This document shows, one piece after another, positions 1 through 64,000 of a DNA stretch of 64,000 nucleotides. The DNA lies in NCBI GenBank assembly GCA_036141575.1, contig JAYZXF010000012.1, positions 1 through 64,000 of the forward strand. The letters are read 5' to 3'. The first letter of the stretch is position 1. Every line of letters starts with the position of its first letter. Position numbers and translations under genes: made by a program. The DNA is from Pseudomonadota bacterium (GTDB lineage Bacteria; Pseudomonadota; Alphaproteobacteria; UBA2136; JAPKEQ01). The notes beneath the pieces were generated by a model, which saw only the letters and a list, made by a program, of their open reading frames with translations, searched no databases and was not told where the DNA came from.

Positions 1-1
1 T

Positions 2-3000
2 TCAAATGGTGGTGCAGCAACCTCTTTAAGCTTAAACCCTTACGGTGGTCAGGTAAGTATTGCAGATCATGTTTCAGCAACCCTGAACCTGAATGGCAAT
101 AATATTGTAAAAGTATTGGACCCTGTTGCTGATCATCATGCAGCAACAAAAGGCTATGTAGATGCACAAATCGCCTCTGGCGGTGCTGATAACCTTGGTA
201 ACCATACGGCAACGCAGAATTTGGTTACAGGTGGTTATTATATCTCTAATGATGGTGACGATGAAGGTTTTTATGTGAGAGCTGACGGTAATGCTTCTGT
301 TGGTCCTGCCGGAACCGTTGGTGCTGCAAGGTTATCTGTTGCAGGTGCTCTTAAAATTTCAAGTGATGGTAATGGATGTAATGCTGCTAATGCAGGTACA
401 TTAAAGTACGTAGGAGGGTATTTACACATTTGTGATGGTACTCAACTGCGCTATTTAAGTGAACTTGGTCAACGTGCTGCTGTTGCAAACGTTGATATGG
501 CAAGTAATACGATTATAAACGTTGCCACGCCAGTAAATACTGAAGATGCAGCAAATAAGGCTTATGTAGATGCCGCTGTTGCTTCTGGCGGTGCTGATAA
601 CCTTGGTGACCATACGGCAACGCAGAATATTATTCTGGGCTCTAATGTCCTAACAAATGATGAAACGCTGAACGCGGGCGGAACCGTTAATGGTATTACG
701 CTAACAGGTACGCGAATCAACCAAGAAGGTTACAGTGGTGGTGGAGGTTTTGTTGGCATAACTGTAAATAACAGAGCCACAACAGGTGAATCAGGAATTA
801 TTTTCCAAAATGGGCCAACGGTAAACCGAGGCTCTATTCTTGCAAGAACATCAGATGCAGGGGCAACATCATCAGAAATGGCTTTTGTTATTAGGGATAA
901 TGACTCGTACGAAGAAAGAGTCACGTTAACACGTGATGGCTTAGGTATTGGTACGGCCTCTCCATCATCAACGCTTCATGTGGCAGGTGACTCAACGGTA
1001 TCTGGTATCTTTGAAGTTGATGGTGATAATAATAGAGGTATCTCTATTATGCGTTATGCAGATTTTGTTCAGCCGATGGCTTTGCGTGTTCATGCAGAAG
1101 GATCAGGAACAGCAAACCAAGCCTTCTTCTTCCCAACTCAGGCTATTTCAGGGACTCAAGTTGGTTACGTTGGGGTTGGTGTAAACCCTGCAGAGGTTCC
1201 TCCTCAGTCTCGCTTGCATGTTTACGGTGATCTTCAGGTTGGTAATGATAGCGCAGCCTGTAGTGTGGGTAAAGCCGGTGCAATTCGTTATAACTCTGGC
1301 GATATTGAATTCTGTAATGGTACAGCATGGGCGTCAGTTGGTGGCACAGGTGCGGACAACCTTGGTGACCATACGGCAACGCAGAACATTGAGCTCGCAG
1401 GCAACTGGCTTTCAGGTGATGGTGATGCTGAAGGTGTTCAGGTTCATAACGGTGGTGGTGTCGGCCTTGGTGTTGCCGCAAGCGCTGATGGTATTAATTT
1501 GCATGGTTACCGCGTACGTATTTTAGATCCTGGCGGGGCATCACAAGCAACGCATATGTTTATACGCAATGATGCAGGTAGTGATTTAGACTTTATTTCT
1601 TACCATACAGACCATGTTGGTGGAAGACTCTTTAATGTGGACGCTGGCGGTGCTGCTATTGCTTATGGAGGTACGGGCAGGTTAGCTCTGGGTACAACGG
1701 CGAGTCAGCCCATGTCTTTCAGCACAAACAATGCTGAGCGCATGCGTATTAATAGTGCAGGTAATGTAGGTATTGGAACTGATAGTCCATCAAGCACACT
1801 TCATGTAGCTGGTGATGTTCAGATTGGTAACTCAAGTGCGACATGTGCCGCTACAACAGCAGGTGCCATTCGCTATAACTCTGGTGATGTAGAGTTTTGT
1901 AATGGTTCAGCTTGGGCCTCAGTTGGTGGCTCAGGTGCGGATAACCTTGGTAACAAACAAGACTTTGCAAATGGTTATAGTAACTTCCTGCGTTTAGGTA
2001 TTGATGCCAATAATAATGAAACGAGCGCCTATGCGGGGTATCTGATTTTTAATGATTTAGCGGATACGGCGACAGCAAACCAAGCTTCAGCATATTTTGC
2101 ATATGATGAGCGTGTTAGTGGTATTAAAATTGGTACAGGTAATGTGCAGTCAGCGACTGACGCAACAGCTATTTATCTAAAGTCTGACGGTAAGTTTGGT
2201 ATTGGTACAGAGTCTCCATCAAGTACGCTTCATGTTGCGGGTGACCAGCGCCTAGATGGTAACCTGATTTTTAGCCCTGAAAATAATGGTTCGAATGATC
2301 AGACGTCTATTGAGGTGGAAGGGACTGCAAGTCTCGCACTTTATGCAGACAGTGTGATTAACTTTTATGAAAGTGATGATGATATTCGCAAAATGCGATT
2401 TGATCTAAACAATGCGCAAATGACGATTGGTAATAACGCTCAAGAGGCTTCTTCTACGCTTTATGTGGATGGTGATATTCAGTTGGGTGACCAAAGTCAT
2501 GCATGTGTGGCAGCTAAAGCTGGTGCGATTCGTTATAACTCAGGTAATGTAGAATTTTGTAACGGTACAGCTTGGGCTGCTCTCTCGTCTGCTTCTGGTG
2601 TTGGTAATGCTGGTGGTAATAACACTGAGGTGCAGTACAACGGTGCAGGTACGCTTGCAGGTCACGCTGACTTTACGTACAACGGTGCGGGTATGCTTGC
2701 TCTTACGGGTGACCCATCAACAAGTCTTTATATTGATAACAATGCAGCCACTGGTTACGGTATTAGCGTGAATGCAGGTCACGCCAATAACAATGTCAGT
2801 GCAATTTCTGCTGTAAATGCAGGTGATGCAGGTACGGCAGTGTATGGTGGAAGCACTTCAGCATCAGGTACAACGTTTGGTGTACGTGGTGATGTCGCTA
2901 GCCCGAACGGAACAGCGATTCAAGGTTATGCATCCTCTTCAACAGGTGCAACAAAAGGTGTGTATGGTCAAACTCAAAGTGCCTCTGGTATTGGTGTGAT

Positions 3001-5206
3001 GGGTTATGCAGGTCACGCATCTGGCGGTATGGGTATTTATGGTGAAACCGCTGCAAGCGGTGGCGCAGCTATTATGGGTTATGTCGGTAATGCCACAAGT
3101 ACTGCAACAGCAGTTTATGGTGAAACAGGTAGTAACGCTGGTGCGTCAGGTGTGATGGGTTACGCCACAAATGCAGCCGGCACGTCAATTGGTGTAACAG
3201 GTATTACAGGTAGTGCCAGCGGACATGGTGTTTATGCTGATAATACAGCCGGCGGCCCAGCTATTGGCGTTGGTACGGGTAATATTGCTCTATCTGATAG
3301 TTATATTTCTAACGATGGTGGCGATGAAGGTATCCGTATTGATAATAATGGTAACGTGGGTATTGGTACCACGTCACCAGACTCGCCTCTGCATGTAGTT
3401 CAAGGGGGTTCATCTGGTGCTGGTATTGTATCTGTAAGGCATGGTGGGGCAGCTGTTGTTCGTGTACGTAGGACTAATGGTACAGAAGCTCTCCCAACTG
3501 CTGTTCTTGCCGATAATGTTATTGGTAACTTTAGTTTCCAGGGGTATGCTACAACGGATTATCTTGATACAGCGTCTGCAGCAATTAAAGCGATTGCAGA
3601 AGAAAACTTTACAGATTCAACAGGTGCTGCAGCCTTAAGGTTTGATACACGCCCAACCGGTGTAGCCGTTGCTACTGAGCGTATGCGTGTTACATCTGAA
3701 GGTTTGGTTGGTATTGGTACGGATAGTCCATCAAGCACACTTCACGTGGCAGGTGATATTCAAGTTGGTAACTCAAGTGCGACATGTGCCGCTACAACGG
3801 CTGGTGGTATGCGTTACAATGGCGGTGCTATTGAATATTGTAATGGCACGGCTTGGACAGGCCTGGCTGCTGGTGGCGGTGATAACCTTGGTAACCATCA
3901 GGCTGCTCAGAATATTGCTATGGGGAGCTATAGAATTAGTGCAGATGGAGATGAAGAAGGCCTTGCTTTTAATGCAAACGGTACAGTTTCTGTTTCTGCA
4001 TCAGTGGTGGGAAGCTCTTTATATGTAGTTAACTCTACTTCGAATGGTTCTGCAGTGGGAGCAAGTGCTCCTGCTTTAGGGGCTGCCTTTTACACATATC
4101 TAAATAATTCAGCAAGTCGTGGTTACCGCGCCTATGTAGACGCATCTAGTGCATCAGGATTATTTGTGGAAGCTATTGCTGCGAATTCAACAGGTGGTGT
4201 CATTAATGCAAACCATGCTGATGCTGTTGGTTTAAGTGTTCGAAATACCAACGCAACAGGAAAGGCGATTGTTGTGCCGAGTGGCCTTGTTGGTATCGGT
4301 ACGGATAGCCCATCAAGCACACTCCATGTTTCAGGAACACTTATTGTTGCAAATGGCGGTGAGGCTTGTGCGGCAACAACTGCCGGTGGTATGCGTTACA
4401 ATGGTGGTGCTATTGAATTTTGTGATGGCTCATCTTGGACAGCTCTAGGTGCAGCTGGTGGCGGTGATAACCTTGGTAACCATCAGGCAGGTCAAACAGT
4501 GGTTCTGAATAATAATAGAATTGCCAATGATACAGGTGCGAATGAAGGTATTAGTATTGATGGAAACGGGCGAGGGACGTGGGGCTTTTACGCTGATCCT
4601 TTAGATGGTCCTGTCGGTTTAACGTTGAATAGTTTGACAGGTACAAATGGAACGACACCTTCAATACACTTTGCTCAAAACTGGACAACTATGGGGCATG
4701 TATCTGCTGTTTATGATGGTTACTATAGTGGTCAGCATAATGCACATATGCGTATTTCAAACACATCAAACACGCAAATTTGGCTAGATGCTGCAGGCCT
4801 TGTAGGTATTGGTACAGAAGACCCATCAAGCACACTTCATGTTGTTGGTGACGGTACATTTAACGGTGAAGTCTTCGCAACGCAGTTTAACGGTAGCTCG
4901 GATGAGCGCCTGAAAGAGAACATCCGTACAGTGATGAACCCTATTGAACTGATCCGTAAGATCCGTGGTGTGTTCTTCACATGGAAAGAGAGTGGTAAAG
5001 AAAGCTCGGGTGTGATTGCCCAAGAGGTACAAAAAGTCATGCCTCAAGCTGTGAAGCAGCGTCCTGATGGCATGCTGTCTGTTGAATACGATCAGCTGAT
5101 TGCACCACTTATTGAAGCTGTGAAGATTCAGCAAGATGAAATTGAAGCTCTGAAGGCACAAAACGCTGACTTACTGGAGCGCGTGAACAATCTGGAGGGT
5201 AAATAA
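2..5206 (+). CDS. Large fibre-like surface protein with C-terminal S74 chaperone domain (5' partial)
   Basis: The reading frame is open from the first bases of the window, so the N-terminus lies upstream; 1734 residues are visible. It consists of irregular repeats. Collar-type units resemble 'DAANKAYVDA', and spacers 'GADNLGNHTATQN' are followed by 'SGDGDxEG' segments. 'GIGTDSPSSTLHVAGD' units occur about six times, each often followed by a two-cysteine unit (C..AG.IRYN.G..EFCNGTAW). The last ~100 residues (from nt ~4895) match the peptidase S74 intramolecular chaperone of phage tail spikes and endosialidases: 'SSDERLKENIRTV', 'GVIAQEVQ', 'VEYDQLIAPLIEAVK', then a coiled coil. In that family the domain drives trimerisation and cleaves itself off through a Ser/Lys pair. 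The role as a trimeric cell-surface fibre or adhesin is inferred. The next gene is its paralogue, 0 nt away. Confidence 0.8.
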   Translation, partial: SNGGAATSLSLNPYGGQVSIADHVSATLNLNGNNIVKVLDPVADHHAATKGYVDAQIASGGADNLGNHTATQNLVTGGYYISNDGDDEGFYVRADGNASVGPAGTVGAARLSVAGALKISSDGNGCNAANAGTLKYVGGYLHICDGTQLRYLSELGQRAAVANVDMASNTIINVATPVNTEDAANKAYVDAAVASGGADNLGDHTATQNIILGSNVLTNDETLNAGGTVNGITLTGTRINQEGYSGGGGFVGITVNNRATTGESGIIFQNGPTVNRGSILARTSDAGATSSEMAFVIRDNDSYEERVTLTRDGLGIGTASPSSTLHVAGDSTVSGIFEVDGDNNRGISIMRYADFVQPMALRVHAEGSGTANQAFFFPTQAISGTQVGYVGVGVNPAEVPPQSRLHVYGDLQVGNDSAACSVGKAGAIRYNSGDIEFCNGTAWASVGGTGADNLGDHTATQNIELAGNWLSGDGDAEGVQVHNGGGVGLGVAASADGINLHGYRVRILDPGGASQATHMFIRNDAGSDLDFISYHTDHVGGRLFNVDAGGAAIAYGGTGRLALGTTASQPMSFSTNNAERMRINSAGNVGIGTDSPSSTLHVAGDVQIGNSSATCAATTAGAIRYNSGDVEFCNGSAWASVGGSGADNLGNKQDFANGYSNFLRLGIDANNNETSAYAGYLIFNDLADTATANQASAYFAYDERVSGIKIGTGNVQSATDATAIYLKSDGKFGIGTESPSSTLHVAGDQRLDGNLIFSPENNGSNDQTSIEVEGTASLALYADSVINFYESDDDIRKMRFDLNNAQMTIGNNAQEASSTLYVDGDIQLGDQSHACVAAKAGAIRYNSGNVEFCNGTAWAALSSASGVGNAGGNNTEVQYNGAGTLAGHADFTYNGAGMLALTGDPSTSLYIDNNAATGYGISVNAGHANNNVSAISAVNAGDAGTAVYGGSTSASGTTFGVRGDVASPNGTAIQGYASSSTGATKGVYGQTQSASGIGVMGYAGHASGGMGIYGETAASGGAAIMGYVGNATSTATAVYGETGSNAGASGVMGYATNAAGTSIGVTGITGSASGHGVYADNTAGGPAIGVGTGNIALSDSYISNDGGDEGIRIDNNGNVGIGTTSPDSPLHVVQGGSSGAGIVSVRHGGAAVVRVRRTNGTEALPTAVLADNVIGNFSFQGYATTDYLDTASAAIKAIAEENFTDSTGAAALRFDTRPTGVAVATERMRVTSEGLVGIGTDSPSSTLHVAGDIQVGNSSATCAATTAGGMRYNGGAIEYCNGTAWTGLAAGGGDNLGNHQAAQNIAMGSYRISADGDEEGLAFNANGTVSVSASVVGSSLYVVNSTSNGSAVGASAPALGAAFYTYLNNSASRGYRAYVDASSASGLFVEAIAANSTGGVINANHADAVGLSVRNTNATGKAIVVPSGLVGIGTDSPSSTLHVSGTLIVANGGEACAATTAGGMRYNGGAIEFCDGSSWTALGAAGGGDNLGNHQAGQTVVLNNNRIANDTGANEGISIDGNGRGTWGFYADPLDGPVGLTLNSLTGTNGTTPSIHFAQNWTTMGHVSAVYDGYYSGQHNAHMRISNTSNTQIWLDAAGLVGIGTEDPSSTLHVVGDGTFNGEVFATQFNGSSDERLKENIRTVMNPIELIRKIRGVFFTWKESGKESSGVIAQEVQKVMPQAVKQRPDGMLSVEYDQLIAPLIEAVKIQQDEIEALKAQNADLLERVNNLEGK

Positions 5207-8200
5207 ATGAACTTCCAGAAAATGAACATTACACAAGGTGTAGGATATAAGGCTATGAAAACAAAAACACTAAAGCGCTTATTTATTTTAACAACACTCA
5301 TGATGCTGCCACTGGTTGCCACTGCGCAAACCTGTCCTGCAGCGCCTGTGGGTGATGTAAAAGATCCTGTATTCCAGCTTATTGCAAATGCAAGTGATCG
5401 TTTTCAGATTGGTGCAACAGACTCTGTAAGTAGCACAATTCGAGGTGCGATGGTTTGGGATGATACCAATAGCACAATTGCTGTTTGTGATGGCACAAAT
5501 TGGGTAACGCTTGGGTCTGGCGGCGGTGGCGCAAATGCTCTAGATGATTTAACCGATGTGACAAACGATGGTGACAGTCAGTTATTTGCACGTGGAGTTG
5601 CGGATCCAACAACAATGACACAAAGTGTTGTGATTGGTCAAAATGCGGCTGTGAATGCAACTGGCAGTCTTACAAACAGTGTGTTTATTGGTTGGGAAGC
5701 AGGTGGTCGAGCTGTAAACCCTGACGGTAATATGCTTGGAAACACAGTGATGGGTGCCCGTGCAGGGTATGGGCTGAGCCATAATGCCAATGATAACACC
5801 ATTATTGGTTATCAGGCTGGTCAAGGTGTTGAAAATGGCGATGAAAACGTACTTATTGGTAAGCTTGCGGGTAGTAATATTGTAGGCGGAGGACGTAACA
5901 TTATTATTGGTTCTAATACTTCAGCGCTTGGGCCAACAGTATTTGATACTCTAAATATTGGTAATACAATTTATGGTGATACCAGTGAGACAACAGTGGG
6001 TATTGGTGTTGAGTCTCCATCAAGCACACTCCATGTAGCAGGTGATGTTCAGATTGGTAACTCAAGTGCAACATGTACAGGCACAACAGCCGGTGCGATG
6101 CGCTATAACGGCGGTAACATTGAGTTCTGTAATGGTACAGCTTGGGGCGCTATGGGTGGCGGCGGTGATAACCTTGGTAACCATACTGCAACGCAAAATA
6201 TCCAACTTGGCAGCTATTACCTAAGTGGTGATGGCGGTGATGAAGGGATTACTGTTGATAGCACTGGTCAGGTTGGTATTGGTACGGCCTTTCCATCTGA
6301 AACATTGCATATTATGGGTACTATTAGAGCGGAAAGTAACCTCCCTATTATGTCTCTCTTTGATATAAATGGTGGAGTTGATCTAAAGCGCTGGGACTTG
6401 CGTGTAGAATCTGGTGGTATATTACGTGTTCAAGCTTTAAGTGATACAGGTTCTGGTGGTGGTCAAATTATTGACTTTGGCAGATCTGCTAATAATGTGG
6501 CATATGCAAAATTTGGTAATAATATCCCAGCACTATATGTAGATGTGATTAATGATGATGTTGGTATTGCTACAGATAGTCCATCAAGCACCCTTCATGT
6601 AGCTGGTGATATCCAAATTGGTAACGATAGCGCGACGTGTGACAGTGATCGTGCTGGTGCAATCCGTTATAATGGCGGCGTACTCCAGTTTTGTAATGGT
6701 ACAGCTTGGGGCACGCTTGGTGTAGCAGGTGGTGGTGATAACCTTGGTAACCACCAGGCTGGTCAAAATATTCAACTTGGTAATTATTACCTAAGTGGTG
6801 ATGGTGACGATGAAGGAATTACTGTCGCGAATGATGGTAAAGTTGGTGTTGGTTCTGGAGACCCTGCACAAAACCTGCATGTTTATGACTCTGCAGCCGA
6901 AGGTGAAATTATTGTTGAGGGTGACGAGACAAAATGGTCTGGTTTAACGTTAATAACAGCAGGTGATGGTCAGACAACGCATTCTAATGCAGGCGCTAAA
7001 GCTTGGTCTATTTATGCTGGTGGAGAAAATTATACAAACGTGGCGCAACGTGAAGATTTAGGTTTTTCTTACTGGAATGGTGCAAGCTGGAAAGTTCCTA
7101 TGATGATTAAAGATGGCGGTAATGTTGGTATTGGTACTATTGAACCTTCAACAACACTTCATGTGGATGGCGCTGCGCGTGCAGGATCTTTCCAGTGGGA
7201 AGATGGTGTAAACCGTATTACCAATAATGATGGTGGCGGTAACGTAAATATCCGCTTTGGTCATGAACATGATGGTGGCCAAGTCTTTACCCATGCTGGT
7301 GGTGCGGCTGAAATTGAATCTAATATTGATAACGTGAGCAATACATACCTAGATTTCAGAGTATCCTCTAACCCTGGTGCGGGAACTGGTCAACCAGTCA
7401 CGTGGGGCTCGCTCTTCCGTATTAGTAAAGATGATGTAACGTTTGATGGTACCTCTCTGCTAGGGGGCGGTGCTGATAACCTGGGTGACCATGTCGCGAC
7501 ACAAGTGCTAGATATGGGGTATAACTCTATTTCTAAAACCAGTTATATTTCAGTAAATGATGGTGTGAACAGTAATTATGGTTTCATTACTGAGGCGGGC
7601 CTTGATGGTATTGGTTTAACGGGTAATTCAGCACGACTAAATGATCCTGAGTTTTATGTAAGCGATTCTGGTAGAATTGGTATTGGTACAACAGCGCCAA
7701 GCACAATTCTAATGATTGAGAATAATGGTTCAACAGTGGTGCGTGCAAGAGGGCATGATAATTCAGCTATCCAAGGTGCTCCTTATTATATTTCTGAAAA
7801 AGCTCGTGGAACAAAAGCTGCCCCACTTGCTGTACAAAGTGGAGATAACCTCGCAGCTTATGAAATGGGTGGTTATGATGGCTCAGGTTATACAGGGGCA
7901 ACAGCATCTGTAAAAGCATTGGCAACAGAAAACTTTACCAATAGTGCACATGGTACGGCCTTGCGTTTTGAGACAACGCCAGAAGGAACAATTACGCGCC
8001 AAACACGTATGTATATTGGTGCTGATGGCAATGTAGGTATCGGCACACAGGCACCATCTAGCACATTACATGTTATTGGTGACTCATACTTGGGTGCGGC
8101 GTCTTCAGTGCAAAGAACATTTGTTTCATCTTGGGGGGTGGGGTCTGATATAGATACACTCCTTCCTGGTTCGACATCGGGGCCATTCTTAGAAGGTGGA

Positions 8201-8932
8201 TCAAACAGTCATATGGTCTTCTCTCTAAGAGATAATGATGCAAATGATGGTTTCTACTTTGTCGGTACAGGAGGTAACTATGGGACTGATAATACTCGAG
8301 ATGAAGCATTGATGACCATTCAGAGTGACGGTGATGTAGGTATTGGTACAACAGCGCCGAATGGTACGTTGCATGTCAATAGTACATCTGGTGATGCAAT
8401 CTATATTGCAAGTGGCCTTGTGAATGGTGCTGATATTAGAATGGGTGCAGCAGGTTTTCTACTAGCTGATGCTTCAGTACATGTAGGTTTGGATGGAACA
8501 AACTCTTCTACAACGTCTAAATTTAGAATTGTAAAAGATGTCACAACTGATCCTGGCTCTGCTCCCTCAGTATTTGATGTGAGTGAGTCAGGTGCTGTTG
8601 TTGCCAGTGGTACCGTTACAGCCACTGGTTTTATAAACAGTTCGGATAAACGCCTTAAGGATGAGATCCGCACGGTCATGAATCCTCTGGAAATTGTCAA
8701 GAAACTTCGCGGTGTGTTCTATAAGTGGAAGGACTCTGGAAGAGAAAGCGCAGGTGTTATTGCACAGGAAGTACGTGAAGTGCTGCCAAGTGCTGTGCAT
8801 GAGCGCGAAGATGGGATGCTTGCTGTAGAATATAACCAATTGATTGCACCGATGATTGAAGCCATCAAGCTGCAACAAGAACAGATTGACGCTCTGAAAG
8901 CTGAAGTTGAGGAATTAAAACGAGCTCAATAA
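5207..8932 (+). CDS. Secreted fibre-like protein with C-terminal S74 chaperone domain
   Basis: Paralogue of the preceding gene; 1241 residues. The ATG at 5207 has a strong GGAGGG (5194-5199) 7 nt upstream. An internal ATG at 5255 begins a cleaner signal peptide ('MKTKTLKRLFILTTL...ATAQ'), so mature export is likely with either start. A head-like region around residues 190-240 has 'NTIIGYQAG', 'NVLIGKLAG', 'NIIIGSN' units. Then come 'GIGT..PSSTLHV' units with the two-cysteine insert 'C..TTAGAMRYNGG..EFCNGTAW'. The S74 chaperone starts near residue 1145 ('SSDKRLKDE', 'GVIAQEVREV', 'VEYNQLIAPMIEAIK') and ends in a coiled coil. The signal peptide argues for a cell-envelope protein, not a phage tail fibre. 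Function as adhesin or fibre is inferred from domain architecture only. Confidence 0.8.
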   Translation: MNFQKMNITQGVGYKAMKTKTLKRLFILTTLMMLPLVATAQTCPAAPVGDVKDPVFQLIANASDRFQIGATDSVSSTIRGAMVWDDTNSTIAVCDGTNWVTLGSGGGGANALDDLTDVTNDGDSQLFARGVADPTTMTQSVVIGQNAAVNATGSLTNSVFIGWEAGGRAVNPDGNMLGNTVMGARAGYGLSHNANDNTIIGYQAGQGVENGDENVLIGKLAGSNIVGGGRNIIIGSNTSALGPTVFDTLNIGNTIYGDTSETTVGIGVESPSSTLHVAGDVQIGNSSATCTGTTAGAMRYNGGNIEFCNGTAWGAMGGGGDNLGNHTATQNIQLGSYYLSGDGGDEGITVDSTGQVGIGTAFPSETLHIMGTIRAESNLPIMSLFDINGGVDLKRWDLRVESGGILRVQALSDTGSGGGQIIDFGRSANNVAYAKFGNNIPALYVDVINDDVGIATDSPSSTLHVAGDIQIGNDSATCDSDRAGAIRYNGGVLQFCNGTAWGTLGVAGGGDNLGNHQAGQNIQLGNYYLSGDGDDEGITVANDGKVGVGSGDPAQNLHVYDSAAEGEIIVEGDETKWSGLTLITAGDGQTTHSNAGAKAWSIYAGGENYTNVAQREDLGFSYWNGASWKVPMMIKDGGNVGIGTIEPSTTLHVDGAARAGSFQWEDGVNRITNNDGGGNVNIRFGHEHDGGQVFTHAGGAAEIESNIDNVSNTYLDFRVSSNPGAGTGQPVTWGSLFRISKDDVTFDGTSLLGGGADNLGDHVATQVLDMGYNSISKTSYISVNDGVNSNYGFITEAGLDGIGLTGNSARLNDPEFYVSDSGRIGIGTTAPSTILMIENNGSTVVRARGHDNSAIQGAPYYISEKARGTKAAPLAVQSGDNLAAYEMGGYDGSGYTGATASVKALATENFTNSAHGTALRFETTPEGTITRQTRMYIGADGNVGIGTQAPSSTLHVIGDSYLGAASSVQRTFVSSWGVGSDIDTLLPGSTSGPFLEGGSNSHMVFSLRDNDANDGFYFVGTGGNYGTDNTRDEALMTIQSDGDVGIGTTAPNGTLHVNSTSGDAIYIASGLVNGADIRMGAAGFLLADASVHVGLDGTNSSTTSKFRIVKDVTTDPGSAPSVFDVSESGAVVASGTVTATGFINSSDKRLKDEIRTVMNPLEIVKKLRGVFYKWKDSGRESAGVIAQEVREVLPSAVHEREDGMLAVEYNQLIAPMIEAIKLQQEQIDALKAEVEELKRAQ

Positions 8933-8970
8933 GTACAATAAAAATAAAAAAAAGATAAATAAAAACGTGT

Positions 8971-11900
8971 GTGGAAGCTGTGTATAAAATAATAGGGAAA
9001 CTAAAAAGGACTCTGTTGCTACTAGGGGTACTGTGCGGTGCCTCTTTCAGCGTTTATGCGGCCGATGGTCATGTTGTGGCACACACAGCGAATGTTAATA
9101 TTGATGAGCATGGTATTTGCTACAATGTAGATAATCAACACCTTTCCACTGAAGCTATCTTTGTGCCAACAAAAACTCTGACAGAATGGCAAAGTTTTAT
9201 CGATGAGGCTCCAGAAAATGTAACGCTAATTTCTTGCAATGACCTTGCCTGTCTTAACCCTGCAAATGTCAATACAATTGGTCCGGCAGGGTCTATTTGT
9301 GATGGGATGTTAATTGTTGACAATGCAATGCTGCATACAGCTGCTTCCGCTGTGGTGGGTGGGGATGAATCATACGATATAAATCATGCAGGTACAGAGT
9401 ACTCATTTGCAGATACTGCAAATAATGTCTTTACAGGACAAGTGACAGACTATGACAGCCTGTTTGAGAACACTGCCTTTAATGGTGATATTGGCTATTG
9501 GGATACCCGCAGTGCTGCAAACTTTAATGACACATTTAGAGGGGCTTCATCCTTTAACCAAGATATTAGTGGTTGGGATACGTCAAGTGCCTCAACAATG
9601 AGTCAAACATTTAGAGATGCCACAGCCTTTAACCAAAATATTGGTTCATGGGATATGAGCAATGTGACGTCTATATTTGGAATGTTTAGAGGAGCGACAG
9701 CCTTTAATGGAGATATTACAGGCTGGGATGTGAGTAATGTAAGCTCAATGCGTAATGCTTTCCAGGGGACGGATTCATTCAACCAGCCAATTGGTGTTTG
9801 GACAACGTCATCTCTTTCAAACTTAGGTTATACATTTAGTGGCGCAGACGCCTTTAACCAAGACCTTTCAGGTTGGGATGTAAGTGGTGTAACTGACATG
9901 AATAGTGCATTCTATAGCACTGATGCCTTTAACCAAGATCTATCGGCATGGGATGTAAGTTCTGTAACTAATATGCCGAGCATGTTCTCTAATGCAACAG
10001 TATTTAATGGCAATATCACGACTTGGAATACGGCAAGTGTAACAAATATGGCGAGTATGTTTGCTGGCGCGCCTGCCTTTAACCAGAATATTGGATCATG
10101 GGATACAGGCAATGTAACCAACATGGCGAACATGTTTGATAATGCCACAAACTTTGATGGTAATATTGGTAGTTGGGATACAAGTAGCGTTGATAGCTTT
10201 GCATATATGTTCAGAAACGCACAAAGCTTCAACCAAGATGTAGGTAGCTGGAATACAGCAAGTGCAACAAACATGGCTCGCATGTTTAACAACGCCGATG
10301 GTTTCAACCAGGATCTAAATAGCTGGGATGTAAGTAACGTTACCAATATGGAGTACATGTTCCAAAGTACATCTGGTTTCTCAGGAGATATCTCGAGCTG
10401 GGATGTGAGTAATGTGGTAACGATGGAAGCTATGTTTGCTGGTATGGCTTACACAGGTGATATTTCAGCATGGACCCCAACAAGTCTTGAAAACATGAGG
10501 GCTATGTTTGATAACGGTAGCTTTGGTGGTGATATCTCAGGCTGGACTACGCCAAACCTAACAAATATGAACGGTGCTTTTGGGCGTAACACTGCCTTTG
10601 TTTCAGATCTGAGCAGTTGGGATGTCTCTAATGTAACAGATATGACGAACCTGTTTTATAATACAGACAGCTTTGTTGGCGATATTTCTGGTTGGGACAC
10701 CTCAAGTGTAACAAGTATGAGTGGTATGTTTTATGGTCACGATAATTACAATATTGACCTGAGCAGTTGGGACACAACCAATGTGACGAACATGAACAAC
10801 ATGTTCAACGGTGCAACATCATATAACCAAGACCTATCAGGTTGGTGTGTGCCAAATATTGCCACTAAGCCAGGGAACTTTGATTTAGGTGCAACAGCGT
10901 GGACTGGTGACCCTGACACACGCCCACAGTGGGGTACATGTCCGGCTCTGGATGCAGCATGTTTCAACCCTGCAAACGTAAATACAATTGGTGCAGAGTA
11001 CTCGATTTGTGAGGGTATGCTGATTGTAGATAATGCAATGCTCCGCGCAGAAGCATCAGGTAGTGCAGGTGGTAATGGATCATTTGATATTGTAGGTCCA
11101 GATAGCAATACATACACCTTTGCCGATAGCACGTATAATGTCTTTACTGGTCAGGTAACAGATATGAGTGACCTCTTCAGAGGCACGTCATTCAATGGTG
11201 ATATTGATTACTGGGATACAAGTAATGTGACAGATATGGCTTGGATGTTCGCAAATAACAGCTCCTTCAACCAATATATTGGGAGTTGGGATACAGGTAA
11301 TGTAACAGATATGGCTGTGATGTTTATTAGTACAGCCTTTAACCAAGATATTAGTAGTTGGGACACAAGCTCTGTGACAGCCATGGGTGGAATGTTCCAG
11401 AACAGCTCAGCCTTCAACCAAGATATTGGCGGATGGGATGTGAGCAATGTCACCAATATGGATACCATGTTTGCAGGTACAAGTGCCTTCAACCAGAACA
11501 TTGGCAGTTGGGATACAAGCGCAGTGACAACAATGAATGGTATGTTTAACTGGGCAACAGCCTTTAACCAAGATTTAAGCGGCTGGTGTGTAAGTAATAT
11601 TGCCTCTGAACCATCAAACTTTGATGATGGTGCCGGTAGCTGGACCGATCCGAAGCCTGTATGGGGCACATGTCCGGCTCTGGATGCAGCATGTTTCAAC
11701 CCAGCAAACGTGAATACAATTGGTGCAGAGTACTCGATTTGTGAGGGTATGCTGATTGTAGATAATGCGATGTTACGCGCAGAAGCTTCAGGTAATGCAG
11801 GTGGTAATGGGTCATTTGATCTTGTAGGTCCAGATAGCAATACATACACCTTTGCTGATAGCACATATAATGTCTTCACCGGTCAGGTGACGGATATGAG

Positions 11901-14193
11901 CGACCTCTTCAGAGGTACGTCATTCAACGGTAATATTGGCTACTGGGATACAAGTAATGTAACTGACATGGCTTGGATGTTTAATGGTAACAGTTCATTT
12001 GACCAAGACATTGGTAGCTGGGATACAAGCTCTGTAACAGATATGGCTGTGATGTTCCTGGGTACCTCATTTAACCAAGACATTAGTGGCTGGGATACAA
12101 GCTCTGTAGTAAGTATGGGCGGTATGTTCCAAAACAGTGCTGTGTTTAACCAAGATATTAGTGGCTGGGATACAAGTAATGTAACCAATATGGATACCAT
12201 GTTTGGTGGTACAAGTGCCTTCAACCAGAACATTGGCAGCTGGGATACAAGCGCGGTTACATCAATGAATGGTATGTTTAACTGGGCAACTGCCTTTAAC
12301 CAAGATTTAAGTGGCTGGTGTGTAAGCAACATTGGTTCTGAGCCTTCAAGCTTTGATGATGGTGCAGGCAGCTGGAGCGATCCAAAACCTGTATGGGGCA
12401 CATGTCCTGTTTTACCAACACATGCAGAATGTTACAACGCGGCGAACGTGGGTACAGTTGGTACATGGCAAGGCTGTAACGGCATGCTGATTGTAAGTAC
12501 GGCTCAGCTGCGTGCAGAAGCATCAGGTAATGCAGGTGGTAATGAATCGTTTGATCTTGTAGGTCCAGATAGCAATACATACACCTTTGCTGATAGCGCA
12601 TATAATGTCTTTACAGGTCAAGTTACTGATATGAGTGATCTATTCAGATCCACTACATTTAATGGTGACATTGATTACTGGGATACATCTAATGTAACGG
12701 ATATGCACTGGCTCTTTGCTTACAACACTACCTTCAACCAGCCAATTGGGAGCTGGGATACATCTAATGTAACAGATATGTACTGGCTCTTTGCTTATAA
12801 CTCTGTCTTTAACCAGCCGATTGGAAGTTGGGATACGAGTTCAGTGACACAAATGAACTATATGTTCCGTGCGGCAACTGGTTTCAACCAAGATATTGGG
12901 GCTTGGGATACTGGCGAAGTCACGAATATGGAGAGTATGTTTGATGGTGCTTCTGCATTTAACCAAGACCTTTCTGGTTGGTGTGTAAGTAACATTGGTA
13001 GTGAGCCGTTCTTCTTTGATCAGGGTGCCACAAGTTGGACAGAGCCTCAGCCTGTATGGGGAACATGTCCTGGTGGGCCTCCTCCTGTTGTAACAGACTG
13101 TTTCGCGCCAGCAAGTGTTGGCGGTGTCGGGGATACAGGTACCGTATGTGAGGGTATGCTCATTGTTGATAACACAACTCTACGTGCTGTCGCATCTGCG
13201 AGCGCGGGTGGTGATGAATCATTCAGTATTGATGCCGGTGGTACGTCTTACACATTTGCAGATGATGCCAATAATATCTTCACAGGTCAGGTAACTGATA
13301 TGAGTAACCTATTAAGGTCTACAAGCTTTAACGGTGATATTGGTTACTGGGATACTGCAAATGTAACAACTATGCAGAACCTGTTCTACTCAGCATCAAG
13401 CTTTAACCAGGATATTAGTGGTTGGGATGTAAGTAGTGTGACCAATATGTATAGCACATTCTATGGCGCTTCAGCCTTTAACCAGCCTATTGGCAGTTGG
13501 GATGTCAGTAGTGTGACAAACATGTATGGTATGTTCTATAATGCTTCAGCCTTTAACCAGCCTCTTGCGACTTGGAATACTGCAAGCGTAACGAATATGG
13601 CAAGAGTGTTCTATGGTGCTGCGGTCTTTAACCAAAATATTGGTGGCTGGAACACGGCTAACGTGACGGATATGAGTTATATGTTCCGTGATGCCGGTGC
13701 CTTCAACCAGCCTATTGGTGGCTGGAACACGGCTAACGTGACGGATATGAAATATATGTTCTATAACGCTGATTCCTTTAACCAGAGCATTGGTGCTTGG
13801 AATACCTCTAATGTAACTACTTTTGGTAATATGTTCCAAAACAATAGTGGATTTAACCAGCCTATTAGTGGATGGAATACTGGTTCAGCAACGCATATGC
13901 ATAGTATGTTCCGTAGTGCGACAGCGTTTAACCAATATATTGGTGGCTGGAATACCTCAAACGTTACTAACTTTGTAAGAATGTTTGATGGTGCAACATT
14001 ATTTAACCAGAATATTGGTGGCTGGAATACAAGCTCAGCAACAAACATGACAGAGATGTTTGATGGGGCCTCATCATTTAACCGCCATCTAAATGGTTGG
14101 TGTGTGAGTAATATTGGTAGCGCGCCAAGCTATTTTGATAGGAATGCAACCAGTTGGACAGCGACAAGACCTATATGGGGATCATGTCCGTAA
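8971..14193 (+). CDS. Secreted BspA-like (DUF285) repeat surface protein, five modules
   Basis: 1740 residues. The GTG at 8971 is the proposed start (GTG 8980 also possible; no good Shine-Dalgarno). It gives a signal peptide ending 'FSVYAADG'. The rest is ~25-residue units of the type '[20 protein letters not shown]', the DUF285/BspA-like leucine-rich-type repeat of Mycoplasma and Treponema surface lipoproteins and of many secreted bacterial proteins. Units are grouped in five modules. Each opens with a '[10 protein letters not shown]...[11 protein letters not shown]' cap and closes with '[11 protein letters not shown]...W.GTCP'. Modules 2 and 3 are each exactly 732 bp (cap-to-cap) and nearly identical; module 4 is 663 bp. 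The paired Cys in each cap and closing unit probably form disulfides. Protein binding or adhesion is known for some family members; the ligand here is unknown. Confidence 0.8.
10941..12404 (+). repeat. Tandem 732-bp module repeat inside the BspA-like gene
   Basis: The landmark 'tccggctctg' starts at 10941 and recurs at 11673, and the equivalent 'tcctgttt' landmark is at 12405. This gives two tandem units of exactly 732 bp (244 codons) with long stretches of identical sequence. It looks like a recent in-frame duplication. Such repeats can expand or contract by recombination. Confidence 0.75.
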
Positions 14194-14258
14194 AATTAAT
14201 GTTTAATATTATAAGTTGAAGTAATAAAATAAAATTTTTTAAAAAGTTTTTCTTTTTA

Positions 14259-14264
14259 TATAAT
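14259..14264 (+). promoter_or_regulatory. Possible -10 element upstream of the small secreted gene
   Basis: TATAAT within an AT-rich gap (14194-14288), 25 bp before the next start codon. No convincing -35 is seen, so this is weak. Confidence 0.3.
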
Positions 14265-14288
14265 GAAGTGAATTAAAAAAGGTATTAC

Positions 14289-14945
14289 ATGCGTAAAGTT
14301 TATATAATTGCAGCAGTTTTATGTGCGATAGCCACGCTATCTTATGCGCAAAGCTCACGTACAGGTGAGGGAGTTAGCCGTCAGGTGACTGCTCTCAAAA
14401 ATATGATGGAAAGTCATGCTGATAGTGTCGCAACGCAGATTAGTGGTATTACGACGCGTTTAGGAAGCTTAGAGGCAGTAGAAAATGCGCGCACGGCATG
14501 TTTTAACATGACGGGTGAATCTCATATTTATTGGCCTAACCACTCTTCAGCAGACAGTAACGGTTGTATTTCTGAGAGCTCTCTCGGTTCAGGTCAGGGG
14601 GCAGGTACATGTTCTGGCTCTCTAATTGGAGGTCATAACTCATGTGCAGACTGTACAGCAGCGGGTGGTACTCCTCATGCAGATCCTCTAAATGCAGGTG
14701 AGTTCTTCTGTAAGTTTGATGGTGTTTCAGGGCAATGTCCTTCTGGCTTTACTAAATATCAGCAATGGAATTCTTATACATCTAATAGCTGTAGTTCTGC
14801 TTATGGTACAACATGTCATGTATCAGGATCTGGTTTTGAAAATGGTCCTGCACCAGTGTGTTACCGACAAGAGTGTCGCGATACCAATAAGGGCTGTTAC
14901 ACAACAACATGTGCCGCACGAGCAGATAGTGTTGGTTGTCAATAA
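14289..14945 (+). CDS. Small Cys-rich secreted protein of unknown function
   Basis: 218 residues. The signal peptide 'MRKVYIIAAVLCAIATLSYAQ' is followed by a short helical stretch (residues ~28-62) and then a Gly/Ser- and Cys-rich region with about a dozen cysteines, consistent with a disulfide-stabilised extracellular domain. I do not recognise the family. It is the last gene before a strong terminator and lies 95 bp after the BspA-like gene in the same orientation, so it may belong to the same surface locus. A weak AAGG precedes the ATG. Confidence 0.65.
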   Translation: MRKVYIIAAVLCAIATLSYAQSSRTGEGVSRQVTALKNMMESHADSVATQISGITTRLGSLEAVENARTACFNMTGESHIYWPNHSSADSNGCISESSLGSGQGAGTCSGSLIGGHNSCADCTAAGGTPHADPLNAGEFFCKFDGVSGQCPSGFTKYQQWNSYTSNSCSSAYGTTCHVSGSGFENGPAPVCYRQECRDTNKGCYTTTCAARADSVGCQ

Positions 14946-14957
14946 ACTCTAAATCCT

Positions 14958-14989
14958 AAAAAGGCCTTCCCATATGGAGGGCCTTTTTG
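14958..14989 (+). terminator. Rho-independent terminator after the surface locus
   Basis: AAAAAGGCC stem, short loop around 'catatg', GGGCCTTTTT. The A and T tracts make it potentially bidirectional. Confidence 0.8.
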
Positions 14990-15047
14990 TTAGGGTGAGG
15001 GCACTTAAGACCTCTCTTACTTTTTCTTGGTTCAAGGATACATCTTC

Positions 15048-15617
15048 ATGAAACCTTGCGTATTCACAGCAAGAGGAAGCGCTGTATGTTTTACTGCGCC
15101 TCATGCTTGCAGCTATGACTCTCCCACCAAAGGAGAGAAGCGCGCTGATCTCTTTACCGGAGAGATTGCTGATCATGCCGCAGAGCTCTCTCGCAGTTCT
15201 ATCCTGAGGCTTGATTCGCCTTATGGTTCTGACCGTACATGGCGCTATAAATACTTTAAGATGGCGCTGCATCAGACCATTCCCAGCACATCGTTACTTT
15301 TGGATATTCATGGTGCTGCTTTGCACCATCCATTTGATATCTGTTTTGGTACTGCGCAGTGTATGCCTGATCAGCATATCTTGCTTGCTTATGCCATTCA
15401 GTTGGCGACATCTTACGGCTTTAGCTTTACGGTAAATCAGCCATTTGCTGGTAAAAATGGCCTAACAAACTATTGGCAGGATCTCAATGGGGATGGCACC
15501 GCGCTACAAATTGAGCTCAATCGCTCTCTGCGTGATCTAGATACAGGCGGATACGTGATGAAAACACGTACCGTACCTTTTTTGGCGGCACTGGCCAGTG
15601 CGATTGAAAAGCGATAA
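15048..15617 (+). CDS. N-formylglutamate amidohydrolase-like protein (HutG/FGase family)
   Basis: 189 residues from ATG 15048, which has AAGGA (15034-15038) at good spacing; an upstream in-frame TTG at 15027 is less likely. Motifs of the N-formylglutamate deformylase family are visible: 'LLLDIHGAALHHPFDI' (metal-binding D.H) and 'ALQIELNRSLRD' (E.NR). Family enzymes hydrolyse N-formyl-glutamate or related N-acyl amino acids in the cytoplasm, usually in histidine degradation. No hut gene is nearby, so the substrate is open. The protein is shorter than typical HutG (~260 residues). A terminator follows immediately. Confidence 0.7.
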   Translation: MKPCVFTARGSAVCFTAPHACSYDSPTKGEKRADLFTGEIADHAAELSRSSILRLDSPYGSDRTWRYKYFKMALHQTIPSTSLLLDIHGAALHHPFDICFGTAQCMPDQHILLAYAIQLATSYGFSFTVNQPFAGKNGLTNYWQDLNGDGTALQIELNRSLRDLDTGGYVMKTRTVPFLAALASAIEKR

Positions 15618-15618
15618 G

Positions 15619-15645
15619 AAAAAGCCCCGTTAAAGGGGCTTTTTC
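15619..15645 (+). terminator. Rho-independent terminator (convergent pair)
   Basis: AAAAAGCCCC-gttaaa-GGGGCTTTTT between convergent genes; can serve both strands. Confidence 0.85.
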
Positions 15646-15656
15646 TGTTTTAAAAC

Positions 15657-16142
15657 TTAATTATAGTTTGGCTCAGGTCTCTCACAGCTCTTCTCTTTGA
15701 TGCATTGAATGAGTTTTTCTTCTTCTTCAGCTTTTAGCTGCGCAAAGATAACGCCTCCACATGGGTTGAGCTCTATAGAGTAATTTTCACCTTGCTTACG
15801 AATATAGATGAGGCGGTCCTGAATTACTTTATTGGATGAGGTTCCGCACCATGGGCCATAGCAATGCTGCTGTACAGCAATACGTTCATTAAAAGGCTCA
15901 CCTGTCAGTAGGTTTATACCTTCTGTTTGGCCAATTGTTTTCTTAGGTTTGGGCGGGTTTTCATAGCCTGGCCCATCAATAGGCTCCTCTAATGTAAGAG
16001 ATCCTTTAAATACAATAAAATCATCCTCTTGATCGTTCAAGTGCTTGGCGCTCCAAAATGCATTGGGGCGCATGCAACTGAGTGCAAATGCCTGCCCAGA
16101 AAAGAGGGCGGTGAACATAAGTGCGACAATAAAACGTTTCAT
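15657..16142 (-). CDS. Secreted hypothetical protein
   Basis: 161 residues, beginning with the signal peptide 'MKRFIVALMFTALFSGQAFA' followed by a Cys a few residues into the mature protein ('LSCMRP'). The mature part holds further cysteines ('HCYGPWCG', 'NPCGG', 'QCIKEKSCERP'). The pattern of an early Cys followed by '.FIVFKGSL' loosely resembles bacterial netrin/TIMP-like (OB-fold) secreted proteins, but this is only an impression. It is transcribed alone, away from tuf and toward a shared terminator. Confidence 0.6.
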   Translation of the reverse strand: MKRFIVALMFTALFSGQAFALSCMRPNAFWSAKHLNDQEDDFIVFKGSLTLEEPIDGPGYENPPKPKKTIGQTEGINLLTGEPFNERIAVQQHCYGPWCGTSSNKVIQDRLIYIRKQGENYSIELNPCGGVIFAQLKAEEEEKLIQCIKEKSCERPEPNYN

Positions 16143-16235
16143 AAAATAGTGGTCCTTCTTCTAAAAGTGGCTGCTTTCTTATATAGAGTTGCAAAAAATG
16201 TGGCACTTAAACAACAAAAAAAGAACATTTTTTAC

Positions 16236-16263
16236 TTGAAAAGATGACTGGTTATGTTACAAA
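16236..16263 (+). promoter_or_regulatory. Candidate sigma-70 promoter for tuf
   Basis: TTGAAA (16236-16241), 16-bp spacer, TACAAA (16258-16263), 65 bp before the tuf start. Confidence 0.4.
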
Positions 16264-16327
16264 GTCCTCTGAATTGGCGACAGGGTTAACATGCCATGCA
16301 AGTTTAAAATCAAAAGGATGGATTACA

Positions 16328-17518
16328 ATGTCTAAAGAGACTTTCCAGCGCGGTAAACCGCACTGTAACATTGGTACCATCGGTCACGTTGACCATGGTA
16401 AAACAACTCTAACTGCTGCAATTTCTAAAGTTCTTGCCGAAAAAGGCCAAGCTGAACTTCGTGATTTCGGTACAATTGACTCAGCTCCTGAAGAGCGTGA
16501 GCGTGGTATTACAATTAACACGTCTCACATTGAGTACGAAACTGAGAACCGCCACTACGCACACGTAGACTGCCCAGGTCACGCCGACTACGTTAAAAAC
16601 ATGATTACTGGTGCCGCTCAAATGGACGGTGCTATCCTTGTAGTAAACGCTGCAGACGGCCCAATGCCACAAACTCGTGAGCACATCCTTCTTGCACGTC
16701 AGGTAGGTGTACCTGCTCTTGTTGTATTCATGAACAAATGTGACATGGTTGACGATGAAGAGCTTCTTGAGCTTGTTGAAATGGAAATCCGTGAGCTACT
16801 ATCTTCTTACGACTTCCCAGGCGACGACATTCCTGTTGTTCGTGGTTCAGCTCTTAAAGCACTTGAAGGCGAAGCATCTGAAATCGGTGTTCAGTCTATC
16901 GACCGTCTAATGGAAGCTGTAGACTCTTACATTCCACAAGTTGAGCGTGAAATCGACAAATCATTCCTAATGCCGATTGAGGACGTATTCTCTATCTCTG
17001 GCCGTGGTACTGTTGTAACTGGTCGTATCGAAGCTGGTGTTGTAAACGTTGGTGAAGAAATCGAGATCGTTGGTATCCGTGACACTCAAAAGACAACATG
17101 TACTGGTGTTGAAATGTTCCGTAAGCTACTTGACCGTGGTGAAGCTGGTGACAACGTTGGTGTACTTCTACGTGGTCTTAAGCGTGAAGATGTTGAGCGT
17201 GGTCAGGTACTTGCTAAGCCAGGTTCTATCACTCCGCACACACACTTCAAAGCTGAGTGCTACGTACTAGGTAAAGATGAAGGTGGTCGTCACACTCCAT
17301 TCTTCTCTGGTTACCGTCCACAGTTCTACTTCCGTACGACAGACGTAACTGGTAGCATTAAGCTTCCAGACGGTGTAGAAATGGTAATGCCTGGTGATAA
17401 CATTGAGATGGAAGTTGAGCTTATCGCTCCTATCGCTATGGACCAAGGTCTACGCTTCGCGATCCGTGAAGGTGGCCGTACAGTTGGTGCCGGTGTGGTA
17501 GCATCTATCATCAAGTAA
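16328..17518 (+). CDS. tuf: Translation elongation factor Tu
   Basis: 396 residues from ATG 16328 ('[19 protein letters not shown]'), with AAGGA ~10 nt upstream; an in-frame ATG at 16244 would add a non-conserved 28-residue extension. G1 'GHVDHGKT' at residues 19-26, then 'DCPGH' (G3, catalytic His) and 'NKCD' (G4), then domains 2 and 3 ending '[15 protein letters not shown]'. EF-Tu brings aminoacyl-tRNA to the ribosome as a GTP complex. It is not in a str operon here: no rpsL-rpsG-fusA lies upstream, and it has its own promoter candidate and terminator. It is separated from rpsJ by two small orphan genes. Confidence 0.98.
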
Positions 17519-17537
17519 TCGCTTAGATACACTTGAG

Positions 17538-17565
17538 AAAAACCGCCCCTCGGGGCGGTTTTTTG
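17538..17565 (+). terminator. Terminator of tuf
   Basis: AAAAACCGCCCC-t-cGGGGCGGTTTTTT hairpin directly after tuf. Confidence 0.9.
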
Positions 17566-17575
17566 TTTCTGTTCT

Positions 17576-17604
17576 CTTGATATGCAAGAAAGCATCCCCA
17601 TACT
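17576..17604 (+). promoter_or_regulatory. Sigma-32-like promoter of small gene 17663
   Basis: CTTGAT (17576-17581), 14-bp spacer, CCCCATACT (17596-17604). It compares well with the RpoH consensus CTTGAA-N13..17-CCCCATnTA. It shares 'CCCCATA..TT..AGTATAAG' with the promoter at 18034. Confidence 0.55.
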
Positions 17605-17662
17605 TTTAGTATAAGACGCCATTCTGGCTATATCTGAAAACGTTCAACACAGGAGAGGTCTC

Positions 17663-17983
17663 ATGCCTCGTCGTTATAAAATTTGTTTAAAGGACCCCAA
17701 GACACAAGTACAGCTGACAGCTTATGCAGAAGGCACAGATCGTCAAATGCTCGCTCATGAGCTGTTTGAGGGTGAAAAGGCCGTTCAAGGCTGGATTGTC
17801 ACCGGAATTTGGGATTGTCGTCGTGATATGGCGCTGGATCTGCCGGTGAGTGAATACACGCAGGGCCAGGTTTTGCGTGGTGTGAAAGGGGCTCGTGAAA
17901 ACATGTGTGCTACACTGGCTGGTTACTACAACCGTACGCAAGGCGCTGCCGTGGCAGAGGGTCTTCGGACCATGTATGGTTAA
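17663..17983 (+). CDS. Small orphan protein, tandem paralogue A
   Basis: 106 residues; GGAGAGG stands 5-6 nt before the ATG. I recognise no family. It is distantly similar to the next gene: both contain 'VTGIW', then a hydrophobic-polar stretch, then 'Q.VL.G..GA.E' and a helical end. It has no signal peptide or membrane segment, and two Cys. It is monocistronic, with a sigma-32-like promoter and its own terminator. It is probably a cytoplasmic stress-linked protein; function unknown. Confidence 0.65.
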   Translation: MPRRYKICLKDPKTQVQLTAYAEGTDRQMLAHELFEGEKAVQGWIVTGIWDCRRDMALDLPVSEYTQGQVLRGVKGARENMCATLAGYYNRTQGAAVAEGLRTMYG

Positions 17984-17996
17984 CTTGATCGAAGAA

Positions 17997-18021
17997 GAGC
18001 CGCCCATTGGGGCGGTTTTTC
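17997..18021 (+). terminator. Terminator of 17663
   Basis: GCCGCCC-att-GGGGCGG followed by TTTTT. Confidence 0.85.
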
Positions 18022-18033
18022 TTGTTTTGAGGG

Positions 18034-18063
18034 GTTGATAGATGGAGATGCTGTCCCCATAAT
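18034..18063 (+). promoter_or_regulatory. Sigma-32-like promoter of small gene 18126
   Basis: GTTGAT (18034-18039), 15-bp spacer, CCCCATAAT (18055-18063). The downstream 'AGTATAAG' is shared with the promoter of the preceding paralogue. Confidence 0.5.
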
Positions 18064-18125
18064 TAAAGTATAAGGGTCATATTCTGTGGCTCTATCATCT
18101 GAAGCTTTTCTGAGGAGGAAACACG

Positions 18126-18395
18126 ATGTTTATTGCATCATTGAGCCACTATGTGACTGGAAAAGGGTGTGCACATCACCTGAAGGTTGACTCTGTGCAG
18201 GAATGCATGGATCTGCTTTTTCAGGAGAGTCTTCGTCACCCCGATCATGTGGTGACAGGGATTTGGCAAAATGGTCGGAAAATTCCGTTGCCAATCACTG
18301 TGGATGACCAGCAGCGTGTGCTGCACGGCATTCCCGGTGCTGCTGAAAAGGCCAAGGTCGACCTGGAGCGCTTTTGTGAAAAGTGCGCCGCGTAA
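18126..18395 (+). CDS. Small orphan protein, tandem paralogue B
   Basis: 89 residues; the ATG is preceded by GAGGAGG. The C-terminal half aligns with the previous gene ('HVVTGIWQNGRKIPL', 'QQRVLHGIPGAAEKAK', a terminal helix with Cys). No recognised domain, signal peptide or membrane segment. It stands alone between terminators, with a heat-shock-type promoter candidate. The pair probably arose by tandem duplication; function unknown. Confidence 0.65.
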   Translation: MFIASLSHYVTGKGCAHHLKVDSVQECMDLLFQESLRHPDHVVTGIWQNGRKIPLPITVDDQQRVLHGIPGAAEKAKVDLERFCEKCAA

Positions 18396-18411
18396 AATCG
18401 AAACTGCTATC

Positions 18412-18438
18412 AGGCCGTCCCATTTGGGGCGGCCTTTT
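18412..18438 (+). terminator. Terminator of 18126
   Basis: AGGCCGtCCC-attt-GGGGCGGCCTTTT. Confidence 0.85.
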
Positions 18439-18528
18439 GCTGTCTCTATATAAATGAGTAAAAAATAGCCAAAAATGGCAAAAAATTTAGCCACCCACTT
18501 GAAAACATGAAAAAAGTTCATATTTCCC

Positions 18529-18557
18529 TTGACAGTCGCGGCTGTAAGGCGTAAAAG
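18529..18557 (+). promoter_or_regulatory. Sigma-70 promoter of the S10 operon
   Basis: TTGACA (18529-18534), 17-bp spacer, TAAAAG (18552-18557). It lies ~280 bp before rpsJ and is the best -35 match in the 439-bp gap after 18395. Confidence 0.6.
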
Positions 18558-18834
18558 AGCGAGACTTCTAAGGGAGAAACCCTTTAGAAAGAAGGAATTT
18601 TACTATCCTTCGCGACGGGGACAAGGTCGCATATATGGACAAGTAGTGATGTACGAATTCATATGTGTAGACGCCTGATAAGGGCGTTTTTTGTTACCCA
18701 GAGGTATGTGCCATAACATCTAAAGTGGTGCAGCCCCTAAAGCGACACCGTGTGGCTGAGAGAGATCCATACGGCGGTTGATACCAAACTCAGAGCCAAT
18801 GCCGCAAGAGTATGCTCATAAGGAGAACTAGACA
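18558..18834 (+). ncRNA. Long structured leader of the S10 operon
   Basis: The ~275-nt untranslated leader contains several hairpins. TTCTAAGGG pairs with CCCTTTAGAA near 18567-18592, and gCGAC..GTCGc lies near 18612-18630. A terminator-like ACGCC-tgataa-GGGCGT-T6 is at 18671-18692. Distal pairings are GGCTGAG (18754-18760) with CTCAGAGCC (18789-18797), and GGCGG (18773-18777) with GCCGC (18801-18805). Ribosomal protein operons are commonly autoregulated through such leaders (L4 in enterobacteria). The regulator here is unknown, and a separate ~130-nt small RNA ending at the terminator is the alternative. Confidence 0.5.
18671..18693 (+). terminator. Putative attenuator in the S10 leader
   Basis: ACGCC stem, loop, GGGCGT and TTTTTTG, located between the promoter and rpsJ. 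Readthrough must occur for operon expression, hence an attenuator. Confidence 0.5.
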
Positions 18835-19149
18835 ATGTCTGATATGACACAAAACATTAAGATTCGTTTGAAGGCATACGATCACCGTGTGCTAGATAAG
18901 TCTACGACTGAGATCGTAGATACAGCTGTTCGTACAGGTGCAAGTGTTCGTGGTCCAATCCCACTTCCAACACGCATCGAAAAACTATCTGTTATTCGTA
19001 GCCCGCACGTGTACAAATCATCTCGTGAACAATTCGAAATGCGCACACACAAGCGCCTTCTTGAAATTGTTGAGCCAACTCCACAAACAATTGATGCACT
19101 TATGAAGCTTGACCTAGCGGCAGGCGTTGATGTGCAGATCAAGCTGTAA
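18835..19149 (+). CDS. rpsJ: 30S ribosomal protein S10
   Basis: 104 residues, first gene of the S10 operon, with AAGGAG before the ATG. Conserved S10 features: '[17 protein letters not shown]', '[29 protein letters not shown]', 'HKRLLEI'. S10 sits in the 30S head and is also the NusE antitermination subunit that binds NusB. In many alphaproteobacteria tuf is immediately upstream; here two orphan genes and a long leader intervene. Confidence 0.98.
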
Positions 19150-19162
19150 GGAGGGGACTGAT

Positions 19163-19903
19163 ATGCAAAGAACAGGACTTATTGCAACTAAACTTGGCAT
19201 GACTCGCGTATTCGACGAAACAGGCCGTCACGTACCTGTGACAGTTCTTGGCGTTAGCGAAGCTGAAGTTGTTCAAAAGAAAACAGTTGAAACTGACGGT
19301 TACAACGCTGTACAGCTTGGTATGGGCTCTCGTAAAGACAAGCACACATCAAAAGCTATGCAAGGTCACTTTGGTAAAGCTAAAGTATCTAACAAGCGTT
19401 ACGTTCGTGAATTCCGTGTAGACGAAGACCAACTTGTAGACGCTGGTACGAAGTTTGATGTAACAAACTTCATGGCTGGCCAAAAAGTTGACGTTTCAGG
19501 TATCACAGTTGGTAAAGGTTTTGCCGGTGGTATGAAGCGTCACGGTTTCGGTGGTCTACGTGCATCTCACGGTGTATCGATCTCTCACCGTTCGATCGGT
19601 TCGACTGGTCAGTGTCAAGATCCAGGTCGCGTATTCAAAGGTAAGAAAATGCCAGGTCACATGGGTAGCGTTCAACGTACTCAACAGAACCTAGAAGTTG
19701 TACGTGTTGATCTTGATAAAGAAGTTATTTTGGTGAAGGGCTCAGTGCCAGGCGCTAAAGGTTCAATGGTAATGATCAAAGATGCTGTTAAGAAGGCACC
19801 TGTAGATCTTGGCGCTATTGAAACTGCACGTGCTGCACTTAAGCCAGCTGCTGAGAACACTAACACAGAAGCAGAAACTGAAGCTGCTTCAGAGGAGGCG
19901 TAA
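19163..19903 (+). CDS. rplC: 50S ribosomal protein L3
   Basis: 246 residues from ATG 19163, which follows GGAGGGG; the in-frame TTG/ATG candidates upstream overlap rpsJ and are rejected. Opens '[17 protein letters not shown]'. '[23 protein letters not shown]' type region carries the Gln methylated by PrmB in other bacteria. An acidic, Ala/Glu-rich tail of ~30 residues (from about residue 215) extends beyond the usual core. L3 initiates 50S assembly near the 3' end of 23S rRNA. Confidence 0.97.
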
Positions 19904-19905
19904 AC

Positions 19906-20547
19906 ATGAAACTAGATTTGATGACACTTGAAGGTAAGGCTTCTGGTAGCGTAACGCTTCCTAAAGAAGTGTTCGGCCTAGAAGTTCGTAAAGATCTTCT
20001 TCACCGTGCCGTACAATGGCAGCTAGCGCGCCGTCGTGCAGGTACTGCAAGCACGCAGACTGTAAGCGAAGTTTCTCGCACAGGTTCTAAGCTATACCGT
20101 CAAAAAGGTATGGGTAAGGCTCGTCACAACAGCCGTCGTGTAAACACATTCGTAGGTGGTTCGGTTGCATTCGGTCCACGTCCACGTTCTTTCGCATTCT
20201 CAATGCCTAAGAAAGTACGTGCTCTTGCAATTAAAACAGCTTTCTCATCTAAAGCAGCTGAGAAGAGCATTGTTGTAATCGAAGACACGAAGCTTAAGAG
20301 CCACAAGACAAAAGATCTTGCGACTAAGCTTGAGAAAATGGATCTAACACGTTCTCTATTCGTAGTGGACAACATGGATGAAAACTTTGACAAAGCGTCT
20401 CGTAACCTTCCATTCGTGCGCGTTGTACCAACTGAAGGTGCTAACGTTTACGACATCCTGAAGGCAGACAAAGTTGTGCTGACTAAGCAAGCTGTTGAGA
20501 TGCTAAAGACGCGTCTATCTGAGCGTCACACTAAGAAGGAGGCGTAA
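19906..20547 (+). CDS. rplD: 50S ribosomal protein L4
   Basis: 213 residues, 2 nt after rplC. The extended loop 'GSKLYRQKGMGKARHNSR' lines the exit tunnel in known structures. In gamma-proteobacteria free L4 represses the S10 operon through its leader, so L4 is the first candidate regulator for the long leader at 18558, although this is not established in this group. Confidence 0.97.
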   Translation: MKLDLMTLEGKASGSVTLPKEVFGLEVRKDLLHRAVQWQLARRRAGTASTQTVSEVSRTGSKLYRQKGMGKARHNSRRVNTFVGGSVAFGPRPRSFAFSMPKKVRALAIKTAFSSKAAEKSIVVIEDTKLKSHKTKDLATKLEKMDLTRSLFVVDNMDENFDKASRNLPFVRVVPTEGANVYDILKADKVVLTKQAVEMLKTRLSERHTKKEA

Positions 20548-20552
20548 GACTC

Positions 20553-20861
20553 ATGTCAAAAACACAAGCTACTGAAGGTATGTACACTGTACTGAAGCGT
20601 CCTCTCATTACTGAGAAGACTGCTCAAATGAGTACTGCTGGTAACTGGTATGCGTTTGAAGTAGATACATCTGCTGACAAACCTGCTATCAAGCGTGCGG
20701 TTGAAGCTGTTTACAACGTAAAAGTTGATAAAGTGAACACTTCTAACCTAAACGGTAAAGTAAAACGTTTCCGTGGTGGCCTTGGCCGTCGCAACGATGT
20801 CAAGAAGGCATTCATTCGTCTGGCAGCTGGCCAAACGCTTGACGTGTCTGCTGGCGTATAA
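20553..20861 (+). CDS. rplW: 50S ribosomal protein L23
   Basis: 102 residues, 5 nt after rplD. 'TVLKRPLITEKTAQMS' and 'AIKRAVEAVYNVKVDKVNT' are typical of L23, which sits at the tunnel exit and docks trigger factor and SRP. Usual family length. Confidence 0.97.
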   Translation: MSKTQATEGMYTVLKRPLITEKTAQMSTAGNWYAFEVDTSADKPAIKRAVEAVYNVKVDKVNTSNLNGKVKRFRGGLGRRNDVKKAFIRLAAGQTLDVSAGV

Positions 20862-20883
20862 AGTTTAAAGGAGCATATGCAAA

Positions 20884-21720
20884 ATGGCACTTATTACTTA
20901 TAAGCCTACGTCTCCTGGACGTCGTCAGTTGGTAGCGGTAGACCGCTCTCACCTGTCAAAAGAGGGTCCTGAAAAGTCATTGGTTGAACCAATGAAGAAA
21001 AAGGCTGGTCGTAACAACGCTGGTCGTATTACAACGCGTCACCGTGGTGGTGGTCACAAGCGTAAATACCGTATCATCGATTTCAAACGTAACAAGTTTG
21101 ACGTTGAAGCAACGGTAGAACGTCTTGAGTACGATCCAAACCGTAGCGCGTTCATCGCACTTGTTCAGTACACTGACGGTGAAAAAGCTTACATCATCGC
21201 TCCACAGCGCCTTAAAGTAGGTGACAAAGTGGTAGCGGGTACAAAGGTAGATATTGTTCCTGGTAACGCTCTACCACTTAAGAACATCCCAGTTGGTACT
21301 GTGGTTCACAACATTGAGCTGAAGCCTGGTAAAGGTGGTCAGATGGCACGTAGTGCTGGTACTTACGCTCAAATTATTGGTCGTGACAGTGGTAACGCTC
21401 AACTCCGTCTTGCTTCTGGTGAGCAGCGTCTTGTAAACGAAGTTTGCATGGCAACAGTTGGTGCGGTTTCTAACCCAGACCACGGTAACACGAACCTTGG
21501 TAAGGCTGGTCGTAAGCGTTGGATGGGTATTCGTCCTACGGTACGTGGTGTAGCTATGAACCCTGTTGATCACCCACATGGTGGTGGTGAAGGTAAGACA
21601 AGTGGTGGTCGTCACCCAGTTTCACCTTGGGGTATGCCAACTAAAGGTAAGCGTACACGTGCTAAGAACAAGCCGTCTAACAAAATGATTATGCGTCGTC
21701 GTTACGACAAGAAAGGGTAA
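20884..21720 (+). CDS. rplB: 50S ribosomal protein L2
   Basis: 278 residues. It holds the '[19 protein letters not shown]' segment and the peptidyl-transferase-proximal '[16 protein letters not shown]' loop with the conserved His. L2 is needed for subunit association and peptide bond formation. Normal length. GGAG precedes the start. Confidence 0.98.
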
Positions 21721-21724
21721 GTAG

Positions 21725-21994
21725 ATGCCACGTTCAATTCGTAAAGGACCATTTGTAGACCACCACCTGGCTGCAAAGGTTGAAAAAATGATCGAGAGCA
21801 ACAAGAAACAAGTTGTGAAGACATGGTCTCGTCGTAGCACGATTATGCCAGACTTCGTAGGCTTTACCTTTGCTGTTCATAACGGTAAAAAGTTTGTACC
21901 AGTACTTGTAACGGACCAAATGATTGGCCATAAGCTTGGCGAATTTGCTCCAACGCGTACATTTACTGGTCACCCAGACAAAAAAGTAAAATAG
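21725..21994 (+). CDS. rpsS: 30S ribosomal protein S19
   Basis: 89 residues, 4 nt after rplB. '[13 protein letters not shown]', '[21 protein letters not shown]' and '[13 protein letters not shown]' are diagnostic. It forms the head complex with S13 close to the A-site. Confidence 0.97.
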
Positions 21995-22023
21995 CGCTAA
22001 CGCGGTAGATAAGGATATAAACA

Positions 22024-22422
22024 ATGGCTAAACAGAAACAACCACGCCGTCTAGAACAGACAGAAACGCGTGCTGTGCTGAAAAGCGCAAAGTCCAGCCC
22101 GCAGAAAGCGCGTCTGGTAATGGAACTAATCAAAGGCAAAAGCGTTGAGAAGGCCCTAGCTGAACTTACGTTCTCTACAAAGGCAATCTCACGTGAGGTT
22201 AAAACTCTTCTTGAGAGTGCAATCGCTAACGCTGAAAACAACCACGGTCTGAACGTAGACGAGCTTTACGTGAAGACAGCATTCGCTGATAAGAGTTTTG
22301 TAATGAAACGCTTCCGCGCGCGTGCTCGTGGCCGTGCTGCTAAGATTTTGAAACCTCGCTCACACCTAACTGTTGTAGTTGCTGAGCGCCCTGAACCAAC
22401 AACTGCGAAAACAGGAGAATAA
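22024..22422 (+). CDS. rplV: 50S ribosomal protein L22
   Basis: 132 residues. Core motifs '[22 protein letters not shown]', 'ANAENNHGL' and the tunnel beta-hairpin '[26 protein letters not shown]'. The C-terminus adds a short '[12 protein letters not shown]' tail. Confidence 0.97.
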
Positions 22423-22424
22423 TT

Positions 22425-23093
22425 ATGGGTCAGAAGGTTAACCCTATTGGGCAAAGACTTAAGATCAACCGTACGTGGGACTCACTATGGTTTGCATCTA
22501 AGAAGGACTACGCAGGTCTTCTAGCGGAAGATGAAGCGATTCGTAAGTTCGTTAAGAAAAACCTAAAGAACGCAAGTGTTTCTAAGGTTGTTATCGAGCG
22601 TCCAGCAAGCAAATGCCGTGTGTTCATCCATACAGCTCGCCCTGGCGTAATCATCGGTAAAAAAGGTGCCGATATCGAAACACTACGCGCTAAGCTACAA
22701 AAGCTTACATCTGCTGATGTTTTCCTAAACATCGTAGAAGTACGCAAACCTGACCTAGATGCACAGCTTGCAGCTGACAGCATCGCGTCACAGCTTGAGC
22801 GTCGTATCGCGTTCCGTCGCGCTATGAAACGTTCTATGCAGAACGCAATGATGAACGGTGCAGAAGGTATCAAGGTATCTTGCTCTGGTCGTCTAAACGG
22901 TGCAGAAATCGCGCGTACTGAATGGTACCGTGAAGGTCGTCTTCCTCTACACACACTCCGTGCTGATATCCAGTATGGTTTTGCGGAAGCACACACTACT
23001 TACGGTGTGATCGGTATTAAGGTTTGGATCAATGTCGGTGAAAAATACGAGATGGATATGCCAAGCACTGCCGAAGAGCGCAACGTAAATTAA
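22425..23093 (+). CDS. rpsC: 30S ribosomal protein S3
   Basis: 222 residues, 2 nt after rplV. '[19 protein letters not shown]' N-terminus, KH domain with '[15 protein letters not shown]', and C-terminal domain '[28 protein letters not shown]'. It forms the mRNA entry helicase with S4 and S5. Confidence 0.98.
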
Positions 23094-23127
23094 TTGACAA
23101 GACTTGAAATCGTAGAGGACAAGAACC

Positions 23128-23541
23128 ATGTTACAACCGAAAAGAACTAAATTCCGCAAGGCGCATAAGGGTCGTATCCACGGCCTAGCCAAGGGCGGTA
23201 CTGATATTAACTTTGGAGAATACGGTCTGAAAGCAATGGAACCTGCACGTGTAACATCACGTCAGATTGAAGCTGCTCGTCGTGCTATGACTCGCTACGT
23301 TGCTCGTGGCGGTCGCATTTGGATCCGCATCTTCCCAGACGTACCTGTATCAAGCAAACCTGCTGAAGTACGTATGGGTAAAGGTAAAGGTACTACTGAG
23401 TACTGGGCATGCCGTGTTAAACCAGGTCGTATTATGTACGAAATTACTGGTGTTCCAGAAGAAAAAGCGCGTGAAGCAATGCGTCTAGCGGCGATGAAGC
23501 TTCCAGTGAAATGTAAATTCGTTTCACGCCACACGCAGTAA
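23128..23541 (+). CDS. rplP: 50S ribosomal protein L16
   Basis: 137 residues. '[16 protein letters not shown]', '[14 protein letters not shown]', '[27 protein letters not shown]' are typical of L16, which helps position A-site tRNA. Confidence 0.98.
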
Positions 23542-23573
23542 ATTGAATTTGTAAACGTAGGATACAAAACACG

Positions 23574-23774
23574 ATGAAAAATGCAGACATTCAAAAGATG
23601 GACGCTGGAAAGCTGAAGGAAACACTACTTAACCTTCGCAAAGAGCAGATGAACCTGCGTTTCCAAAAAGCGACCGGTCAAATGGAAAACCCAAACCGCT
23701 GGCGTGAAGTTCGCACGACGATCGCTCGCGTGAAAACACAAATGACAGCAGCTTCTGCTGCCAAAGGAGAGTAA
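23574..23774 (+). CDS. rpmC: 50S ribosomal protein L29
   Basis: 66 residues. '[19 protein letters not shown]' type two-helix protein with '[14 protein letters not shown]'. Sits beside L23 at the tunnel exit. Confidence 0.95.
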
Positions 23775-23779
23775 GAGAT

Positions 23780-24046
23780 ATGCCAAAACGCATTCTTCAA
23801 GGTACTGTGGTAAGCACAGGCGCTGATAAAACAGCTGTCGTTAAGGTGGAGCGTAAAGTTAAGCACCCTCTATACGGCAAAACAATTCGTAAGAGTAAAA
23901 AATACCATGCTCATGACGCTGATAACAGCTGCACGGTTGGTGATGTTGTTCGTATTATCGAAGCAACACCAATGTCTAAGCTGAAGCGTTGGGCGGTTGA
24001 AAGCACAGTCAGCAAAGCATCTGCACTAGATGCAGCTGAAGCGTAA
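23780..24046 (+). CDS. rpsQ: 30S ribosomal protein S17
   Basis: 88 residues, 5 nt after rpmC. '[27 protein letters not shown]', 'KKYHAHD', '[19 protein letters not shown]' OB-fold motifs. Normal length. Confidence 0.97.
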
Positions 24047-24058
24047 GGAGACTACACA

Positions 24059-24427
24059 ATGATTCAAGTAGAAAGTAATTTGGGCGTTGCCGATAACTCT
24101 GGCGCAAAACGCGTTCAGTGCATCAAGGTTCTTGGTGGTTCTAAGCGTCGTTATGCTTCAGTTGGTGACGTGATTGTTGTTGCGATTAAAGACGCACTGC
24201 CTCGCGGCCGTGTTAAAAAAGGTGACGTAGCGTTCGCTGTTGTTGTGCGCACATCTCAGTCTATTAAGCGTAAAGACGGTACAAGCATCCGTTTCGATAA
24301 CAACTCTGCAGTTATTATCGATAAGAAACATGAGCCAGTAGGTACACGTATCTTTGGTCCTGTAGCACGTGAGCTTCGCCGTAAGAACTTTAACAAAATT
24401 GTCTCACTAGCACCGGAGGTTCTATAA
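24059..24427 (+). CDS. rplN: 50S ribosomal protein L14
   Basis: 122 residues. First gene of the classical spc segment, but only 12 nt after rpsQ with no terminator, so it is read with the S10 genes. '[28 protein letters not shown]' and 'FGPVARELR' are conserved. It contacts 16S rRNA across the subunit interface. Confidence 0.98.
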
Positions 24428-24428
24428 T

Positions 24429-24749
24429 ATGGCTAAAATGCAAAGCCCACTTAAGACTGGCGATGAAGTCATCGTTATCTCGGGTAAGGAAAAAGGCAAA
24501 ACTGGTAAAATTAGCAGTGTTGTGACTAAGACGAACCGTGTGGTTGTCGAAGGCGTAAACATGGTTAAGCGTCACATGAAAGCTTCTATGGTATCTGAAG
24601 CGGGTGTTGTTTCTAAGGAAGCTCCAATCCACGCTTCTAACGTAATGCTGAAAGACCCAGAAACTGGTAAGCCAACTCGTATTGGCCACAAAATTGAAAA
24701 CGGTAAAAAAGTTAGATTCGCTAAGAAATCTGGCAAAGTACTAGGTTAA
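24429..24749 (+). CDS. rplX: 50S ribosomal protein L24
   Basis: 106 residues, 1 nt after rplN. KOW motif '[20 protein letters not shown]' followed by '[12 protein letters not shown]'. An early 50S assembly protein. Confidence 0.97.
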
Positions 24750-24760
24750 GGGGAAAGACA

Positions 24761-25315
24761 ATGGAAGCACCTCGTTTTAGAAAACAGTACGACGAAACCA
24801 TCACTAAAGAGTTGATGAAGAAGTTCGAGTACAAAAATGTGATGCAGCTACCTAAGCTGGAAAAGATCGTGATCAACATGGGTGTTGGTAAAGCGGCTGA
24901 AGATAAGAAACTTATCGACGCAGCTGTAAAAGACATGACAAAGATCGCTGGTCAGGCTCCTGTAGTAACACGCGCACGTAAATCAATCGCTGGATTTAAA
25001 ATCCGTGACGGTATGCCTGTAGGTTGTAAAGTTACTCTACGTGGCCGCCGCATGTACGAATTCCTAGATCGCCTGATCACTGTTGCACTTCCACGTGTAC
25101 GTGACTTTGAAGGTGTATCTCACAAGGCTTTCGACGGTCGTGGTAACTACGCGCTAGGTATCACTGAGCAAATCATTTTCCCTGAAATTGATTATGATCA
25201 AACGGACCGTGTACGTGGTATGGATATCGTTATCTGTACAACGGCTCAGAACAACGAAGAAGCGCATGCTCTGCTTGAAGCATTTGGTATGCCATTTAGA
25301 AGAAAGGTTCAATAA
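24761..25315 (+). CDS. rplE: 50S ribosomal protein L5
   Basis: 184 residues. '[16 protein letters not shown]', '[24 protein letters not shown]', '[14 protein letters not shown]' are typical. Binds 5S rRNA. Its stop overlaps the rpsN start by one base (TAATG), which suggests translational coupling. Confidence 0.98.
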
Positions 25316-25620
25316 TGGCTAAGAAAAGTGCTGTTAACCGCAATGATAAGCGTATCCGCATGGCTGCAAACCAAGAAGAGCGCCGTGCTGAACTGAAGAA
25401 AACAATTAAGGACCCATCAACTTCATACGAAGACAAGATGGCTGCTCGTGACGCTCTAAACAAGCTTGCGAAAAACGGTTGCGCAATCCGCGTTCAGACT
25501 CGTTGCCAGTTTACTGGTCGTCCTCACTCTGTTTACAAGAAGTATGGCATCTGCCGTAACGTTCTACGTGAAATGGCTTCACGTGGCGCGCTACCAGGTG
25601 TTTCAAAATCAAGCTGGTAA
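25315..25620 (+). CDS. rpsN: 30S ribosomal protein S14, long form
   Basis: 101 residues: the long form, lacking the two CxxC knuckles of the zinc-binding short form. C-terminal '[32 protein letters not shown]' region is conserved. Start overlaps the rplE stop by one base. Confidence 0.97.
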
Positions 25621-25634
25621 GGAAAGAATATACC

Positions 25635-26030
25635 ATGACTATGACAGATCCAATTGCAGATATGCTCACGCGTATCCGTAACGCACAGATGGTTGGTAAA
25701 GAAACTGTTTCTATCCCAGCATCTAAAGTTAAAAACAGCATTCTTGCTGTGATGAAGGAAGAAGGCTACATCGCTGACTTTACTGAATCAGGTGAGGGTA
25801 CTGAAAAGGCGATTACAGTTACACTGAAATACTTCGATGCGAAGCCAGTGATCACTGAAATCCGTCGTAAATCAAAGCCTGGTCTACGTAGCTACAAGAG
25901 CTCATCTGATGTGCCTCTAGTACGTAACGGTCTTGGTCTTGCCATCGTTTCTACCTCTCAAGGTATGATTTCGGATGCTAAAGCTCGTGAGCTTGGCATT
26001 GGTGGTGAGCTGATTTGCGAAATGTTTTAA
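25635..26030 (+). CDS. rpsH: 30S ribosomal protein S8
   Basis: 131 residues. 'MTDPIADMLTRIRNAQ', 'SKPGLRSYKSSSDVPLVRNGLGLAIVSTS', 'GGELICEMF'. S8 represses the spc operon in E. coli by binding the rplE region; whether it does so here is unknown. Confidence 0.98.
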   Translation: MTMTDPIADMLTRIRNAQMVGKETVSIPASKVKNSILAVMKEEGYIADFTESGEGTEKAITVTLKYFDAKPVITEIRRKSKPGLRSYKSSSDVPLVRNGLGLAIVSTSQGMISDAKARELGIGGELICEMF

Positions 26031-26056
26031 TCCAGTAGACAAGGAAAGAAAAAATC

Positions 26057-26596
26057 ATGTCTCGTATCGGAAAACAAATTATCAGCATTCCTTCTGGCGT
26101 AGAAGTGAATCTTGCTGGTCGTGATGTTTCAGTGAAGGGTAAGCTAGGTCAACTTGCTTGGACTATCCCTCATGACATCGAAGGTAAACTAGAAGGTTCT
26201 GAACTTTCTTTTACACCAACTAAGCAAAAAGTTAGCAACGAACTCAGCGCTGCTTGGGGCCTAACTCGCGCTAAAGTAAACAACATGGTTGTAGGTGTAA
26301 GCGAAGGTTTCGTAAAAGAACTAGAAATCCGTGGTGTTGGTTACCGTGCAAACGTTCAGGGTAAAACTCTGAACCTATCACTTGGACACTCTCACCCTGT
26401 AGCAATGGAAATCTCTTCAACTCTTACTGTTGAAGTGAACGACAACACAAACGTTGTTGTTAAAGGCTTCGATAAAGAAGAAGTTGGCCAGTTTGCTGCA
26501 AACGTGCGTAAAAAGCGTCCTGTAGAGCCTTACAAAGGTAAAGGCGTACGCTACAAAGGCGAGCACGTAGTGATGAAAGAAGGTAAGAAGAAGTAA
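26057..26596 (+). CDS. rplF: 50S ribosomal protein L6
   Basis: 179 residues, duplicated RRM-like fold. '[17 protein letters not shown]', '[14 protein letters not shown]', and '[15 protein letters not shown]' near the C-terminus are diagnostic. Confidence 0.98.
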
Positions 26597-26628
26597 TTCT
26601 TCTTATAGTAAAGGATAGGGTAATTATT

Positions 26629-26991
26629 ATGACATCTAAAGCGAATTCAAACCGCGCTCTTAGAAACAGACACAAGCTTAAAACTGTGTCTGCGCGTAAC
26701 GATCGTGTGCGCCTAAGCGTGTACAGAAGTGAGCAACACATTTATGCTCAAGTAATCGACGATGTGAAGGGTACAACTCTTGCTTCAGCTTCAACAGTTG
26801 ACAAGAAACTTCGTAAGTCAATCAAGAAGGGTAGCACTGTTGAAGCAGCAACAGCTGTAGGTGCTGAAATTGGTAAGCGTGCTAAAGACGCTGGTGTTAA
26901 AGATGTATTCTTTGACCGTGGTTCTTTCCGTTTCCAAGGTCGAATTAAAGCACTTGCTGACGCGGCTCGCGAAGCAGGCCTAAACTTCTAA
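26629..26991 (+). CDS. rplR: 50S ribosomal protein L18
   Basis: 120 residues. '[29 protein letters not shown]', '[26 protein letters not shown]'. Carries 5S rRNA together with L5. Confidence 0.97.
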
Positions 26992-27007
26992 GAAAGGACG
27001 AAACACA

Positions 27008-27769
27008 ATGGCATTCACACAAGATCGTGAACAAAGCGGAATGGTTGATAAGCTCGTAGCTGTTAACCGCGTCGCGAAAGTAGTTAAAGGTGGTCGTCGT
27101 TTCTCTTTCAGCGCCATCGTTGTAGTTGGTGATGAAAATGGCCGTATCGGCTGGGGTGCAGGTAAGGCGAAGGAAGTTCCTGATGCAGTACGTAAAGCAA
27201 CTGACGTTGCAAAGCGCCGCATGATCCGTGTTCCACTACGTGAAGGTCGTACTCTACACCATGATGTAGAAGCGAAATTCTCAGGCTCACAAGTTGTTCT
27301 ACGCCCAGCTAAACCTGGTCGTGGTATCATCGCCGGTGGTCCAATGCGTGCAGTATTTGAAGCTCTTGGTATCAAAGACGTTGTAGCGAAGTCTCTAGGG
27401 AACTCGAACCCATACAACATGATCCAAGCAACTTTTGAAGCGCTTTCTAACACTCAAACACCTCGTAGCGTTGCCTCTAAGCGTGGCCTACGTATGAGTG
27501 AAATGAAAAACAACCGCTCAACTGTACTTGATAACATCGAAACTCCTGCTGAGGAAAAAACAGCTTCTGAGAAGAAGACAACTGTTAGCCCAGAAGAAGT
27601 GAAGAAAAAAGCAATGCAGAAGCAAGCTGAGAAAAAAGCTGCTGCGAAGCGTGCTGAAGAAGTGAAGAAAGAAACTCTGGAGCCAGAATACGCTGCAGGT
27701 GACAACACTGACGCAGCTGCTACTGAAGCGCCAGCTGAAACTCCAGCTGCTGAAGGGGAGAAAGCGTAA
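27008..27769 (+). CDS. rpsE: 30S ribosomal protein S5 with long C-terminal tail
   Basis: 253 residues, against roughly 165-200 in most bacteria. The dsRBD-like core ('[22 protein letters not shown]', '[20 protein letters not shown]', 'GLRMSEM') ends near residue 165. The rest is a low-complexity charged tail, Lys/Ala-rich then acidic ('[19 protein letters not shown]'). The tail is probably disordered and exposed; its role is unknown. The stop overlaps rpmD by one base (TAATG). Confidence 0.97.
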
Positions 27770-27975
27770 TGGCTAAGAAAACACTTCAGATTAAGCAAAC
27801 TGGTAGCCCAATCGGCCGTAAAGAAGACCAACAAGCGACTCTACGTGGTCTAGGTCTTAACCGTATTGGTCGTGAGCGTACGCTTGAAGATTCACCTTGC
27901 ATCCGTGGCATGCTTTTCAAAGTACGTCACCTTGTATTGGTAAACGGTGAGCGCATCACATCAAAGGAATTTTAA
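27769..27975 (+). CDS. rpmD: 50S ribosomal protein L30
   Basis: 68 residues. 'LQIKQTGSPIGRKEDQQATLRGLGLNRIGRE' is the L30 signature; start overlaps rpsE. It is the last gene before the 2.8-kb interruption of the spc operon; normally rplO follows directly. Confidence 0.97.
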   Translation: MAKKTLQIKQTGSPIGRKEDQQATLRGLGLNRIGRERTLEDSPCIRGMLFKVRHLVLVNGERITSKEF

Positions 27976-28000
27976 GAGATACCTTTTCACTTTCGGTCTC

Positions 28001-28050
28001 GCTTACGTAGTTTTACTACGCCACGCTTACCAAAAGTAAAAATCTAAACT
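28001..28050 (+). repeat. GTA-centred inverted repeat with shared tail (copy A)
   Basis: CGTAG-tttta-CTACG (28006-28020), followed by the 19-mer AAAAGTAAAAATCTAAACT (28032-28050). The same 19-mer and an equivalent palindrome occur at 49291-49339. Confidence 0.55.
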
Positions 28051-28078
28051 CTTAAAAAAGCCTTTGGGCACAATATTT

Positions 28079-28107
28079 AAAAAGCCCCGCATGAGCGGGG
28101 TTTTTTC
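28079..28107 (+). terminator. Terminator ending the S10/spc part of the ribosomal block
   Basis: AAAAGCCCCGC-atga-GCGGGG followed by TTTTTT, ~100 bp after rpmD. Confidence 0.9.
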
Positions 28108-28116
28108 ATTTTGTCA

Positions 28117-28150
28117 TGCTCAATTGACAAAGCAGGGAGAGTGCCGTATA
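28117..28150 (+). promoter_or_regulatory. Sigma-70-like promoter of the HigA-like gene
   Basis: 'aattgacaaag' supplies TTGACA; a 17-bp spacer leads to TATACC just before 28150. Coordinates are approximate. Confidence 0.45.
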
Positions 28151-28198
28151 CCCAAAGTATTCTATTTCTGTATATCTTTTTCTTTTGGAGAAATTCCT

Positions 28199-28474
28199 AT
28201 GACTAAGTCCCTGCTGCGTGTGCCTGTACATCCCGGTGAAATTTTGCGTGAAGAGATTCTGCCTCACATGGAATGGACACCTGAAGTTTTTGCAGACATT
28301 CTGCATGAGCCGCATGATGTGATTGAAGCCTTGCTGAAAGAGGAAGGTGACATCGATGAACCTCTCGCTCAGAAGCTTCATGAACTGTTTGGCAATACGG
28401 TTCAATTTTGGCTAAACCTGCAGAAAAACTATGATGGTATTAAAAGCATCAAATCCCTTGTGGAAAACGAATAA
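28199..28474 (+). CDS. HigA/VapI-family XRE antitoxin-like protein (solitary)
   Basis: 91 residues from ATG 28199, with GGAG 8 nt upstream; an earlier in-frame start at 28064 lies inside the preceding terminator region and is rejected. The hallmark 'PVHPGEILREEILPHMEW' is followed by a degenerate helix-turn-helix (residues ~25-60) and 'LFGNTVQFWLNLQKNYD', the conserved end of HigA antitoxins. No HigB-type toxin lies on either side. The recognition helix ('PHDVIEALLKEEGDID') is unusually acidic, so DNA binding may be lost. It may be a stand-alone regulator or a remnant. A terminator follows. Confidence 0.75.
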   Translation: MTKSLLRVPVHPGEILREEILPHMEWTPEVFADILHEPHDVIEALLKEEGDIDEPLAQKLHELFGNTVQFWLNLQKNYDGIKSIKSLVENE

Positions 28475-28476
28475 AC

Positions 28477-28503
28477 AAAAAGCCCCCAACAGGGGGCTTT
28501 TTC
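28477..28503 (+). terminator. Terminator between convergent genes
   Basis: AAAAAGCCCCC-aaca-GGGGGCTTTTT. Confidence 0.9.
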
Positions 28504-28507
28504 GATT

Positions 28508-29239
28508 TTAAGACCAGTGAAGCGTCAGCCGGCCGCTCACATACTGACAGGGGGCGCCAATATATGGATAGGTGCCTGCTAGGGAGAACTGAAAGGCCTC
28601 TTGCATCTCGCCAGAATCATCCGCTTCCCAGATTTGAACCTGCAAAGTTTTGCTGCCATTTGGCTCTGGCATGTCTGTCTGTACGCTGACAAAGCCACCT
28701 TCAAACGGAAAAGCTGTTTTTCCTCTGGCTTTGATCGGGGTCTGTTTTTGCGGTGTCATGCAGAGCCCCATCCAAGCACTGTGTGGGTCTTTGGCAAAAA
28801 GGTGCAGGGAAAATTTCCCATTTTCTTTTTGTTCAAACTCATCACTGTCATAAGTCCAGAATAGCTTTTGGCGCGCTCTGAGTTTATGACGCTGGCGAGC
28901 TGAATAGGTCATGCTCATGAGTTTCCGTGGGGGATGCATGTCAATGACTCTAGGCCATTGTTCCAGACTTTTGCAAAGTTGCCCTTCTATCGTATAGTTA
29001 AGGTTATCAGGCTTACCCGCTCCAGCCTCTTTCGCTGTGAGGCTCCCTACAGGGTGTTGCAAGTAGCTGTAATGCGCTTCAGCTTGTCCGTCTGGGTTTT
29101 GAGTCGTCACGTCTAGTTCACCGAACCCTTCATTGGGCAAGTCACTTTTGCTGATGGTGATTTCTGGACGAAGTGCCAGCAGATCTACGTGGGGGACAAA
29201 AGTACGATGCAGCTGCTGAAGGAGTTGATCGTTAAGCAT
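28508..29239 (-). CDS. Conserved-looking hypothetical protein
   Basis: 243 residues from the ATG at 29239 ('MLNDQLLQQLHRTF'), which has GGAG 7 nt upstream; the ATG 12 nt earlier (29251) has none. No recognised domain; soluble, no signal peptide. Late region has beta-rich, Trp-containing stretches ('FSLHLFAKDPHSAWMGLCMT', 'YVSGRLTLHWS'). It lies 63 nt downstream of the carbonic anhydrase gene in the same direction, with a CTCCTT/AAGGAG hairpin in the gap, so co-transcription is possible. Confidence 0.6.
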   Translation of the reverse strand: MLNDQLLQQLHRTFVPHVDLLALRPEITISKSDLPNEGFGELDVTTQNPDGQAEAHYSYLQHPVGSLTAKEAGAGKPDNLNYTIEGQLCKSLEQWPRVIDMHPPRKLMSMTYSARQRHKLRARQKLFWTYDSDEFEQKENGKFSLHLFAKDPHSAWMGLCMTPQKQTPIKARGKTAFPFEGGFVSVQTDMPEPNGSKTLQVQIWEADDSGEMQEAFQFSLAGTYPYIGAPCQYVSGRLTLHWS

Positions 29240-29302
29240 GAGAATCTCCATGATGTGAAAGGGAAGAAAGTTAAAGTTCTCCTTTCATGTAAGGAGAATA
29301 TT

Positions 29303-30004
29303 TTATAAATCAAGGGGCAGAATAAAAGAAAGTTGCTCTTCTTGTGGGGTTTCTGAGAGGAGGGGGTGATTTAGAAGCTGATCCGTTTGGATCTCATCGC
29401 CAATACAGTAAAGGTACTCTTTACCAAAGCCGCCACCAAATTTGTTGTGGAGGTCATAAAGGAGGCCGACAACAGCGACGCCGTCTCGCTCGATTTCTGT
29501 GGCAAAGTGCGCAGAAAGCGCTTTGACTTGAGCGCGAATGTTCGTGAGAACACCCGCTGTAACGCCGTCTAAGTTGTTTAGGCGCTCATCCTCGGGCGTT
29601 TCATCTATCATGCCTTTAATATGGTGAATTTCGCCTCTAAGTGTCTCTGAGAGGCCTGAATAATCTGAAAGAGCAGCCCCAACAGCGCCACACTCTGTAT
29701 GGCCTTGTACGGCAAGTAGCTTAACGCCAAGATGATGCACAGCAAACTCAAGGCTGCCAATAGCGCCTTTAGCTGTATTACCAGCGCAGGCGCATTTAAA
29801 TGCCTTTCCAAGGTTAGAGGCATCACCAATGATGGATTCAAGTGGAACGCGAGAATCTGCACAGGTAATCACACCAATCCAAGGTTCTTGACCATCTTGC
29901 AGAAACGCAAAGGTTTTATCAGGCATATTACTTTGGTGTTTGTGATTGTGTTTAGGAATACGAGCAAGAGCCGCAGAGGCGTGACGTGGTTTAAGTTCAG
30001 GCAT
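29303..30004 (-). CDS. Beta-class carbonic anhydrase
   Basis: 233 residues from the ATG at 30004, preceded by AAGGAG; the further upstream in-frame ATG at 30067 has no such site. Zinc ligands are visible: 'CADSR' (Cys48, with Asp50-Arg52 dyad) and 'HTECG' (His102, Cys105). The enzyme interconverts CO2 and bicarbonate in the cytoplasm, supplying bicarbonate for carboxylases. It is one of the genes interrupting the spc operon. A SulP-family transporter, a family that includes bicarbonate carriers, is encoded 12 kb away, but no link is shown. Confidence 0.92.
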   Translation of the reverse strand: MPELKPRHASAALARIPKHNHKHQSNMPDKTFAFLQDGQEPWIGVITCADSRVPLESIIGDASNLGKAFKCACAGNTAKGAIGSLEFAVHHLGVKLLAVQGHTECGAVGAALSDYSGLSETLRGEIHHIKGMIDETPEDERLNNLDGVTAGVLTNIRAQVKALSAHFATEIERDGVAVVGLLYDLHNKFGGGFGKEYLYCIGDEIQTDQLLNHPLLSETPQEEQLSFILPLDL

Positions 30005-30068
30005 AAGAGCTCCTTGTATCATCCTATTTATTACAGATCTGAAATATATCATGGATAGAGAGTGCATG

Positions 30069-30093
30069 CAAAAAGCCCCCTAAAAAGGGGGCT
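30069..30093 (-). terminator. Terminator of the small gene 30106 (minus strand)
   Basis: GAGCCCCC-tttttа-type stem read on the minus strand, with GGGGGCTTTTT. It separates the gene from the carbonic anhydrase promoter region. Confidence 0.8.
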
Positions 30094-30105
30094 CTAAGCA
30101 TTCGT

Positions 30106-30393
30106 TTAGCACTGTTTACCCCAAGGGGCGCCTTGGTAGGTCTTGTGCCCCAAAGCTTCAGCAAGCTTGCCGAAGTGAATTTCGTTCATGGGGGTGCCGT
30201 TGGCATAGTCCAGCGCGATGGTGATATGAGCCTCTGAGCCATCACCTTCAGTGGTGACGATGAGAGGGTAGTCATGGTCAACGTTCCAATCGCCGCGGTG
30301 ATTGTCGTGGTCGGAAATCATGTCACTTTCCAGAAATTCCACCACATCATGCAATACGGTCATGTCGGTAAAACCGGCAAAAGAGAGTTTCAT
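30106..30393 (-). CDS. Small orphan protein with sigma-32-like promoter
   Basis: 95 residues, cytoplasmic-looking, acidic N-terminal half rich in Asp and His ('ESDMISDHDNHRGDWNVDHD'), ending 'GAPWGKQC'. No family recognised. AGGA stands 9 nt before the ATG. It is monocistronic, with a sigma-32-like promoter at 30455-30484 and its own terminator, like five other small genes of this window. Function unknown. Confidence 0.65.
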   Translation of the reverse strand: MKLSFAGFTDMTVLHDVVEFLESDMISDHDNHRGDWNVDHDYPLIVTTEGDGSEAHITIALDYANGTPMNEIHFGKLAEALGHKTYQGAPWGKQC

Positions 30394-30454
30394 TGGATTT
30401 CATCCTTTTACAAGAGGGACAGGGCAAGAGTGCCCAAGTTTATGTCGTATCTAA

Positions 30455-30484
30455 TATATGGGAGCCAAAAGTACGAAATTCAAG
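30455..30484 (-). promoter_or_regulatory. Sigma-32-like promoter of small gene 30106
   Basis: On the minus strand: CTTGAA (30484-30479), 15-bp spacer, TCCCATATA (30463-30455). Near-perfect -35. Confidence 0.5.
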
Positions 30485-30516
30485 GCACCAAAACACAAAT
30501 AAAATCAATTCCCTCA

Positions 30517-30545
30517 TTGACAAAGCGCACTAGATACCTTACAAA
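30517..30545 (+). promoter_or_regulatory. Sigma-70-like promoter of the rplO-secY unit
   Basis: TTGACA (30517-30522), 17-bp spacer, TACAAA (30540-30545). It gives rplO a ~235-nt leader. The remaining gap 30546-30784 holds small palindromes (e.g. gcgaaaatttttgc) but no gene that I can see. Confidence 0.5.
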
Positions 30546-30784
30546 CCAATTTGGATTTTAATGTTGTCCGTGGCTGTGGCTATGGAAAGCATTGCAAAAT
30601 AGATGAAAACTAACATGCAAAAATGATCCGAGAATTCGCTAGAAAGTGGCGAAAATTTTTGCTTACGAGCACCGTAGCGCAGTGTATATGCAACACATGA
30701 ACAACGGCGCACAGGAAGCAGAGATTTACAGCAGCTTCTAGTAGAATTATAGGATTATTTTTAAGGCGAAAGGGAAACCGAGTC

Positions 30785-31306
30785 ATGAAACTCAATCAAC
30801 TCTCTGATAACTTGGGCGCTCGTAAGGGCAAAAACCGCGTAGGTCGCGGTATTGGTTCTGGTAACGGTAAAACTGCTGGTCGCGGTCACAAAGGTCAGCT
30901 TTCTCGCTCTGGCGGTAAAGTACGTATCGGCTTTGAAGGTGGTCAAAACCCACTTTACCAACGCTTGCCAATGCGTGGTTTCAGCAACGCGAACTTTACA
31001 AAATCTTACTGTGAAGTAAACGTTGGTGACCTCCAAGCTATGGTTGACGCGGGTCGTCTAGACGCGAAGAAACCAATCACGATTGAAGTGATCCAATCTA
31101 TCGGTATGTCTAAGAAAGCAAAAGACGGTCTTAAAGTACTTGGTACTGGCGAACTGAAAACAGCACTTACTATTGAAGCTGCTGGTGCTTCTAAGTCAGC
31201 GATGGAAAAAGTATCTAAAGCTGGCGGTACTCTTACTGTTGCGGAAGTGAAGGAAAACCCTCGCAAGCTTCCTAAGAAAGAGACAGCTGCTAAAGCTAAG
31301 AAATAA
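30785..31306 (+). CDS. rplO: 50S ribosomal protein L15
   Basis: 173 residues. 'MKLNQLSDNLGARKGKNRVGRGIGSGNGKTAGRGHKGQ' and 'GFEGGQNPLYQRLPMRGF' are diagnostic. The C-terminus ends with a Lys/Ala-rich tail. Instead of following rpmD it starts a new transcription unit after the 2.8-kb interruption. Confidence 0.97.
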   Translation: MKLNQLSDNLGARKGKNRVGRGIGSGNGKTAGRGHKGQLSRSGGKVRIGFEGGQNPLYQRLPMRGFSNANFTKSYCEVNVGDLQAMVDAGRLDAKKPITIEVIQSIGMSKKAKDGLKVLGTGELKTALTIEAAGASKSAMEKVSKAGGTLTVAEVKENPRKLPKKETAAKAKK

Positions 31307-31313
31307 GTACTTT

Positions 31314-31346
31314 CGGGGCAGGGGAGTTATCCTCCGCCCCGTTTTG
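31314..31346 (+). terminator. Hairpin between rplO and secY
   Basis: CGGGGC (31314-31319) pairs with GCCCCG (31336-31341), with an inner GGAG/CTCC, then GTTTTG. It is a weak terminator or an mRNA-stabilising hairpin; it may lower expression of secY relative to ribosomal proteins. Confidence 0.5.
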
Positions 31347-31458
31347 CTTGTGTGAGGCCTAAGAGGACAGGCCGCATTCAAGAATTTCCTCTCGTTTTTA
31401 AAAAGAAACAAAACCAAACACTTAAGTTTGGGATAATAGAATAAAGGACCTCTATAAG

Positions 31459-32826
31459 ATGGCAAATCGCGCGGGGCAACCAAATCAGGCGCAACTGGCT
31501 TCAATGCTGGCTGGCGCAACTGAGCTAAAATCACGAATTCTTTTTGTACTAGGTATTTTGATTGTATATCGCCTAGGTACACACATTCCACTTCCAGGTA
31601 TTGACGCATACGCACTGGCACAGTATCAAAGCCAGCTTCAGAACGGTGTTCTGGGTATGTTTAACATGTTTACTGGTGGTGCATTTGCACGTATGTCGGT
31701 GTTCGCACTTAACGTGATGCCTTACATTACGGCTTCTATTATTATGCAACTTATGACAACAGTTTCTCCAAAGCTTGCTGAGCTGAAGAAAGAAGGCGAA
31801 ACAGGCCGTCGTAAGATTAACCAATACACACGTTACTTCACGCTTATCCTAGCGCTTGTACAAGGTTTCGGTCTTGCTGCAGGTATGGAAGGCGCAACTG
31901 TGCAGGTTGCAAACGAGTCTATGAACGTTGTTGCAAACGGCGGCATGATGTTCCGCCTGCAAACAGCTCTCACACTGATGACGGGTACAATGTTTGTGAT
32001 GTGGCTCGGTGAGCAGATCAATAGCCGTGGTATTGGTAACGGTATTTCTATCATTATTTTTGCAGGTATTGTGGCTGAACTTCCACGTGCTCTGTTCCAA
32101 ACATTTGAGCTTGCGAGTGCTGGTTCGCTAAGCCCTCTAATGGTGGGTGGTATCTTCGCTCTTGTTATTCTTGTCATGGGCTTTGTGGTGTTTGTTGAAA
32201 CAGCAATGCGTAAAGTGCCAATTCAATACCCGAAACGCCAAATGATTGGGGGTATGACTGGCGGTACTCCAGAAGTAAGCCACATGCCAATGAAGCTAAA
32301 CACAGCAGGTGTGATCCCAGCGATTTTCGCAAGCTCACTTCTTCTGCTGCCAATGAGTGTTGCTAACTTTAACCCAGAAGCGCCTTGGGCACAGTGGGTT
32401 GGTGTATGGTTTGCACCAGGTAAGCCTCTATGGACAGCCTTCTTTGTAGCGCTGATTGTGTTCTTCTGCTTCTTCTACACAGCGATTGTGTTTAACCCAG
32501 ATGATACCGCTGATAACCTGAAGAAGAGCGGCGGCTTTATTCCAGGTATCCGCCCAGGTAAGAGTACTGCTGTTTACCTAGACTTCATGATGACACGTCT
32601 AACAGTTATTGGTGCCGCTTACATGTCATTTGTATGTGTGCTTCCTGAGATCATTAACAGCCAGCTGACTGTACCGTTCTACCTTGGTGGTACAAGCATC
32701 CTGATTGTTGTGTCAGTCACAATTGACCTGATCACACGTGTTCAGTCTCACTTGATCGCTCAGCGTTACGAGAGCCTTCTGAAGAAATCTCCACTTGCTG
32801 GCCGTAAAGCTAAAGGAACAGCATGA
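31459..32826 (+). CDS. secY: Preprotein translocase subunit SecY
   Basis: 455 residues, ten predicted membrane helices. 'RILFVLGILIVYRLGTHIPLPGID' first helix, 'GGAFARMSVFALNVMPYITASIIMQL' plug region, 'YPKRQMIGG' cytosolic loop, 'FNPDDTADNLKKSGGFIPGIRPG' conserved C5 loop. It is the protein-conducting channel of the inner membrane, needed to export the signal-peptide proteins of this window. It overlaps adk by 4 nt. Confidence 0.98.
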   Translation: MANRAGQPNQAQLASMLAGATELKSRILFVLGILIVYRLGTHIPLPGIDAYALAQYQSQLQNGVLGMFNMFTGGAFARMSVFALNVMPYITASIIMQLMTTVSPKLAELKKEGETGRRKINQYTRYFTLILALVQGFGLAAGMEGATVQVANESMNVVANGGMMFRLQTALTLMTGTMFVMWLGEQINSRGIGNGISIIIFAGIVAELPRALFQTFELASAGSLSPLMVGGIFALVILVMGFVVFVETAMRKVPIQYPKRQMIGGMTGGTPEVSHMPMKLNTAGVIPAIFASSLLLLPMSVANFNPEAPWAQWVGVWFAPGKPLWTAFFVALIVFFCFFYTAIVFNPDDTADNLKKSGGFIPGIRPGKSTAVYLDFMMTRLTVIGAAYMSFVCVLPEIINSQLTVPFYLGGTSILIVVSVTIDLITRVQSHLIAQRYESLLKKSPLAGRKAKGTA

Positions 32827-33488
32827 TGATTCTTATTCTACTTGGCCCTCCAGGGGCAGGCAAAGGGACTCAGGCACACCGCCTGAGTACCATGCTGAAT
32901 GTACCAACTCTTTCAACAGGTGATATGCTACGTGACGCTATGGCGGCAGGTACTGAGCTTGGTAAAAAAGTGAAAGAGGTTATGGACTCTGGTAACCTTG
33001 TAGCAGACGAAGATGTAATTGCACTTGTTGAAGAGCGTACACGTGCAGCAGACTGTCAGAATGGTTTTATTCTGGATGGTTTCCCACGTACTGTGGCTCA
33101 AGCAGACGCCCTTGGTGAAATGCTTGGTCGTCGCGATCTAACGCTTGATCACGTGATTAACTTTGATGTGGCTGATGACGAGATTGTTCGTCGTAAGGGT
33201 GGTCGTCTCACGGCACCTAAATCTAAGCGCATCTACCACGTAGAATTCAACCCGCCTAAAGTGGCTGGTAAGTGTGACGAGTCTGGTGAAGATCTTGTAC
33301 AGCGTGAAGACGATAAAGAAGACGTGGTACGCCACCGTCTAAATGTCTACCGTGAGCAAACAATGCCACTCATCAACTACTACGATGAAAAAGGCTTACT
33401 GATTCGGGTGAATGGTGCTGAAAGTGTAGAAACTGTAAGTGAAAACCTTGCAAAAGCACTTGGCGTACCTTATAAACAGTCAGCGTAA
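32823..33488 (+). CDS. adk: Adenylate kinase
   Basis: 221 residues if the first of two adjacent ATGs is used (32823/32826); ATGA overlap with secY. P-loop 'GPPGAGKGT' (residues 8-16), 'DGFPRT', and a long-form LID ('RIYHVEFNPPKVAGKCDESGEDLVQREDD') without the four-Cys zinc site. Converts AMP + ATP to 2 ADP. The secY-adk order is usual in alphaproteobacteria. Confidence 0.97.
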   Translation: MMILILLGPPGAGKGTQAHRLSTMLNVPTLSTGDMLRDAMAAGTELGKKVKEVMDSGNLVADEDVIALVEERTRAADCQNGFILDGFPRTVAQADALGEMLGRRDLTLDHVINFDVADDEIVRRKGGRLTAPKSKRIYHVEFNPPKVAGKCDESGEDLVQREDDKEDVVRHRLNVYREQTMPLINYYDEKGLLIRVNGAESVETVSENLAKALGVPYKQSA

Positions 33489-33518
33489 ACGAATATTTAA
33501 ACAACTAGGAGAAGACCC

Positions 33519-33737
33519 TTGGCCAAAAACGATGTAATTGAACTCGACGGAACTGTAGTAGATACGCTACCGAACACAATGTTCAAAGTGAAGCTCGAGA
33601 ACGGTCACGAAATCCTTGCGCATATTTCTGGTAAAATGCGTCAGTTTAACATTCGTATTCTTGCTGGTGATACTGTAACGGTTGAAATGACACCTTACGA
33701 CCTAACAAAAGGCCGTATCACTTACCGTAAGAAGTAA
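33519..33737 (+). CDS. infA: Translation initiation factor IF-1
   Basis: 72 residues, S1/OB fold: '[39 protein letters not shown]' and '[16 protein letters not shown]'. The start codon is TTG; AGGAGA lies ~7 nt upstream and no in-frame ATG is near. IF-1 blocks the A-site during initiation. It is last in the rplO-secY-adk-infA unit, before a terminator; in most alphaproteobacteria infA is elsewhere. Confidence 0.96.
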
Positions 33738-33749
33738 GTACACTGATTA

Positions 33750-33784
33750 CAAAAAGCCCCCTCAAGAGAGGGGGCTTTGATTTT
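33750..33784 (+). terminator. Terminator after infA
   Basis: AAAAAGCCCCCT-caag-AGAGGGGGCTTTgaTTTTTT. Confidence 0.9.
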
Positions 33785-33809
33785 TTATCAGAGAATCTTA
33801 AATAACCCC

Positions 33810-33838
33810 TTGCAATTTATACCTACATCGCTTATACA
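33810..33838 (+). promoter_or_regulatory. Sigma-70 promoter of the rpmJ-alpha operon
   Basis: TTGCAA (33810-33815), 17-bp spacer, TATACA (33833-33838), ~245 bp before rpmJ. Confidence 0.55.
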
Positions 33839-33844
33839 AGGCAC

Positions 33845-34083
33845 ACACAGCCTCTGTTTTGGCAATAAGCCCCAAGCGTCAAGTGGGCATCAGGTTTAAC
33901 ATAACCGCCATTTTACTTCGGTAAAAAGGAATCTGGCCTGGTAAGACGCAACGACAAACGTATAGTTTCGTGGTTTTTTTGTATGTGTATATAGAAAAAC
34001 CCTTAAAAGAAAGCCTAAGGCGCCTAGCGATTTGGTTAGATGCACTAGATAACCGCCTTAGACACATGAGAAAGGAAAGAACG
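33845..34083 (+). ncRNA. Long leader of the rpmJ/alpha operon
   Basis: ~240 nt untranslated. Contains a perfect TTTTAC-TTCG-GTAAAA tetraloop hairpin (33911-33926) and an imperfect terminator-like hairpin ACG..AAAC/GTTTCGT followed by seven T (33951-33980). Probably an attenuating or autoregulatory leader; the ligand is unknown. Confidence 0.45.
33951..33980 (+). terminator. Putative attenuator in the alpha-operon leader
   Basis: AAAC (33956-33959) pairs with GTTT (33965-33968), outer ACG with CGT, then a run of seven T. Weaker stem than the other terminators here. Confidence 0.35.
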
Positions 34084-34224
34084 ATGAAAGTACGTTCATC
34101 ACTAGGAAGCCGTAAGACTCGTAGCCGCACAACTCAGGTTGTTAAGCGTCGTGGTCGTATTTATGTACTCGACAAAATGAACCCACGCAACAAAGTGCGT
34201 ATCGGTTTCAAGCGTCGCGGCTAA
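34084..34224 (+). CDS. rpmJ: 50S ribosomal protein L36, zinc-independent type
   Basis: 46 residues, no cysteine: '[20 protein letters not shown]', then '[20 protein letters not shown]'. This is the YkgO-like form without the zinc ribbon of classic L36. AGGAAAG precedes the ATG. Too short for many gene finders but the match is clear. Confidence 0.93.
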
Positions 34225-34257
34225 TTTAAAGAATTTAGGTAAACAAGGAGAGAACCA

Positions 34258-34623
34258 GTGGCTCGTATTGCCGGTGTAAACATTCCAACAGATAAGCAAG
34301 TGTGGGTCGCTCTGACTTACATTTACGGTATTGGTAACGTAAAGTCTCGTCAGATCCTAGCAGAAGCTAAGGTGAAAGAAGACACACGCGTAAACAAACT
34401 TACTGAAGCAGAAGTAGCGAAAATTCGTGAACTTGTGGAAACAAAGAATCTTGTAGAAGGTGATCTGCGTCGTCAGGTTGCTCTTAACATTAAGCGTCTT
34501 ATGGACCTAGGTTGCTACCGTGGTCTACGCCACCGTCGTGGTCTGCCAGTTCGTGGCCAGAGCACAAAGACAAATGCACGTACGCGTAAAGGCCCTCGTA
34601 CAGGCGTTGTAAAGAGAAAGTAG
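34258..34623 (+). CDS. rpsM: 30S ribosomal protein S13
   Basis: 121 residues, GTG start with AAGGAGAG upstream. '[25 protein letters not shown]', '[29 protein letters not shown]' are diagnostic. Contacts tRNA and the B1 intersubunit bridges. Confidence 0.98.
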
Positions 34624-34629
34624 AGACAC

Positions 34630-35016
34630 ATGGCTAAACAACTTCGTACAAAGAAAAAAGTTAAAAAGAACATTACAAGCGGTATCGCTCACATTCGTTC
34701 TACGTTTAACAACACATCTGTAACTATTACAGACGTACAAGGAAACACAATTTCTTGGTCAACTTCTGGCCAACAGGGTTTCAAAGGATCTCGTAAAGCG
34801 ACTCCTTTTGCATCACAGCTAACTGCTGAAGATGCGGGCCGTAAGGCTCAAGACCATGGTGTTAAAGTACTTGACGTTGAAGTAAAAGGCCCAGGTTCTG
34901 GTCGTGAATCAGCTGTTCGCGCACTACACACACTTGGCTTTGAAATTCAGTCAATCAAGGACGTTACACCTGTACCACACAACGGTTGCCGACCGAAGAA
35001 GAAGCGTCGCGTATAA
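34630..35016 (+). CDS. rpsK: 30S ribosomal protein S11
   Basis: 128 residues, 6 nt after rpsM. '[30 protein letters not shown]', '[13 protein letters not shown]', '[18 protein letters not shown]'. rpsD does not follow, as usual in alphaproteobacteria. Confidence 0.98.
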
Positions 35017-35076
35017 TTTTATACGTACCGCCACTTCTTAAACCGAGCTTTAAGATAAATAGTGGAGATAAAAATC

Positions 35077-36096
35077 ATGCAAATTACTGCAAACTGGAAA
35101 GAGCTGATTAAACCCAGCAAAGTAGACATCGTAACTCACAAAGATCCTCGCAAGAGCGCAACATTTGTTGTTGAGCCTCTAGAGCGCGGCTTTGGTCACA
35201 CACTAGGTAACGCACTACGTCGTATCCTACTGTCTAGCCTACAAGGTTCGGCTGTGACACAAATGAAAATTGACGGAGTTCTACATGAATTCTCAACAGT
35301 AGCAGGTGTGCGTGAAGATGTAACAGACATCATCTTGAACCTGAAAGCAATGGCGATTGTTTCTCACTCTGATGAGCAAAAAACAATCACATTGAAGAAA
35401 AAGGGCCCAGGCGTAGTTACTGCTGGTGACCTTGAAACTGGCCACGACATCGAAGTGATCGATCCAGACCACCACATCGCAACATTGAGCGATGAAGGTG
35501 AGCTAAACATGGAACTTACAGTTAACACTGGTAAGGGTTATGTTCCAGCTGCTGAGAACGCTCCAGAAGACCAAGTTATTGGACTTATTCCAATCGACTC
35601 TATCTTCTCACCTGTTCGTCGTGTTGCTTTCAAAGTTACTGACGCACGTGTTGGTCAAGCGACTGACTTTAACAAACTAACTATGGAAGTTGAAACAAAC
35701 GGTGTTGTTGCTCCAGAAGACGCTCTTGCTTACGCAGCGCGTATCCTTCAGGACCAGCTAACAGTGTTCATTAACTTCGAGGAAGTTGTTGAAGAAGAGG
35801 AAGCGAAAGAGCCAGAAGTACAGATCAACCCTTACCTACTGATGAAAGTAGATGAGCTTGAGCTATCTGTACGTAGTGCAAACTGCCTGAAGAACGACAA
35901 CATTGTTTACATTGGTGACCTAGTTCACAAGAGCGAATCTGAAATGCTGAAGACTCCAAACTTCGGTCGTAAGTCTCTAAACGAGATCAAGGACGTTCTT
36001 TCAACTATGGGTCTAGGCCTCGGTATGCGTATCGACAACTGGCCACCAGAGAACATTGAAGATTTGGCTAGCCGAATCACAAAAAACTTTAACTAA
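35077..36096 (+). CDS. rpoA: RNA polymerase alpha subunit
   Basis: 339 residues from ATG 35077 ('[13 protein letters not shown]'), with GGAG upstream; an earlier in-frame start at 35062 lacks support. N-terminal dimerisation domain (residues ~1-230; '[20 protein letters not shown]'), an acidic linker ('[13 protein letters not shown]'), and C-terminal DNA/activator-binding domain ('[22 protein letters not shown]', '[14 protein letters not shown]'). The tail '[10 protein letters not shown]' supports alphaproteobacterial origin. Confidence 0.98.
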
Positions 36097-36132
36097 GCTT
36101 AATAGAAGCATTAAGAGAGATAGGGTAAAACT

Positions 36133-36693
36133 ATGAGACACGGTATTGCAGGACGTAAACTGAACCGTACAAGCAGCCACCGCAAGGCACTATTTTGCAA
36201 CCTTGCAACAAGCCTGCTTGAGCATGAGCAAATCAAAACAACACTTCCAAAGGCTAAAGACCTTCGTAAGGTTGTTGAACCACTCATCACTTACGCGAAA
36301 AAAGGTGACCTAGCGTCTCGCCGTCAGGCAGCACGCATCATCAAAGACCCAGCGGTTGTTAAGAAGCTTTTCGATGAAATCGGACCTCGCTTCAAAGACC
36401 GTCAGGGTGGTTACACGCGCGTAATGAAGTTTGGCTTCCGTCAAGGTGATGCTGCCCCAATGGCAATCATCGCTCTAACGGACATGGCTGAAGAGAAGCC
36501 TGCTAAAGCTGAAAAGCCTAAAACAGAAGCTAAAGACGCAGTCGTTGAAGCTAAAGCTGAAACAACTGAGAAAAAAGCTCCTGCTAAGAAGGCCGCTCCT
36601 AAGAAGGAAGCTTCTGAGAAGAAGACTCCTGCTAAAAAGGCGCCAGCTAAAAAAGCAGCTGCTAAAAAAGACGAAGCTGAAAAAGCTGAGTAA
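36133..36693 (+). CDS. rplQ: 50S ribosomal protein L17 with histone-like tail
   Basis: 186 residues, against ~120-140 typically. Core '[24 protein letters not shown]...[15 protein letters not shown]' ends near residue 117. A ~70-residue Lys/Ala/Pro/Glu tail follows with 'KKAPAKKAA' repeats resembling histone H1 tails. Role of the tail unknown. Last gene of the alpha operon; terminator 26 nt downstream. Confidence 0.97.
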
Positions 36694-36718
36694 TCTCTCT
36701 CGAGGCTAAGTTAAGTTT

Positions 36719-36750
36719 AAAAAAGCCCCGCATGTGCGGGGCTTTTTTGT
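36719..36750 (+). terminator. Terminator of the alpha operon
   Basis: AAAAAAGCCCCGCA-tg-TGCGGGGCTTTTTT. Confidence 0.92.
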
Positions 36751-36778
36751 TTGACTATAACTTTCAGCTAAATATAAC

Positions 36779-36810
36779 AAAAGCCCCCCGCATGTAGCAG
36801 GGGGCTTTGT
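36779..36810 (-). terminator. Terminator of small gene 36828 (minus strand)
   Basis: Read on the minus strand: AAAGCCCCCTGC-tacat-GCGGGGGGCTTTTG, with one unpaired base. Confidence 0.75.
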
Positions 36811-36827
36811 TTGGTTGATATGAACTG

Positions 36828-37121
36828 TTATGCAGCCATATCTTTTTCGATTCTTGCTTGCATACGCTTGTTCTCCGCATCCAGCAGGGTTTTGACGGTG
36901 CAGTCAATGTCACCTTTGATCTGCCCGCGTTTGAAGCAAGCATACGCTTGGGTTACGTGCGCCATTTCCGTGTCTTTATTCACACGAATTTTGGCGCCGT
37001 AGCCGCAAGTCATGACAACTTCACAGTTGCCTTGCTTGGCCAGCTGGATGGCTGTGGCAGCAGCTTCGCTGATCATGCCGTTGCTGTTCAGCTCGTAGCT
37101 AATTTCAGGGTTGTCAGCCAT
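36828..37121 (-). CDS. Small orphan protein with sigma-32-like promoter
   Basis: 97 residues from the ATG at 37121, preceded by GAGGAG at 8 nt; the upstream in-frame ATG has no such site. Mostly helical C-terminus ('TLLDAENKRMQARIEKDMAA'), a three-Cys central part ('GNCEVVMTCGYGAKIRV', 'AYACFKRG', 'DIDC'). No family recognised. Its promoter (37192-37222) is of the sigma-32 type found at other small orphan genes here. Confidence 0.65.
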   Translation of the reverse strand: MADNPEISYELNSNGMISEAAATAIQLAKQGNCEVVMTCGYGAKIRVNKDTEMAHVTQAYACFKRGQIKGDIDCTVKTLLDAENKRMQARIEKDMAA

Positions 37122-37191
37122 AAAGATATCTCCTCTAGAAAGGCTGTTGAAATGGTACTTCAGAGAACCCATGATGGGTTAACTGTCTCTA

Positions 37192-37222
37192 TATATGGGT
37201 ATGATGAATCGTTTTTTTCAAT
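37192..37222 (-). promoter_or_regulatory. Sigma-32-like promoter of small gene 36828
   Basis: On the minus strand: ATTGAA (37222-37217), 16-bp spacer, ACCCATATA (37200-37192). Confidence 0.45.
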
Positions 37223-37224
37223 AG

Positions 37225-37256
37225 AAAAGCCCTCAGTGTGCTGCTGAGGGCTTTTA
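37225..37256 (-). terminator. Terminator of the DUF3137 gene
   Basis: AAAAGCCCTCAG-tgtgctg-CTGAGGGCTTTT, just after the minus-strand stop. Confidence 0.85.
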
Positions 37257-37269
37257 AAGTAGTATTTTC

Positions 37270-38235
37270 TTATTGGTGGGACTGGTCAAAAACTGAGAAC
37301 ACATTCACAGCAGAGAGAATTTCTTCAATCTCTTTTACAATGTGTTCTACATCCTTGCGGATAGATTGGCTCTTGTAAGACAAGCTAGTGGCTTGAAACA
37401 TGCCTTTTGCCATTGGGACTGCAAGATAAAGTTTTTTCTCATGAATGAGGAATTCGATCTCTTTAATTTCGCCATCTTGTTTACCACGGTTAGAGCGGAA
37501 CGATTGGTTCAGGTCATCAAGTTTACTGAGAAGCTCATCAGTTAGGTAAGGGGAGAAAGCGTCTGCATTATCTGAGTAAAGGTTAAACTTGCTTTCAAAT
37601 ACACTATTGTTTGTTTCAAATTTACTTAGGTGCTTGGCGCGTACTTTTTTATGAAGGTTTGTACAGAGTAGCGTAGACGCTGGAGCATTTGGCATATCTG
37701 TTGTCAGGTACATACCAGAGAAGATCGTTGTGTTTTTCCCTTTAATAGTACGTTGCTGCCAGAATTTTAGATCACGTTCACCGTGCTTTCCTTCGTATAT
37801 TTCCATTGTAAAAGACGGGTTTTCTCCACGTGTAAACATACCTTGTGTCTTTAGGGTTTTGTAAAGTGCATGGTCTGAAAACTTCTCCTGTTTAAAGCCA
37901 AGCCCTGATTTAAAGATAGTTTCTAACATGTATTTTTTATATTTCCCTGCAACGGAAGTAATTTTAAAGATAGGAGCAATCAACAGAATAAATGGTACGC
38001 CAATTACTAGGTGTGAAACATATTGGTGAGAATTTAAGATACTTGTAAATGTATCTGTTAGAGCAACAGGTAATATTGCAAGAACTTCTGGTTTAAACAT
38101 TGTTCCAAGAACAATGACATGAAGCACTAGCCATAGTGATAATGTAACTTTAAATACCATGAGATATAAATCAAAGCTCTTCTTCATGGTTTCGCGTGTG
38201 CGTTCTAAATCTTTAAATGTAGATGTGTCGAGCAT
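37270..38235 (-). CDS. DUF3137-type membrane protein
   Basis: 321 residues from the ATG at 38235, with AGGACAG upstream; the ATG at 38271 lacks a site. A cytoplasmic helix is followed by two membrane segments (around residues 20-45 and 65-95; 'LVIGVPFILLIAPIF'). A soluble C-terminal domain follows with the DUF3137 pattern: 'FESKFNLYSDNADAFSPYLTDELLSKLDDL', 'EFLIHEKKLYLAVPM'. Family function is unknown. Alone between promoter region and terminator. Confidence 0.7.
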   Translation of the reverse strand: MLDTSTFKDLERTRETMKKSFDLYLMVFKVTLSLWLVLHVIVLGTMFKPEVLAILPVALTDTFTSILNSHQYVSHLVIGVPFILLIAPIFKITSVAGKYKKYMLETIFKSGLGFKQEKFSDHALYKTLKTQGMFTRGENPSFTMEIYEGKHGERDLKFWQQRTIKGKNTTIFSGMYLTTDMPNAPASTLLCTNLHKKVRAKHLSKFETNNSVFESKFNLYSDNADAFSPYLTDELLSKLDDLNQSFRSNRGKQDGEIKEIEFLIHEKKLYLAVPMAKGMFQATSLSYKSQSIRKDVEHIVKEIEEILSAVNVFSVFDQSHQ

Positions 38236-38329
38236 CGTATCTGTCCTGTTTTTATTACGTGAAACTAGCATACGGGAAATAGGTGTGAAAATCAGTAGAA
38301 TAAAACGTAAAAGTTGTGGTTAAACAAAA

Positions 38330-38457
38330 CCATTTTCGTCTTGTATCGCTATTGTTCGTATGGTATACAGTGCGCTGGGCGATACCCTTATTTTTCGGGT
38401 ATAAGGCAAGGTTTGCCATAGCCCAAAAATAAAAACTTAGTTTTAAGGAATACACAC
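38330..38457 (+). promoter_or_regulatory. Upstream region of the U32 gene with hairpins
   Basis: The gap 38272-38457 has a possible -10 'tatggtatac', GATACCC-ttatttttc-GGGTAT with an alternative CCTTAT/ATAAGG pairing, and GGCAA-ggt-TTGCC. No gene seen. Significance uncertain. Confidence 0.3.
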
Positions 38458-40131
38458 ATGACAGTGCAGGTTACACGTCCAGAGCGCAGCGAACTCTTAA
38501 TGCCAGCGGGCAGTCTTCAGAACATGAAAACAGCCATTCTTTATGGTGCGGATGCCATTTACTGTGGGACACCTGATTTGTCTCTGCGTACTAAGTCTGC
38601 GTTTAGCCTTGAAGACCTGATGGAAGGTATCGCGTACGCGCACGAGAACGGCGTACGTGTGTATCTGACCCTTAACCTATACACACACAACAAAGATATT
38701 GAAAAGCTGCCTGACTTCCTTGAGACGATTCGTAAAGTGAAGCCAGACGGTGTGATTGTGGCTGACCCAGGTGTATTCCAATACATGAAAGAAAACTGCC
38801 CAGAGCTTGAGCGCCATATTTCAACGCAGGCGAACCTATGTTCTTGGCTGTCGGTAAACTACTGGAAAGAGCAGGGCGCATCACTTGCTGTACTGGCGCG
38901 TGAAGTGAGCTTTGGTGAGATGGAAGAGATCCGCGAAAAATGCCCAGACATCAAACTTGAAGCCTTTGTACATGGCGCCATGTGCATGAGTTACTCTGGC
39001 CGTTGCCTGCTCTCAAACTTTATGAGTGAGCGTGGGGCAAACCAAGGGAACTGCGCACACAGCTGCCGCTGGCACTACAAAGTACACATGAAGATGAAAG
39101 ATGGTCGTACAGAAGAGCTGATCATCAACGAAGACAACAAGGACATGTTCCAGTTCTTCCTTGAAGAAGAGTTCCGCCCGGGTGACTTGATTCCACTTGA
39201 GGAGACTGTAGACGGTACATACTTCATGAACGCAAAAGACATGTGCCTCATGCCAGTGCTTAACGATTACCTGCGTATTGGTGTAGATAGCCTGAAGATT
39301 GAAGGTCGTCACAAGAATGAGTTCTACGTGGCAAGTGTTGCCCGTGCTTACCGTAAAGCGATTGATGACTACTACGTGGACCCAGAAGGCTGGGACAGCA
39401 AAGCTTACATGGCTGAACTGAATGCTGTACGTAGCCGTGGTTACACGCTCGCTTTCCACAATGGTCGCCTGACAAACCACTCTCAAGACTACGAAACAAC
39501 GGCGTCTATGGGTGAGTGGAACTTTGGTGGATTTATCCGTGAGTGGGACGGCGATGACATGATCTTTGAAGTGCGTAACACGATTGAAAAGGGTGACGTG
39601 ATTGAGTTTCTGCCACCAAACAGTAAGCACAACCCAGACCTAGAAGTTGTACGTCTGCGCCTGTATGAGTTTGAGTGCGCAAAAACAGGTAAAATGGTTG
39701 AGAAGGTGAACCCAGGTCAAAAATTTGCTCTGCGTATTCCAATCAGTGCCTTCCACCTAGAAGACCCTGAAACCTTCAAACAGCGCCTACCTGTGATGAC
39801 AGTGGCACGTACAGAAATGATCTCACTTGATAACGTGCGCCGTGACCACGTGAAAGTACGTGAACGTACGCACCAGATGGAATCAGGTAAGATCAGTGAA
39901 AAAGTACTGGTTCAGATTAAGCACCGTGCAGAAGAGAAGCGTGGCGATCAGCCTGTACGTTCTTCTAGTGCGAAACCGCCTAAGAAGAAAGACGAAGGGT
40001 GCTGTGGCCTTGGTTGTAACGGTTGCCTGATGTTCTGGAACGATGACAAGTACGCTAAAGCCCGTGAGCTTCTGCAACAGAAGAAGATGGGTAAGATGCT
40101 GACGAAGGAAGAGCGTAAGGTTGCTGTTTAG
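38458..40131 (+). CDS. Peptidase U32-family protein, TrhP(YegQ)-like tRNA hydroxylation factor
   Basis: 557 residues; E. coli TrhP is ~450. Core: 'LMPAGSLQNMKTAILYGADAIYCG', 'ISTQANLCSW', 'EAFVHGAMCMSYSGRCLLSNFM', 'NQGNCAHSCRWHY', 'SLKIEGRHKNEFYVA' all match TrhP. Such proteins carry a [4Fe-4S]-type cysteine set and help hydroxylate uridine-34 of certain tRNAs; no true peptidase activity is established. Beyond the core there is an extra C-terminal part with a dense Cys cluster 'GCCGLGCNGCLMFW' (near residue 520) absent from E. coli TrhP. Own terminator. Confidence 0.82.
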   Translation: MTVQVTRPERSELLMPAGSLQNMKTAILYGADAIYCGTPDLSLRTKSAFSLEDLMEGIAYAHENGVRVYLTLNLYTHNKDIEKLPDFLETIRKVKPDGVIVADPGVFQYMKENCPELERHISTQANLCSWLSVNYWKEQGASLAVLAREVSFGEMEEIREKCPDIKLEAFVHGAMCMSYSGRCLLSNFMSERGANQGNCAHSCRWHYKVHMKMKDGRTEELIINEDNKDMFQFFLEEEFRPGDLIPLEETVDGTYFMNAKDMCLMPVLNDYLRIGVDSLKIEGRHKNEFYVASVARAYRKAIDDYYVDPEGWDSKAYMAELNAVRSRGYTLAFHNGRLTNHSQDYETTASMGEWNFGGFIREWDGDDMIFEVRNTIEKGDVIEFLPPNSKHNPDLEVVRLRLYEFECAKTGKMVEKVNPGQKFALRIPISAFHLEDPETFKQRLPVMTVARTEMISLDNVRRDHVKVRERTHQMESGKISEKVLVQIKHRAEEKRGDQPVRSSSAKPPKKKDEGCCGLGCNGCLMFWNDDKYAKARELLQQKKMGKMLTKEERKVAV

Positions 40132-40152
40132 TTTCTTTGCTTACTCCCAGAA

Positions 40153-40183
40153 TAAAAAAGCGCCATGTAAAATGGCGTTTTTT
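40153..40183 (+). terminator. Terminator of the U32 gene
   Basis: AAAAAAGCGCCAT-gtaa-AATGGCGTTTTTT. Confidence 0.9.
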
Positions 40184-40289
40184 ATGCTCCGAAAGTTATA
40201 GTCTTTTAATACTGCTTTATCGCACATAGCTTTGCATGTGCGCTTGGATGTTTTTCACTTTCGTTCAAAACGTATGTCTTGGGCTTCGC

Positions 40290-40417
40290 CCGCTCAAAAC
40301 CCTCCACCTCGGGTTTTGGCTCACTCTGTTCGCACTCGTTTAGGCATTCACCCCAGCTATTTCATCGACGTGTGTGAGCCGAATAGGCGAACCAAAACGC
40401 TCAGGCGTTTTGAGCGG
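40290..40417. repeat. Nested palindromic element in a 466-bp gene-free gap
   Basis: The gap 40132-40597 has no convincing gene. CCGCTCAAAAC (40290-40300) pairs perfectly with GTTTTGAGCGG (40407-40417). Inside, GGCTCAC (40318-40324) pairs with GTGAGCC (40374-40380). Smaller hairpins are CAAAACCC/GGGTTTTG (40295-40318) and AAAACGC-tcag-GCGTTTT (40395-40411). GTTCGC (40328-40333) with GCGAAC (40387-40392) is a mutually exclusive alternative. It could be a structured RNA or a small palindromic element. Confidence 0.55.
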
Positions 40418-40561
40418 TTTAAAACAATATAAAAACAGAGCGGATGCCTGTTTTTGAAGTGAGATGTTTTAAACCAAGATGGTACTTCACGTAGAATTGT
40501 ATTTTGACGCCGCGCAGCAGAGGGAAAATGCAAGGCTGTAAGTGAAGATAATCTCCCCAAA

Positions 40562-40590
40562 CAAAAAGCCCCGCAGTTGCGGGGCTTTTC
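40562..40590 (-). terminator. Terminator of the methyltransferase gene (minus strand)
   Basis: GAAAAGCCCCGCA-ac-TGCGGGGCTTTTTG read on the minus strand. Confidence 0.88.
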
Positions 40591-40597
40591 TTGTTCG

Positions 40598-41158
40598 TTA
40601 AATCTGTGCTTTAAACACAGTGGCAGGGGGCATGTTCAGAAGCACTTTTGAGGTGGAGTACTGGGAGAAGTGCGCGCTCAGGATGCTTTCCAGCATGCGG
40701 GTGTACTGGAACAGAATGAACTGCGATGTGGGTTTGAGGATGCCCTTGGTTGCCTTGAACACGTTGTGCGTGAACTCGGTGCCGAGGCTAAGGAAGGGAA
40801 TGCTTGAAACCACGTAATCAGCATGGCTGAGGCCGTGCTGCGCCAAAATGTCCTGAATGTCTTCCACGCTACCAAGGTGAAGGTGGACGTTCGGGGTGTC
40901 TTTGTATTTGGCTTGCAGTGCTTCATAGAAGCTGGGGTTGTTTTCAACCACCACAAGGGTGGAGCCCTCTGAGAGTTTGGATGCCATGTGATCGGTGAAT
41001 ACGCCGCCTCCAGGGCCATATTCAACGATGACAAGGTCATCTTGGAACGGAATCGAAGATAGCATGCGCTGCCTTAGATAACGTGAAGAGGGGACAATGG
41101 CACCCACGCCAAGTGGGTTTTTGATGAACTCTTTGAAGAAGTCAATGCGACGATTCAT
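40598..41158 (-). CDS. PmtA-like SAM-dependent methyltransferase
   Basis: 186 residues. 'VIVEYGPGGGVFTDHMASKL' is the SAM-binding motif I, followed by acidic 'VVVENNPSF' (motif II) and 'YVVSSIPFLSL' (motif IV). N-terminal 'FFKEFIKNPLGVGAIVPSS' is typical of the phospholipid N-methyltransferase/rRNA-dimethylase-like group. The likeliest reaction is methylation of phosphatidylethanolamine at the membrane; a rRNA or protein substrate cannot be excluded. Single gene with own terminator. Confidence 0.72.
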   Translation of the reverse strand: MNRRIDFFKEFIKNPLGVGAIVPSSRYLRQRMLSSIPFQDDLVIVEYGPGGGVFTDHMASKLSEGSTLVVVENNPSFYEALQAKYKDTPNVHLHLGSVEDIQDILAQHGLSHADYVVSSIPFLSLGTEFTHNVFKATKGILKPTSQFILFQYTRMLESILSAHFSQYSTSKVLLNMPPATVFKAQI

Positions 41159-41262
41159 GAGTGGCCCTATTCAACTGGTGTTAGCTTGTGTCAGCTATTG
41201 TATGAGGAGAAGATGGGGTTTTTATTGAGATTTTCAAGGGGGGAATCTGAATTTATTCAAAA

Positions 41263-41310
41263 GTCCATGGTTGCATACAACCAGTCTTTCAGTTATAAGA
41301 CATCTATATG
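41263..41310 (+). promoter_or_regulatory. Sigma-70-like promoter of the nadD-like gene
   Basis: 'ggTTGCAT', 17-bp spacer ending 'ttcagt', then TATAAG, ~50 bp before the start codon (positions approximate). Confidence 0.45.
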
Positions 41311-41355
41311 AAATCTTCAACTTTTTCTTTGCACTCACAATAAGGAGAATTCCCC

Positions 41356-42009
41356 GTGAGCAAGACTGTAACCCTGCTTTTGGGCGGGTCATTTAACCCC
41401 ATCCATAAAAGCGGTCATATTGGTAGCATCACGCATGTGTACCATACGCTGAACTTGGAAGGCGCAAAGGTTCATGATGCTTGGCTTCTGCCGGCGGCAC
41501 AAAACCCGTTCAAGTCCACCAAGGATATGGCGCCTTATGAACACCGTCTGGCGATGTGTGAAATTGAAGCAGCCAAGTATCCGTGGCTTTCGGTTTCGGA
41601 CTTTGAAAGCAAAATGTCTGCGCCGCACTATACGCAGCGCGTTCTTGCCAACTTGGTTGATGTTTATCCTGATCGCCAGTTCGTTTGGATGATGGGCAGC
41701 GATAACTTGACGCATTTCCATGAGTGGGAATACTGGCGTGAGATGGTGCAGATGGTGCCCATGGTGATCATGGCCCGAGAGGGTTCCATGGAGCAAGCCA
41801 TGCACAGTCCGATGATGCAAGAGTTTGCCACTTGCCTGAAAGACGAAGGTACACCTTTTAATGGCGGCAGTGACCTCCGCTATATGGTGACCAACTGCTT
41901 TGCTGGCGCAGCCACTGAGGTACGTAATGCCATTAAAGCTGGTGAGCGGACGACGCATATCAGCTCTGGTGTACGAAAGTACATTGATGAGCACGGCCTT
42001 TATCGATAA
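41356..42009 (+). CDS. nadD: Nicotinate-nucleotide adenylyltransferase-like protein
   Basis: 217 residues, GTG start with AAGGAG upstream. 'GGSFNPIHKSGH' (residues 10-21) is the nucleotidyltransferase site; 'ISSGVRKYIDEHGLY' matches the C-terminal ISSTxxR motif. NadD adenylates nicotinate mononucleotide in NAD synthesis. Two departures from the family: the HxGH motif reads H-K-S-G-H, one residue longer, and ISST is ISSG. It may therefore be a divergent paralogue. It stands alone, away from the obgE-proA-rsfS context common in alphaproteobacteria. Confidence 0.75.
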   Translation: MSKTVTLLLGGSFNPIHKSGHIGSITHVYHTLNLEGAKVHDAWLLPAAQNPFKSTKDMAPYEHRLAMCEIEAAKYPWLSVSDFESKMSAPHYTQRVLANLVDVYPDRQFVWMMGSDNLTHFHEWEYWREMVQMVPMVIMAREGSMEQAMHSPMMQEFATCLKDEGTPFNGGSDLRYMVTNCFAGAATEVRNAIKAGERTTHISSGVRKYIDEHGLYR

Positions 42010-42011
42010 AA

Positions 42012-42042
42012 GAAAAGCCCCCCTGAAGAGGGGGCTTTTTTC
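42012..42042 (+). terminator. Terminator between convergent genes
   Basis: AAAAGCCCCCCT-gaag-AGGGGGCTTTTTT; can serve both strands. Confidence 0.9.
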
Positions 42043-42046
42043 GTGA

Positions 42047-42394
42047 TTAGTTTTTCTTCACCACGCTGCTTTTTAGCTTCATGGCGCCCATGCCATCAAT
42101 TTTGCAGTTGATGTCGTGCCCGTCATGCACGCGGTCAGGATCAATCAGAGAAATATTCTTTGCTTTTGTACCAACCTTAATCACAAGGCTTGAACCTTTG
42201 ACTTTAAGGTCTTTAATCACGGTTACGTTATCACCGTCTTGTAGAATGTTTCCATTGGCATCTTTAATGATACTGCTTTCATCTGGCAGAGCGTTTTTAT
42301 GCCATTCATGACCGCACTCGGGGCAGTTGAGCATATCGCCGACTTCATAAACATATTCACCGTTACATTCAGGGCAGAGAGGCATATCGCTCAC
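42047..42394 (-). CDS. PhnA/YjdM-family zinc ribbon protein
   Basis: 115 residues. N-terminal zinc ribbon with 'CPEC' pairs (Cys7/10 and Cys24/27), then '[25 protein letters not shown]' and '[10 protein letters not shown]'-type beta domain, the PhnA (alkylphosphonate-utilisation-named, now YjdM) family. Despite the name the family has no proven phosphonate role. It lies 20 nt downstream of the SulP gene in the same direction. Confidence 0.85.
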
Positions 42395-42414
42395 GAGGTT
42401 TCTTTCTGTTGTGA

Positions 42415-44022
42415 TTAGTCTGTGTAGTGTGCCACAACTCGGTAGTGCGGGTCTTCAATTAAATCAGCTTTTACAAGGTGCTTGGCTTTTTTCAACAGAA
42501 GTGTGCAGTCTGGGCTCAGGTGCACAAGGCTGAGCTTTTTGCCAGCAGCTGTGTATTTCTCAGCAATGGCTTCAATCGCTTCAAGGGCTGAGTAATCCCA
42601 AACACGCGCGTTTTTGAAGTCAATCACGACTTTATCTTCTTCATCATTTTTCGGATGGAAGATGTCTTTAAATTCTGCAATAGAACCAAAGAATAGCGAG
42701 CCGTTTAGGCTGTAAACTTTAGCGCCTGTTTCTTCATTTTTACCAACCTGCGCCCAAATGTGTGTTGCTGATTGCCATGCGAACATAAGCGCAGCAACAA
42801 TAACACCCACTACTACGGCAAGGGCAAGGTCATGCATCACTGTTACACCTGTTACCAGTAGAATCACAAAAGCGTCACCCTTTGGCATGTGCTGCATAAT
42901 ACGCAGTGATGTCCATGCGAATGTCGCAATCACAACCATCATCATGAGGCCTGTCAGAGCCGCAAGAGGGATCATTTCAATCCACTGTGAAGCAAATAGA
43001 ATAAACATAAGGAGCGCAACTGCAGCGGTGATGCCAGACAAGCGACCACGGCCACCAGATTTAATGTTGATCATGGATTGACCAATCATCGCACAGCCAC
43101 CCATCGCACCAAAGAAACCACATGTCAGGTTCGCAAAACCTTGGCCCATGCATTCTTGTGATGTACGGCCACGTGTTTCAGTAATCTCATCAATAAGTGT
43201 GAGGGTCAGAAGACTTTCAATCAGACCAATACCTGCAAGTGTGAGCGCCACTGGGAAGATAATGAACAGTGTTTCAAGTGTGAATGGCACCATTGGAATG
43301 TGGAACTCAGGAAGGCCACCAGCGATGCTGGCCATGTCACCCACAGTTTTTGTATCAAGGCCAAGGCCAACAACAAGTGCTGAAACAGATGTAATGGCAA
43401 CCAGTGAACCTGGGAGCATTTTGCCCACTTTAGGAAGTTTAGGGAACAGCCACATAATCGCCATTGTAAGAACTGTCAGGCCAACCATCATGTGCATGTC
43501 AGAACCTTGCATCCAACCGCCATTCCAAAGGACGCTCAGCGCGCTGTGGCTTGCTTCCGCATCATGGCCATGTGCAGCTGCTTCTGCTACGGCTCTCGCT
43601 TTAAATTGCCCAAGTTGCGCAAGGAAAATCACAATCGCAAGACCGTTTACAAAACCAAGCATTACAGAGTAGGGCACAAGCCTAATAAATTTACCGAGCT
43701 GGAAGACGCCAGCAAGAATTTGCAAAATACCCGTAAGGACAACCGCTGCAAAAAGATACTCAACACCGTACAGCATCACAATACCAACCATGGCGACTGC
43801 CATGGCGCCCGTGGCACCAGAAATCATACCGCTACGTCCACCAAAAATAGATGTAATGAAGCCCACAATAAAGGCTGCATAAAGGCCAACAAGCGGCTCA
43901 ACACCTGCTACAAAGGCAAAAGCAATGGCTTCTGGCACAAGGGCAAGCGCAACCGTAAGGCCCGAAAGCATATCAGCGCGTGGATTTTCTGTGAGTTTAA
44001 AACGGTTTACGAGACGTAACAT
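42415..44022 (-). CDS. SulP-family anion transporter with STAS domain
   Basis: 535 residues. Membrane part (residues ~15-400) with '[34 protein letters not shown]' and '[14 protein letters not shown]', typical of SulP; C-terminal STAS domain (~residues 425-530; '[22 protein letters not shown]'). SulP proteins import sulfate or bicarbonate in symport with H+ or Na+. The '[10 protein letters not shown]' start of the STAS domain is conserved. A carbonic anhydrase gene elsewhere in the window fits bicarbonate transport, but the substrate is not determined. Confidence 0.88.
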
Positions 44023-44073
44023 GGGGTTAGTTTTCCTATACTTTACTAACCGATTAAAAGATAATTTGCCACT

Positions 44074-44162
44074 GCTGCAAATGTTAGCTTACTGCGCTTC
44101 CAGTGCTCATGTACCAGTTAGTACATTGCGCGCTCGTCCTCGTAATCTATCCATTTTCGCTA
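44074..44162. repeat. GTAC-centred intergenic repeat (copy B)
   Basis: 'ctgcaaatg', 'tgcgcttcc', 'ctcaTGTACcagttaGTACAttgcg' and 'attttcgc' occur in the same order and spacing as in copy C at 47654-47751. It lies in the 5' region of the SulP gene; the rest of the gap 44023-44268 shows no gene. Confidence 0.6.
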
Positions 44163-44268
44163 TTGGAAACCTTACTTTTAAATACGGTTATTGATCATTG
44201 CGAAGCGTGCAAAGTATACAAAAAACAAGGTTCTGTCTACCCCTTGAAACAACTAAATTTTACTGGAG

Positions 44269-45135
44269 TTAAAGCGTAATCACCAAACCTGTGGCATCAT
44301 CCATATGCTTGAGGCGACGGTAGCGCTCAAATGTTGGGTCTGACGCAAACATTTCCTTGAGCATTTCATAGTAATTTTTAACGCCCATTTCAGTCATTTT
44401 TTCTGCTGCCATTTTAAGCGATTGCTCAGTAGATTTTCCTTCAGGCCAGTCTAAGCCGTCACTAAACATGACAATGCGTGTAAACTCACCAGCCTTAAAC
44501 GTGCCACCAGTGAGGAAGTTTTCCATCTCTGGTTCATAGTTAAATACACCATATTTAACATTGGTGAGGCCTCTGTTACGCTCAATAATGCTTCTTACTG
44601 CTTCTGTTTTACGGATCTCATTGACATTGATGCCTTTTGCACTTTCAGTGAAGATATAGTCAGAGAGTTTTTTATCTAAATCTGCGTGGAATGTACTATG
44701 TGTGCTCAGTACATGCCATTCACCTTTTTTAAAACCCACAATGGCGCAGTCAGAGATATTGCTAAAACTTACTTCATTCTTATGAATTTTAATCATGGCA
44801 GCAGCAGCGCAGGGCCCGCTTTTACCCAGTTCAATAATGTTTGGATGTTCAGCTTCTAAGTGGCTTTTAAAGGCATGGTTGGCAGCAAGCATGCTCTCTC
44901 TTGCATCCATATCACTACTGTCATTGGCAGAGAGAAACTCTGCTAAAAATTTTGAGGTATAAGCCGATGTGTTGAGGCCATCAATATCTGCAGGTGTAAT
45001 GGCCGTCGCACCATCGATAACCGCAAATGTATAAGTGCCAACAACCATTCTATCTTCGTTGTAATGGTTGGGTGTTTGCACAGCAACATAGCCTTGGTGG
45101 CTAAAGCTATCAACGTTTTGAATGACATGGCTCAT
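44269..45135 (-). CDS. PP2C-like serine/threonine phosphatase
   Basis: 288 residues. Metal-binding motifs of PPM/PP2C phosphatases: 'NEDRM' (residues ~25-29), 'FAVIDGAT', 'VMFSDGLDWP', and 'DDATGLVI' near the C-terminus. Expected to dephosphorylate Ser/Thr on proteins with Mg/Mn. No kinase, anti-sigma or sensor gene is adjacent, so its partner is unknown. Divergent from the helicase gene next to it. Confidence 0.78.
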   Translation of the reverse strand: MSHVIQNVDSFSHQGYVAVQTPNHYNEDRMVVGTYTFAVIDGATAITPADIDGLNTSAYTSKFLAEFLSANDSSDMDARESMLAANHAFKSHLEAEHPNIIELGKSGPCAAAAMIKIHKNEVSFSNISDCAIVGFKKGEWHVLSTHSTFHADLDKKLSDYIFTESAKGINVNEIRKTEAVRSIIERNRGLTNVKYGVFNYEPEMENFLTGGTFKAGEFTRIVMFSDGLDWPEGKSTEQSLKMAAEKMTEMGVKNYYEMLKEMFASDPTFERYRRLKHMDDATGLVITL

Positions 45136-45171
45136 AGGTGGTAAATCTTTCTCATTTTTTGCCAGTGTAAC

Positions 45172-45196
45172 ACGCTTTTGTACATTGCGGTATACG
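45172..45196. repeat. Partial GTAC-type repeat (copy E)
   Basis: 'cgcttttGTACATTGCGgtatacgg' matches the right half of copies B and C (GTACATTGCG..). It lies in the divergent gap between the phosphatase and helicase genes. Short, so possibly coincidental. Confidence 0.35.
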
Positions 45197-45219
45197 GTCT
45201 AACTCGCTACACTAAAGCC

Positions 45220-46521
45220 ATGAGTGAATCTACCCCTAAGCCAATGATGAAAGTTTCTATTACGCCTGAATTTCAGACGGCGTATTCTTGCATTGAAAAT
45301 GGTGACAACACTCTTGTACTTGGTAGTGCCGGTACAGGTAAAAGTACATTTTTAAAATGGGTCCGTAAAAAGGTTGGCGAACACAAAAAGCATGTGGTTC
45401 TTGCGCCAACAGGTATGGCGGCTTTGCAGGTTGCTGGGCAAACAATTCACAGTTTCTTTGGGTTTAAAGCACAGCTGATGCAAGACGATACCGCTTGGCA
45501 CCGCCCAAGAAATCGTAAGATATATGAAGCACTTGAGATGATTATTTTAGATGAAATCTCAATGGTGCGTGCAGATGTGTTTAATAGTATTGACCAGTTT
45601 TTGCGTCGTTATGGTCCGAGGAAAGGTGAGCCATTTGGAGGGGTGCAAATTATTGCACTGGGTGATGTATTCCAACTTCCGCCAGTGGTGCGCAGAGACG
45701 AAAGAGACTTCTTCCAAGATACATTCGGTACAGCATTTTTCTGGGGTGCGGATGCATGGCGTGAAGGCGCATTTGAAGTGGTCGAGTTTACAGAAATTTT
45801 CCGTCAGAGCGATGCACCATTTATTGACCTTCTCAATCGTGTGCGTTACGGCGAGCGTAGTAGTGACCTGCTCAGCAAGCTTAATACACGCCTTGGACAA
45901 GGTGATACTGATGGTGCTGTGATTCTTGCAGCGCGTAACAATACAGTAGATGCCATCAACGCAGAAGAAATGGAAAAATTGCCAACAGACGAGCATATTT
46001 ACGATGCCAAAACCACAGGTAAGGTAGATGAAAATGTGTTTACAAGTCCATCTCACCTGAGCCTGAAAAAAGGGGCACGTGTCATGTTTACCCGTAACGA
46101 TGCCATGGGCCGTTGGGTGAATGGTTCCCTTGGTAAAGTGGTGAGCTGTGACGTGAAAACCGTGAAGGTGAAAATGGATGAAGGCCGTACTTATAACGTA
46201 GAACCTGTGAAGTGGGAACTCACCAAATATAAACTTGATGAAGAGACGGAACAGCCTGTTGCAGAAGTGGCGGGTACGTACTCTCAACTGCCTCTCGCAC
46301 CGGCTTGGGCACTCACCATTCATAAGGCTCAAGGCCAAACACTTGAAAAATGTGTCATCAATCTTTCTGATGGCGGCATTTTTGCAGAAGGTCAGCTTTA
46401 TGTAGCGCTTTCACGTGCCCGTTCTTTGGAGTCTATTACCCTTACAGACCCAATTACGGTTTCTGATATTCGCACCAGTCGAGACGTGAAGGCGTTTTAT
46501 CAAGGATTCTTTAAGCGCTAA
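45220..46521 (+). CDS. PIF1/RecD-like SF1B helicase
   Basis: 433 residues from ATG 45220 (upstream TTG 45178 lies in a repeat; no strong Shine-Dalgarno). Walker A 'GSAGTGKST' (residues 35-43), 'APTGMAALQVAGQTIHSFF' (motif Ia), Walker B 'IILDEISMV' (Asp111-Glu112), 'ALGDVFQLPPV' (motif III), and the C-terminal UvrD-C2 motif 'ALTIHKAQGQTL' with 'LYVALSRAR' (motif VI). A 5'-3' DNA helicase is expected; related bacterial PIF1 proteins unwind G-quadruplexes and R-loops. Single gene. Confidence 0.88.
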   Translation: MSESTPKPMMKVSITPEFQTAYSCIENGDNTLVLGSAGTGKSTFLKWVRKKVGEHKKHVVLAPTGMAALQVAGQTIHSFFGFKAQLMQDDTAWHRPRNRKIYEALEMIILDEISMVRADVFNSIDQFLRRYGPRKGEPFGGVQIIALGDVFQLPPVVRRDERDFFQDTFGTAFFWGADAWREGAFEVVEFTEIFRQSDAPFIDLLNRVRYGERSSDLLSKLNTRLGQGDTDGAVILAARNNTVDAINAEEMEKLPTDEHIYDAKTTGKVDENVFTSPSHLSLKKGARVMFTRNDAMGRWVNGSLGKVVSCDVKTVKVKMDEGRTYNVEPVKWELTKYKLDEETEQPVAEVAGTYSQLPLAPAWALTIHKAQGQTLEKCVINLSDGGIFAEGQLYVALSRARSLESITLTDPITVSDIRTSRDVKAFYQGFFKR

Positions 46522-46551
46522 CTTGAAAGTATCCTCTTTCATTCCTATATA
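46522..46551 (+). promoter_or_regulatory. Sigma-32-like promoter of small membrane gene 46639
   Basis: CTTGAA (46522-46527), 15-bp spacer, TCCTATATA (46543-46551). Perfect -35, degenerate -10. Confidence 0.45.
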
Positions 46552-46570
46552 TTTAAATAATCAAACATCT

Positions 46571-46628
46571 TTGTTCCGCTTGTTTGCGTCTGTAGAGGCG
46601 TTTTATGTGGAATGTTCCTCTGGAGGAG
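46571..46628 (+). ncRNA. Conserved structured leader motif, copy 1
   Basis: TTCCGC (46574-46579) pairs with GTGGAA (46607-46612). The internal loop is TTGTTTG / TTTTAT, and the inner stem is CGTCT (46587-46591)-gtag-AGGCG (46596-46600). Then a hairpin TCCT (46616-46619)-ctgg-AGGA (46624-46627) sequesters the GGAGGAG ribosome-binding site. Copy 2 at 58332 has the same architecture with compensatory changes. Confidence 0.6.
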
Positions 46629-46638
46629 TCATAGCATT

Positions 46639-46848
46639 ATGAGTGCAAAATCTATTTTGGAAGCAATGGGCTGGCTCAAGTGGCTTGCAATCCTGTACGG
46701 AGTTTTGACCTTTCCCTATGCACTGGATCAGATTCATGCTGGGGAGTTTTTCTCGCTGAGATCTGTCGTCATTGCTTCGGTGGTTATGGGCGTGTATTTC
46801 CTTCTTAAACACGTTCTTGAGAAAAGGGTGAAAGCTCAAGATGGCTAA
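46639..46848 (+). CDS. Small membrane protein of unknown function
   Basis: 69 residues from ATG 46639, 10 nt after GGAGGAG. Two hydrophobic stretches ('LKWLAILYGVLTFPYALDQI' and 'VVIASVVMGVYFLLKHVL') suggest two membrane helices, with a basic C-terminal tail. No family recognised. Its leader is nearly identical to that of the unrelated small membrane gene at 58398, and both have sigma-32-like promoters. Probably a stress-regulated inner-membrane protein. Confidence 0.65.
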   Translation: MSAKSILEAMGWLKWLAILYGVLTFPYALDQIHAGEFFSLRSVVIASVVMGVYFLLKHVLEKRVKAQDG

Positions 46849-46858
46849 TCGAAACCAA

Positions 46859-46886
46859 ATAAAGGGCTCCTTCGGGAGCCCTTTAT
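46859..46886 (+). terminator. Terminator between convergent genes
   Basis: AAAGGGCTCC-TTCG-GGAGCCCTTT. Confidence 0.88.
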
Positions 46887-46891
46887 GTTTG

Positions 46892-47629
46892 TTATAAACT
46901 AAAGTTTAAGTCTATACCTTCTGGCGCATTCCACACCGCAACCGTACTTGCGTACATAGACCGTTCATTCATTGGGGCAAACTCAAATGTACTCAGCTTC
47001 GCCTTACCGTCGGCTTCAAGTTGCTCAATGAGGTTTACATGATAGTTTTTTGGAAGATGAGGGATCCAAAGCATGATAACCGCATTGGGGCTACTCTTTA
47101 GGAGCCTTTCAACCGTATCAAGCACATCCGCGTATTCATTTTTGAGCTCGTATGAAGGGTCAATCATAATCAGGTTTTGAGCGTCTTTGCTGAGGCCAAA
47201 TGAGGCTGACATAAAGCTATTGGTTTCGTAGAACTTAATGCGGCTATCGAGGTTGAAGCGGTTTTTAAGTTGTTTGAACTCGTTACTATGGCGCTCAAAC
47301 AGATGGATGGTATCTTCTTTACCTGTCAGCATCTGGATGATCTTTGGACTGCCCGGATAGTGGTTCGGCTTCAGTTTACCAATCAGCTTTTTAATTGGGT
47401 TTAAAATCTCAAGGTCTTCCTCCATCAGTTTCAAAATACCGTGGCCAGCTTCACCTGTTTTTTGTGAGTGGTCAGAGGTTAGGTCGTACACGCCACGACC
47501 TGCATGGGTATCAATGACATTCAGAGGTTTACCATCTGCTTTTAGGCCTTCAATCATACGAATGAGAAGCGTGTGTTTATGCACATCAGCCATGCAGCCA
47601 GCGTGGAAAGAGTGTAGGTAAGATAGCAT
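46892..47629 (-). CDS. rlmJ: 23S rRNA A2030 N6-methyltransferase RlmJ
   Basis: 245 residues. 'MLSYLHSFHAGCMADVHKHT' and 'VIDTHAGRGVYDL' are the RlmJ hallmarks; 'YPGSPKIIQ' and 'LNFSL'-type end follow. RlmJ methylates N6 of A2030 of naked 23S rRNA using SAM. The catalytic motif IV, normally DPPY, reads DPSY here ('IMIDPSYELK'), a conservative but notable change. It lies downstream of glpK with a large hairpin in the gap. Confidence 0.88.
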   Translation of the reverse strand: MLSYLHSFHAGCMADVHKHTLLIRMIEGLKADGKPLNVIDTHAGRGVYDLTSDHSQKTGEAGHGILKLMEEDLEILNPIKKLIGKLKPNHYPGSPKIIQMLTGKEDTIHLFERHSNEFKQLKNRFNLDSRIKFYETNSFMSASFGLSKDAQNLIMIDPSYELKNEYADVLDTVERLLKSSPNAVIMLWIPHLPKNYHVNLIEQLEADGKAKLSTFEFAPMNERSMYASTVAVWNAPEGIDLNFSL

Positions 47630-47653
47630 TAAAATATTTCCTCATTCTACTAT

Positions 47654-47751
47654 GCGGCGCTGCAAATGAGTTTTGCTTGCGCTTCCGTTTCTCAGGTACG
47701 GACAAGTACATTGCGATACGGTTCTCATTAAAACTCATTTTCGCAAGCCGC
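47654..47751. repeat. Large near-perfect hairpin, GTAC-type intergenic repeat (copy C)
   Basis: GCGGC (47654-47658) pairs with GCCGC (47747-47751), AAATGAGTTTT (47664-47674) with AAAACTCATTT (47730-47740), CCGT with ACGG, and GTAC with GTAC at the centre. It shares ordered blocks with copy B at 44074. It lies between glpK and rlmJ, in the 5' region of rlmJ. Confidence 0.7.
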
Positions 47752-47778
47752 CTAGCGAATGATCAAAATATTTTTTGA

Positions 47779-49257
47779 TTATAAATCAATGCAATTTTGA
47801 ATCGCTTTTTGCCAGCCCTTAATCATTTTTGATCTTTTATCACTGTCTAGAGACGGCGTAAAGGTTTTACTCACCTGCCACTGGTTAGAAATAGTTTCAA
47901 AATCAGGAATGAGTCCTGCGCCAATAGCTGCAAGATACGCAGCGCCAAGGGCTGTGGTTTCTGTCACTTTAGGGCGCACCGTTTCTACATCTGTAATATC
48001 CGCAAGGCGGTCACAGAACCATGTGTTAGCGACCATGCCGCCATCAATGCGAAGTTCTGTAAGTGGTGTTTCCATTGCTGTGAGAAGGTCGAGCGTTTGG
48101 TAGCAGAGGCCATCAAGCGTGGCGCGCACTATATCTGCTTTTGTGCTATCAAGGGTCAGGCCAACAATATGCCCTTTGGTGCCAGCTTGCCAGTGCGGTG
48201 CGCCAAGGCCAACAAAGCCCGGGACTACATAAACTTCATCGTTTTGTTTAGCACTTGCTGCCAGTTCTTCGGTCTCAGTGGCATGAGAAATTAGGCTTAG
48301 CCTATCTCTAAGCCACTGTATAGCGCTGCCACAGACCATGCTGCTGCCTTCGTAAGCGTAAATGGTCTCGGTGTCCGTTTTATAGAGAACTGTCGTTAAA
48401 ATGCCTTCTGGGGCGCTTTTAGGCTCTGCACCAATGTTCATCATCAGAAAGTTACCTGTGCCGTAGGTGTTCTTCGCCATGCCGGCTTCAAAGCAAGCCT
48501 GCCCAACAGTAGCAGACTGCTGATCACCGCAGGAGCCTTGAATGGAGAGACTGAATCCGCAAAGGGCTTCATCTGTTCTGCCAAAGTCATCAATGTTGTT
48601 TTTAACCTCAGGGAGAATGTTTACAGGAACTTTAAAGAGTGAAGAGAGTTCATTGTCCCATGCCATGTCCTGAATGTTAAAGAGAAGTGTGCGGGATGCA
48701 TTGGTTGCGTCTGTCGCGTATGTGTTGCCGCTTGTGAGGCGGTAAATGAGATAGCTTTCAATGGTACCAATGCATAGGTTATTTGAGCGTTGCGCTTGTT
48801 TTACGGCGTCATTATTCTCAAGCAGCCATGCCATTTTTGTTGCGCTAAAGTAGGCATCAATAGGCAACCCTGTTTTAGCTTTTACATCCGTGCCATGTTT
48901 AGCGTTTAGATCGGCGCACAGGTCGGCGGTACGCTTATCTTGCCAAACAAGGGCAGGGGCAAGCGGCATGCCTGTATCTTTGCTCCAAGCAACACAGGTT
49001 TCTCGTTGGTTGGTAATGCCCATCGTTTCGGCTCTGTAGCCTTTATTTTCAGCTTGAGAAAGCGCGTGCTTACAGACAGCGAGAGCGTTCTGCCAAATTT
49101 CTTCTGCGTTGTGCTCTACATGGTTTGGGGCAGGGTAGTGTTGTTCATGTTCAATGGCGTGGCTTGCAATAATGTTCCCTTGGACATCAAACACAATAGC
49201 GCGTGTAGATGTTGTGCCTTGGTCAAGTGAGAGAATAGCTGGCTTAGGGGCATTCAT
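47779..49257 (-). CDS. glpK: Glycerol kinase
   Basis: 492 residues. 'AILSLDQGTTSTRAIVFD' phosphate-binding motif, 'GITNQRET', 'LVWQDKRT', 'GSCGDQQSA' (FGGY family), 'LRIDGGMVANTWFCDRLADI'. Phosphorylates glycerol to glycerol-3-phosphate in the cytoplasm. Third gene of a GDPD-glpD-glpK set on the minus strand; no glycerol facilitator (glpF) is in the window. Confidence 0.96.
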   Translation of the reverse strand: MNAPKPAILSLDQGTTSTRAIVFDVQGNIIASHAIEHEQHYPAPNHVEHNAEEIWQNALAVCKHALSQAENKGYRAETMGITNQRETCVAWSKDTGMPLAPALVWQDKRTADLCADLNAKHGTDVKAKTGLPIDAYFSATKMAWLLENNDAVKQAQRSNNLCIGTIESYLIYRLTSGNTYATDATNASRTLLFNIQDMAWDNELSSLFKVPVNILPEVKNNIDDFGRTDEALCGFSLSIQGSCGDQQSATVGQACFEAGMAKNTYGTGNFLMMNIGAEPKSAPEGILTTVLYKTDTETIYAYEGSSMVCGSAIQWLRDRLSLISHATETEELAASAKQNDEVYVVPGFVGLGAPHWQAGTKGHIVGLTLDSTKADIVRATLDGLCYQTLDLLTAMETPLTELRIDGGMVANTWFCDRLADITDVETVRPKVTETTALGAAYLAAIGAGLIPDFETISNQWQVSKTFTPSLDSDKRSKMIKGWQKAIQNCIDL

Positions 49258-49290
49258 ATTTAAGTTACCTTTTTATTTTTTATCCCGCTT

Positions 49291-49339
49291 ATGTACGGCG
49301 TTGGTACATGGCGCTGTCAAAAAAGTAAAAATCTAAACT
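49291..49339. repeat. GTAC-centred inverted repeat with shared tail (copy D)
   Basis: ATGTAC (49291-49296)-ggcgttg-GTACAT (49304-49309), then the 19-mer AAAAGTAAAAATCTAAACT (49321-49339), identical to the tail of copy A at 28032. Lies between glpD and glpK. Confidence 0.6.
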
Positions 49340-49365
49340 TAAATCTAAACGCCTAAAATGTATGT

Positions 49366-50856
49366 TTATGTGATCACAATCTCTTTTTTACTATCATGGA
49401 ATTTATGAAGCATATATTCAGAAAGCTTTTTCTTTTGCTCTTCATTCATAAACAGGCCTTGCTTTGTACGGTGCCAAATAATGCTGTTAACTGAGGCTGC
49501 CCACTCTTCACTCATCAGGTATTCCACTTCACGGGCATAAAGGGTGGCGCCAAAGTGCTCACCAAGTGAGGCGATGTCTGTACAGCCAGCAAGAATATAT
49601 TCAGCTGCTGTGCCGTAGCTTTCTGCAAGACGTTGGGTTACTGCCATTGGAATAGCAGGGTGTTTCTTTTGGAAAGCTTTGACGTCAAAATTCTCTTCGT
49701 TCCCGTATAGGGGGAGATCACCAGTCAGGCAGCGGCCTTTAATTTTAAGTTTCTTCATGGCGTCTTTGGCAAGTGTACGGTAAGTGGTGAGCTTACCGCC
49801 CCATACATTGAGCCCAATGGCGCCTTTAGATTTAAAGGTTTGTAGGCTGTAATCTCGGCTGGCTTTCGTGAGGCCGTGCCCCATGTCAATAATGGGACGC
49901 ACACCGCTGTAATCCCACACAATGTCTGCTTCAGTGGTTTGTTTACTGAAACGTTCATTGGCAATAGCTAGAAGGTAGCTACGCTCGGCGTCTGAAATCT
50001 TCGCTTGCCCCGGATCGCCTTCCATAAGTTCTTCTGTAGTACCTACTAATGTAAAGTCTCTCTGGAAAGGAATCGCAAAAACGACGCGACCATCTTCTTG
50101 TTGGAAGAGGTAGGCTTGATCATGCAGGAAGAGTTTAGGCACGACAATGTGGCTGCCTTTAATAAGCTTAAGAGCTTTGTTTGGAAGGTCTGGGGCAACA
50201 TCTTCCATAAACTGAGAGGCCCATGGACCTGTTGCGTTAACAAATTTAGGGGCAGTCACAGTATGTTTAATGGCTTTGTGCATATAGGTGATGTGCCACT
50301 GCTTTTTAATGGCTTCTACTTTAACCACTCTGGCAGAAGGGATAACTTCAGCGCCATGGCTTTTCGCGTCTTTAGCATTGGCAATCACAAGCCTGTGATC
50401 ATCTACACGGAGATCACTATAGGCGAATGCGGTGCCTGAATCTTTTTTAAGGGCTGTACCTACAGCTGATGTTTTAAGGTCAAATTGGACAGACTTGGGT
50501 AAAAACTGGGAGCGATATAAATTATCGTATAAAAACAGACCCAACTTAACCAGTCTTGCTGGGCGTGTGTGGGGTTCGTCTGGGATGTTGAGTCTAAGAG
50601 GGCTTACAAGATGTGTTGCAATGCGCGCCAGTGTGTCTCGTTCTTTCAGGGCTTTACGCACAAGCCCAAACTCGTAGTGTTCAAGGTATCTGAGGCCGCC
50701 ATGGATCATCTTTGTGCTCCATGAGGATGTGCCAGCGCCAATGTCGCCCTTATCAAGAAGCAGGACTTTAAGCCCTCTTAAGGTTGCGTCGCGTGCGATG
50801 CCTGCGCCATTAATGCCAGCGCCTACAATGATGAGATCAAATTGCTGATCAGACAT
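49366..50856 (-). CDS. glpD: Glycerol-3-phosphate dehydrogenase (aerobic, FAD)
   Basis: 496 residues. FAD-binding 'LIIVGAGINGAGIARDA' (residues ~8-24), 'GTSSWSTKMIHGGLRYLE', 'VNATGPWA', 'GVRPI', 'GGKLTTYRTLA'. Oxidises glycerol-3-phosphate to DHAP at the inner membrane and passes electrons to quinone. Its start overlaps the GDPD gene by 34 nt, indicating one operon. Confidence 0.96.
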   Translation of the reverse strand: MSDQQFDLIIVGAGINGAGIARDATLRGLKVLLLDKGDIGAGTSSWSTKMIHGGLRYLEHYEFGLVRKALKERDTLARIATHLVSPLRLNIPDEPHTRPARLVKLGLFLYDNLYRSQFLPKSVQFDLKTSAVGTALKKDSGTAFAYSDLRVDDHRLVIANAKDAKSHGAEVIPSARVVKVEAIKKQWHITYMHKAIKHTVTAPKFVNATGPWASQFMEDVAPDLPNKALKLIKGSHIVVPKLFLHDQAYLFQQEDGRVVFAIPFQRDFTLVGTTEELMEGDPGQAKISDAERSYLLAIANERFSKQTTEADIVWDYSGVRPIIDMGHGLTKASRDYSLQTFKSKGAIGLNVWGGKLTTYRTLAKDAMKKLKIKGRCLTGDLPLYGNEENFDVKAFQKKHPAIPMAVTQRLAESYGTAAEYILAGCTDIASLGEHFGATLYAREVEYLMSEEWAASVNSIIWHRTKQGLFMNEEQKKKLSEYMLHKFHDSKKEIVIT

Positions 50857-51674
50857 GATACCTCTCTCGGATTATCTGCTATAACTGCCCTTAGAATACC
50901 ACTGGCAAGAGCCAGTTCCAAATGCTGCTCGAGTTTCGGGTCGGCTTTTTCCGACTCTGTCCAAATAATCAGATCAAGGTTGTGACTTTTAAGTGTGTTA
51001 ATAACGGTTTTGTTAAGTGCGCCCGTTGGCAGGATGCCGTAGGTGGCGCCGTATTGTGCTGCTTGTTTCAGATATGGTGCGCTAAGGGCTTTATAATGGG
51101 CAATACCGTCATGCGCTTTATGGGCAAAAAGAAGACCTCTTGGGATAAAGGGTAGCTCTTTTTGAATAGTGCTCAGCTGGCTGTGGTCAAAGGAACTTAT
51201 CAGAATGTTATGGGGGTGGATTTTACCAGCTTGAATAAGGGGTAAAAGCATTCTGCATACTGCGCCTGCGACATCTGGGCTTTTGAGCTCAATATTAAAG
51301 AGTGTATTGGGATGTGCTGGGATATGCTCTGCCAGTAGGGCTAGCGTTTCCTCAAATGTAGGGATGTGGCTGCCATCTTTGAGTTTAAGTTCAGTAATAT
51401 CTGTATCTGACAGATCTTCAAAGAAGGATTTGCAGCGGGTCTGTGTTTCAAGGTGATGGTTTAGATCACTGATAATCTCTGTGCCTTGCATGCGGGTGGG
51501 GTGCATCATGTATAAGGTGCCGTCAGCACTTTTGACCACATCACTCTCAAATCCATCGGAAAGTGTCAGGCTTTTTGAAAAAGCTGACAGGGAGTTTTGA
51601 TATGGGGCAGGGGGCGCCATAACGCAGCCTCTATGGCCGATTATCTTAGGGAATGCGGGCGTTTTCTGTTCCAT
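50823..51674 (-). CDS. Glycerophosphodiester phosphodiesterase (GDPD/UgpQ-like)
   Basis: 283 residues from the ATG at 51674; an earlier in-frame start at 51749 falls inside the promoter/operator of the divergent tetR gene. 'IIGHRGCVMAPPAPYQNSLSAF' (His14-Arg15), 'GFESDVV', 'LFNIELKSP' and 'IIWTESEK' are GDPD motifs. Cytoplasmic, no signal peptide. It releases glycerol-3-phosphate from glycerophosphodiesters, feeding GlpD; with GlpK the operon joins two inlets to DHAP. Confidence 0.87.
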   Translation of the reverse strand: MEQKTPAFPKIIGHRGCVMAPPAPYQNSLSAFSKSLTLSDGFESDVVKSADGTLYMMHPTRMQGTEIISDLNHHLETQTRCKSFFEDLSDTDITELKLKDGSHIPTFEETLALLAEHIPAHPNTLFNIELKSPDVAGAVCRMLLPLIQAGKIHPHNILISSFDHSQLSTIQKELPFIPRGLLFAHKAHDGIAHYKALSAPYLKQAAQYGATYGILPTGALNKTVINTLKSHNLDLIIWTESEKADPKLEQHLELALASGILRAVIADNPREVSCLISNLISSL

Positions 51675-51733
51675 GCATCTTATTATACATGAACGCAAAA
51701 GAAGCGGAAAATACAAAAAATGACGACTAAGAG

Positions 51734-51762
51734 TTGACCGGTCAGTCAAGTGCTATTATAAT
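51734..51762 (+). promoter_or_regulatory. Promoter and TetR operator of the tetR gene
   Basis: TTGACC (51734-51739), 17-bp spacer, TATAAT (51757-51762). The -35 lies within TTGACCGGTCAGTCAA (51734-51749), i.e. TTGAC-N6-GTCAA, a typical TetR-family operator that would give autorepression. Confidence 0.7.
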
Positions 51763-51809
51763 TTAATATAAGGGTATAACCCCATATACGAGAACCCTAT
51801 GGAGAAATG

Positions 51810-52433
51810 ATGGAAAAACTACCGACTAAAGAGCGTTTGATTCAAACTGCGAATGACCTTATTGGTCAGGCAAACTACAGCACTGTGAGTGTGGCTGAAA
51901 TTTGTCAGGCTGCTGGGGTTCATAAGGGTAGCTTTTACCATCATTTCCCCTCTAAAGTAGATCTTGCGATTGCAGCGATTGATGCTTACTTTGAAGAGAA
52001 TACAAACGACTGGGATTCTCTCTTCTCCCCTCAAGTGCCGCCTTTAATGCGTATGGTTAAAATTTGTGACTATGCTATTGAAAAAATGCATGAAGAGGTG
52101 AAGGAGTGTGGGCGTGTTGTGGGATGTCCTCTCATGTCTCTTGGCTCTGAAATGGCTGGTGAGGATGGTGAGGAAGCCCGTCTGGCCAAGCGTTGCAGAG
52201 AGGCGGATGATGTGTTCCTTAAATACTGGAGATCATGTGTGAGAGATATTGCAGATGAGGGGTATTTAAAAGAGGGAGAAGATCTTGATGAACTCGCACG
52301 AATGATTCATACTTTCGTGGCAGGCCAAATGATGATTGCAAAGGTGCATGATTCTCTCGATGTTTTAGAAAAAGATTTGAAAAAAGGCATATTTAGAATT
52401 CTTGGTATTTCACTGGATAAAGTGGAATCTTAA
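51810..52433 (+). CDS. TetR-family repressor of the RND operon
   Basis: 207 residues from ATG 51810 (GGAG 5 nt upstream; the ATG at 51807 is too close). N-terminal helix-turn-helix 'TVSVAEICQAAGVHKGSFYHHF' (residues ~25-47). The C-terminal ligand domain contains 'GCPLMSLGSEMAGEDGEEARLAK', as in AcrR/NemR-like repressors of this type. It is immediately upstream of the efflux genes. Both its own promoter and the gap before the adaptor gene contain TTGAC-N6-GTCAA. Confidence 0.9.
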   Translation: MEKLPTKERLIQTANDLIGQANYSTVSVAEICQAAGVHKGSFYHHFPSKVDLAIAAIDAYFEENTNDWDSLFSPQVPPLMRMVKICDYAIEKMHEEVKECGRVVGCPLMSLGSEMAGEDGEEARLAKRCREADDVFLKYWRSCVRDIADEGYLKEGEDLDELARMIHTFVAGQMMIAKVHDSLDVLEKDLKKGIFRILGISLDKVES

Positions 52434-52453
52434 TTAAAAATTTTTGTTAAAAG

Positions 52454-52469
52454 TTGACTTAAAGGTCAA
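52454..52469 (+). promoter_or_regulatory. Second TetR operator candidate before the efflux genes
   Basis: TTGAC-TTAAAG-GTCAA, same half-sites and spacing as the operator at 51734. It ends 15 bp before the adaptor start. Confidence 0.65.
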
Positions 52470-52484
52470 ATGAAGGAGAGAACA

Positions 52485-53690
52485 ATGAATACGGCATATG
52501 TGGAAACACTCAAGACCAATAAGACAATTTTGCTAATGAGCGCAACAACGCTGCTCTTTGCTGGAGCAGCATTTTTTTATAGTACTATGGTGCATGGTGA
52601 AGAAGAAAGCGTGCAGGAAGCTGTTGCTGTTGTCGCTGAAATGACCATTCCAGTGGCGGAGGTGAAAGCTCAAGAAGTTAACCTTTGGAGCCGCTTTTCA
52701 GGCCGTATTGCTGCGGTAAATGAAGCTGAGATTCGTCCACAAGTAAGTGGCCGTATTACAGAAATCCGATTCAAAGATGGTGCATCTGTTGAAAAGGGCG
52801 ATATCTTGATGGTCATTGATCCACGTCCGTATGAAGCAAGCCTAAAGGAAGCTAAAGCGAATCTTGCTTCTGCAAAAAGCCAGAAGGCTCTTGCTGGCCG
52901 TGAGCTAAAGCGTGCTGAAACTCTCCTCAAAGAAGACGCGATTGCTCAACGTACATACGATAGCCGTGTGAATGACCTTGAAGTTGCAGAAAACGCCATC
53001 CTTCAGGCGGAAGCTGCGTTGATTCAAGCAAAAGTTGATGTAGATCACGCTTATGTGAAAGCGCCGTTTTCTGGCCAAGCTGGCCGTGCGGAACTGACTG
53101 TTGGTAACCTTGTACAGGCAGGCAGTGCACCGCTTCTGACAACTCTGATTTCTAATGACCCTGTTTACGCTGAGTTTGACGTAGATGAGCAAACATACCT
53201 CAAGAACGTGTACAGCGTACGCTCAAACTCTGAGCAAAAAGTACCTGTACGTTTGAACGTGAAAGGTATTCCTCAGATGGAAGGCAGCATTGATAGTTTT
53301 GATAACGCGATTAACCCAGCGACAGGTACGATTCGCGCTCGCGCTCTATTTGAAAACAAAGACGGCATCCTTCTACCAGGTATGTACGCTGAGATTGAAA
53401 TGTCGACACCAACTTCAACAAGTGAGCTTGTGGTGCCAAAAACAGCTGTCGCGACTGACCAAGACCGTATGTTTGTGTACGTGGTTGATGAGATGGGCGT
53501 TGCCAAATACCGTGAAGTGACTGTGGGTCGCCCACAAAACGGCTTTATTGTGATTCAGTCTGGCCTTAAAGCAGGTGAGAAGATTGTGACAGATAAGGTT
53601 GGTATGGTGCGTTCTGGCCAAACAATTAACGCTGAGAAGGTTTCAATTAACGTTGAACCTGCTAAAGAAGCGTGGGTCGCTCAAAAATAA
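52485..53690 (+). CDS. RND efflux periplasmic adaptor (membrane fusion protein)
   Basis: 401 residues from ATG 52485 (AAGGAG 7 nt upstream; the ATG at 52470 would place that site inside the gene). N-terminal membrane anchor ('TILLMSATTLLFAGAAFFYS'), then lipoyl halves 'RFSGRIAAVNEAEIRPQVSGRI' and 'DVDHAYVKAPFSGQAGRAE', a coiled-coil hairpin between them, and beta-barrel domain. AcrA/MexE type. Connects the RND pump to the outer-membrane channel. Confidence 0.94.
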   Translation: MNTAYVETLKTNKTILLMSATTLLFAGAAFFYSTMVHGEEESVQEAVAVVAEMTIPVAEVKAQEVNLWSRFSGRIAAVNEAEIRPQVSGRITEIRFKDGASVEKGDILMVIDPRPYEASLKEAKANLASAKSQKALAGRELKRAETLLKEDAIAQRTYDSRVNDLEVAENAILQAEAALIQAKVDVDHAYVKAPFSGQAGRAELTVGNLVQAGSAPLLTTLISNDPVYAEFDVDEQTYLKNVYSVRSNSEQKVPVRLNVKGIPQMEGSIDSFDNAINPATGTIRARALFENKDGILLPGMYAEIEMSTPTSTSELVVPKTAVATDQDRMFVYVVDEMGVAKYREVTVGRPQNGFIVIQSGLKAGEKIVTDKVGMVRSGQTINAEKVSINVEPAKEAWVAQK

Positions 53691-53721
53691 TTAGACCGCT
53701 AGAAGAAGAAAGAAACATCTC

Positions 53722-56700
53722 ATGAATTTCTCTAGATTTTATATTGATCGCCCTATCTTTGCAGCGGTGCTTTCAGTCCTTATCTTTGTCGCAGGTTTTG
53801 TGGCAATGTTTAACCTCCCAATTTCGGAGTATCCAGAAGTTGCCCCGCCATCTGTTGTGGTGAATGCGTCTTTCCCGGGTGCCAGCCCTGCTGATATTGC
53901 AGAGTCTGTGTCGATTCCGCTAGAAGAGCAGATTAACGGTGTGGAAAACATGCTGTACATGAACTCTCTGGCAACAACAGACGGTAACCTACAGTTGCGC
54001 GTAACATTTGCCATTGGTACAGATGCTGACCTTGCACAGCAGCTTGTGCAAAACCGTGTGCAACAGGCGCTACCACGTCTGCCACAAACTGTACGTGACT
54101 TTGGTGTGACGGTAACGAAGTCATCACCTGACATTACAATGGTGGTGCACATTGTCTCTCCAAATGAGCGTTACGACGCCCTTTACCTACGTAACTACAC
54201 CAACATCAACGTAAAAGATGAACTGGCTAAAGTTCAGGGTGTGGGCTCTGTACAGATCTTTGGTGCAGGGGATTACGCAATGCGCCTATGGTTAGATCCA
54301 AACAAGGTTGCTGAGCGTGGCCTAACAACAGGTGAAATTATGGCTGCTGTGCGTAGCCAAAACACACAGGTTGCTGCAGGTACAATTGGTGGCCCTCCAT
54401 ACACAGAAGGTAAAAATGTACCTAAGCAAATGCCAATTACGGTGCAAGGCCGCCTAGAAAGCATTGCTGAATTTGAAGATATTATTATTAAGCGTAGCGC
54501 AGAGGGTGTGGTCACGCGCCTGAAAGACGTGGCTCGTATTGAGCTTGATGCCTCTGGCTATGCACTGCGTTCACTGCTGGATAATAAGCCAGCTGTGGCA
54601 ACGGCGATCTTTGCATCACCAGGTGCAAACGCACTAGAAATTTCATCTAACGTGCGTAAAAAGATGGCTGAGCTGAAAAAGAACTTCCCTGAAGATGTAG
54701 ATTTCCAAGTGATCTATGACCCAACAACATTCGTGAGTGACTCGATTCATAAGGTGATTGAAACCCTTCTTGAAGCAGTTCTCATGGTTGTGATTGTGGT
54801 TGTAGCCTTCCTTCAGCGCTGGCGTGCGGCTCTGATTCCGCTACTTGCTGTACCTGTATCTATTGTTGGTACATTCGCTGTGATGCTGGTTCTTGGTTTC
54901 TCAATTAATGTCCTTTCACTCTTTGGGCTTATCCTTGCCATTGGTGTGGTTGTGGATGACGCCATTGTTGTGGTCGAGAACGTGTCGCGTGGTATTGAAG
55001 AAGGTATGACGCCGCGTGAAGCTGCCATTAGAGCTATGAAAGAGGTAACGGGCCCAATTATTGCCACGAGTTTGGTACTGATGGGTGTCTTCATTCCGAT
55101 TGCCTTCCTTTCAGGTCTAACCGGTATGTTTTACAACCAGTTTGCCTTAACAATTGCCATTGCGGTTGTGATCTCAACATTCAACTCGCTCACACTTAGC
55201 CCGGCTATGTCTGCACTTCTTCTCCAAAAAGAAGGCGCTAAGCGTGACTGGCTACAACGTGGCATGGACAAAATCTTTGGTGGATTCTTTAGAGTGTTTA
55301 ACCGTGTGTTTGATCGCTTTAATGACCGTTACACAAACTCTGTACGTTGGTCTATTAGCCGTAAAGGGCTGATGATGGCGATCTTTGGTGGGTTCCTTGT
55401 GTTAACAATGTACGGTTTTAAGAGCGTACCTGCTGGATTTGTGCCAGCGCAGGATAAGCAATACCTCATTGCCTTTGCGCAGCTTCCACAAGGTGCAACT
55501 CTTGACCAAACGGAAGAGGTGATTCGTCAGATGGGTGACATTGCCCTAAAGCACGAAGGTGTTGCCAATGCCGTTGCATTCCCTGGTCTGTCTCCAAACG
55601 GATTCGTGGCCAACTCAAGCAGTGGTATTGTCTTCCTACCTCTAAAAGACTTTAAAGAGCGTACAGCGCCACACCTCAACGGTTTTGCCATTGCAGGGGC
55701 TTTGCAACAGCAGTTCATGAGTATTCAGGGCGCCTTTGTGGCCATCTTCCCGCCACCTCCTGTAAGTGGTTTGGGTACGGCTGGTGGCTTTAAGCTACAA
55801 ATTGAAGACCGTGCAGGCCTTGGTTATGAAGCTGTAAACGCTGCCCTGTGGCAAGTGCTTGGTAAAGCAAACCAACACCCAGCACTGACTCAGGTGTACA
55901 GTAACTACAACATTGATGCGCCAGAGATCTTTGCCAACCTAGACCGTACGAAGGCAGAGCAACTTGGTGTGGATGTAGACCAAGTCTTCGCAACAATGCA
56001 GACATTCCTTGGCTCACAGTACATTAATGACTTCAACCTGTTTGGACGCGTGTATCGTGTAATTGCACAGGCAGAAGCTGAGTACCGTGATGAAGCCTCT
56101 GACATTACAAGTATTAAAGTGCGTAACCGTGATGGCGCGATGATTCCTCTTGGGTCTATTGTAGACGTTGAGGAGAGCAAAGGTCCTGCCATTGCCATGC
56201 GCTATAACGCATACCTTGCGGCTGACGTAAACGGTAACCCGGCACCGGGCTACTCAAGTGGTCAGGCTGAAGCTGCGATTATGGAGATTCTCGATGAAAC
56301 TTTACCAGCAGGTATGACGTATGAGTGGACAGATTTGACGTACCAGCAGATTCTTGCCGGTGATTCAACGCTGATTATTTTCCCACTGTGTCTCTTCCTC
56401 GTATTCCTTGTGCTTGCTGCACAGTACGAGAGTTTGACAATGCCGATTGCTGTGATCGCGATCGTGCCTCTCACAATCCTCAGTGCCATCTGGGGTGTGA
56501 AATGGAGTGGAGGGGATAACAACATCTTTACGCAGATCAGCTTCTTTGTGCTGGCGGGGCTCGCCAGTAAGAACGCCATCCTTATCGTTGAGTTTGCACG
56601 CGAGCTTGAAAGGGAAGGTATGAAGCTTGTGGAAGCCGCTGTGAAAGCCAGCCGTCTACGTCTGCGTCCAATCCTGATGACATCATTCGCCTTTATTATG

Positions 56701-56892
56701 GGTGTGCTGCCACTGGTAACCTCTACAGGTGCAGGTGCAGAGATGCGTCAAGATATTGGTGTTGCTGTATTTTCTGGTATGCTTGGTGTAACATTCATGG
56801 GGATCATCTTTACGCCGATCTTCTATGTACTCCTACGCCTAGTCGATAAGAAATTTGAAAAAAAGGAAGAGGCTGAACATGCTAGCGAATAA
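53722..56892 (+). CDS. RND multidrug efflux transporter (HAE1 family)
   Basis: 1056 residues, AcrB/MexF-like. 'FYIDRPIFAAVLSVLIFVAG' first helix, 'EYPEVAPPSVVVNASFPGASP', proton-relay aspartates in 'GVVVDDAIVVVENV', and 'LAAQYESLTMPIAVI' late. Twelve membrane helices and two large periplasmic loops are expected. Proton-driven export of hydrophobic compounds; substrate unknown. Overlaps the next gene by 14 nt. Confidence 0.96.
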   Translation: MNFSRFYIDRPIFAAVLSVLIFVAGFVAMFNLPISEYPEVAPPSVVVNASFPGASPADIAESVSIPLEEQINGVENMLYMNSLATTDGNLQLRVTFAIGTDADLAQQLVQNRVQQALPRLPQTVRDFGVTVTKSSPDITMVVHIVSPNERYDALYLRNYTNINVKDELAKVQGVGSVQIFGAGDYAMRLWLDPNKVAERGLTTGEIMAAVRSQNTQVAAGTIGGPPYTEGKNVPKQMPITVQGRLESIAEFEDIIIKRSAEGVVTRLKDVARIELDASGYALRSLLDNKPAVATAIFASPGANALEISSNVRKKMAELKKNFPEDVDFQVIYDPTTFVSDSIHKVIETLLEAVLMVVIVVVAFLQRWRAALIPLLAVPVSIVGTFAVMLVLGFSINVLSLFGLILAIGVVVDDAIVVVENVSRGIEEGMTPREAAIRAMKEVTGPIIATSLVLMGVFIPIAFLSGLTGMFYNQFALTIAIAVVISTFNSLTLSPAMSALLLQKEGAKRDWLQRGMDKIFGGFFRVFNRVFDRFNDRYTNSVRWSISRKGLMMAIFGGFLVLTMYGFKSVPAGFVPAQDKQYLIAFAQLPQGATLDQTEEVIRQMGDIALKHEGVANAVAFPGLSPNGFVANSSSGIVFLPLKDFKERTAPHLNGFAIAGALQQQFMSIQGAFVAIFPPPPVSGLGTAGGFKLQIEDRAGLGYEAVNAALWQVLGKANQHPALTQVYSNYNIDAPEIFANLDRTKAEQLGVDVDQVFATMQTFLGSQYINDFNLFGRVYRVIAQAEAEYRDEASDITSIKVRNRDGAMIPLGSIVDVEESKGPAIAMRYNAYLAADVNGNPAPGYSSGQAEAAIMEILDETLPAGMTYEWTDLTYQQILAGDSTLIIFPLCLFLVFLVLAAQYESLTMPIAVIAIVPLTILSAIWGVKWSGGDNNIFTQISFFVLAGLASKNAILIVEFARELEREGMKLVEAAVKASRLRLRPILMTSFAFIMGVLPLVTSTGAGAEMRQDIGVAVFSGMLGVTFMGIIFTPIFYVLLRLVDKKFEKKEEAEHASE

Positions 56893-58246
56893 GACATACC
56901 TCTCAGTTCCGGTACTTGCCAGTGCGCTTATGCTCAGTGGATGTATGCCACTGAAGAACCCAAACAAAGGGCTGGAAGCACCTGAAGCAAGCGTGTGGCA
57001 AAATACACCTCTTGAGGCAGGGAGCATTACTGGCCTTGAGAACTGGTGGCTTCATTTTGAAGACCCGGCCCTTGAAGCTCTTGTAGCACAAGCGATGATG
57101 GATAGCCCAACACTTGCTATTGCTGCTGCGCGTGTCGAAGAAGCGCGTGGCTCTAAGCGTACATCGCTTGGTGGCCTGCTGCCTAATATTAGTGGTACAG
57201 GGACAGCAACAGAATCAGACGAAGGTGCAAGTAACCAACGTGGTTCATTTGAAGCTGGCTTTGATGCATCATGGGAAATTGACCTGTGGGGTAAAAACCG
57301 TAATGCCTACACAGCGAGTGCCAAAAGCTTTAAAGCAAGAGAAGCACAGTACCAGCAGTCTAAGATTGTCCTGATTAGTGAAATCGCGCGTACGTACACA
57401 GCACTTCGCGCTGCTGAAAGACAAGTTGAACTCACACAGCGCAACATTAAAACGCTAGAAGAAACGAAGCGTATTATTGAAGCGCAAAAGCGTGTCGGTG
57501 AGGCGGGACGCCTAGACGTAGAACGTACAGATAACCTTCTGAACTCAACACGTGCACAGGTGCCAGAAGCTGAGCGTATCCGTGAAGCACAGCGCCTTGC
57601 ATTGAGCGTACTTGTGGGTGTTCTTCCAGAAAACCTAGACGATATGATCATGATTGATGGCAGTATTCCATCAGCAGAGCATGTGCCACTGCTTGAAAGC
57701 CCAAGTGATGTGCTGAAGCGCCGCCCTGATGTACGTGCGGCTCAGCTTGAGTTTGCTGCTGCAACAGACTTGTCTGAATCAGCATTTGCAAACATTTTCC
57801 CAAGTCTCACACTTGGTGGATTCTTCGGTATTGCAGAAGGCCTTGCGTTTGACCCAACTGAAATCTGGCGCCTGTCAGCATCAAGCTCACTGCGCCTACT
57901 AGATTTTGGTCGTCTGCGTGGCCAGATTGACGCGGCACGTGCCCGTGAGCGTATTGCGTTTGAAACGTACCGTGGCACGATCCTCGAAGCTGTTGCTGAC
58001 GTAGAAACAGCGCTCAGCGATTACGCACACCTTAAGCGTGAAGAGCAAGCCCTTGCTGCTGCCCTTGTGAATGCAAAATCAGCCCTTAAGCTTTCTAAGA
58101 AGCTTTACAAAGAGGGTGAGATTGCTTTCCTTGATGTGCTTGATAGTGAACGCACAGCCATTAGTGCTGACCGTGCACATGTGGACGCGCAATCTCAAGT
58201 GACGCAAGCCTTGATCCGACTCTATAAGAGCCTTGGTGCTATGTAA
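56879..58246 (+). CDS. Outer-membrane efflux lipoprotein (OprM/NodT family)
   Basis: 455 residues from ATG 56879. Lipoprotein signal with lipobox 'LMLSGC' (Cys22). Two repeats of the TolC-type outer-membrane factor: 'NWWLHFEDPALEALVAQAM', 'DLWGKNRNAYTAS', 'RRPDVRAAQLEFAAATDLSES', 'GEIAFLDVLDSERT'. Completes the tripartite pump with the two upstream genes. Confidence 0.94.
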   Translation: MLANKTYLSVPVLASALMLSGCMPLKNPNKGLEAPEASVWQNTPLEAGSITGLENWWLHFEDPALEALVAQAMMDSPTLAIAAARVEEARGSKRTSLGGLLPNISGTGTATESDEGASNQRGSFEAGFDASWEIDLWGKNRNAYTASAKSFKAREAQYQQSKIVLISEIARTYTALRAAERQVELTQRNIKTLEETKRIIEAQKRVGEAGRLDVERTDNLLNSTRAQVPEAERIREAQRLALSVLVGVLPENLDDMIMIDGSIPSAEHVPLLESPSDVLKRRPDVRAAQLEFAAATDLSESAFANIFPSLTLGGFFGIAEGLAFDPTEIWRLSASSSLRLLDFGRLRGQIDAARARERIAFETYRGTILEAVADVETALSDYAHLKREEQALAAALVNAKSALKLSKKLYKEGEIAFLDVLDSERTAISADRAHVDAQSQVTQALIRLYKSLGAM

Positions 58247-58249
58247 ATC

Positions 58250-58275
58250 TAAGCCCCGCACTGCGGGGCTTTTTG
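58250..58275 (+). terminator. Terminator of the RND operon
   Basis: AAGCCCCGCA-c-TGCGGGGCTTTTT. Confidence 0.9.
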
Positions 58276-58283
58276 CATGCGCC

Positions 58284-58313
58284 ATTGAAAATGGGCTTAC
58301 TCATCACCATAAT
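58284..58313 (+). promoter_or_regulatory. Sigma-32-like promoter of small membrane gene 58398
   Basis: ATTGAA (58284-58289), 15-bp spacer, CACCATAAT (58305-58313). Confidence 0.45.
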
Positions 58314-58331
58314 ATAGCCATACAAAACTTC

Positions 58332-58391
58332 TTGTTCCGCTTGTTTGCATCCCTTGAGGGTGTTTTGTGCGGAATGTTTCTTTGGGAGAAA
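58332..58391 (+). ncRNA. Conserved structured leader motif, copy 2
   Basis: TTCCGC (58335-58340) pairs with GCGGAA (58369-58374). The internal loop is TTGTTTG / TTTTGT, and the inner stem is CATCC (58348-58352)...GGGTG (58358-58362). Then a hairpin TTTCT (58377-58381)-ttggg-AGAAA (58387-58391) covers part of the GGGAGA ribosome-binding site. Same order and spacing as copy 1 at 46571. Confidence 0.6.
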
Positions 58392-58397
58392 TCCAAA

Positions 58398-58727
58398 ATG
58401 AATGCCACCATCAAGAAAGCCGTGTTTGACTTTATCAACGCTGGTGACAACAGCATTGCAATTCGCCGGATCGCATACCTGCTCTGGATGATCGCATTTG
58501 CTGTATTGCTGTCATTTGGCAGCAGCTTGAGCACCCTCCTGTTTATTGGCGTACTCACTGTGATAGGGCTTGAATTGCACTTGATCAGAAATGAAGCCGT
58601 CACGGCTGATCTGCATGCAAGAGCTGCCGATGCCGGGGTGTCTGTTGACGACTATGTCTCGGAATGGCTGTTTGATATTCTGGAATACAACCCGGGTGAG
58701 ATTCGCGCACGCTGGGGACGTTGGTAA
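58398..58727 (+). CDS. Small membrane protein of unknown function
   Basis: 109 residues from ATG 58398, after GGGAGA; an upstream in-frame GTG at 58233 would read through the RND terminator and is rejected. Two hydrophobic segments ('IAYLLWMIAFAVLLSFGSSL' and 'STLLFIGVLTVIGLELHLI'), then a soluble tail 'AADAGVSVDDYVSEWLFDIL'. No family recognised. No sequence similarity to the gene at 46639, but the same leader and promoter type. Confidence 0.65.
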   Translation: MNATIKKAVFDFINAGDNSIAIRRIAYLLWMIAFAVLLSFGSSLSTLLFIGVLTVIGLELHLIRNEAVTADLHARAADAGVSVDDYVSEWLFDILEYNPGEIRARWGRW

Positions 58728-58747
58728 CACGTTCTACCGAATACGCT

Positions 58748-58773
58748 TAAGGCCCCCAGTTGGGGGCCTTTTG
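58748..58773 (+). terminator. Terminator between convergent genes
   Basis: AAGGCCCCCA-gt-TGGGGGCCTTTT. Confidence 0.88.
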
Positions 58774-60660
58774 CTATGTTTCGAGTTTGGCGTTATCGTA
58801 GGTTTCTTGGGCTTCCATCCATGCCATTTCTGCATCTTCAAGTTCGCGAGCGAGTTTACCGTACTCAAATTGGAGGTCTTTTGCTTTTTCTGCATCTTCG
58901 TAAACGTCAGGCTCAGCCAATTGGGCTTCAATATCTTTTTTCTGTGTTTCAAGTTTAGAAACCAGCTTCTCTGCTTTTTCGAGTTCTTTAAACAGTGGCG
59001 CAAAGGCTTTGCGCTTTTGTGCTTCTAGCTTACGACGTTCTTTCGCAGAAGGGCCGTTTGATTTTTTGCCTGAAGAACCTTCACGTTTAGAGACACGTCG
59101 TTGGTTGAGGACATGATCTTTATAAGCGTTCAAGTCGCCATCAAATGGCGCAACTTTGCCATCCTCTACAAGCCAGAGACGGTCTGCAACGCGCTCAACC
59201 ATGCTAGGGTCGTGGCTTACAAAGACCACAGCGCCATTATATTCAAGCAGGGCTTTCATCAGCGCTTCACGGGCACCAATATCCAAGTGGTTCGTTGGTT
59301 CATCAAGCAGAAGCAGGTGAGGAGCATTATAGGTCATAAGGGCAAATAGCAGGCGGGCTTTTTCACCACCCGAAAGAGAGCCGATTGGATTGTCTTGCAG
59401 AGCTTTAGAAAACCCAAAACGACCAAGTTTACTACGGACACCTGCTTCAGGGTTACCGCGCATCAGCTTGCTCATTTCTTCAAATGGCGTTGCTTTCACA
59501 TCCAGCTCATCTGTTTGGTGCTGGCTAAAATACCCAACGCGGAGTTTATCTGCGCGGTGCATGCCGCCCGCTTTTGGCTTCAGGCGGCCTGCGAGGAATT
59601 TAATGAGTGTTGATTTACCGTTACCGTTGGCACCAAGCAGCGCAATACGGTCATCCATATCAATGCGCTCATCAATATCTGTAAGAACAGGGGCGTTATT
59701 GCCGTAAGCGAGCGATACATTAGAGACGCTAATGAGTGGCGGTGGGAGGTCTTCAGGCTCAGGGAATGTGAATGACATTTGGCTTTCATCTGCAACTGCG
59801 CCAACAAAGGTCATTTTCTCGAGCGCTTTAATACGGCTTTGCGCTTGTTTGGCTTTACTGGCCTTGGCTTTGAAACGGTTAATGAAGGCCTCCATGTGCG
59901 CCTTTTCAGCTTGCTGCTTGATGTGCTGCTTTTGCTGGTGAGCGCGGCGTTCATTACGCTCACGCACAAAGGTGTCATAGTTCCCTTTGTAGAGTTTCAG
60001 CTCTTTGTTTTCCACATGCACAATGTGTGTTGTACAGATATTAAGGAGTTCTCTATCGTGACTAATCACCAATAGCATATGCGGGTAGTTTGCGAGATAG
60101 TTCTCAAGCCACATAATCGCTTCAAGGTCCAGGTGGTTGGTTGGCTCATCAAGCAGTAGAAGATCTGGCTCACTAAATAGTACGCTCGCCAGTGCCACAC
60201 GCATACGCCAACCACCCGAAAGGGATGACATCGGCTCACTGAGTTGCTGTTGGCTAAAGCCAAGGCCAGAGAGAATACTGCTGGCACGGGCAGGGGCACT
60301 GTGGGCACCAATATCGCTCAAACGTGTATGAATCTCTGCAATTTTGAAAGGGTCTGTTTCTGTATCGGCGCGCTCAAGGAGTTCGGTGCGTTCTGTATCC
60401 GCTTTAAGTACCACATCTAAAATAGGTGTATCACCTTCTTCAATATCCTGCTTGATGTACCCGAGCGAAAGGCTTTTACCGAGCTCAATATCACCGCCAT
60501 CATTGGCCAGTTCACCTGTAATAAGTTTGAAAAGGGTGGATTTACCTGCGCCGTTCTCGCCAACCACACCCACTTTCCACTTGCTTTCAAGCGTGACTGA
60601 GGCGTCCTCAAAAATAGGACGGCCTTGGATTAAGTAGTGGAGTCTCGAAACTGTAAGCAT
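58774..60660 (-). CDS. ABC-F ATPase (YheS/Uup group)
   Basis: 628 residues, two ABC domains in one soluble chain, no membrane part. First 'GENGAGKST' (near residue 34), 'LSGGWRMRVALA', 'LLLLDEPTNHLDLEAI'; second 'GANGNGKSTLIK', 'LSGGEKARLLFAL', 'LLLLDEPTNHLDIGAR'. The inter-domain linker is Lys/Gln-rich ('HQQKQHIKQQAEKAHMEAF') and a coiled coil ends the protein. ABC-F factors act on ribosomes at the E-site to relieve stalling; YheS is the closest type by layout. Confidence 0.9.
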   Translation of the reverse strand: MLTVSRLHYLIQGRPIFEDASVTLESKWKVGVVGENGAGKSTLFKLITGELANDGGDIELGKSLSLGYIKQDIEEGDTPILDVVLKADTERTELLERADTETDPFKIAEIHTRLSDIGAHSAPARASSILSGLGFSQQQLSEPMSSLSGGWRMRVALASVLFSEPDLLLLDEPTNHLDLEAIMWLENYLANYPHMLLVISHDRELLNICTTHIVHVENKELKLYKGNYDTFVRERNERRAHQQKQHIKQQAEKAHMEAFINRFKAKASKAKQAQSRIKALEKMTFVGAVADESQMSFTFPEPEDLPPPLISVSNVSLAYGNNAPVLTDIDERIDMDDRIALLGANGNGKSTLIKFLAGRLKPKAGGMHRADKLRVGYFSQHQTDELDVKATPFEEMSKLMRGNPEAGVRSKLGRFGFSKALQDNPIGSLSGGEKARLLFALMTYNAPHLLLLDEPTNHLDIGAREALMKALLEYNGAVVFVSHDPSMVERVADRLWLVEDGKVAPFDGDLNAYKDHVLNQRRVSKREGSSGKKSNGPSAKERRKLEAQKRKAFAPLFKELEKAEKLVSKLETQKKDIEAQLAEPDVYEDAEKAKDLQFEYGKLARELEDAEMAWMEAQETYDNAKLET

Positions 60661-60732
60661 GCTCAGGTTTTACCACGCTGTTTTATTTGTGTCTATGCTC
60701 ATAAGAAGATGTGTTAGGGAGGATTTTCACAT

Positions 60733-62289
60733 ATGAAGGTACGTGTACCGCCAATTGGGATTGAGATTGAAGGAATTATCCATCGAGAAGATCGGTTTAT
60801 GGCAGGTGGATCATCTGCCGAGTTAAATGAGCGCCTGAAGGCTTCACTTGGTGAGTTTGTCTCATTTGAGGGTGGATCGAGTAATTCAGGGGCGCGTTTA
60901 TTTGAGGTGAAAACCAATCCGTCTACCAATATTAAACAGGCAACAGAAGAACTCACTGGCCACTTGCGCGCCATGCATAACGTGATGAGCGCGTATCACC
61001 GCGAAGAAAATTTCAAAATGGCTGAAAAGAACAGGCAAATTGATGAAGATATTGCGGGAATGGATGAAGAAGAGCGCCGAGATTATTTTGCTTGGGGTGA
61101 TCCTATGGGGAAAGATGAAAGTCATCAACGTCTCATGTTTGCGGGCTCTAAGCCTATGGTAGGGGGTGGTTCTGGAGGGCTGGCAGATGCTCTCAACCCT
61201 CCAGAATATGGAAATACAGGCAATTACGCATCAGGTATCCATATTCATGCTGGTGTACCTTTTGAGGAACATGAGCAGGTTGTAAAAAAACTTGAGCCAT
61301 ATGCACCACTCTTAACGGCTCTCACTGCATCTAGTCCTTTTGATCATCAGGGCAATCCTGAATGGGCAAGTTATCGTATGATGGAGCGTATAAACCGTAC
61401 ATCTTTTGGAGAGCCTTTAAAGCCATATTTCCACCGTTATGGCGGCGGAACCTCAAGGGATCGAGATCTTGAGTTTACACCCAATTATAATGCGGGCAAG
61501 TCCTTACGCCCTGAAACTGTTGAGTGCGTGGTGATGGATAGTACGTCTAGCCTTGAAGACATTGCCTGTGTAGCAGCAATTTACCAAGGGCTGGTTTGTA
61601 AAGCTATGCATGAGGCGCATATGGATTGTCGTCTTGAGGGGGCAGAGAAACTTGACCCAGAGCGTACGGGGAATATGAGCCGTATCTGTAAAGACGGCTT
61701 AGACGCTGAACTGATTTGTGTAGACGATTCCACTATGACAGCAAAAGAGGCGGTGGGTGAAATGCTAGATGAGCTTTCACCATATCTTAAAGCGCTCGGT
61801 ACAGAAGAGATGGCTCTTCATGCTGAAACCATCATGCGAGAAGGGACCAGTGCGGACCGCCAAGTGAAACTCTTTAATGATGAAAACCGTAAATTTGAGG
61901 TGGACGGAAGACGAGAAGCTGTACTTGAGCATATTTCTCAAGGCAGACATGACAAAAGTTTTGAGGCGCTATCACCAGAAGAGCAGGACGAACTATTTGA
62001 ACCGTGTTCTTGGTCAGATAGTGGCTTGAGCCATTATGAAGAAGTAAAAAGAAGCCAAATTGCAGACATTGTTGAGCGATCTGTCGTACGTGAGTCTCTA
62101 GAAATGGCGCGTGCAGGTCGAGGCAAGCAAACAGAAGAGCAAGCCTATGCGATGAGTGAATCTAAAGTTGATCATCTAGAGGTGGAAGAGACGCTTTCAG
62201 CTCGGGGGCAAGTGCTAGAGGTTGAGGTTGATCTGTCACAGAAAAACGCAGAATCAGAAAAAGAGCAAAACACCTTAGTGCTTGCATAA
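60733..62289 (+). CDS. GCS2-like carboxylate-amine ligase, extended
   Basis: 518 residues; YbdK-type proteins have ~370. 'PPIGIEIEGIIH' (acidic metal site), 'NYASGIHIHAGVPF', 'PLLTALTASSPF' and 'SLRPETVECVVMDS' follow the order of the glutamate-cysteine ligase 2 family (glutamine-synthetase fold). Such enzymes join an amino acid carboxyl to an amine using ATP. The inserted segment around residues 95-165 and an acidic ~120-residue tail ('EVEVDLSQKNAESEKEQN') are unusual. The substrate is unknown. Divergent from the ABC-F gene. Confidence 0.7.
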   Translation: MKVRVPPIGIEIEGIIHREDRFMAGGSSAELNERLKASLGEFVSFEGGSSNSGARLFEVKTNPSTNIKQATEELTGHLRAMHNVMSAYHREENFKMAEKNRQIDEDIAGMDEEERRDYFAWGDPMGKDESHQRLMFAGSKPMVGGGSGGLADALNPPEYGNTGNYASGIHIHAGVPFEEHEQVVKKLEPYAPLLTALTASSPFDHQGNPEWASYRMMERINRTSFGEPLKPYFHRYGGGTSRDRDLEFTPNYNAGKSLRPETVECVVMDSTSSLEDIACVAAIYQGLVCKAMHEAHMDCRLEGAEKLDPERTGNMSRICKDGLDAELICVDDSTMTAKEAVGEMLDELSPYLKALGTEEMALHAETIMREGTSADRQVKLFNDENRKFEVDGRREAVLEHISQGRHDKSFEALSPEEQDELFEPCSWSDSGLSHYEEVKRSQIADIVERSVVRESLEMARAGRGKQTEEQAYAMSESKVDHLEVEETLSARGQVLEVEVDLSQKNAESEKEQNTLVLA

Positions 62290-62367
62290 ATTTAAAAGAC
62301 TTATGTTTAAAAACTTGATATAAATCTTTCCAACACATGACAAAAGTGAAGAAGAATAAAAACACAC

Positions 62368-62550
62368 ATGATGCCTCAAGAAGATCGTCGTAAATCTAAG
62401 CCGGAGTTTCGCGGTAAAAAAGAACGTCGTGAAGAGATGAAAATTGTTGTCTCTGCCACACAGAATGATATCTACCTATGGATGGGGTCTATTGCCATGA
62501 TGGTCGCCATTATTGGTATCGTGGTTACGCTTGCTGTGGTGAAGGGGTAA
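62368..62550 (+). CDS. Small single-helix membrane protein
   Basis: 60 residues (ATG 62368, or the adjacent ATG 62371). Charged N-terminal half ('EDRRKSKPEFRGKKERREEM') and one membrane helix ('LWMGSIAMMVAIIGIVVTLAVV'). No family recognised. Only 4 nt separate it from the GGDEF gene, so they are probably co-translated; it may be an accessory subunit. Confidence 0.6.
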   Translation: MMPQEDRRKSKPEFRGKKERREEMKIVVSATQNDIYLWMGSIAMMVAIIGIVVTLAVVKG

Positions 62551-62554
62551 GTTC

Positions 62555-64000
62555 ATGTTGATTATTGGAATGCTTGAAGCTTTTGCAATCGCCTTTCTTG
62601 TGGCGTTTTACAATGTGTATCTTTGGTTTTGTGTTCAAGTTTGGAATATTGAACCGTTTGTCTTTACATGTTTGAGCCTTATGGCCTCTGCTGTGCTGCT
62701 TCTATTACTTGCCGGGCCTGGCCGTATGATGCGCAGCACTTTAAAAGCGAAAGCTACGTGGAGCTATAGTGCCCTTGCCGTTATGGAGCATGTGGCGGAT
62801 GTATTTATTGTTTTTTATATTAGTGCCACAGAATCAGCGCTGTTTAGCCGTTTGAATATTGTGATTGCACTTCTGATTGCGTGGAAGTACTTCAACCGCA
62901 CACCGGGTAAGCCTGATATGTTTGGCGGGCTTATTATTACAGGTGCTATTTGCTGGCTCACAGCACTACAGCCATCTGAAACACTTCTGCCTTTGATGGT
63001 GGTGATTCTTATGGAAGCCTTTGCACAAACAGGCCAGTACATTATTGCTGAGCGCCATCCAAACGCTGTGGAAGCGTCTGAAAAGGGAAGCATGCGTGAT
63101 AAAGCCCGTGTCGTTGGTTTTGTGACCTTTGTAACAAGTCTTGTTCTGTTTGGTCTTGTGCTGATTCTCAGTACCATTGCGACATGGTTTGATATCCCTG
63201 GTCTCTTGCATTATGAAGTGCCAAAGCTTGAACGCTTTATTCACCCTGAAACCGTTTGGACAGCTCTGTTTTACGGCATCTTGATTCTGCCGCTGATTCG
63301 TTACTTTAAATGGTCAGCAAGTTATAAGGTGAAAGCAGAAAACATGCTGCTTGTGATGGCCTTTATCCCTGTACTCACAATTTTGATTGAACTTGTTGCC
63401 AGTGCAACAGTAGGTATGCCTGATACAGGTCGTAGCCTATTTAGTGCGGATGATAGCTGGGCATTGATTGTTATTGGATGCCTGATTACTTTTGGTGCTG
63501 GCTTTAGTGCCTTTATGACGATTCGTAACTCTCTAAAAGGGATGACGTTAAAAACATTTATGAAGCAAGCGAAGAAAGAGCATAAGTTTGTTGCTGTTGA
63601 ACAGAGTACGCACGCAGAAGATGACTATGAGCGTGTGGCAATGACTCTGTCCTTTTGTGGCGGCAGTTGGAACAAGGCTTCTGAGCTTTTGGGTATTCCT
63701 GCCAAAGCGATGCAAGTAGTGTATGACGGTGAGGGCGCTCTTGCGTTTGATGATACCGTGAGTGCACATGTGTCGAGTAAGTATCTGCAACATGTAGCAA
63801 GTAAAGATGCTCTAACAGGGGCGTATAACCGCTCTGGGTTCTTTGGGCGTGCGCAGCAGGCTCTTGGTAAAGTGAAGAAGGCTTCTGCTCTTTATATTGA
63901 TTTAGATAAGTTTAAGCCAATTAATGATGAGTATGGACATGAGGCAGGGGATAAGGTTCTGATCCATGTTGTGAAAGAGCTTGGTAAAACACTCCCAGAA
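62555..64000 (+). CDS. Membrane diguanylate cyclase-like GGDEF protein (3' partial)
   Basis: 482 residues are visible; the frame is open at the window end. Multi-pass N-terminus of about eight to ten membrane helices (residues ~1-325). Next comes a helical segment with a Fis-like helix-turn-helix look ('FCGGSWNKASELLGIPAKAM', residues ~365-390). Then the start of a GGDEF domain from residue ~418: 'DALTGAYNRSGFF', 'LYIDLDKFKPINDEYGHEAGDKVL'. The GG[D/E]EF signature itself lies beyond the window, so activity cannot be judged. It would make cyclic di-GMP in response to a membrane signal. Confidence 0.8.
   Translation, partial: MLIIGMLEAFAIAFLVAFYNVYLWFCVQVWNIEPFVFTCLSLMASAVLLLLLAGPGRMMRSTLKAKATWSYSALAVMEHVADVFIVFYISATESALFSRLNIVIALLIAWKYFNRTPGKPDMFGGLIITGAICWLTALQPSETLLPLMVVILMEAFAQTGQYIIAERHPNAVEASEKGSMRDKARVVGFVTFVTSLVLFGLVLILSTIATWFDIPGLLHYEVPKLERFIHPETVWTALFYGILILPLIRYFKWSASYKVKAENMLLVMAFIPVLTILIELVASATVGMPDTGRSLFSADDSWALIVIGCLITFGAGFSAFMTIRNSLKGMTLKTFMKQAKKEHKFVAVEQSTHAEDDYERVAMTLSFCGGSWNKASELLGIPAKAMQVVYDGEGALAFDDTVSAHVSSKYLQHVASKDALTGAYNRSGFFGRAQQALGKVKKASALYIDLDKFKPINDEYGHEAGDKVLIHVVKELGKTLPE

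Follow-up and report, generated by a model that had tools for sequence, protein, structure and literature searches.

Among described mRNA leaders, the ROSE and fourU RNA thermometers combine a hairpin and a U-rich stretch near the ribosome-binding site with a heat-shock-like promoter, and the ompA 5′ stem-loop is a stabilising element in which the mRNA starts with a stable hairpin placed upstream of the ribosome-binding site. Comparative genomics has also brought forward 5′-UTR RNA motifs and orphan riboswitch candidates (for example PMC7266159, PMC8632094 and PMC11109978). The same small folded RNA has now been found before four small membrane-protein genes, unrelated to one another, from a pair of related, uncultured marine bacteria, and very probably represents a real, previously undescribed candidate control element; its kind is ordinary, and what sets it apart is that the four ORFan membrane genes it serves are unrelated.

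Two copies lie on the plus strand of the window (the whole stretch of 64,000 nucleotides analysed), at 46571–46620 (copy 1, fold z −4.67) and 58332–58382 (copy 2, fold z −4.56), both matched by the covariance model. The original prediction had taken the two leaders to share sequence blocks, and this was borne out: exact copies of the 17-nt block TTGTTCCGCTTGTTTGC stand at 46571 and 58332 and nowhere else in the window, for a chance expectation of 0.39 even with three mismatches permitted, and the second block, GTTTT[A/G]TG[T/C]GGAATGTT[C/T]CT, is found in both leaders. It had also proposed that a covariance model be built from the two copies and run on relatives; such a model (R1), trained on the window copies alone, retrieved two additional copies from the sister genome of the genus (G001, the Antarctic MAG ANT-120, contig JAPKEQ010000041), at L011 4893 (E 8.8e-7) and 6979 (E 6.8e-6), situated 66 and 64 nt upstream of the ATG of small ORFs of 54 and 110 aa, respectively, and found no copy beyond the window pair in the window's own genome. 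A second model (R2), built from all four copies and run over the order (18 genomes) and over 385 evenly sampled genomes of the class, returned, beyond the known copies, just weak matches (E 0.001–10) that on reading were ordinary terminators or unrelated sequence and were rejected. A degenerate-pattern scan of 84,980 GTDB species gave ANT-120 as the sole genuine match, and the exact-pattern matches L001, L002, L004, L058–L060, L062–L065 and L104 were discarded as coding or chance sequences; the viral contigs, plasmids and phages searched held no credible relative of the window leader or genes. Rfam 15 gave no match at the gathering threshold in the window, and permissive scans of all four copies gave nothing credible, the best sub-threshold matches, each in one copy only, being to snoR72 (22.3 bits, cut-off 43) and suhB (15.9 bits, cut-off 41). 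The RNA family is missing from Rfam and, by the searches made, limited to one genus, in agreement with the earlier statement that no named riboswitch was known with this layout, which holds as to Rfam, where no family covers the element. An interpretation as a repeat or mobile element was dismissed, given only two copies per genome and limits that coincide with the promoter and the ATG. A region of the window's own genome (L097, 1500–1961) carries a promoter of the same type as the leaders, a look-alike two-stem leader and a gene for a 112-aa hydrophobic protein; it is possibly a distant member, and was not accepted as a further paralogue at a model score of 6.3 bits and a fold z of −1.1.

Both window elements (50 nt) fold into the identical two-stem hairpin, at −16.4 and −17.5 kcal/mol, with z of −4.7 and −4.6 and none of 200 shuffles equally stable, a result that was repeated with 1000 shuffles, and all four copies fold alike on the plus strand (z −3.7 to −4.6, 1000 shuffles). 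In copy 1, the outer stem P1 (46573–46579 with 46607–46613) encloses an internal loop made of UUGUUU on the 5′ side (46580–46585) and UUUAU on the 3′ side (46602–46606), followed by the inner stem P2 (46586–46591 with 46596–46601), each stem being given by the fold and the pair counts; in copy 2, the corresponding stems are 58334–58340/58369–58375 and 58347–58352/58358–58363. The two-stem hairpin with an internal loop is thus as first described, with corrected sizes: the outer stem counts 7 bp, its closing G-U among them, the internal loop measures 6 × 5 nt instead of 7/6, and the inner stem has 6 bp instead of 5. The terminal loop, of 4–5 nt, varies freely among the four copies (alignment A5), and conservation peaks in the internal loop, where UUGUUU is invariant in 4/4 copies and the opposite side reads UUU[AG][UC]. 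An RNA from the minus strand was rejected, the plus strand giving the clearly more stable fold in 3/4 copies, as was a ribosome-binding-site hairpin (P3) predicted by RNAalifold, for which single-sequence ensembles give no support in 3/4 copies.

The two co-varying inner-stem pairs of the original prediction are real (G18-C30 to A-U and U21-A27 to C-G, in columns of A5), the G-U/G-C difference in its outer stem was confirmed, and the independent sister-genome copies revealed a new compensatory change in the outer stem, U5-A42 to C-G. Over the four copies, 96% of pair cells are standard and three pairs, in five cells, are changed on both sides; when the partner was slid by 1–3 columns as a control, 37–65% were paired and 0–1 pairs had a two-sided change. 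Pair 5-42 divides the copies by genome and pair 21-27 divides them by locus, a difference in segregation that is not explicable by a single inherited block. The leader is, moreover, the most evenly conserved segment, with 70–75% identity between all pairs of copies, compared with 58–63% in the promoter except for one orthologous pair. Four copies from only two genomes confer low formal covariation power, and the covariation evidence may be regarded as good but not large-sample for sequences of this number.

The argument from the two window sequences alone was weaker than first presented, since their differences mostly fall also on synonymous third codon positions, so that a conserved peptide and a conserved RNA could not be told apart from two sequences, and independent copies were needed. 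A conserved coding sequence, be it a leader peptide or an N-terminal extension (LFRLFAS[VL]E / VLCGMFLW), might accordingly have been taken for RNA structure: nearly all differences between the window copies are on third codon positions, and VLCGMFLW is in frame with both window genes. Nevertheless, the frame in copy 1 is split by a 1-nt indel, the putative TTG starts have no preceding ribosome-binding site, and in both sister-genome copies the frame either runs into a stop or does not match that of the gene; since the MFLW frame is broken in both of these, coding fails as a common explanation, it leaves the base-paired changes unaccounted for, and it is hardly credible. With further copies in a relative, no Rfam family and the new compensatory pair (U5-A42/C-G), the original reading as a functional RNA is supported, the structure being conserved with compensatory changes (three pairs, 96% of cells) as expected of a cis-regulatory 5′-UTR RNA.

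Such a role also implies a fixed place between the promoter and the ribosome-binding site of a coding gene, and this was found, the hairpin following the promoter and preceding the ribosome-binding site and ATG in 4/4 copies. All four copies are preceded by a promoter of the form TTGAAA-N10-TCAT-N3-YATA, and the shared region begins further upstream than first noted, at this conserved promoter (46523 and 58285). The promoter of leader 1 (46522–46551) reads CTTGAA-N16-CCTATAT, and also TTGAAA-N17-TATATA, and that of leader 2 (58285–58313) reads TTGAAA-N17-CATAAT; the ribosome-binding sites are GGAGGAG after a pyrimidine-rich stretch (46622–46628) and GGGAG (58384–58388). The copy 1 promoter is an exact match, the sole one in the window, to the Sinorhizobium RpoH1 consensus CTTGAA-N15-16-CCTATAT in the form quoted in PMC4843759, and RpoH is encoded in both genomes with a score above the family cut-off. 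With two mismatches at most allowed, the two genomes together contain 22 sites of the promoter pattern, compared with 2 for a reversed control. Of ten genes scanned behind such sites, nine lack a Pfam family and no chaperone could be recognised, so that RpoH is no more than a candidate sigma factor. In G001 and the other of the two genomes, G000, the promoter class TTGAAAA-N9-TCAT-N3-CATAATAT (loci L082–L103) lies for the most part before genes that match no Pfam family; one gene behind it (L090) matches a RickCE-like catalytic domain family.

An alternative reading is a translational thermosensor under a heat-shock (RpoH-like) promoter, in which the U-rich stretch after the hairpin would pair with the ribosome-binding site in the cold. 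The exact RpoH1-type promoter of copy 1 and the presence of RpoH in both genomes are in agreement with this, and the U-rich stretch indeed faces AGGAG/GGGAGAAA, and one change there is compensatory (UUUCU/AGAAA to UUCCU/AGGAG). The small hairpin between the U-rich stretch and the ribosome-binding site, however, has a probability below 0.13 in 3/4 copies, predicted accessibility shows no consistent rise with temperature, the genes behind this promoter type are not chaperones, and the promoter is missing from the dnaK leaders, groES having a CIRCE-like repeat instead; a thermosensor is therefore judged improbable. The CIRCE-like inverted repeat (TTAGCACTC-N9-GAGTGCTAA) lies about 80 nt upstream of groES (L069) and suggests HrcA-type control of groES in the genus.

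The genes behind the leaders encode a 69-aa small hydrophobic ORFan (46639–46848, plus strand; codon use z 3.3, a transmembrane-like segment), followed by an intrinsic terminator called by the terminator scan (46859–46886), and a 109-aa small membrane ORFan (58398–58727, plus strand; codon use z 4.2, hydrophobic segments), followed by the terminator AGGCCCCCAGTTGGGGGCCT (58750–58769), close relatives of which stand after both sister-genome genes. All four downstream proteins (69, 109, 54 and 110 aa) show coding-like codon use and hydrophobic segments, and have no family match in Pfam, NCBIfam, PHROG or PADLOC. The claim that the genes after the two leaders are dissimilar was confirmed (69 versus 109 aa), similarity among the four proteins not being significant; no relative of either window protein was found in the order, the sister genome included, and the gene context of the four ORFans points to no ligand or partner. 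Copy 2 and the sister-genome copy G001b occupy equivalent positions before an ABC-F gene, with promoter, ribosome-binding site and terminator in common, and the proteins behind them share merely 20% identity over 65 aa. In the slot that holds copy 1 and the 69-aa gene, the sister genome carries instead an acetyltransferase-like gene of 161 aa (identified by eye). The preservation of the unit before the ABC-F gene while the proteins differ, together with the different occupation of the copy 1 slot, suggests that the regulatory unit either persists longer than the genes behind it or passes from one gene to another.

The copy 1 slot itself (window 46522–46891, corresponding to L077 935–1470) lies between PIF1-like helicase and RlmJ genes and is variable, with conserved neighbours. 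An intergenic repeat, ACATCYAAGCGC...AAGCTATGTGCGATAA, is common to the two genomes (window 40217–40251, minus strand; L011 4697–4835 and 7464–7600), and its G001 copies flank the region holding the two leader genes. Elsewhere in the window, 9547–14060 contains some 26 units of a repeat 75 nt (25 residues) long, F-N-x-D-I-x-x-W-D-x-S-x-V-T-x-M-x-x-M-F, which we take to resemble BspA/DUF285 surface repeats, and 1–8350 contains repeats encoding GIGT..PSSTLHV.GD, presumably typical of phage tail-fibre-like or surface proteins.

The reading favoured here, at somewhat better than even confidence, is that of a genus-restricted, cis-acting structured 5′-UTR RNA, combined into one unit with a promoter and ribosome-binding site of its own, and with an internal loop that is recognised by a trans-acting factor. 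In this unit of promoter, leader and ribosome-binding site, which would drive small lineage-specific membrane proteins, the transcript probably begins about 8–12 nt upstream of the hairpin, and the conserved U-rich internal loop, not the terminal loop, would be the recognised part, most likely by a protein and possibly by a small molecule. Binding of the factor would alter translation or degradation of the mRNA, since the end of the hairpin is only about 8 nt from the ribosome-binding site in the window copies. In the sister-genome copies, the 3′ strand of P1 would, once the outer stem opens, be available to pair around the ribosome-binding site, a possible off state; the alternative hairpin enclosing this site has z of −2.5 and −3.2 in these copies and of −1.2 and −0.9 in the window copies, and predicted sequestration of the site is inconsistent among copies, so that, with the alternative fold weak in the window, a switch may be considered no more than a possibility.

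Many of the same features may also be explained by a passive 5′ stem-loop that senses nothing, shielding the mRNA from 5′-end-dependent decay while the U-rich stretch aids ribosome loading. The hairpin is near the predicted transcript start, P1 pairs with a probability mostly of about 0.8 or higher, in 3/4 copies a U-rich stretch stands between hairpin and ribosome-binding site, and the terminal loop varies freely; for a stem with a purely mechanical role, nevertheless, the invariant UUGUUU internal loop and the opposite UUU would be needless, and this explanation is considered unlikely. It is less probable still that the element is a transcription attenuator or gives a short terminated RNA, with the hairpin and a U-run stopping most transcripts and read-through expressing the gene: the outer stem of the sister-genome copies is indeed followed by A and 6–7 U, but in the window copies the U-run is interrupted (UGUUUCUUU, UGUUCCUC), P1 is not called in any of the three copies put through the terminator scan, which picks out just the inner stem of copy 1, and no conserved antiterminator was seen.

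Beyond the favoured cis-acting RNA, it may tentatively be proposed that the element represents a new riboswitch-like or protein-recognised RNA class of a deep-branching uncultured alphaproteobacterial genus, a portable promoter-plus-leader placed before young, unrelated membrane proteins, a proposal that is possible rather than probable. If true, new genes would be placed under one shared post-transcriptional control. The element illustrates how lineage-specific genes can gain ready-made regulation, the regulatory unit staying while the gene behind it changes; the finding of a ligand or partner would establish a control system new to science in a marine lineage of which little is known.

In summary, the leader resembles the 5′-UTR RNA motifs and orphan riboswitch candidates (for example PMC7266159, PMC8632094 and PMC11109978) in being a short structured RNA between promoter and ribosome-binding site, with several copies before different genes, covarying stems and conserved loop residues, and differs from them in having no Rfam match, in its restriction to one genus and four copies, and in standing before unrelated ORFans that point to no ligand. 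A further likeness, to the ROSE and fourU thermometers, lies in the combination of hairpin, U-rich stretch and heat-shock-like promoter, although here the conserved hairpin excludes the ribosome-binding site, sequestration is inconsistently predicted, and Rfam gives no match. Like the ompA stem-loop, the leader is a stable hairpin near the predicted 5′ end of the mRNA, before the ribosome-binding site; unlike it, it has an invariant internal loop sequence and is reused on four unrelated genes.
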